A stretch of 25,636 nt of DNA from a virus. The notes under the pieces were generated by a model. That model saw nothing but the letters and a program-made list of their open reading frames with translations. It was not told the origin of the DNA and ran no database searches. Shown in pieces: positions 1 to 25,636 of this stretch; the first letter of the stretch is position 1, and each line of letters begins with the position of its first letter. The stretch covers positions 1-25,636 of the IMG/VR virus record IMGVR_UViG_3300025426_000112; one strand, 5' to 3'. The position numbers and the translations under genes are program-made.

Positions 1-1
1 A

Positions 2-115
2 GCAAAGATGTTCGCTCTCATGTTTGAGATGGGTTACAACTCAGCCATGGATGACATTGAACAGCAGGGATTGCAAATGGGCTATCTCATGACCCACACA
101 ATGGGCAATGCTTAA
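2..115 (+). CDS. 3' end of a convergent plus-strand gene, unknown function
   Basis: The left edge holds 37 codons of an open frame that ends in TAA, with no start in view except internal ATGs. The visible tail is Met- and Gln-rich (for example SAMDDIEQQGLQMG), looks like ordinary protein and is free of stops. It is the only plausible gene on the plus strand. It converges on the large minus-strand block, and its stop codon touches the A-run that forms the U-tract of the opposing terminator. I do not recognise the family. It may belong to the replication or packaging half of the genome, read the other way, but that is inference. A chance open frame of this length cannot be excluded. Confidence 0.5.
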   Translation, partial: AKMFALMFEMGYNSAMDDIEQQGLQMGYLMTHTMGNA

Positions 116-140
116 AAAAAGGGGGGGCCGAAACCCCCCC
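114..140 (-). terminator. Strong intrinsic terminator ending the late minus-strand block
   Basis: Read on the minus strand, seven G, a six-base loop TTTCGG and seven C are followed directly by seven T. This is a textbook rho-independent terminator with an all-GC stem. It lies 29 bases past the stop of the last minus-strand gene. On the plus strand the hairpin is followed by AAACTTCC with no T-run, so it mainly serves the minus strand. It marks the 3' end of the whole 25 kb transcription block. Confidence 0.9.
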
Positions 141-169
141 AAACTTCCTTTGCAAGGCAACTGCTAGGA

Positions 170-1843
170 TTACTGTCCTTCGGGTGTTAATGCACCACCC
201 AATTGAGATAAAGCACCAGAGACAGCAGGAGCCATCTCTCTCATGACTTCAGGTCTATCTTGGGCCATCTTGGTCAACACACGCATAGATGCTGGGTTAT
301 AAATAGCACCAGTGGCCAACAAAGGCAACATACCAGTCAATTTGTTTGCTCCAGCCTCCACCAAAGATGCCGCGGGTTTATTCACCAGGCCAGCCGCCAA
401 CAAACGACCTGCTGTGCCACTATCGGGTACATTCTGTCCCAATATCCTGGTGGCCGCCTCAGAAAGGCCTACGTTCTCACCAGTACCGCTGGCTTTACCA
501 GAACGCCCAGCAGACTGTGCAATGCGTCCTTCGAGCTGTTGAGGGGTAAAGACACCCTCAGTGGCCCCGCGCATTGCTGAGGCCGCCTCAACGGGTTGCA
601 GGCCCTTAAATACTGCATGAGCTTTAGAGAGCATACCTGCGGCACTGGGATTTTGAATCTCCAGCTCTTTTCTGAATGCGTTTAAAAAGTTTTGATAAGC
701 ACGTCCCATCACAGCATTTCCATTAGTAAAGTGCTTGTTTGCCTCTTCACTTAGATATTGCTCTTGGTTTCTGAATTGCTCACCGTTATAGTACTTCTGC
801 ATATCCAAGTCATTGAGAATGTTATTCACAACATCGTGCTCGATGATATTAGACTGCTTTGGATTTAGATTTTTAGTGGTGTTCGCCAATGCATTGAATA
901 AACGCTCTTGAGGTAAAGTTTTGGTGGCTTTGTCATAAAAGTCATTTTTTAAAGATGCATTTTGAAGTACATCGTTATAAAGATCTCCAACTTTATTTTG
1001 AATGTACTCAATCATTTGCTTACCAGCAGGCACATTGTCTGGAATCTTTTCCTTCAATGGAGCCAATATTTTATTGCCCATGGCTTTGTTGAAGTCTTCA
1101 AATGATTTACCCAAAGAGGCAGTGATCATAGAACCCGCCAAAGGCAAACTACTGAGTTTTTTCTCAATGTTTTGCGCCATGGGTCCGATGACAGGCATTT
1201 CAGACATTAATTGACCAGGGGTAAAGTACTTCATCCCCAAGTCTTTGAGCTGTTGCATACCCTGAGATACAGTTGGGTTCATGATCATTTGACCAGCCTT
1301 ACCCATGGCCGCACCTAAACCCATGCCTTCCATGCCCTGCATACCCTTTGATTTTAGGTAGTCAAGGTAACCCTGCTCTGGATTGGTCTCTGTGGGCGTT
1401 GCCATGGCTTGTGCACCACCCTTAACCGCCATTTGAGACAAAGGTCCAAGCTTAGATACAGCGCTGATTTCAGGGGCCAGCATCATGGGCAGGATTTGAC
1501 CAGCCAACTCTCCGCCTTTGGCTGGACCAGCCCCACCCATTTCGATGGCTTTCTCCATCATGGCTCTTTTAAGGTTGGCCGCGGAGTTTGAACCCACCAT
1601 TTGGCCAACAGCGGCCACAGGATCCATTAAACCAGCGCCAGCACCCAATGCCGAGCCAGCCAGCATTCCACCAATAGAAGGGCCTTGTGGGGCCTTTGGA
1701 GAGGGTGTTTGAGCCGCAACAGGGGCATTCGCGGCTTGGCTCTTTGGAATAATGTCCGTTTCAATGGCATGAACTATTTCATCATGGCTCATTGAATCAG
1801 GAAAATTAACCGTTCCAACATTGGGTATGTTTACGCTTGGCAT
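170..1843 (-). CDS. Putative internal virion / DNA ejection protein
   Basis: This 557-residue protein is the last gene of the late block. Its N-terminus, around residues 1-35, has the form VNIPNVGTVNFPDSMSHDEI followed by AI. This short module recurs at the start of large internal proteins of podoviruses. It is followed by a Pro/Ala linker and a long Gly/Ala/Met-rich stretch (about residues 55-190) with features such as GGMLAGSALGAGAG, which resembles membrane-interacting helices. The middle (about 250-420) is charged and helical, and the C-terminus is again Ala/Gly-rich. ATG with AAGG seven bases upstream supports the start. Position after a gp10-like hub and three other large low-complexity proteins parallels P22 genes 7, 20 and 16, which are ejected into the host with the DNA. 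The role is inferred from position and composition, not from a catalytic motif. Confidence 0.6.
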   Translation of the reverse strand: MPSVNIPNVGTVNFPDSMSHDEIVHAIETDIIPKSQAANAPVAAQTPSPKAPQGPSIGGMLAGSALGAGAGLMDPVAAVGQMVGSNSAANLKRAMMEKAIEMGGAGPAKGGELAGQILPMMLAPEISAVSKLGPLSQMAVKGGAQAMATPTETNPEQGYLDYLKSKGMQGMEGMGLGAAMGKAGQMIMNPTVSQGMQQLKDLGMKYFTPGQLMSEMPVIGPMAQNIEKKLSSLPLAGSMITASLGKSFEDFNKAMGNKILAPLKEKIPDNVPAGKQMIEYIQNKVGDLYNDVLQNASLKNDFYDKATKTLPQERLFNALANTTKNLNPKQSNIIEHDVVNNILNDLDMQKYYNGEQFRNQEQYLSEEANKHFTNGNAVMGRAYQNFLNAFRKELEIQNPSAAGMLSKAHAVFKGLQPVEAASAMRGATEGVFTPQQLEGRIAQSAGRSGKASGTGENVGLSEAATRILGQNVPDSGTAGRLLAAGLVNKPAASLVEAGANKLTGMLPLLATGAIYNPASMRVLTKMAQDRPEVMREMAPAVSGALSQLGGALTPEGQ

Positions 1844-1845
1844 GA

Positions 1846-3702
1846 TTAACCTTGTGGCGTGTAATCAAAAGACCCATTTGCTTTGGGCACGAGTTTTGGA
1901 GACGCAGGCTTTGGTGTTCCTTGTGGTGGTCCAAGTTCATCAGGCTCCAAGAACACAGGCTTGAGGCCATTGGCTTGGCGTTGAATATTCTTGAGTCCAT
2001 TCTGTGTGTATCTTTGAATAGTATCAAGAGCTTTGTCGAAATCAGCCGCCTTCATTTGTGGGTCAAGACTTGCAATCAATGATGTAATTTTTTGACCTTC
2101 AGCATTGGACAAGCTTCCCAAGCCTCTCATGTTGTTCACGTTTTGCATGAACTGCTGAGATTGAATCACTTTAAGTTCATTGCCAAATGCGCGAGCATCA
2201 GTTGCAGGGATTGATTGAGCAATACCGCCAATGAGGGGAAGAGTTCCCGCTGTACGGCCAGGGTGACTCCGCAAAACCTCAACTTGCGCTGACAAGTTTT
2301 TGAGCGGTCCCTCTTGTTGCTTCAATAACTCAAGGCGCTTGGTTTCTTTTTCATCAGCCTTGTCATTCGCTTCTTTTATTTTTTGATTCAAAGCATCTCT
2401 ACGCATATCAGCACCTTGTTGCATGATCGCGCGTGTCATTTGTTGATTGACCACGGTATTGTTCATGGCCGTCTCTCTATCAAAATGCGAATTCATTTGA
2501 TTCAACATATTGTTTGCAAGAGTGGCGGCTTTTTCCTGATCCATCGATGGATACATCTTGGCATACTTAGAAGCCATGTCTTTGTATGCTTTTCCTGCTG
2601 GTCCCATTTGATCAGCCAAAATGTACAAAGAATCAAATGGTGTGCCTTGATCAGACAAATCATTCATTAGACCTTGAGCCTTGAAGTTCTTGAGCGTACC
2701 CGCGGCTTTATCGTATGCGGCCAAACTGTCACCACTGAGTCGAGCATAAGTATTAAGCTGTTCAGGGTCAAAGACAAATTTTGTCTCTTTTGTTCCATCA
2801 GACTTCGTAACTTCTTTAGGCGCAAACATTTTAGATCCAGCATCATTGATGGCAAGCTGGCGTTGTTGGTTGATGGCGTCTTGAAGAATTTTGGGGTCGC
2901 CAGTGATTTGAGCCAACATACGGGCTTTTTCCATACTGAGCGTATTGCCTGGTCCAGAGTACAAGTCGCCAACAACTTTTTGTACGTCTTTTTGCTTTTG
3001 GGTTTCAGACATTGCTTTACCCAACTCAATTCGAGCCATCAAGTCTTTACGCTCTTGCTCTTTTTCAGTTTCGTTGGCTTTACCAATAGCACCCGCCGCG
3101 TTTCCTAAAGCTTCTCCAAAAGATCCAGTTCTTGTGGGTGCCAAAAAACCTTGAGCCAACGCCAACCATCTTGGATCAAGGCCCAAGAAGTTATCTTTAC
3201 CACCATTGACTCTTTTGTCTAGACTCTCTGCAAGCTTCTTTTGCGCCTGTTCTGTCATTTCCATACCTTCATTGGTATAAGACTGATTCGTCTTAATTCC
3301 ACCCAATTGGCTTTTATCTGCGGTTGCAGAAACAGGAGAAGGTACTTGAGAAGATGAAACAGGAGCCGCAGAAAGTCCGCCTTGTGGCTGGATTTGAGCG
3401 GGAGGTGCGCTTGGTGCTGAAGGAGCAGACAAAGGTGCCGTTTGAGCACTAGGTTCAGGAATCGTTGGAGGAGCCAAAGACACACCAGGATTAGACACTG
3501 GAGGTTGAACACCAGGTGGAAGTGGGTTCATGGCTAATTTGTTGGCAATTTGAAGAGGTCCAATTGATGAAGGGGTAACAGCCGCCCTTGCACCAAGCGT
3601 GGGACCACCAGTCAACTGATTCAAAATTTCATTTGTAGTCAGTGATGTCGGGTCAGCGTACTGATCACGATTTGGATCATATGGAGTTACATTTGTTCCC
3701 AT
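1846..3702 (-). CDS. Putative internal virion / ejection protein, coiled-coil rich
   Basis: A 618-residue protein. Residues 1-45 are polar, and about 55-130 form a Pro/Ser/Ala-rich linker (PSAPSAPPAQIQPQGG). About 130-600 is mostly charged helix with Lys/Glu/Gln heptad-like segments, such as KIKEANDKADEKETKRLELL near residue 440. The C-terminal part carries RGLGSLSNAEGQKITSLIAS, which I recognise as a recurring module at the ends of phage internal or ejection proteins. No signal peptide, obvious membrane segment or enzyme motif is seen. The upstream gene stops just two bases before this start, and the downstream gene starts two bases past this stop, so translation is probably coupled. The SD is weak (GGGA about ten bases upstream). 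By position it is a candidate analogue of P22 gp20 or gp16. A role in the virion is likely; the exact job is not shown. Confidence 0.6.
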   Translation of the reverse strand: MGTNVTPYDPNRDQYADPTSLTTNEILNQLTGGPTLGARAAVTPSSIGPLQIANKLAMNPLPPGVQPPVSNPGVSLAPPTIPEPSAQTAPLSAPSAPSAPPAQIQPQGGLSAAPVSSSQVPSPVSATADKSQLGGIKTNQSYTNEGMEMTEQAQKKLAESLDKRVNGGKDNFLGLDPRWLALAQGFLAPTRTGSFGEALGNAAGAIGKANETEKEQERKDLMARIELGKAMSETQKQKDVQKVVGDLYSGPGNTLSMEKARMLAQITGDPKILQDAINQQRQLAINDAGSKMFAPKEVTKSDGTKETKFVFDPEQLNTYARLSGDSLAAYDKAAGTLKNFKAQGLMNDLSDQGTPFDSLYILADQMGPAGKAYKDMASKYAKMYPSMDQEKAATLANNMLNQMNSHFDRETAMNNTVVNQQMTRAIMQQGADMRRDALNQKIKEANDKADEKETKRLELLKQQEGPLKNLSAQVEVLRSHPGRTAGTLPLIGGIAQSIPATDARAFGNELKVIQSQQFMQNVNNMRGLGSLSNAEGQKITSLIASLDPQMKAADFDKALDTIQRYTQNGLKNIQRQANGLKPVFLEPDELGPPQGTPKPASPKLVPKANGSFDYTPQG

Positions 3703-3704
3703 TA

Positions 3705-4877
3705 TTATGAATTCCCATAATTCGTTGAATAATCTGTTGTATCACTGGAAACGTTGTTTTGATTCATCAAATCATTGACTGGATTACTTGAAGGAACAAA
3801 AGTTCCATAGGCGTTGTAGTATCCAATTGGCTCACCTTTTGAGTTGTATTCAATTTGACCAGCTTGGCTTGTTCCAGTAGAGCTTCCTGAATAATCCATG
3901 GTTCCAACGGAACTTGCTCCACTTCCACCCATTGTGTCTCCAGTAGTTCCAGTATTTACCGTACCACTGCTTGACCCCCCGAGTAGATTGCTTAGGGATG
4001 TAGTGATTCCACTTAATGTTCCAGAGGGCAAAGAATTTAACAAAGAACCAGCCGCAAGCAATTGTGACGCTTGTGATGGGCCATAAACTGATGCAGGACC
4101 ATTGTAATTTGTAGTTGATGTCGTAGGTACTGTATACCCTTTTAATAGCCCTGCGGCGTTTGTGGCTTGCGTCAATGGTGCATTGATGATTGCTTGATTT
4201 TGAGCCTGCTGTTGAGCACCCAAAGTGGACTGTTCTGTCAATGCAGAGTTTGCCGCATTTTGGCCTGAAACAGCCAAGTTTCCGCCTACATTTGCCGCAT
4301 TGGTCAAGTTACCCTGTTCGGTCAATGCATTACTTACAGCAGTGTTGTATGCATTTGCATTATTGGTATTTTCTTGAGCCAACAAACCAGCTTGCAACCC
4401 ACCCAATGTTTGACCTGTAGCATTTAATAGTCTGCTTGATCCAGTGTTGCCAGTTTGAGCACCTAAAGCCTGAAGCGCAGGTAAAACAGTAGTATTGATG
4501 TTTTGTTGGTTTGCCTGTTCCAATGACTTATTTACTGCCGCTACATTTGGGTTGTAAAAAGCATTGATTTGAGATGGAGTAATACCACCAGCCGCAGTGC
4601 TCAAAGCGCCAGTAGCGGTACTCAATGGTGCTTGATATGTTTGAGCCGCTGTAGGAGCCGCCGCAAAAGCGCTTGTCTGGTTGCTTGACAAAGGAGCAAC
4701 AAGTTGATTGCTTGGAATAGCTAAGGCAGAATTTCCTGCGTTTGCAAGATTATTTAGATAAGATTGGTAATCAGAAAAGCCAGGAGCAAGTCCAGTTGTT
4801 GCCGTGGTCGTTGTGCTGACATTAGCTGGTGCTGTTCCCTGAAATAATGCTGATACAGGATTTGTATTCGTTGTCAT
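3705..4877 (-). CDS. Putative virion protein, Ala/Asn/Gln-rich (ejection-protein-like)
   Basis: A 390-residue low-charge protein dominated by Ala, Asn, Gln, Thr and Ser. The region around residues 105-165 has the pattern FYNPNVAAVNKSLEQ, then a run of Gln/Asn helix, then GAQTGNTGSSRLLNATGQ. This layout (aromatic-NP start, long helix, G-x-x-x-x-S-R) is one I know from structural proteins of uncultured aquatic podoviruses. The C-terminal third is a Gly/Ser/Thr-rich, probably disordered tail. Its first residues, MTTNTNP-SAL, nearly repeat those of the upstream neighbour (MTTNTDPSAL). It overlaps that gene by ATGA and has AAAGG about six bases before the start. It sits where P22 has gene 7. No enzymatic motif is present. 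It could equally be a minor tail protein. Confidence 0.55.
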   Translation of the reverse strand: MTTNTNPVSALFQGTAPANVSTTTTATTGLAPGFSDYQSYLNNLANAGNSALAIPSNQLVAPLSSNQTSAFAAAPTAAQTYQAPLSTATGALSTAAGGITPSQINAFYNPNVAAVNKSLEQANQQNINTTVLPALQALGAQTGNTGSSRLLNATGQTLGGLQAGLLAQENTNNANAYNTAVSNALTEQGNLTNAANVGGNLAVSGQNAANSALTEQSTLGAQQQAQNQAIINAPLTQATNAAGLLKGYTVPTTSTTNYNGPASVYGPSQASQLLAAGSLLNSLPSGTLSGITTSLSNLLGGSSSGTVNTGTTGDTMGGSGASSVGTMDYSGSSTGTSQAGQIEYNSKGEPIGYYNAYGTFVPSSNPVNDLMNQNNVSSDTTDYSTNYGNS

Positions 4878-7543
4878 TTTTTACCTTTCAGGTAATCTAG
4901 TGGTGATTTTAATGCTGGAGGAGGCAAATCATCAACTTTCGCAGATCTTGCTCTGGCTCGAATTTCTTCCATCATTTTATAGAGTTTGTCAGTTCCTGCT
5001 TTGGTAGAACCGTTACCCAGTGCAGAAACTACGTCAGCAGGGAAAACAAATTCACCATCAGCCAACCATGCAGGGATGTCATCAGACTGTCCATCACCTT
5101 TTCCTGCGACGTGAGCACCATGCTTAAAGCTTTGACGTCCACCAGGACCTGGAAGTGCTCCTATAGGGGCAACGTATCCACCTTTTTTGAACGCAGGCTC
5201 TGAGGCTTTTGCTGACTCATCAACAGACTGGCCTTCGACATTCTTTGTTGCCAATTGATCTGCAACCGACAAAGGCGGCTGGCCATAGTTATAGTAGTTC
5301 ACGGGTTGCTCCGATTTTGTTTGAAGTGGACTAGACTTTTCATTTGAAGCTTGACTTGCGTTGACAATATCTTCAAGTTTGGCAAGAGGGTTTTTAAATG
5401 GTTGATTAAGCAAATATGATCTGAGAACATTTTCCACTGCTCCAGGGTATGCCGCACCATATTGAGGTTGCTGTGTTGTTGGAACAGTAGTAGTTGCAGG
5501 AGTTGTTTTAGTGGTTTGAGTTGCGGAACCTCCGCCACCACCACCCCCGCCGCCTCCGCCGCCTCCGCCGCCGCCCCCACCAGGGGTAATAACGGTCGGT
5601 TTACCTCCAGGAGTTATGACAGTTCCTCCACCACCAGGCGTTATTACCGTTCCACCGCCAGTATTTGTCAGATCAACGTGAGCCACAGTTCCATCAGAAA
5701 GTTTCACGGATGGCAAAGTTGAAAGGTCACCCGTATACGTTCCAGAAGAACCAGTTACGGTAACAGGTTTTAAGTCAGAGCCAGCACCAAATTCTTCTGA
5801 ATTTGATGAAAGTAAATTTCCGTCAGCATCATATTTGTCTGTTGTTTGAAGGCCAGTTACTTTGTCATAATTAACAACTTCATAACTTCCATCAGAATTG
5901 ACTGTTGTTGTCTCAGTTGTATTTAAAACTGGATCGTTGACAGTTTTAGTTACATTTCCATCTTCATCTAAAAATAAACTTTGTTTGATTCCAGTGTTTG
6001 GATCAGTGCTGACGATTGGATTGTCGGCAGACAATTTGGATGCATCGATTTGGTTGACGGGCATATCAAACATACTCTTGCCCAAGCCAGTGTCTGTTGA
6101 TGATGTGTGCTGTCCAAATTGTTCTGAATCAGCTCCAGGCTTTGCCGATGATGCAACCGTGGCCGCATTGGTCACACTATTTGGATCAATTACTTCACTA
6201 CCACCAGTATTCGTGCCTGCATTGACTGTTGCAACACCAGTTGTGCCGCCAGTTGATGTGGAACCAGTTGAAGTATTAGAAGTCGAAGAAGTACTACCAA
6301 TTTGGCTTTTAACTTCTTGAGCACCAGCCGCAATTGCCGCATTGATTGCTGTTTGACTAGCAGTTTGACCAGTCAATGTACCACCAATAACTTTATTGAC
6401 GGCCGCTTGTTGAGCCGCACTTAAAGAAGAGTAGCCTGGAATTTGTGATCCAATAATTGGAACTGCGGCACTGATTCCTCCTCCAACTAATGCAGTTAAT
6501 GGATCAGCTTTACCCTGAGAAGATATTTCTGCACCCGTCAATGCACTAGTTGCACCTCCAAGAACTTTACTTGCAGTAGATCCTAAAGTATCAGAAGTTG
6601 CAGATGAAACAGCGTTTCCAACATATGGAGCGGCAGTGATTGCACCTTCACTTAAAGCGGCACTAGTCAAAGCCTTTCCCAAATTTCCTGTTTGAGCATA
6701 TGTGTTTGCTCCGCTCACCAAAGGAATGAATTCACCATTACCTGTGGCCGCCAAAGCTAAATCAACAACTGGAGCAATGAAATTTCCAAATCCACCAAGA
6801 ACGGAACCAGAAGAACCACGAGTCCATGAATAATTTGCGCTTATGTCTTTTGGAACAACTACATTACCGTTTGCATCAGTAGTAAATGCAACAGTATCAG
6901 TACCGCCTCGCGTTGGGTTTCCTGCTTGATAAGCATAAACTCCATTTCCCATGGGGGTAACATTTACACCGTTCAATGTGTAAATTGTTGCTCCAGTATC
7001 AGGATCAGTTGAAGTCTGAAGTTGTCCACCTTTAAGAATTGCAGAACCACCAACTTGCAACTGTGGGTTTTGAGAAACCAACTGCGATGTAGAAAGATAA
7101 TTTTCTCTAGCAGTTTTGCTATCAACACCAGTCACGCCAGCCGCTTGGTCAGTGCTAATACCAAATTGATTTACAGCTTCACCAATCAAAGCATTGTTTG
7201 CATTTGGATTGGCCGCATACCATTGACTAAATCCAGCCAGACCAGTTGGAGGTGTAGAACCTGTTGCTTGTATGTTTCCTTGTGGTGCTGTTGATCCAAC
7301 TACAGCGGGTGTAGATGTTGCCGAAGTAGTACCAGCATTTGCAACAGGAGGAGCAGTCAATGCAGAATACTGACTTCCAATAACATCACCAGTTGTACCG
7401 TAATGCTGTGCAAGTGCAGATGTAAGTCCCGATGTCAATCCACCAATAGACTGAACCGCCTGAGCAACTTGTGCAGGCGTAGCAGTAGGGTTAGCCGCAA
7501 AGTATTGGCTGACAAGTGCTGATGGATCGGTATTAGTTGTCAT
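4874..7543 (-). CDS. Large Gly/Ser/Thr-rich virion protein with poly-Gly tract and C-terminal DGEFV module
   Basis: An 889-residue protein with several visible parts. Residues 11-49 and 105-141 are two related helical repeats with the core Q-[YW]-[FY]-AANP. Residues 150-440 are Ala/Gly/Ser-rich, with a hydrophobic stretch around 250-370. About 485-625 holds beta-rich repeats of the DxxGN type (DEDGNVTK, YDADGNLLSS). Three copies of TVITPGG follow, then 18 consecutive Gly at 655-672. The C-terminal hundred residues contain FKKGGYV and GQSDDIPAWLADGEFV. The last motif (DxIPAxLxDGEFV, then LGxG) recurs at the ends of many tailed-phage virion proteins. No clear SD is seen; the start overlaps the previous stop as ATGA, so translation is probably coupled. 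It may be an internal or ejection protein or a tail component. Its motif content is virion-like, but its function is not established. Confidence 0.6.
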   Translation of the reverse strand: MTTNTDPSALVSQYFAANPTATPAQVAQAVQSIGGLTSGLTSALAQHYGTTGDVIGSQYSALTAPPVANAGTTSATSTPAVVGSTAPQGNIQATGSTPPTGLAGFSQWYAANPNANNALIGEAVNQFGISTDQAAGVTGVDSKTARENYLSTSQLVSQNPQLQVGGSAILKGGQLQTSTDPDTGATIYTLNGVNVTPMGNGVYAYQAGNPTRGGTDTVAFTTDANGNVVVPKDISANYSWTRGSSGSVLGGFGNFIAPVVDLALAATGNGEFIPLVSGANTYAQTGNLGKALTSAALSEGAITAAPYVGNAVSSATSDTLGSTASKVLGGATSALTGAEISSQGKADPLTALVGGGISAAVPIIGSQIPGYSSLSAAQQAAVNKVIGGTLTGQTASQTAINAAIAAGAQEVKSQIGSTSSTSNTSTGSTSTGGTTGVATVNAGTNTGGSEVIDPNSVTNAATVASSAKPGADSEQFGQHTSSTDTGLGKSMFDMPVNQIDASKLSADNPIVSTDPNTGIKQSLFLDEDGNVTKTVNDPVLNTTETTTVNSDGSYEVVNYDKVTGLQTTDKYDADGNLLSSNSEEFGAGSDLKPVTVTGSSGTYTGDLSTLPSVKLSDGTVAHVDLTNTGGGTVITPGGGGTVITPGGKPTVITPGGGGGGGGGGGGGGGGGGSATQTTKTTPATTTVPTTQQPQYGAAYPGAVENVLRSYLLNQPFKNPLAKLEDIVNASQASNEKSSPLQTKSEQPVNYYNYGQPPLSVADQLATKNVEGQSVDESAKASEPAFKKGGYVAPIGALPGPGGRQSFKHGAHVAGKGDGQSDDIPAWLADGEFVFPADVVSALGNGSTKAGTDKLYKMMEEIRARARSAKVDDLPPPALKSPLDYLKGKK
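5528..5581 (-). repeat. GGN microsatellite encoding 18 glycines
   Basis: Eighteen consecutive glycine codons (GGC, GGA, GGT, GGG mixed, mostly GGC/GGA) lie inside the 889-residue virion gene. The mixture of synonymous codons shows it is not a perfectly homogeneous repeat, but the GGC-GGC-GGA unit is repeated and could slip in multiples of three. It separates the repeat-rich body from the C-terminal module and probably acts as a flexible linker. Confidence 0.9.
5582..5650 (-). repeat. Three TVITPGG peptide repeats
   Basis: Three near-identical copies of T-V-I-T-P-G-G, separated by GG or KP, lie directly before the poly-Gly tract. The DNA copies differ at third codon positions, so the repeat is conserved at protein level rather than being a very recent DNA duplication. 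Confidence 0.85.
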
Positions 7544-7815
7544 TGCGGATTAGGTGAGAAGTTGTTTCTTAGGTCCAATGCCCACTTGTCCCAAGAGTCA
7601 TAACTGTATGGGTCAGGAACCTGTGAATTGTTAAAGAGGTCAATACCTTTTAATCCCACAGCCCAGCTTTGCCATATCGTTGTTGAATTTGGTATCTCCA
7701 ATTGATTCCCAGCAAACGCCTCACACATAAGTGAAGCCCAAGAATCAAAAGTATGGTATCTTGGATCATAGATAAGCGGTGTGACATTGATTTGATTGTA
7801 TGGAATTAAACTCAT
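7540..7815 (-). CDS. Small Trp-repeat protein, probable minor virion component
   Basis: A 91-residue protein with three imperfect repeats of an aromatic motif: FDSWASLMCEAFAGN, IWQSWAVGLKGIDLFNN and YDSWDKWALDLRNNF. Each has a W(x)nWA-like core followed by a helix ending in Asn. Small phage proteins with DW-x-x-WA repeats are familiar to me from tail-region genes of podoviruses, but I know no established function. GAGGGG about eight bases upstream of the ATG is a good ribosome site. The gene overlaps both neighbours by ATGA (7812-7815 and 7540-7543), placing it between the gp10-like hub and the large virion protein. In P22 this place holds the needle and a small assembly gene; that comparison is positional only. 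Confidence 0.6.
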   Translation of the reverse strand: MSLIPYNQINVTPLIYDPRYHTFDSWASLMCEAFAGNQLEIPNSTTIWQSWAVGLKGIDLFNNSQVPDPYSYDSWDKWALDLRNNFSPNPQ

Positions 7816-9836
7816 GAGTAGCCCCTCACGTCTCCAACGTCTGCATCCAACATGATTCGACCCAACTGGTAATTACCACCAGCCACGTTTGAGACAAACT
7901 TTAATCTCATCTCACGTCTTTGCTCTTTGAGGTCAATCTTGCCAGTATTTGCGTTGAATGTATAGGGGCCAGTGGTTTGGTCAGCAATCTGAGCATATGG
8001 ACGGCCAGTGATATACATATCCATAGTGCCAGAAAGGATGAAGTCAGGCTCAACTCGCTCAACTCTCCACCACTTATTGACTTCACTCATGGGCGCAATT
8101 TGAGAAGAATTACCCAAAACATAAGCCAAAGAGCTGGTCTCAAAGAAACTGTTGATTGCGAGTACTTGATCGTTCTTGATGGCGTCTGTTCCAATTTCAT
8201 GCTGGTACAAAGAAACAAAACTCATGGTGGATTGGACCACCAAAGCGAAGCTTGAACCAGAAGGTATTGCGGCACTCAGAGTATTACCGACAACATACCC
8301 AGTACCCCTGTTTTGGATGGTGACAGAAGTAATAGAACCGCCAGACACAACAATAGTGGCAGTTGCTCCAGTTCCAGAACCGCCAGTAAGAGCAATATAA
8401 GAGTAAGTTCCATTTGTATATCCTGAACCAGCGTTTCCGATGGTCACAACATTTACACCGCCAACAGCATTTGTACGCCAATCAGCATTGATTGGATAGT
8501 GGAAAACCTGTGAGAAGTACCCAGCAGAGCGGTTTGCACCATCGGCAAAACCTGCATCGTACCAAGTGCCTTCTCGCACGTTATAAATGATCGCGTTGTT
8601 GCACTCATTGCTACCGTTGGCAGGGTAGAACCACCAAATCTCACCGTAGCGTGGAACCTTTGTGGCATATACCTTTTGACGCTGTGCATAGTTCAGGTTG
8701 TCAAAGAAGTAGTTTTGATTCATGTTATTGGGGATCTCTTTGACCACACCGTTATAGAGCATGAATCGGTCAACACCACACCAATAGAAGATGCCGTCGT
8801 ACTCAATGACAGACTGAGACGACAAAATTGACGATTGAGACGTGATCGTGTCATAGCGCCAGTAGAAAGTCTGGGAGACCTGTGTCGAGCCAGAACCCGT
8901 TGTGACGGTTGTTGGGGTGTAGGACACACGAACCACACTATCCAAGCTCCAAAACAGGCCAGAAGGCGCGTTCACACCACCGCGGACGGGTAAGCCTTGG
9001 ACAATCTTTCCAGTGGCCACGTTGGTCGCATTGGCGGTCGCTGAGACCCAGTCATTGACGTTGTTTGCCCCAGAGTTTTGGATCAGGCCGTTGTTGCCAT
9101 AAACAAAAACATAAGGGAAGAGCACCACTACACCGCCAGAAACAGCGATGTTGTTGTCAAAAGTGGCTGAAACGCTTGAATTTGTGGCTGTTGCAGGCAG
9201 ACTCAACGTCAAAGTGGTTCCAACAATCGAAGAAACCGTGGTTCCTGATGCTATACCAGTGCCTGTGATGGTCTGGCCAGCACCAATGATGAATTGATTG
9301 GTCAGTGGAGTGACCACGGTGGCCATGGTGCTACCGTTTGTGATGCTGATATTCTGGGTAAAAACGCCTACTTTTGACGCGCTGGACCCAGTGATGTTGC
9401 CTGCCAAAACTGGCGAATTGACGGGATTGTTGATATCCGCCAAATTCTGGCCAGGGTGCGCCAACAACAAATTATTTCCCGAACCCGTGGCATCAAAGAA
9501 GTTGTCAAACTGCCAGAGGTTATTGGGGGAGGCTGTGAAGTTGGATAGTGCCCAATCCACAATACCAGCTCCGATACCATCGTTGTTGATGGGAATCGAT
9601 TGCAGACCGTCAGAATAGCCGCTGAAGACGTCTGTATAACCGCTTTGAGGGCTGACATAAATGCCTCTTGAAGGACCTGCCAAAGCGCCTGTAATCTCAC
9701 GGTATCCGCCTATCTTTCTGGGGCGCCCACGCTGAAACCTTACCCACTGCCCATCATGGTAAAACAGTGAGTCAAAAAGCGTCCCATCCCGCTGAATTCC
9801 AGGCTTGGTTGCTATTTGATAGATTTGCTTGGTCAT
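7812..9836 (-). CDS. P22 gp10-like tail hub / packaged-DNA stabilisation protein
   Basis: A 674-residue protein. The N-terminus (IATKPGIQRDGTLFDS, then GQWVRFQRGRPRKIGGYREI around residues 10-46) and the centre (VIEYDGIFYWCGVDRFMLYNG, then WWFYPANGS and NAIIYNVREGTWYDAG, about 340-435) match the layout of P22 gp10-type proteins. These plug the DNA exit channel below the adaptor and bind the fibres or needle. The end (RREMRLKFVSNVAGGNYQLG) is also typical of the type. Two beta insertions stand out. Residues about 155-230 have ITGTGIASGTTVSSI and 462-519 have GSGYTNGTY, then GGSGTGATATI. Both are recurring Ig-like or surface modules in aquatic phage virion proteins. It overlaps the upstream stop as TAATG with a weak GGTGG site. 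The assignment is by recognition of pattern, not by alignment. Confidence 0.75.
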   Translation of the reverse strand: MTKQIYQIATKPGIQRDGTLFDSLFYHDGQWVRFQRGRPRKIGGYREITGALAGPSRGIYVSPQSGYTDVFSGYSDGLQSIPINNDGIGAGIVDWALSNFTASPNNLWQFDNFFDATGSGNNLLLAHPGQNLADINNPVNSPVLAGNITGSSASKVGVFTQNISITNGSTMATVVTPLTNQFIIGAGQTITGTGIASGTTVSSIVGTTLTLSLPATATNSSVSATFDNNIAVSGGVVVLFPYVFVYGNNGLIQNSGANNVNDWVSATANATNVATGKIVQGLPVRGGVNAPSGLFWSLDSVVRVSYTPTTVTTGSGSTQVSQTFYWRYDTITSQSSILSSQSVIEYDGIFYWCGVDRFMLYNGVVKEIPNNMNQNYFFDNLNYAQRQKVYATKVPRYGEIWWFYPANGSNECNNAIIYNVREGTWYDAGFADGANRSAGYFSQVFHYPINADWRTNAVGGVNVVTIGNAGSGYTNGTYSYIALTGGSGTGATATIVVSGGSITSVTIQNRGTGYVVGNTLSAAIPSGSSFALVVQSTMSFVSLYQHEIGTDAIKNDQVLAINSFFETSSLAYVLGNSSQIAPMSEVNKWWRVERVEPDFILSGTMDMYITGRPYAQIADQTTGPYTFNANTGKIDLKEQRREMRLKFVSNVAGGNYQLGRIMLDADVGDVRGYS

Positions 9837-11074
9837 TAGAACGTACCACCAGATATGCCGCCAGTGAAGTTTCCAGAACCCAATACATTGAGTCCAGAGC
9901 TTGTGAAATCGGCCACATCAGTACCCAAAACAGTGATGCTGAAGTCTCCAGTACCCTTGCGATAGATACCTGTTGAGGTCTCTGAGGCAAAGTACAAAGA
10001 AGGAGAACCAGCGTTACCGTTCACCAAAGCAAAAGAAATCGAGCCAGCTTGGGTGGTATTCGCGTTGTAGAAGTTTTTTCCATCGCAGATGAGGGTGGCT
10101 TGGCCAGAGGCTGGAACAGTGGCTGTAGCGCCCCCAGAAACGCCTGTGGTGACCGTGAATGAATACCCGCTTGCGTTGGTCTGATTGCTGATCACATACA
10201 GATTTGCAACAGGCGGGAAAGTCACCGTCACGTTAGAGGTCAGTGTGCCTGAGTACTCTTGAATGGTGTTCGAGGCTTGGCTGGCCGTTAGGGTATAAGA
10301 ACCACCCGTCACAGTCAAAGTCAGGACCGAGTACACAAAAGTTGAGCTGGTACCGTATCCAACAGTTATGAAGCCTGTTCCAGTGCAGATGATGAAGGCA
10401 GAATTCCCTGGCTGGAATGTCTTACTCGTCGCGCCGTCAATCGTGTCGCTACCTGAGCAGTTCACGGTCAAAGTGCCAGTGCCGTTGTTTTTGACCAGAA
10501 CAAACCAGCTCGAGCCAAGGGTGCCAGCCGCTGTCAAAGTGGCCGTGGTAGTACCGCCGCTCCACACGAATGCTGTGGCTTGATCTGACGCCAAGAATGT
10601 ATAGGCGGCACTCAAAGCGCTGATTGTGTACGCCTGATTCAGTGTGGCTGAAAGCGCCTCTAAACCGTAACCAGCAAGAGCTGATGCGGCTCCAGCGTAG
10701 TTGCCTGAACCAAAAGTTAACATCCCCCATGTTCCGTTTTGGGTGGTGTTGTTGGTCACATAGATATATTCGGCTTGACCAGCGGCCAAAGCAATGATCG
10801 TAGTTCCACCGTATCCAACAACAGTAAATTGGGTGCTACCGACGTTGCGGATTAAAGCATCTTGGCCAACAGAAACTTGGGTGGCGTCTGGCATATAAAC
10901 CAAACCACCAGAGCCTGTGAAGCTGATCTCCATGACCCTTGCGGCTGGGTTGCCAGTGTTGCCGTTAACAGGCCACTGAAGGGTAAGGTTTGAGGTTAAC
11001 CCAGTATAAGACGCATAGCTAACGTCCGTTGGCTGGATGGTATTACCTGAGAAGGGTGAGGTATAAGTTGTCAT
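9836..11074 (-). CDS. Beta-rich tail or fibre-like structural protein
   Basis: A 412-residue Thr/Ser/Gly-rich protein with very few charges. The N-terminal part (MTTYTSPFSGNTIQP, then LQWPVNGNTGNP and MPDATQVSVGQDALIRNVGS, to about residue 95) is a module I recognise from structural genes next to gp10-like hubs in aquatic podoviruses. The middle has two copies of a beta module with cores such as SDQATAFVWSGGT and ASNTIQEYSGTLTSNVT, each followed by LYVISN-like strands. The C-terminus (FASETSTGIYRKGTGDFSIT, then VADFTSSGLNVLGSG) is like the shaft ends of phage fibres. ATGA overlap upstream, with GGTGGA as ribosome site. It is probably an appendage or sheath-like decoration bound to the hub. 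The exact location in the particle is unknown. Confidence 0.6.
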   Translation of the reverse strand: MTTYTSPFSGNTIQPTDVSYASYTGLTSNLTLQWPVNGNTGNPAARVMEISFTGSGGLVYMPDATQVSVGQDALIRNVGSTQFTVVGYGGTTIIALAAGQAEYIYVTNNTTQNGTWGMLTFGSGNYAGAASALAGYGLEALSATLNQAYTISALSAAYTFLASDQATAFVWSGGTTTATLTAAGTLGSSWFVLVKNNGTGTLTVNCSGSDTIDGATSKTFQPGNSAFIICTGTGFITVGYGTSSTFVYSVLTLTVTGGSYTLTASQASNTIQEYSGTLTSNVTVTFPPVANLYVISNQTNASGYSFTVTTGVSGGATATVPASGQATLICDGKNFYNANTTQAGSISFALVNGNAGSPSLYFASETSTGIYRKGTGDFSITVLGTDVADFTSSGLNVLGSGNFTGGISGGTF

Positions 11075-11706
11075 GCATCCACCGCAATGGCTTGACGATC
11101 AGCGATTCTCAACTTGTCCTCATTGGTGAGGGTTGACATGATCAGATCGTACTGTTGTTGGAAAATCGGTCCTCTGTCGTCATTCTTCAAGAATGGCATA
11201 GCTTGTAAGAGCGAGCCAAACAATAAAGCTTGTGGCGCGTATTGGGTGAACCAATTGGTTTGGTTGTTGCTGTCAAGAGGTTGGACTCTTTGATAGTACA
11301 AGGTCTCAAAAGCATAGTTTTGATCAGGCGTTGGTGCTACAAGCCAATGATCATAGTCATAGTCAGCATAGTAAAGAGGAGTTCCTGTGCTGGTTTGAAC
11401 AGGCCAATACTCCTTCAAATACTCGTACTTTCTAAGCAAAACGGGCTGATTGCCCGTTGCTGTTGCTAAGTTAAAGGATACTGTTTTGTGCCATCTGGCT
11501 GGCTTGGGGATGATTGCACTACCAGCCACCATGGTTGATTCTTGGACCGTCAAGTTGCCCAAAAACTTAATTTGAGAGGCAATGACTTGTTCCGCCAACA
11601 TGATGAAGAGCGGAATATTCTCAATTGTCGTTGTATCAGTACGCTCTAAATAGGTCTGAATGTTCAAGACAAGAGAGTCATACGTCATAACACTAGCGTC
11701 TGCCAT
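11071..11706 (-). CDS. SU10-type head-tail adaptor protein
   Basis: The 211-residue product starts MADASVMTYDSLV. The family signature is a short N-terminal helix (MTYDSLVLNIQTYLERTD) and a helix ending the first lobe (IPLFIMLAEQVIASQI). A beta part follows with IIPKPARWHKTVSF, LYYADYDYDHWLVAPTP and YYQRVQPLD, then YAPQALLFGSLLQAMPFLK. I recognise this as the podovirus adaptor family exemplified by phage SU10; the protein ring sits beneath the portal. I chose ATG 11706 over ATG 11718 and TTG 11721 because GGGAG lies five bases before 11706. It is the first gene after the lysis cassette and directly follows the candidate promoter. A second, larger adaptor-fold protein is encoded at 22.6-23.7 kb. 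Confidence 0.7.
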   Translation of the reverse strand: MADASVMTYDSLVLNIQTYLERTDTTTIENIPLFIMLAEQVIASQIKFLGNLTVQESTMVAGSAIIPKPARWHKTVSFNLATATGNQPVLLRKYEYLKEYWPVQTSTGTPLYYADYDYDHWLVAPTPDQNYAFETLYYQRVQPLDSNNQTNWFTQYAPQALLFGSLLQAMPFLKNDDRGPIFQQQYDLIMSTLTNEDKLRIADRQAIAVDA

Positions 11707-11711
11707 GCCAA

Positions 11712-11716
11712 CTCCC
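11712..11716 (-). promoter_or_regulatory. Shine-Dalgarno GGGAG deciding the adaptor start
   Basis: GGGAG on the minus strand lies five bases before ATG 11706. The two in-frame starts further upstream (ATG 11718, TTG 11721) lack a comparable site at the right distance, so 11706 is preferred. Confidence 0.65.
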
Positions 11717-11735
11717 ATCAAAAAATATTTTGTTC

Positions 11736-11764
11736 ATTTTAGTCCCTCAGACCCTTCTAATCAA
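11736..11764 (-). promoter_or_regulatory. Sigma70-like promoter for the tail block
   Basis: On the minus strand TTGATT (11764-11759) and TAAAAT (11741-11736) are separated by exactly 17 bases. They match TTGACA in 4 of 6 and TATAAT in 5 of 6 positions. The -35 box overlaps the endolysin stop codon. Transcription would start near 11729, giving a leader of about 20 bases before the adaptor ATG at 11706. This is one of the few true gaps between genes, which supports it, but a match this good can occur by chance in AT-rich sequence. Confidence 0.45.
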
Positions 11765-12360
11765 GCATTCAGTATGCGTTCGCATTTGTGCATGACGGCC
11801 TCACGCTCTTTTGCTCCAAATTCACCACCATTGATGACTTTAGTTAATGCCAAGTAGTTTTTGGCTTGGGCCAGTTGATTGCATCCATGCGTTTTCCAAA
11901 ACCAGCCCCCAATTGAGGCCGCATACTTGGGTGTACGGGCCAAATCTGGGTTGTGGACCAAATCAACGCCCAAGGCTTGGCCTGCGTGCCAGAAATTGTC
12001 ATGGCCAGTCAATTGACAGATTGCCGATCCCCTGAACCGCCATCCGTCCCCAGACTTCTCGTCTCGGTTGCCCATCCTATTGGAATAGATGTGGTTAGCT
12101 ATCTTCTCTGGCTGGTGAGCATAGACTAAAGCCTCCTGCATGGTTGGAAAGCGCCTTGGCCACAACTTCATCAGCGTTTCAGGCTTATAGTTCAGGTTCT
12201 CGCTCAGGTCCTTGAAGTGGTTGGATTCATAGGAAAACTGGCCAATAAAACAAGCCTGCTCCTCCGCAGTATCGATTCCCCAGCGGTCAAAGGTCTCATT
12301 GAGAGGGTCCAGCCACTGTGGACCAATGTCCATTTGGTGGAGTTGTTCAGCAGTGATCAT
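11761..12360 (-). CDS. GH19-type endolysin (chitinase-like muramidase)
   Basis: A 199-residue single-domain lysin that should cut the glycan strands of host peptidoglycan. GH19 features are visible. FIGQFSYESNHF carries the likely catalytic Glu45, and SENLNY carries Glu54, nine residues later, the spacing I recall for the phage SPN1S lysin pair. YSNRMGNRDEKSGDGWRFRG and QLTGHDNF (92-123) match the conserved GDG-x-RG-QLTG core. The usual RGRGLIQLTG is RGSAICQLTG here. There is no signal peptide, SAR segment or separate wall-binding domain, so export should need a holin. ATGA overlap with the spanin gene, with a strong GAGGGG six bases upstream. Its place right after Rz/Rz1 fits a lysis cassette. 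Confidence 0.85.
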   Translation of the reverse strand: MITAEQLHQMDIGPQWLDPLNETFDRWGIDTAEEQACFIGQFSYESNHFKDLSENLNYKPETLMKLWPRRFPTMQEALVYAHQPEKIANHIYSNRMGNRDEKSGDGWRFRGSAICQLTGHDNFWHAGQALGVDLVHNPDLARTPKYAASIGGWFWKTHGCNQLAQAKNYLALTKVINGGEFGAKEREAVMHKCERILNA

Positions 12361-12938
12361 TTGACCCCCTCATTAACCGTCTGCATCACTTCGTTGTATT
12401 GACTGATGCAGGCGTTGAGTTTGACGATTGCTTTGTCTCCGTCTGAGGCGATGGCGACAATATCTTTAATAGCCTGTCGGTCAAATTCGGCTCCATCGGC
12501 TTGATTTCCATTGGGGGCATCTGCACTGGCTTGTACACCACAGGAGGAGGGGAGGCGCAACTCGCCAGCATCAATGCGAGCGTTAATACTAGCTTGCTTC
12601 GTCTTAATGTCATTTTTGGCCTGCTTCAGTTGGCTGGTGGCTCTTGCGAGCTTTTGTCCGAGTTCGACTTCTTTTGCGCGAGCTTCGCCATTAAGTCGTT
12701 CAATCTCTGCTTTATCTTCGTCAACCCGTCTTTGATAACCGTGATGATCTGAGACATAGTAACCTCCTGCGATAACCAACAACAAACCCACTGCCTTCAT
12801 GATGAGGGCGTGGGGCTTTAACATAGGGAGAAACCCTACAAGATAACTCAGTACATATGAAATTGCTCCTGCGAGCGTTGCAATGATTGCAATCCAGTAA
12901 AACAGGTCGTCAAAGAACCATGACAGCCAACTAAGCAT
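12357..12938 (-). CDS. Rz: Rz-like inner-membrane spanin
   Basis: The 193-residue product starts MLSWLSWFF. It has two hydrophobic segments, about 13-38 and 46-63, then a long charged helix (RVDEDKAEIERLNGEARAKE onward, to about 120). The C-terminal region contains GELRLP and SSC, with further helix to the end. The helix, the LRLP-x-x-C element and the nested lipoprotein gene in another frame are those of an i-spanin, which pairs with the outer-membrane spanin to fuse the envelope membranes. Rz proteins usually have one membrane segment; this one appears to have two. GTG 12947 is an alternative start, but ATG 12938 has GAGAG about eight bases upstream. It overlaps the previous stop by eight bases. 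Confidence 0.75.
   Translation of the reverse strand: MLSWLSWFFDDLFYWIAIIATLAGAISYVLSYLVGFLPMLKPHALIMKAVGLLLVIAGGYYVSDHHGYQRRVDEDKAEIERLNGEARAKEVELGQKLARATSQLKQAKNDIKTKQASINARIDAGELRLPSSCGVQASADAPNGNQADGAEFDRQAIKDIVAIASDGDKAIVKLNACISQYNEVMQTVNEGVK
12386..12613 (-). CDS. Rz1: Rz1-like outer-membrane spanin lipoprotein nested in Rz
   Basis: A 75-residue protein read in a different frame, wholly inside the Rz gene. Residues 1-18 are a signal peptide (basic MTLRRSK, then a hydrophobic core). LASC at 16-19 is a lipobox, so the mature 56- or 57-residue lipoprotein would begin at Cys19. The mature part is Pro-rich (ASPPPVVYKP, QMPPMEIKPMEP), as in Rz1 proteins. It would sit in the outer membrane and bind the periplasmic end of the Rz protein. 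A weak AGCAGG lies upstream of the ATG. Complete nesting of Rz1 in Rz is the lambda arrangement. The combination of lipobox, Pro content and location makes a chance open frame unlikely. Confidence 0.8.
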   Translation of the reverse strand: MTLRRSKLVLTLALMLASCASPPPVVYKPVQMPPMEIKPMEPNLTDRLLKILSPSPQTETKQSSNSTPASVNTTK

Positions 12939-13404
12939 TTCGCACACTCTCTCTTGCGTGAGCCGTTCTCAAACGCTCTTCTTCGCTTTCAAGAGTCGGT
13001 GGTCCAGCGGGTGGAGGAGGGGGCGTCCATGAGGGATTTGGGGCCGTCATGATGATTGGTGCAGGCGGTGGAGGTGGAGGTGCCACATAAGCATCTTTGT
13101 TAGCCTTAGCCGCATTCATCATGTTGGTGGCTTCGTTGGTCAGGCCCTTGGTCAGAATGCCCCCAATACCGCCCACAATGAGCAAAACGATGTCATTCAA
13201 CATCTTGGTATAGGCTTGGTCAATCGGTGCCATGGCCTTGATCGGTTGAGACACAAAGGTCACCGAATACAGCAGAGCCATCACAATAAACGCCAGAATC
13301 AGGGTCACAACGATGATCACAAAGGATCGGACCCTAATCTCTATCTCATCGGCATTGAGGCGTTCCTTGGGGCTGTTGAGGAATGCTAGTAGGAGTTCCT
13401 TCAA
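12931..13404 (-). CDS. Two-segment membrane protein, candidate holin, TTG start
   Basis: A 157-residue protein with two membrane segments (about 28-50 and 70-86, IVLLIVGGIGGIL) joined by a short loop, IKAMAPIDQAYTKM. The C-terminal tail of about 70 residues holds two Pro runs (APPPPPPAP, TPPPPPAGPP) and a charged end. Position two genes before the endolysin, and the need of that lysin for a holin, make this the best holin candidate, although the Pro-rich tail is unusual. The start is TTG, with GGAG seven A residues upstream. The next in-frame ATG falls inside the first membrane segment. It overlaps the upstream lipoprotein gene by 59 bases. A structural or host-takeover membrane role is also possible. 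Confidence 0.65.
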   Translation of the reverse strand: MKELLLAFLNSPKERLNADEIEIRVRSFVIIVVTLILAFIVMALLYSVTFVSQPIKAMAPIDQAYTKMLNDIVLLIVGGIGGILTKGLTNEATNMMNAAKANKDAYVAPPPPPPAPIIMTAPNPSWTPPPPPAGPPTLESEEERLRTAHARESVRNA

Positions 13405-13606
13405 TTTTTTTCTCCAAAATGGGTGCGACTAAATACTCGGGACAATCTTGATTGAATTCACATCTGGGCTTTTGACAACGCTCTTTTCCAAAGTTGTCAG
13501 GGTCTTGGCAATAATACCTATAAGTGTCATTGCAACCTGTAATGAAAAACGGCAAAAATATACATATCAATCTTGATGTGTATAGAAAACTGAATTTTTT
13601 AATCAT
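13346..13606 (-). CDS. Cys-rich phage lipoprotein, function unknown
   Basis: An 86-residue product. It has a basic start (MIKK), a hydrophobic segment and ITGC as lipobox, so the mature lipoprotein begins at Cys25 with CNDTYRYYCQDPDNF. Five further Cys follow (near 33, 44, 49, 55 and 85). I recognise the CNDTYRY-x-CQDP pattern from small lipoproteins of aquatic phages, which have no assigned function. It sits in the lysis region, two genes before the Rz/Rz1 pair, so it might act at the outer membrane during lysis or in superinfection exclusion; both are guesses. It overlaps the upstream gene by ATGA and the downstream gene by 59 bases. Confidence 0.65.
   Translation of the reverse strand: MIKKFSFLYTSRLICIFLPFFITGCNDTYRYYCQDPDNFGKERCQKPRCEFNQDCPEYLVAPILEKKIEGTPTSIPQQPQGTPQCR
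13412..13415 (-). promoter_or_regulatory. Shine-Dalgarno GGAG fixing a TTG start
   Basis: On the minus strand GGAG is followed by seven A and then TTG at 13404. It lies inside the upstream lipoprotein gene. The spacing is ideal and no other start fits the downstream frame before the first membrane segment. Confidence 0.7.
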
Positions 13607-13845
13607 TTGCCTTCAATCCTTGTCAAAGTTTTGTTGACTCTCAGCTCCATCTGCCTCACATCCACATACATCCAAGCAATCAGAGGAATCAACAACAACA
13701 AAACAACCAACAGAACAACGATCAGTAGGATGGCGAGTGTGTCATGCTGAGAATCATTAGCCATATCCACATTAGCATCAGCACTGTAATTACTGAAGCC
13801 ACCATTCTTCCCCTGATTAGATCTGCCTTTTGACGATGTTGCCAT
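13603..13845 (-). CDS. Small single-pass membrane protein
   Basis: An 80-residue protein with a polar, Ser/Asn/Asp-rich N-terminus (1-36), one strong Leu/Val/Ile-rich membrane segment (about 37-60) and a short basic tail with VRQMELRVNKTLTRIEGK. AAAGGAG lies about eleven bases before the ATG. The first 124 bases overlap the 3' end of the upstream gene in another frame, and the end overlaps the next gene as ATGA. The segment with a charged helix behind it is compatible with an antiholin or holin-accessory role in this lysis region. Nothing in the sequence proves that. Confidence 0.65.
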   Translation of the reverse strand: MATSSKGRSNQGKNGGFSNYSADANVDMANDSQHDTLAILLIVVLLVVLLLLIPLIAWMYVDVRQMELRVNKTLTRIEGK

Positions 13846-14438
13846 TTTGCTCTACGCTCCTTTAGCATTTCCTCTCGCTTTGCTAGAGCCTGCACGTTGG
13901 CAATATGCCCAATCTGTTGATTTACTCGGGTGTACAAATCCTTCAATTCAAGAGGGACGTGATACACCATGTAATCACTCATTTCCGTATTCAACTTCTC
14001 CATCTGCAAATTGGCAATCGTTATGTTGATTGCGGCCTCTTGGCCTTCCTCGTTATTTGCATGGAGAGCAAACTCTTCCTGTTCTTTTGTATAGTTTTTT
14101 AGGGCGTTGTACGCTCTATAGAACTTGATGAGAGCATCACTGACCTGTTGGTAAATGAGGTTCTCATCAAACTCTGGAGGAGGCTCTTTCTTCTTCTTAA
14201 CTTTCTTTGCAGGCTGTGAAACTTCTGGTTGAATCTCTTCTTTCTTACCAAAGACAGCACTTAAAAAACCAAGAAGACCCTTGGCTTTCTTTTGTACTGC
14301 CTTTACATCCTTGACGACGCCATCAATCTCTTTGACTGCATCGGTGACAATTTGCCTTCCCTCCTTGTACATCTCGCACGCATCTTTGCACATTTTGAAT
14401 GCACCAGATGCCAGAGCGACAAGGGTGAATGGATCAAT
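13722..14438 (-). CDS. DPFT-family phage protein with C-terminal membrane segment, probable ATT start
   Basis: A 238-residue protein if read from ATT 14438, or 223 residues from ATG 14393. The extra 15 residues read IDPFTLVALASGAFK. This resembles the opening of a widespread uncharacterised phage family that, as I recall it, begins M-[IL]-DPFT-A and continues with K-x-x-K-x-A helices. GGAG lies eight bases before the ATT, whereas the ATG has no good site. About residues 55-85 are Lys-rich. The middle has YTKEQEEFALHANNEEGQEA and YMVYHVPLELKDLYTRVNQQ, conserved-looking helical elements. One membrane segment ends the protein (ITVLMLMWIWLMILSM). Function is unknown; the topology (cytoplasmic coiled domain, C-terminal anchor) and location suggest a lysis or host-membrane role. 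Confidence 0.65.
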   Translation of the reverse strand: MDPFTLVALASGAFKMCKDACEMYKEGRQIVTDAVKEIDGVVKDVKAVQKKAKGLLGFLSAVFGKKEEIQPEVSQPAKKVKKKKEPPPEFDENLIYQQVSDALIKFYRAYNALKNYTKEQEEFALHANNEEGQEAAINITIANLQMEKLNTEMSDYMVYHVPLELKDLYTRVNQQIGHIANVQALAKREEMLKERRAKWQHRQKADLIRGRMVASVITVLMLMWIWLMILSMTHSPSY

Positions 14439-14441
14439 TTC

Positions 14442-14636
14442 TTACACTCCAAAAAAATGTTTGAAAAAGGTAGCGGCCACGCCTGGCCCAAGAAGGACCA
14501 TGACCATGACCCCATAAAGCAAATACTCTATTTTGGTCATGCGTTTGTCGCCCTCCTTCAGCATTTGAAAGATATGGTTGTATCTCTCAGTGCAGATGGC
14601 CTCGTGAACCGCTAGATCTTTTTCAACATCAGACAT
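14442..14636 (-). CDS. Small XhlA-like membrane protein, possible holin accessory
   Basis: A 64-residue protein. Residues 1-35 form a charged amphipathic helix (MSDVEKDLAVHEAICTERYN, then MLKEGDKRMTKIEYLL), followed by one C-terminal membrane segment at about 38-57. This layout is that of XhlA-like and related phage hemolysin or holin-accessory proteins, in which a coiled helix precedes a terminal anchor. GAGGG about eight bases before the ATG supports the start, which overlaps the previous stop by one base (TGATG). Its stop is in frame with the next gene, three codons before that gene's conserved N-terminus. It is a second holin candidate. Assignment rests on topology and a recalled family pattern. 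Confidence 0.65.
   Translation of the reverse strand: MSDVEKDLAVHEAICTERYNHIFQMLKEGDKRMTKIEYLLYGVMVMVLLGPGVAATFFKHFFGV
14447..14450 (-). promoter_or_regulatory. Shine-Dalgarno GGAG before a probable ATT start
   Basis: GGAG on the minus strand, preceded by a T-run, is followed by TGTAAGAA and then ATT at 14438-14436. The stop TAA of the upstream gene lies within that spacer and in the same frame as the downstream gene. No ATG, GTG or TTG occurs in frame at this distance. Confidence 0.5.
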
Positions 14637-14809
14637 CAGTCAAACCCTCTGAGCGTTTTAGCCAATGTTTTGCGCTTGGCCATTTTGGGTGAATCAGTGG
14701 ATTTGACAGCCAATTTCTTAGCTGGAATCTTCTGTCCTTCAGGGACGTGAAGGGCTTTCCGCAAAGAATTTGGCTTCTTAATCGCCTTCTGTATCCATTG
14801 CTCGCTCAT
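14636..14809 (-). CDS. Small basic conserved phage protein
   Basis: A 57-residue product starting MSEQWIQKAIKKPNSLRKAL and ending KTLRGFD, with about a quarter Lys and Arg. The sequence WIQKAIKKPNSLRKAL, then HVPEGQKIPAKKL, matches a recurrent small phage protein pattern (WI-x-KAI-x-x-PGALR-x-AL) often found in virion regions. Function is unknown; the charge and size suggest nucleic-acid or virion-associated binding. The start has an excellent GGAG five bases upstream. It overlaps the upstream stop by ATGA and the next start by one base, so it is firmly embedded in the operon. Confidence 0.75.
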   Translation of the reverse strand: MSEQWIQKAIKKPNSLRKALHVPEGQKIPAKKLAVKSTDSPKMAKRKTLAKTLRGFD

Positions 14810-15141
14810 GACTTCTCCTCTGGTTGCACCTCTGCTACTGACTCGGCAGGGGCCTCTTCGGTCACAACTGGCGCATCCACAACTGGAGCAGGATCAGAAG
14901 AAACAGGGGTATCACTATCAGTAACATTTTCAGTCTCCACAGGTTGTTCTACGGGTGCAGGAGTGGGTGCCACAAATGTAGGCTCAGGTATTGCCTCTCC
15001 AATTGGAGCGGGTGGTGCCACAACAGCAGGGGCGGGTTCAGCAAATTTTTGCTCCAAGTGATCGATGAATTTATGGATTTCATCTTGAGCTTCTGTTGAA
15101 AACTCTTTGAGATGTTCACGCAATTGTTTGACTAAAGACAT
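14806..15141 (-). CDS. Acidic Pro/Ala-rich small protein, unknown function
   Basis: A 111-residue protein. Residues 1-35 form a charged helix (LREHLKEFSTEAQDEIHKFI). The rest is a low-complexity acidic tail rich in Pro, Ala, Val and Glu (APPAPIGEAIPEP, APTPAPVEQPVE), most likely disordered. AAGGA six bases before the ATG supports the start. It is tightly linked to the next gene by ATGA. It is not recognised beyond a general likeness to small phage proteins with a helix and a Pro-rich tail. The similarly built 64-residue neighbour upstream may be related in kind. Confidence 0.65.
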   Translation of the reverse strand: MSLVKQLREHLKEFSTEAQDEIHKFIDHLEQKFAEPAPAVVAPPAPIGEAIPEPTFVAPTPAPVEQPVETENVTDSDTPVSSDPAPVVDAPVVTEEAPAESVAEVQPEEKS

Positions 15142-15150
15142 GATATTTCC

Positions 15151-15345
15151 TTATGGATTGGGGGTTTCGGATTCAGCAGGTGCGGATGCAGATGCTTGGG
15201 TAGGAACCTCAACGGGTTCAATGTAAACAGTTGATTGACCATGAATACCGTTGATCAAAGCAATCACTTCTTTCGCAGGTTTTTCACCTAGATAGTTGAG
15301 AATGTTGTTGACCAGTTCTAAAGGAAGTATGAGTTTATTGCTCAT
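15151..15345 (-). CDS. Small conserved phage protein (LPLELVNNILNYLG type)
   Basis: A 64-residue protein. Residues 5-35 carry LILPLELVNNILNYLGEKPA and EVIALINGIHGQ, a short two-helix pattern that I recognise from many phages, where it is a stand-alone domain of unknown role. The C-terminal half is a Pro/Ala/Ser-rich tail. GGAG seven bases before the ATG is strong. It overlaps the end of the cupin gene by 11 bases. Confidence 0.7.
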   Translation of the reverse strand: MSNKLILPLELVNNILNYLGEKPAKEVIALINGIHGQSTVYIEPVEVPTQASASAPAESETPNP

Positions 15346-15667
15346 TTGTTTGCTCCAAATATTGAATATCGTTGGGTGTACCGCCCATTGTTTTTAAAAC
15401 ATTGACGATTCTTGTGTTATCTTCAAGCGCCATGATCTCATGTGGTTGCTCGGCTGGGAAATCAATTACTTTCCCACATTCAAATTCAGACTCCCAGTCA
15501 TGGGAATATGCTTTAATTCGGCCTCTAGCCACAATTGTAATGTGAGCGTTGGTCTCATCGTGATTGTGTTTTGGCAGTATGTCACCCGACTTTTCAAAGT
15601 CATAAACTGTGCCATGAAGATCGCCAAATCTTCCGTCAAATGTAGTTGGAATTGGATTAGATGGCAT
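15335..15667 (-). CDS. Single-domain cupin protein
   Basis: The 110-residue product begins MPSNPIPTTFDGRFGDLHGT. It has the two cupin motifs: LPKHNHDETNAHITIVARG (His34, His36, His42) and, after one strand, GKVIDFPAEQPHEI (His76). The His set would hold a metal ion. ATG 15667 is preferred to ATG 15691 because AGGAAG lies about eight bases before it and the overlap with the previous gene drops from 35 to 11 bases. Stand-alone cupins occur in phage tail-fibre regions of this kind. Their substrate is unknown, and they may bind or modify a sugar or small metabolite. It could be an auxiliary metabolic gene or a fibre-associated protein. Confidence 0.75.
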   Translation of the reverse strand: MPSNPIPTTFDGRFGDLHGTVYDFEKSGDILPKHNHDETNAHITIVARGRIKAYSHDWESEFECGKVIDFPAEQPHEIMALEDNTRIVNVLKTMGGTPNDIQYLEQTNEQ

Positions 15668-15995
15668 TTGGTGTACTTCCTGATTTTGCATTTCGTGGAT
15701 TTATAGCAAGTTGTAGTTTTCTTTTATTTTCTGCTAACCCTTGCAATTCTTCAGTAGTAAAGTTATTTACAACCCATTGAGCCGTCCAAACTCCATTTAT
15801 CTGAATTGGCTGTGCCTCGCTTAAATATTGTGTTGAACCATCAAATGTTGGTGGCTCAGGTTCAAAAACTTCAGCAAATGTTGATGGGCACGGAAAATTT
15901 GGGTATGTTTGGTCTTCCCTTATTTCAGGATGCTCTAAACGAATGTTTCCTTCATAAAAAGGATATTGAAGTGTTGCAAGTCTTATGTACTTCAT
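15657..15995 (-). CDS. Fibre-accessory-like protein
   Basis: A 112-residue protein starting MKYIRLATLQYPFYEGNIRL, with FPCPSTFAEVF and PPTFDGSTQYLSEAQPI in the middle. INGVWTAQWVVNNFT follows, then a charged helix (TTEELQGLAENKRKLQLAIN). The order, N-terminal strands with YP and IR, a Pro-rich loop and G-x-W-x-x-x-W-x-V before a helix, resembles small proteins found after tail-fibre genes, including fibre assembly chaperones. It follows the AT-rich fibre by ATGA overlap. The role as chaperone or tip cap for that fibre is inferred from position. Confidence 0.55.
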   Translation of the reverse strand: MKYIRLATLQYPFYEGNIRLEHPEIREDQTYPNFPCPSTFAEVFEPEPPTFDGSTQYLSEAQPIQINGVWTAQWVVNNFTTEELQGLAENKRKLQLAINPRNAKSGSTPNAI

Positions 15996-17539
15996 ATCGT
16001 TACATACCCAGATGTTACAGTTTGTGATGTTAAACTAGCAGTGGAGGCATTACTCAAAGACCCACTAATACTTGAAAACTTATTACTTTGCCCAGTTGAA
16101 GCACTACCAACAGATGAGAGACTTATAGCTGAAGATGAATAGTTAAAGGTGTAAGTTCTCCCCGATCCTGTAGCATCATAAGTAACATTACCGCTTGTAT
16201 TGTGACTTCCATCAGTTGGCACAACGGCAAAAGTTGCGGCTCCATTTGTACCAGCGCCAGTGCCAGCAAATGTTCCAAATGTTATATATAAAGAACTACC
16301 ATTTATGTTTAAATTAAAAGGTGGTTGAAGAGAATTTCTATTAGCAGTACTACCTTGAAATAAAGTAAACGCTAAATTATTAACCCATTGAACTGTTCCA
16401 CTAGAATTTACTTTAATAATTAAAGCGCTTGGAGTACCAACGTTACTATTCATTGACCAATATACATTACCACTTCCATCAGTTGCAATAGCGGCACTAT
16501 TTCCCCAACTGCCGTTGTAGTACATATACATCCAATTCAAAGATAAAGATGATAATGTTAGAGAAATAATAAAATTTCTACCATTTCCGTCAGATGCCGC
16601 AACATATAAATTATTTGCATCCGTACACATAGACCAAATATATTGGATTGTTATGGCTCCATATGTTATCAACGTAGCAGTTGAAAATGTACCTGAAGAA
16701 CTAAATTTATGTATATAAAAACCATGTGGGTCAAAACCATGATTTAACAAAGAAACATAAAAATTGCTTGAACTGTCTGACGTTATAGCCTGACAATTCG
16801 AAGCTACATTTTGAGTCCCTAGACTTTGAAGTGTTGAAACAAGTGTTCCGCTTGAATTAAATATCCAAAATATAGCAGAATCATAAACATTACAAACACA
16901 ACAACCTGCTGGTGTAAAATAATATAATAATCCTGTTATTCCAGAATTACCATTAGATGCTATATTGTTTGAAAATATAGCTCCTTGAGAATAAGGACTT
17001 GGCAAACTAAAATATTTATTTATTGACCCCGTACTTGATAGAGTCCATGTATTTATATATCTTCCTGGATCAGCAATGCTTGTTGTTAATATTGTTGACC
17101 CAGATAAAGACAAGCCAGACCAACTCCCACCGCCAGAAAAATATTGTCCAATACCACTTACTTGGCCACGACCATAATAACTTGTCAATGTACCTGATGT
17201 GTTTATAACGGAAATATATTGTTGATGGTATCCACCTGATGAACTTGCATTCACTGTCCCAATATATAAATTCCCAGATGAATCAAGAGCAGAGCCCATT
17301 AAATTAAAATCACCATTTTGACTAATAATTATAGTTCCACCAATAAAATATGTTGCATTACTTTTACCGTAAAAATTGGTAGGCATTGTTATAGCGCCAC
17401 TTGCTACGCCAGCCAATGTTCTGACGTTTGTATCATTCAAACTGATTTGAGTTGTACCACCGCCTCCAAGCTCAACTTCAATTGATACGCCTGCAGTTGT
17501 TCCAGCTAAACTAATAGGCCCTGAAGAATTAAGCGTCAT
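15992..17539 (-). CDS. Variable fibre / receptor-binding protein with beta-propeller-like body
   Basis: A 515-residue protein. Residues 1-60 (MTLNSSGPISLAGTTAG, then EVELGGGGTTQISLNDTNVR and AITMPTNFYGKS) are a module found at the start of many phage surface proteins and probably bind it to the tail. The body repeats blades of the type DSSGNLYIG, SSSNFYVS, TDANNLYVAASDG and TDGSGNVYWS, with SSG-T linkers, which suggests a beta-propeller. A Cys cluster, AGCCVCNVYD, is odd for a virion protein. The C-terminus is Ser/Thr-rich. Local A+T is very high (16921-16980 has about 23% G+C). I moved the start from TTG 17572 to ATG 17539, where GGAAGAGAG precedes the known N-terminal module. It is the best receptor-binding candidate beside the long fibre. 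Confidence 0.65.
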   Translation of the reverse strand: MTLNSSGPISLAGTTAGVSIEVELGGGGTTQISLNDTNVRTLAGVASGAITMPTNFYGKSNATYFIGGTIIISQNGDFNLMGSALDSSGNLYIGTVNASSSGGYHQQYISVINTSGTLTSYYGRGQVSGIGQYFSGGGSWSGLSLSGSTILTTSIADPGRYINTWTLSSTGSINKYFSLPSPYSQGAIFSNNIASNGNSGITGLLYYFTPAGCCVCNVYDSAIFWIFNSSGTLVSTLQSLGTQNVASNCQAITSDSSSNFYVSLLNHGFDPHGFYIHKFSSSGTFSTATLITYGAITIQYIWSMCTDANNLYVAASDGNGRNFIISLTLSSLSLNWMYMYYNGSWGNSAAIATDGSGNVYWSMNSNVGTPSALIIKVNSSGTVQWVNNLAFTLFQGSTANRNSLQPPFNLNINGSSLYITFGTFAGTGAGTNGAATFAVVPTDGSHNTSGNVTYDATGSGRTYTFNYSSSAISLSSVGSASTGQSNKFSSISGSLSNASTASLTSQTVTSGYVTI

Positions 17540-17888
17540 GTGTTTCTCTCTTCCATTCAAGCATTTCAGCAACTACATCATTCATTGCTTTTGACAATAA
17601 TTCATAAAATTCTTCTGATTCAAAAACAGAATCAGGTACTTTGTGTGGATTACGCACAATTGTGTGTTTAAAAGATACCCCATTTTCAGAAATTACAATG
17701 GAGTCTCTATAAATATAAACAAATGTATCTTTTAAATCACCACGATTAAATTGAAATCCTAATGCAGTTTGATCCTCAGAATACCATTTTAAATATTCGT
17801 CTTTATCATCAGCCATAAAGATAATTTTATCCATGCCGTGATATGGGAAATTCATCGACTCTAATTCTGATGTTGAATCTTGTATCAT
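17529..17888 (-). CDS. Unknown small acidic protein in the fibre block
   Basis: A 119-residue protein, acidic and rich in aromatic residues. A central part (YIYRDSIVISENGVSFKHTI) looks like a beta hairpin pair, and the end (EFYELLSKAMNDVVAEMLEW) like an amphipathic helix. It has no signal peptide, membrane segment or motif I recognise. It overlaps the short fibre by ATGA and the next fibre by 11 bases, so it belongs to the fibre operon and shares the high A+T of its downstream neighbour. A fibre chaperone is possible from its position, but nothing in the sequence shows it. Confidence 0.55.
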   Translation of the reverse strand: MIQDSTSELESMNFPYHGMDKIIFMADDKDEYLKWYSEDQTALGFQFNRGDLKDTFVYIYRDSIVISENGVSFKHTIVRNPHKVPDSVFESEEFYELLSKAMNDVVAEMLEWKRETHDA

Positions 17889-18409
17889 GGTGTTCCGTAG
17901 GCTGTTACGTTTGCAATGGTCGTCATGTTACCACTGCTGTCAATACTAAATAGCGTTGTGCCGCCGTATTGGATGATAAGTTTACCGCCAGATTGTTGAA
18001 CTGTGAAGTTAGCAGTTGTCAGGCTTGTAACTGAACCTCCAAGAGTAATGTTACCCGTTGAAGTGACTGTACCCGTCAAAGTCAATCCATTGGCTGAACC
18101 TGTACCATTGACTTGAGTAACTCCGCTTGTTCCTGTGGCCGTCAATACTCCACCAGTAAAACTCAATCCTGTGCTGACAGTAACATTACTAAATCCGCCA
18201 GAACCGTTTCCATAAAGAATCGATGATCCAGTAGTTGCCGAGGTTGCGTTGCTGGCAATTTTAGCTATAGACGTTCCATTGTTATAAAACAAAATACCAT
18301 CAGCAATATTGATGGCCAATTCACCTACTTGCAAATTACCCGTTGTTGGCACATGGCCAGCAGTCGTCGAGTAGTAATGCTGTATTGGCGTAAAACCTGA
18401 CTGAGACAT
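17885..18409 (-). CDS. Short tail-fibre protein without S74 domain
   Basis: A 174-residue protein. Its start (FTPIQHYYSTTAGHVPTTGN, then QVGELAINIADGILFY) is a module at the N-terminus of many phage fibres. The remainder is a Gly/Thr/Ser beta shaft with repeats such as TGGVLTATGTSGVTQVNGTG. It ends in DSSGNMTTIANVTAYGTP. In the neighbouring long fibre the same NVTAY directly precedes the S74 motif, so this fibre stops where an S74 chaperone would begin. GGAG eight bases upstream supports the start, and the start overlaps the long fibre's stop by one base. It may be a shaft fragment or a partner fibre that trimerises with help from another protein. Confidence 0.7.
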   Translation of the reverse strand: MSQSGFTPIQHYYSTTAGHVPTTGNLQVGELAINIADGILFYNNGTSIAKIASNATSATTGSSILYGNGSGGFSNVTVSTGLSFTGGVLTATGTSGVTQVNGTGSANGLTLTGTVTSTGNITLGGSVTSLTTANFTVQQSGGKLIIQYGGTTLFSIDSSGNMTTIANVTAYGTP

Positions 18410-21400
18410 TATTTATTCTCCAATGCTTCGATGCGTTTCGCCAATTGATCTATGGCTCCAAAAGACAAGGTGCCGAGTTTCTCATAGTCAACAGCCAAAG
18501 AACCGTCTGGTCTTGTTCTGACAGCTCTTGAGAATACTCTCTCAACCATTTGAGCAATCACTCCAAAGTCGGATTTTCTTACAAAATAACCGTCTTCGCC
18601 ACCGTGTTCTCTAATATATTCATCTTTCCAATCGTACAGTTTTGAACCGATTGCACGAACAATCGACAAAGGATCAGGCACATCTAAGATGTTTTCTTTA
18701 AATTTGATGTCAGAAGAGTAGTAAGCCGTGACGTTGTTGGTCGCTCTGATTTCACCTGTAGTTCCAGAGGCGGCAGTTCCAACTCCAAATGATCCAAATT
18801 GGACGCTCGATGCGGTTCCAATAGACTGTGGAGTGGACAAGGTAACTGATCCAGTGGATGCCGAGACTGAGATTTGATTTGATGTCCCCGTTAAAGCGGT
18901 AACACCACCATTTGTCACGGTGACGCCACCAGTTGAACCGCTTACACTTATACCAGTTCCAGCCGACAGAGATGTGACGCCAGAGTTTGTAATTGTCACA
19001 GCTCCAGTAGCACCGCTCACTGAAATACCTGTACCAGCCACATTGGATGTCACGCCAGTGTTATTGATGGTCAGCGAACCTGCACCAACAGTTGTGCTGA
19101 TACCAGTTCCTGAGCTGACGCTGGCCACTGTATAGTTGGTTCCATTGCCAATCAACAATTGACCATTTGTAGGCGTTGTGGTCACTCCAGTACCACCGTT
19201 GGCCACACTCAAAGTACCAGCCAAGGTAACTGCGCCAGAAGTAGCTGTAGATGGTGTCAAACCAGTAGTACCAGCGCTAAATGTAGAAACACCGCTTGAG
19301 CTTGCTGACTGCCATGAGGCTGTTGTACCGTTGGAGGTCAATACATATCCGCTGGTACCAATTGCAAGCCTTGTGGCGCTGTTTGTGCCGTTTCCAATGA
19401 TCAAATCACCCGTCGATGTGATGGGAGACAAAGCATTGAATGCAGTTGATGCGGTTGTTTGGCCAGTACCACCATTGGCAATTGGCAAAGTGCCAGTCAC
19501 TCCAGTTGTCAATGAGACGTTGGTGATTGTGTTGTTTGAACCATTGATGGTTTTATTGGTCAGCGTTTCGCTACCAGCCAATGTGGCCAAAGTACCTGTT
19601 GTAGGCAATGTCAGCGATGTATTGGCGGTTGCAGTAAATGTCTGTGTATAAGTGCCTGCGTGGGTGACACTTCCTGCCATGGTCAGCGTGCTGGTACCAT
19701 TATTGACGCCAGTACCACCATTTGCACTGGGCAAAACTCCTGTGGCCTGATTAACAGGCACATTCGTAGCATTGGTCAACACAATTGCGCTTGGAGTTCC
19801 CAAAGCAGGAGTCACCAATGTTGGGCTGGTGGCCAAAACAATGCCTCCAGTACCCGTTACGGCTTGTCCAAGCGCCGTCTGAACGCCTGTTCCGAATGCT
19901 GTCAGGCCAGTACCACCAGCAGTAATTGGAAGCGTTCCAGTGGTCAATGCTGACGTTGATGTAGCATAAAGCGCACCGCCAGAAGTAAAGCTGGACAATC
20001 CAGTTCCACCGTATGTGGTGCCAACAATGCCAGAAGTGATCTGAGTGCCTGCAATTGCAATTGTCACGTTGGAGGCCGCAGTCAATTGACCTTGAGCATT
20101 TACTGTGAATGATCCAACAGCAGACGCTGTGCCGTAGCTATTTGCAGAAACAGCAGTATTTGAAATGCTGAATTGGGTACCAGTTAAGGTCAGTCCTGTG
20201 CCTGCGGAATAGGCTCCTGGTCCAGCAATCTGGGCAAAAACCAAAGGAGTTGTACCAATTGTGATTGGTGCATCAGTTGTTTGGACCCATTGAGTGGACG
20301 CATTAACGGTACCGCTAATGATGAACATGGTGTCGCCTGGGGCGACTTCGTTTGTTCCAGTACCAGTTTGGTCATAGTCAGTTGCGCGAGTCAACACCCA
20401 GCCAACAGAGCCTGAACCAACGCTTGTAACCGTGTAAATACCGTTATATTGGCCAGAAGTCTCATTTTTAACCAAAATCCTTTGTCCAACAGTTGGATTT
20501 GCACCATCAATTGCTAATGTAGCAAATGGGCTGGTCTTGGTAATTGTTGCGCCAACTCCTGAACTACCGTTGTTGTAGGTCACAGTTCCCAAGTCAGCGG
20601 TCGTCGCATATTCACAAGCCGCATGGTAGTTCACGTTAGAAACTGCGGCGTCAACGTACTGCTTTGTGGCCAGTTGGAGAGCTGTAGTTGGGTCTTGTGT
20701 CACTGCAACTGATGTCAATCCAGCCACTGTTGATGCTGTTGCACCAAGTGATACAGCAGTTGTACCAAGTGTGATTGAGCTGTTGGTCAACGAACTGTTG
20801 CCAATATTGGTCAAAGTATTGGTTGAACCGCTGATTGACTTGTTTGTCAATGTATCGGTTGTTGCTCTACCAACCAAAGTGTCAGTGCTTGTAGGAAGAG
20901 TCAGTGTTCCGCCATTTGTAATGGTAGATATAACTGGCGATGTCAGTGTCTTATTGGACAGCGTTTGTGTGCCAGTCAAAGTGACCACAGAGCTGTCAAT
21001 TGCAATCGTCACAGGAGTTGAGCCGTTATAGCTTGATCCTGTCAACCCTGTACCAATTGTCAATGCATTTGTTGCTGTTGCAGTAACTGTTGCGGATGCA
21101 CCCAAACTCACAACGGTGCCATTGATGGTCACTGAGCTATTAGTCAATCCTGCATTCGGAATGGTTGAAACAGCGGTAAATGCGCTTGAACCGTTTCCAA
21201 CCAAATATCCAGTAAGAGTTGTGGCTCCAGTTCCACCATTGCCAACATTCAAAGTACCGCTCAGAACCACGTTTCCACTTGTTGGAGTTGTGGGGCTGAG
21301 TCCAGTTGTTCCTCCGCTAAATGAAGAGACGCCACCAGAAACTGAGAATGTTCTCCAAGTACCGCTTGAATAACCTTCAAAAGCAGAATTGTCCGTATTG

Positions 21401-22290
21401 AAACGGAACATACCATTTGATGCTACGCCTTGCTGTGCAGTGGTTCCAGATGGCACAGTAACCGCTTGGGTTCCAGGCAATACTGGATTATTAGCAATTG
21501 AAAGAACTGGCGTCGTTGTTGAGTTAACAACATTGATTTGGCCCGATGTACCAGCTACAGAAGTAACTGTACCGTCACCAACACCCAAATTGGCCCAAGA
21601 GCTGTTTTGGTAGCCCTCAAAGCGTGATGTAGTGGTGTTATAGCGAATGACACCATTCGTGCTGATTCTGTTACCAGTTGCACCTACGGGCACTTGTACG
21701 CCGCCAGTGCCTGGCAAAACTGGATTGTTGGCAATTGCAATTGTTGGACTACCGCTTGATGCATCAGCACTTGAAACTGAAATTTGATTTGATGTTCCAG
21801 CCAATGAAGTCTGGCTGACAGTGGTTCCATTGATAGTAACCAAACCAACACCAGAAGTTGAGGCAAAGTTGGCCAACACACCTGAAATTGAAATTGTTGG
21901 GTTACCAGCAACACCGTTTCCATTTGTGATTGCAATACCATTTCCAGATACTGCAATGGTCCTGTTCACCAATGTTGAGCCGCTGGATTTGACTTGGAAA
22001 CCGTTACCAGAGACTTCGAGCTGGCCACTAATTCCATTCAATCCAAGGACCAAGTTTTGGCCTGCACCGCCGTCAGTAATACCAATACCAACTGAAGATG
22101 CAAGGTAGCGACTGTTGCCAAGAGCAGGAGTCGATGTTGCTGTTAAAAATGAATATCCAGACAGGTTTGTTGCACTTGCAATCTGACCTGTTGTTGTCTG
22201 TACAGTCACTCCGTTTTGGACGACTGGGACCGCCTCTGTGCCAGTCAGTGCAGAGGCTGTTGGGAGTTGGGTTATCTGTACGTTTGCCAT
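18409..22290 (-). CDS. Long tail fibre with C-terminal S74 intramolecular chaperone
   Basis: A 1293-residue protein and the largest gene here. The N-terminus (VQITQLPTASALTGTEAVPV) is a common virion-binding opening of phage fibres. A very long shaft follows, made of Thr/Ser/Gly beta repeats with recurring cores LSVANGGTG, TLTNKTI and LVTPALGTP. One domain near 560-700 carries VGQRILVKNETSGQYNGIYT, a module shared by many fibres. Three 23-25-residue repeats (GTGISVSGATG type) lie just before the end. Residues 1192-1293 are an S74 peptidase or chaperone domain: SSDIKFKENI (catalytic Ser1193, Lys1198), FGVIAQMVE and a final LE-rich helix. Family knowledge says the domain trimerises the fibre and then cleaves itself off before this Ser. 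The trimer would reach the host surface. Confidence 0.85.
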   Translation of the reverse strand: MANVQITQLPTASALTGTEAVPVVQNGVTVQTTTGQIASATNLSGYSFLTATSTPALGNSRYLASSVGIGITDGGAGQNLVLGLNGISGQLEVSGNGFQVKSSGSTLVNRTIAVSGNGIAITNGNGVAGNPTISISGVLANFASTSGVGLVTINGTTVSQTSLAGTSNQISVSSADASSGSPTIAIANNPVLPGTGGVQVPVGATGNRISTNGVIRYNTTTSRFEGYQNSSWANLGVGDGTVTSVAGTSGQINVVNSTTTPVLSIANNPVLPGTQAVTVPSGTTAQQGVASNGMFRFNTDNSAFEGYSSGTWRTFSVSGGVSSFSGGTTGLSPTTPTSGNVVLSGTLNVGNGGTGATTLTGYLVGNGSSAFTAVSTIPNAGLTNSSVTINGTVVSLGASATVTATATNALTIGTGLTGSSYNGSTPVTIAIDSSVVTLTGTQTLSNKTLTSPVISTITNGGTLTLPTSTDTLVGRATTDTLTNKSISGSTNTLTNIGNSSLTNSSITLGTTAVSLGATASTVAGLTSVAVTQDPTTALQLATKQYVDAAVSNVNYHAACEYATTADLGTVTYNNGSSGVGATITKTSPFATLAIDGANPTVGQRILVKNETSGQYNGIYTVTSVGSGSVGWVLTRATDYDQTGTGTNEVAPGDTMFIISGTVNASTQWVQTTDAPITIGTTPLVFAQIAGPGAYSAGTGLTLTGTQFSISNTAVSANSYGTASAVGSFTVNAQGQLTAASNVTIAIAGTQITSGIVGTTYGGTGLSSFTSGGALYATSTSALTTGTLPITAGGTGLTAFGTGVQTALGQAVTGTGGIVLATSPTLVTPALGTPSAIVLTNATNVPVNQATGVLPSANGGTGVNNGTSTLTMAGSVTHAGTYTQTFTATANTSLTLPTTGTLATLAGSETLTNKTINGSNNTITNVSLTTGVTGTLPIANGGTGQTTASTAFNALSPITSTGDLIIGNGTNSATRLAIGTSGYVLTSNGTTASWQSASSSGVSTFSAGTTGLTPSTATSGAVTLAGTLSVANGGTGVTTTPTNGQLLIGNGTNYTVASVSSGTGISTTVGAGSLTINNTGVTSNVAGTGISVSGATGAVTITNSGVTSLSAGTGISVSGSTGGVTVTNGGVTALTGTSNQISVSASTGSVTLSTPQSIGTASSVQFGSFGVGTAASGTTGEIRATNNVTAYYSSDIKFKENILDVPDPLSIVRAIGSKLYDWKDEYIREHGGEDGYFVRKSDFGVIAQMVERVFSRAVRTRPDGSLAVDYEKLGTLSFGAIDQLAKRIEALENK

Positions 22291-22293
22291 GTT

Positions 22294-22641
22294 TTATTGC
22301 CCTGGTGATGGACTGAGTGTATCTAGGTTTCCGTTGTCTTCGGGGTTTTGCGTGTTCTGTTCAGGCGACAAATCCCACTGACTATTTCCAGTGGTATCAA
22401 TGGCGTCTGGCACCACAGCAATATTCTCATCTGGCCTTGGAAAACGAATGTTAATCCGCTCAGTCCTTCTGGCGGCCAAACGATAGGGGTCCTTTTCGTC
22501 TTTGCATCCTTGCTCACACACCCGCAGTCCAGGGAAGTTAAAGTCCGCACTCAACTCCGCATGGGGGCGTTTCATCTTGCAACGGTCGCATACCGCGATT
22601 GCAATGTCTGAATAGCCGCGTGTGTCTAAGAATAAAGGCAT
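22294..22641 (-). CDS. Small zinc-ribbon protein
   Basis: A 115-residue protein. Residues 18-46 hold CDRC and, after 20 residues, CEQGC, giving two Cys pairs suited to one zinc ion. The N-terminal half (CDRCKMKRPHAELSADFNFP, then GLRVCEQGCKDEKDPYRL) is a pattern I recognise from aquatic podoviruses. The C-terminal half is polar and probably flexible. GAGG six bases before the ATG, in the end of the upstream adaptor gene, supports the start. It lies between the adaptor and the long fibre. A structural zinc site in a tail or head-completion factor is as likely as nucleic-acid binding. Confidence 0.75.
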   Translation of the reverse strand: MPLFLDTRGYSDIAIAVCDRCKMKRPHAELSADFNFPGLRVCEQGCKDEKDPYRLAARRTERINIRFPRPDENIAVVPDAIDTTGNSQWDLSPEQNTQNPEDNGNLDTLSPSPGQ

Positions 22642-22643
22642 GA

Positions 22644-23717
22644 TTACCTCGTATAGACTGAAATATTTGGTGCAAAGTACTCAGGCGACTTGTCACGCTC
22701 TTCTTGCTCGACGTCGTAGAGGAATTTGTCAGCCATTTTCTCAAGATATGCTATCCGAGTGGGGTCAACCGCAGGCAATTCCAAGCTCATACGGTGAGCC
22801 AGCATGAAAATCACAGCTTCATACCATCTTTGAGGTATTGCCAACTGTCCAGAAAGTGATCCAACGTCCTCAATGTAGGCTGAGTACCATACTGTTGCCT
22901 GTACAAATGAAGTATTTGGGACTGGCCACAGTGTAATTGTGGGCTGATTGATGGTTCTTTGAAAATAATACTGGAATGGCTGGTTCGCAGTAAAGTTTTT
23001 GTTGGGTAAGTTGGTGTAATCATCTCTATTTAGGCGTGACATCTCAATTTCACGACTATTATTTCCTAAATACAGCTCTCTCAGCGCCAAAGTTGTGCCA
23101 TTTGTGGCCACCATGCGGTAGTAGCTGACGTTTGCCCCTGGGTCAATGTCTTGCCACACCCATTGGCCATCAGTTACAGCCACGTTTGTGCCAGTGTAAA
23201 GTGTTTGCCAGTTGGTACCATCAAGAGACGCCTGCAATTGGTAGTTCCAAGTGGCCGATCCAAAGTTGGCAATGTAGGGCATAAACCCGATTGAACCAAT
23301 GTACTGAGGATTGTTGGTCCCGTAGATCACTTCAAAGTTGCCATTTGGAGAATTCTGCTGGCAATAGGTGTTGGTGTTGTTGTCATAAAGGTTAGAAACG
23401 ACTCCACCTGCACTTGATGTGTAATTGCCTGAAGGCTGGGCCATTTGGCGATACAAGACGTTTAATGCGTCATTGGCACCCACAGGTAGCAAATACTCGT
23501 ATTGATTTGCTACAAGGCCGATTACAGTCTTATAGAGGGCAAAGTATTGAATGCCGCGGTTCATCATGTTGGACAAGAGAAAATACAAGTTTTCTCTGGC
23601 GGCAACTTGCTGTTCTGAAGTGGTTTCTTCAGCTAATTTGCCGCAACGACGAACCGCATGATCGATGACGGTTTGAACGCTGACAATAGTCTGACTTGTC
23701 GTTCCTGAAAATGCCAT
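22644..23717 (-). CDS. Head-tail adaptor protein with inserted discoidin-like domain
   Basis: A 357-residue protein with a core split in two. Residues 1-95 (VIDHAVRRCGKLAEETTSEQ, then LYFLLSNMMNRGI) and 220-357 (REIEMSRLNRDDYTNLPNK, QPTITLWPVPN, IPQRWYEAVIFMLAHRMSLE) match the podovirus adaptor or gp4/gp11-like fold. The ring of this protein joins the portal to the tail hub. Residues about 96-219 are an inserted beta domain resembling F5/8 type C (discoidin) modules: NLYDNNTNTY, YQLQASLDGTNWQTLY, then WQDIDP and YYRMVATNG, ending LRELYLGN. Such modules often bind sugars. AAGGG six bases before the ATG is a good site. Homology to the SU10-type protein at 11 kb is only at fold level, if at all. 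Confidence 0.75.
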   Translation of the reverse strand: MAFSGTTSQTIVSVQTVIDHAVRRCGKLAEETTSEQQVAARENLYFLLSNMMNRGIQYFALYKTVIGLVANQYEYLLPVGANDALNVLYRQMAQPSGNYTSSAGGVVSNLYDNNTNTYCQQNSPNGNFEVIYGTNNPQYIGSIGFMPYIANFGSATWNYQLQASLDGTNWQTLYTGTNVAVTDGQWVWQDIDPGANVSYYRMVATNGTTLALRELYLGNNSREIEMSRLNRDDYTNLPNKNFTANQPFQYYFQRTINQPTITLWPVPNTSFVQATVWYSAYIEDVGSLSGQLAIPQRWYEAVIFMLAHRMSLELPAVDPTRIAYLEKMADKFLYDVEQEERDKSPEYFAPNISVYTR

Positions 23718-23726
23718 GATCTACCC

Positions 23727-24245
23727 TTACCAACCAGGACAATTCCACCGCTTCAGTGACGCTTTTGCTCTTGGCGCGTCCCCAGATGCGTGCTTTACTA
23801 CCCCAGACATTCTTGCACAAAACGAATCTTTTCTCGCGCCGCCTTGAGGCTGTGGTGCCTTCAAATGGTTCCCAGTCTCACGGTTATATTTTGCCCTACC
23901 TTTGGCCGTCAAGCCAGCTCCCTTTTCAACAGAGAGCTTTTCACCGCGTCCAACAGCCAAAGAAGGACCGCCCTCTTTGTGCTTGGCTGTCTTGGCTGAT
24001 TCTTTGAATGCCTCGGCTGTAGGAGCGCCTGGTGCCCCTGGCTTTCTCATCTTTTCCTTTGATCCATGGGCTATCCGTTCCTGTTTAGCATGGATGTTGG
24101 CATAAAGTCCGCCTTTGGCCATCTTCTTCTCCTTGTCAGCTTTTACAAACTCTTTGCCAATTTTTTGTGGAACGCCACCAAACCCACCTTTAGTGTGGGC
24201 GGCGGCCTCCATCAATCGATGTTGAGCAGGCGATTTGCTAGGCAT
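23727..24245 (-). CDS. Basic DUF6321-like protein, composite of three small modules
   Basis: A 172-residue Lys/Gly/Ala-rich protein in three parts. Residues 1-38 (SPAQHRLMEAAAHTKGGFGG, then VPQKIGKEFVKADK) and 44-80 (KGGLYANIHAKQERI, then MRKPGAPGAPTAEAF) are two short modules that often occur apart in phage proteins. Residues about 88-172 (EGGPSLAVGRGEKLSVEKGA, then KGRAKYNRETG, FCARMSGV and LKRWNC) correspond, from memory, to DUF6321. The many Lys and Arg and the lack of membrane segments suggest binding to DNA or capsid. The start overlaps the upstream stop by one base. A virion or DNA-handling role is inferred. Confidence 0.7.
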   Translation of the reverse strand: MPSKSPAQHRLMEAAAHTKGGFGGVPQKIGKEFVKADKEKKMAKGGLYANIHAKQERIAHGSKEKMRKPGAPGAPTAEAFKESAKTAKHKEGGPSLAVGRGEKLSVEKGAGLTAKGRAKYNRETGNHLKAPQPQGGARKDSFCARMSGVVKHASGDAPRAKASLKRWNCPGW

Positions 24246-25024
24246 TATGAACCTGAACCTGTTACAGCATTATTATTTTGAATCAACTTACCAGTAACAA
24301 TAATGCCTGCGGCTATGGTTCCAGTATTTGTGCTCAACTGCCATTGAATATCTGTCTTTTCTGCGTAAGCAAAAGGATCAGATGCTCTTGAAGCTGTGTA
24401 AATAGAAACAAATGGTTGTTGTAGAACAGCCAATTTAACGCCAGTTGCATTGTTGATTGCTTGCACTCTGTAAGTGATGATCGTGCTTCCAGTATAGCTA
24501 TTTGAACTATTAACTTCAGCAAGGTCTAAATAGAAAGTGTAACCAGCAGGAACTGTGTAAATAGTGCTTTGTGATTTGCCAATACCAACATTGATTTGGG
24601 CAACAATGTTTGAAGATTGTTTCAATGTGATGGTTCCAACATTGGTGTTTTGCCCAGTGCCGGGCGAGACCATCAACAAACTATTAACTCTAAAGTAACT
24701 GTTTACAGTTGTAACTGCACCAGTTCCATTCATTGCCAATGTTTCAGAAATTGGATTAAAACTTGAATCCAATCCACTGATTAAAATTTTTGCAGACGTA
24801 TCATCAGACGCAGAGGTACTTACCAGCGACAAAGTTGATGCTGATGTTATGTATGTGTATGTAGTTGCATTTTCCCAAATAGGAATTGCAGTTGTGGTTA
24901 CTGAAGATTGATAACCAAAAAGGCTAACAACACTGTGTCCATAAATTTGACCGCGAGCTACTTGCAAATCAAATGGCTCATACGCACCTGCGCGAGTTAC
25001 TGAAGCAACGATTCCATTACTCAT
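24245..25024 (-). CDS. Beta-rich phage structural protein (RAGAYEPF type)
   Basis: A 259-residue protein. Residues 8-30 (VTRAGAYEPFDLQVARGQIY) open a module I know from structural genes of aquatic podoviruses and cyanophages. The body is Thr/Ser/Val-rich beta, with LISGLDSSFNPISETLAMNG and YTVPAGYTFYLDLAEVNSS. The family usually sits near the capsid genes and is thought to be a particle surface or stabilising protein; I know of no proven function. AAGGA about six bases before the ATG, just after a hairpin, supports the start. Its stop overlaps the next start by one base. Confidence 0.7.
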   Translation of the reverse strand: MSNGIVASVTRAGAYEPFDLQVARGQIYGHSVVSLFGYQSSVTTTAIPIWENATTYTYITSASTLSLVSTSASDDTSAKILISGLDSSFNPISETLAMNGTGAVTTVNSYFRVNSLLMVSPGTGQNTNVGTITLKQSSNIVAQINVGIGKSQSTIYTVPAGYTFYLDLAEVNSSNSYTGSTIITYRVQAINNATGVKLAVLQQPFVSIYTASRASDPFAYAEKTDIQWQLSTNTGTIAAGIIVTGKLIQNNNAVTGSGS

Positions 25025-25040
25025 GATGTTTCCTTAAAGA

Positions 25041-25060
25041 GTGGGAGCCGAAGCCCCCAC
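25041..25060 (-). terminator. UUCG-loop hairpin, weak terminator or attenuator
   Basis: Read on the minus strand, GTGGGGGC, TTCG, GCTCCCAC forms an eight-pair stem (one G-U pair) closed by a stable UUCG loop. It is followed by TCTTTAAGG. The U-tract is short and interrupted, so termination is probably partial. The hairpin fills the gap between two structural genes, and the ribosome site of the next gene lies right after it. It could equally protect the upstream mRNA end after processing. Confidence 0.6.
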
Positions 25061-25065
25061 CTTAT

Positions 25066-25635
25066 TTAACGTCTAACACTACCACCGCGCTTTTTGGGCG
25101 GTGCAACCGTGACCGATTTCTCAGTTTTGGTAACGCTACCTGCGGGCGTTGTTGATGGACCCATCACAAAATCTTTAACATTGTTAAACATTGTGCGGAA
25201 GGGGTGCTCGTTTTCATACCTTGTGGTATTCAACTCAGCCTCTCTTCTAGCGTTTTCACGATCAATGATCGCGTCACCGCTTGGACCACCAACATCAAGC
25301 TTTTTTACCCTACCACCTTTTTTGAAGGTGCCAGACAGCTCATTGATGTGAACTGCTCTGGATGCAGGCTTACGACCTTGTGGCATGGCCACGGCAGAAC
25401 CCATGTGATTAACAGAGCCCCCCGTGGCGAAGTGCTTTTTTGCGGCGTGGCCTCCACGTTTGTATCCGCCCGCATTAGCTTCCTTCACCTCACCAGTCTT
25501 GGTGTTGGTCTTGCCTTTGGGTGTTGTGTCAGCAGGATGGTTTTCCCAGTTCCCACCTTCTACAGTGTCACGAACGTCATATGCGTCAATTGAACCACCT
25601 TTTTTGTAGTGGTGCGTTTTACCGCCATGCTTCAT
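25066..25635 (-). CDS. Lys/Gly-rich KKGG-repeat phage protein, 5' end uncertain
   Basis: The frame is open to the window edge. The first Met at 25635 may be the true start, but the gene may continue beyond. The visible 189 residues are basic and rich in Gly, His and Lys, with repeated KKGG-like units (YKKGGSI, YKRGGHA, FATGGSV, FKKGGRV, KKRGGSV). I recognise this style from short basic proteins of uncultured aquatic phages. The same KKGG element also occurs near the end of the 889-residue virion protein. The role is unknown; charge and location suggest a capsid or DNA-associated protein. It ends six bases before a stem-loop. Confidence 0.55.
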   Translation of the reverse strand: MKHGGKTHHYKKGGSIDAYDVRDTVEGGNWENHPADTTPKGKTNTKTGEVKEANAGGYKRGGHAAKKHFATGGSVNHMGSAVAMPQGRKPASRAVHINELSGTFKKGGRVKKLDVGGPSGDAIIDRENARREAELNTTRYENEHPFRTMFNNVKDFVMGPSTTPAGSVTKTEKSVTVAPPKKRGGSVRR

Positions 25636-25636
25636 G

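Follow-up and report, generated by a model that had tools for sequence, protein, structure and literature searches.

The window, by which we mean the whole 25,636-nucleotide stretch of virus record IMGVR_UViG_3300025426_000112 that was analysed, encodes a 357-residue adaptor protein (protein A) whose core is split by an inserted domain, together with a second protein of adaptor fold (protein B), a putative tail fibre, a small CxxC-type protein and a possible nozzle-type protein (Table 1). A CxxC-type gene follows the adaptor gene at 193 of 215 loci with the long type of insert and at 72 of 76 with the shorter type of Caulobacter phage RW (RW-type), at 1 of 197 insert-free loci and at neither of the two loci with another type of F5/8C insert. 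By eye, several insert-free phages have a positional counterpart of the CxxC protein, some with SDRSG in place of CDRCG.

Table 1. Features of the window discussed in the text.
Feature	Position	Strand	Basis or remark
Possible nozzle-type protein, 674 aa (role inferred)	7812..9836	(-)	PHROG 3287, virion structural protein
Second adaptor-fold protein B, 216 aa, without insert	11071..11721	(-)	PF24175, 77.6 bits, cut-off 27
Putative tail fibre, 1293 aa, C-terminal Peptidase_S74 chaperone	18409..22290	(-)	PF13884, 34.6 bits, cut-off 22
Small CxxC-type protein, 115 aa	22294..22641	(-)	Adjoins the adaptor gene
Adaptor protein A, 357 aa, with inserted discoidin domain	22644..23717	(-)	Homologues annotated 'tail adaptor'
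Adaptor core, C-terminal part (residues 221-357)	22647..23057	(-)	PHROG 12985; PF24175 below cut-off; alignments
F5/8 type C (discoidin, CBM32-like) insert (residues 93-220)	23058..23441	(-)	PF00754, AF2, Foldseek/VIA; absent from insert-free relatives
Adaptor core, N-terminal part (residues 1-92)	23442..23717	(-)	AF2 model and alignment to insert-free relatives

The initial annotation held that two adaptor halves are parted here by an F5/8 type C-like segment at 23061-23432 (residues 96-219), and the open reading frame, its frame and the split are as it described, with the domain slightly wider at about residues 93-220 (Pfam match 101-212; structural alignments about 91-221). PF00754 scores 30.4 bits on residues 101-212 of the whole protein (E 4.9e-7) and 34.3 bits on the insert by itself (E 2.9e-8), against a cut-off of 28.2. 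Scores among relatives are uneven, from 35.8 bits in L058 to values under the cut-off in L079 (26.8) and in phage MW202545 (17.2), and the homologue of phage RW has no PF00754 match in Pfam, where it reaches PF22633 below threshold (20.1 bits, cut-off 27.8). In alignment A2, made of the window protein and 105 of 165 listed references (seven odd ORFs dropped and L336 left out), 83 of the 106 members bear an insert of at least 90 residues; at E <=0.01, PF00754 matches 48 of the 106, and 21 of 23 inserts. Furthermore, a profile built from 19 RW-type inserts, with the window excluded, recognizes the insert of the window at 41.6 bits. A chance match is ruled out by the best score of 12.1 bits among the 1958 shuffles scored out of 2000 made, and a recent or assembly-made fusion by the presence of the insert in 330 ORFs.

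Five AF2 models of protein A, computed from the 106-row alignment, have mean pLDDT values of 82.0-84.0 (best model 84.0, pTM 0.72), and in the best of them 12 of the 13 ten-residue blocks of residues 91-220 lie at pLDDT 92-96 and one at 90. The N-terminal core part is modelled with helices first, followed by a strand (81-93) that runs into the insert. The segment itself is predicted as a separate beta-sandwich, contrary to the outcome that the initial annotation had named as its refutation; that it could be part of the adaptor core is ruled out by this model and by the discoidin matches found with VIA-align. Its best solved matches are CBM32, fucolectin and galactose-oxidase-type discoidin domains: Foldseek ranks CBM32 modules first among solved structures (4a41, E 2e-7), and VIA-align superposes the insert on the CBM32 chain 4a42_B with Z 16.9 (rmsd 1.8 over 119 residues), on the multi-domain mannosidase 7nsn_A with Z 17.1, on 7d29 with 16.8 and on the fucolectin 3cqo_A with 16.4. 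A profile search with the insert returned weak matches among unrelated proteins, the best to YeCBM32 (E 0.004). From sequence matches and predicted structure, the segment is a complete discoidin (F5/8 type C, CBM32-like) domain.

The two parts of the core are recognized through relatives that lack the domain. PHROG 12985 matches residues 222-312 of protein A, and PF24175 (SU10_adaptor) covers residues 200-336 at 20.2 bits, below its cut-off of 27, probably because the insert splits the core. Of six insert-free homologues from named records, three exceed this cut-off (52.4, 49.6 and 37.4 bits), Pag-Yong1 falls just under it (25.7 bits) and HTVC023P and MW202785 are unmatched; PF24175 matches 87 of the 106 members of A2 at E <=0.01. 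In the phage records, a homologue with an insert is annotated as 'tail adaptor' in MW202545 (55% identity), and four Caulobacter phages including RW carry a homologue annotated as hypothetical (41% identity) with a shorter insert. Homologues without insert occur in the Roseobacter phages CRP-901/902 ('tail adaptor') and two environmental genomes, and also in HTVC023P, DSL-LC04 ('Pam1 adaptor protein') and Pag-Yong1 ('portal-adaptor protein'). The adaptors of CRP-901/902, HTVC023P, DSL-LC04 and Pag-Yong1 (PHROG 12985) are 215-231 aa long, lack the insert that distinguishes the window protein and align on both sides of it, with a chain that is continuous across the insertion point. In structural comparisons, the split core aligns with the 216-residue chain 9k09_d of the cyanophage A4 portal-tail complex over 355 columns that span the split (Foldseek; TM of the window model 0.60 by target and 0.39 by query, rmsd 12.1). 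In BFVD, the core finds a counterpart in a 231-residue 'Tail tubular protein A' (TM by target 0.72) and the whole model in at least one uncharacterized phage protein, of 350 residues (UniProt A0A6J5RSL2; TM 0.85/0.87), so that the architecture is already in databases without a name. A PDB profile search with the mainly insert-free alignment A3 yielded only likely chance matches and no adaptor, and phmmer with the adaptors of two relatives found no solved adaptor.

The fold of the family was also read from a model of the insert-free relative L238 (pLDDT 76.5, pTM 0.55), for which all 18 Foldseek matches at E <=0.001 are chains of phage portal-tail or virion structures. Among solved adaptors it aligns best with that of A4 (9k09_d, Z 14.1 over 194 residues), followed by VP1 (8zkk_B, 13.2), GP4 (8jov_2, 13.1 over 202), SU10 (7z47_A, 10.8 over 185) and T7 (7box_N, 10.4 over 159), and the alignments with P22 (8u10_m) and Sf6 cover only 112 and 107 residues. 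The insert-free relatives, PHROG 12985 and this predicted fold thus place both halves of protein A in one adaptor family. The insert falls in the loop after strand 80-90 of L238, within a stretch (58-154) that, taken alone, has further matches in beta domains of the tailspike TSP4 and of baseplate proteins. Excerpts of the SU10 paper attribute a domain that docks the long tail fibres to the adaptors of SU10, T7 and KP32 and describe P22 and Sf6 as without it; the shorter P22 and Sf6 alignments fit this absence, and we therefore read stretch 58-154 as the fibre dock. On the model, the hairpin holding the insert appears to belong to the fibre-dock region, and the loop that carries it probably lies on the outer rim. 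Judged from sequence and models, protein A is a T7/SU10-type adaptor subunit in which one hairpin has been opened to hold a discoidin beta-sandwich, and homology with SU10, T7 and P22 suggests twelve copies per virion.

Either of the two proteins, A or B, may be the one that binds the portal. Protein B shows weak sequence matches to the solved adaptors 8zkk_B (E 0.014) and 9nwi_A (E 0.039), and counterparts matching PF24175 are found in MW202545 (90.5 bits), RW (95.3) and Pag-Yong1 (71.9, annotated 'lysozyme'); CRP-902 gp41, tried as a further counterpart, has no PF24175 match. We favour protein A for the ring at the level of the fibres, since its gene precedes the fibre gene and, in MW202545, follows the capsid gene, an order that SU10 shares. 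The possible nozzle-type protein has the same place and size as a 673-aa 'phage stabilization protein' of MW202545, and its residues ~448-551 form a module that matches tail-fibre and baseplate-wedge PHROGs and is perhaps another inserted surface domain. Elsewhere in the window, a 196-aa protein (12357-12947) has a lipoprotein-like 75-aa ORF (12386-12613) nested in another frame, an arrangement that looks like an embedded spanin pair; it adjoins a GH19 endolysin at 11761-12360. An 889-aa protein (4874-7543) contains a long uninterrupted glycine run.

Hints as to the shape of the virion and the hosts come from the relatives. Depositors labelled MW202545 as Siphoviridae, MW202675 as Myoviridae and MW202785 as Podoviridae, and in PMC11053796 the RW cluster is tabulated as having a tape measure protein; given the mixed labels and this table entry, a T7-like short tail is an assumption. 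The cultured insert-bearing members that were found infect Caulobacter vibrioides, and ten loci come from genome collections, nine of them in MAGs (Burkholderiales, Betaproteobacteria, Rhodocyclaceae, Acidobacteriaceae, Aestuariivirga, Akkermansiaceae and others), record names that we treat as hints to hosts. Among the insert-free relatives, one (L485:7713-8387) lies in a 487-kb contig of Phenylobacterium deserti and is probably part of a prophage.

The insert profile matches 330 of 569 adaptor ORFs found at 568 loci, a proportion that is not a natural frequency, as at most the best 80 loci were taken per query and some queries were patterned inside the insert; the window itself is counted among the 568 loci (L081), as are overlapping pieces of a single contig. 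Of the 239 unmatched ORFs, 238 have an insert-free query as their nearest; for the remaining one it is MW202545, as would fit the downstream fragment of the broken gene L335. In all, 81 of the 239 have at least 290 aa, mostly of the HTVC027P type. L335 itself carries an in-frame TAG (2405-2407) in an otherwise open insert-bearing adaptor gene, which may reflect an error, decay or stop-codon recoding. In a tree computed from the core only, for which thinning at 80% left 64 of 122 rows, a single branch with support 99/95 separates the insert-bearing proteins from the others, implying one change, and the long-type clade has support 96/99; the position of L482, the deepest row with an insert, is loose (78/28), and several insert-free rows are long-branched. 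Loss of the insert within the insert-bearing group was seen neither among the 569 ORFs at 568 loci nor in the 64-row tree. The members examined from the wider adaptor family lack the domain, which makes a single gain the simplest reading, and the core tree accordingly supports a domain acquired once and then inherited with the adaptor.

The same hairpin holds an insert of another kind in the adaptor of Pelagibacter phage HTVC027P (gp64, L472:6001-6936), which belongs to the same family. There, about 80 residues match parts of tail-fibre and virion protein PHROGs (E 4.6e-6 and weaker) and give no F5/8C match in Pfam, and the best 80 relatives of gp64 match along its full length or to the end of their contig. 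A hairpin in the likely fibre-dock region has thus been filled by two phage groups with different modules.

Within the insert, mean entropy is 1.09 in the loops placed distally by the predicted strand order, 1.17 in the near loops and 1.22 in the strands, and the core has 0.77-0.84; the distal loops, as assigned, are thus not hypervariable at the level of sequence. Galactose-binding CBM32s have a ligand-binding Arg or His in the distal loop equivalent to residues 148-153. In this loop, again assigned from predicted strand order and with other binding modes known to exist, His, Arg or Lys occurs in 0 of 64 rows. The RW-type insert falls short of the long type by about 30 residues, and positions 112, 117, 121, 125, 126 and 147-151 are gaps in all 19 RW-type rows, which thus partly lack two loops. 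The net charge of the insert is negative throughout (-14 to -3 in 64 long-type and -9 to -1 in 19 RW-type rows). On the other hand, loop 102-126 has nearly fixed residues (D112 and T117 in 63 of 64 rows, Q121 in 64, N125 in 61, and also G126), and the polar ones could, on their conservation, be part of a site that binds a ligand or metal.

Sequence divergence is faster in the insert than in the core. The 64 long-type rows have identities of 0.715 (core) and 0.574 (insert), and between long and RW types the corresponding values are 0.440 and 0.290; among 12 close relatives pN is 0.111 in the core and 0.174 in the insert. In those same relatives pS of the insert is 0.732, a value near saturation that makes the ratio rough, and the excess of pS over pN points to purifying selection. 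The distal loops, as assigned, have the highest pN of the insert's three classes among the 12 closest relatives (0.197, with pS near saturation) and the lowest among 24 more distant ones (0.198).

The long gene downstream of the adaptor varies among relatives, and in the close relatives L013 and L096 it has another N-terminal type. We compared insert identity between pairs of loci with the same and with different fibre types in six bins of rising core identity, the pairs not being independent. Fibre types were defined by matches to two motifs (125 and 18 loci), and 63 of 206 long-type loci with neither motif were left out. The values for same and different types were 0.552/0.550, 0.596/0.559 and 0.609/0.602 in the three low bins and 0.693/0.729, 0.740/0.751 (core 0.85-0.90) and 0.842/0.841 in the three upper ones. 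By this sequence comparison, the divergence of the insert does not clearly follow the neighbouring fibre type. The window itself has genes of both fibre types adjoining, and a difference in type may therefore reflect the loss of a gene and not a swap.

We propose that the twelve adaptors would form a ring under the portal from whose outer rim twelve discoidin domains protrude, each on two antiparallel strands. These domains would act as a collar through protein-protein contacts, bracing the junction of capsid vertex, adaptor ring and fibre base during packaging, tail assembly and ejection, the discoidin fold being reused as a rigid spacer and not as a reader of sugars. We give this twelve-copy structural collar at the tail vertex about an even chance and prefer it to a host-range lectin; a structural role is favoured by the absence of distal hypervariability, the lack of His, Arg and Lys at 148-153, the gaps of the RW type and the lack of a clear dependence on fibre type. 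Among the functions that the initial annotation had offered, stabilisation of the vertex would fit best and sugar binding is the least supported. Several observations weigh against the collar: the fold is that of sugar-binding CBM32s, and a domain rich in Asn and Tyr may bind in a non-classical way; the insert changes faster than the core in both identity and pN; loop 102-126 has nearly fixed polar residues; pN is highest in the distal loops among the 12 closest relatives; and in one of the six bins inserts are less alike when fibre types differ (0.559 vs 0.596). On balance, we lean towards the insert being a conserved part of the particle and not a traded host-range module.

Second in likelihood, though we hold it to be unlikely, is a reading in which the domain is instead a working carbohydrate-binding module. 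Through it the collar would attach weakly, multivalently and reversibly to the LPS, capsule or exopolysaccharide of the host in advance of fibre engagement, much as evolved Dit and neck passage proteins use their CBMs. The sugar-binding nature of the top fold matches (CBM32 and lectin domains) and the nearly fixed polar residues of loop 102-126 are in its favour, as are excerpts reporting that lactococcal phages have tail and neck proteins whose CBMs bind host cells (PMC6669499) and that evolved Dits aid adsorption to EPS-bearing hosts (PMC10688798). It is opposed by the 0 of 64 rows with His, Arg or Lys at 148-153, the gaps in two loops in 19 of 19 RW-type rows and the negative charge of every row, and by a pattern in which hypervariable loops were not found, no loss of the insert was seen in the group and no clear link to fibre type emerged. 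A broader version, in which a single discoidin/CBM32 capture by the dock hairpin produced a twelvefold, non-fibre adhesion or sensing collar at the tail vertex of this phage lineage and the hairpin is a general socket for different surface modules, discoidin in this case and a fibre-like one in HTVC027P and its relatives, strikes us as rather doubtful. We find it quite improbable that each domain, or pair of domains, is the socket of one fibre and extends the dock loop of SU10 and T7. The insert does lie within the middle region that SU10 and T7 adaptors match and that is seemingly absent from P22, and the genes run from adaptor to small protein to fibre; however, L013 and L096 have another N-terminal type of fibre with no consistent change in the insert, and a tail fibre gene likewise lies downstream in CRP-902, whose adaptor has no insert. 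Very improbable, finally, is a domain captured by chance that does little and is kept because it is harmless: a site that tolerates two different kinds of insert would suit such a passenger, but the purifying selection (pN 0.174 vs pS 0.732, in the 12 close relatives with pS near saturation) and the lack of any observed loss of the insert in the group speak against it. The structural collar thus remains our preferred reading.

The adaptor, usually taken for a plain joint, is evidently able to carry a surface domain, and the phages in which it does so form a large group, most of them uncultured. Adaptors of this kind may escape annotation: in the window protein the split core does not reach the Pfam cut-off, and in RW the gene is annotated as hypothetical. 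With Caulobacter phage RW in culture, the role of the domain is open to direct experiment.

Compared with known systems, the window family has in common with SU10 gp11, T7 gp11 and P22 gp4 (PF24175; PF11650, P22_Tail-4) a helix-bundle core, and with the SU10 and T7 adaptors an extra middle region, as reflected in the fold matches of L238 (Z 10-14). In the gene order available for SU10 (gp9-gp11-gp12), the adaptor gene stands between those of capsid and fibre, and MW202545 is arranged likewise. Unlike the window protein, the adaptors of SU10, T7 and P22 are described without a discoidin insert in the excerpts at hand, and a literature search, judged by titles and the openings of abstracts among the matches listed, gave no adaptor with a discoidin domain. 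Such domains are known in phages, as a gene of the jumbo phages Joad/RisingSun bears the label discoidin domain in the part of the source consulted. With CBM32 and other F5/8 type C domains (PF00754) the insert has the fold and a weak sequence match in common, and it differs from CBM32 in a loop 148-153 devoid of His, Arg and Lys and in being part of an adaptor. A further parallel is found in the CBMs of evolved Dits and neck passage structures of lactococcal siphophages, likewise sugar-module domains on ring or collar proteins (excerpts of PMC10688798 and PMC6669499). Those CBMs sit on other rings, at the distal tail and the siphophage neck, and not on an adaptor as in the window; furthermore, as far as these excerpts go, their carriage varies with the phage and tracks host EPS, whereas the domain of the window lineage is kept throughout the lineage sampled.
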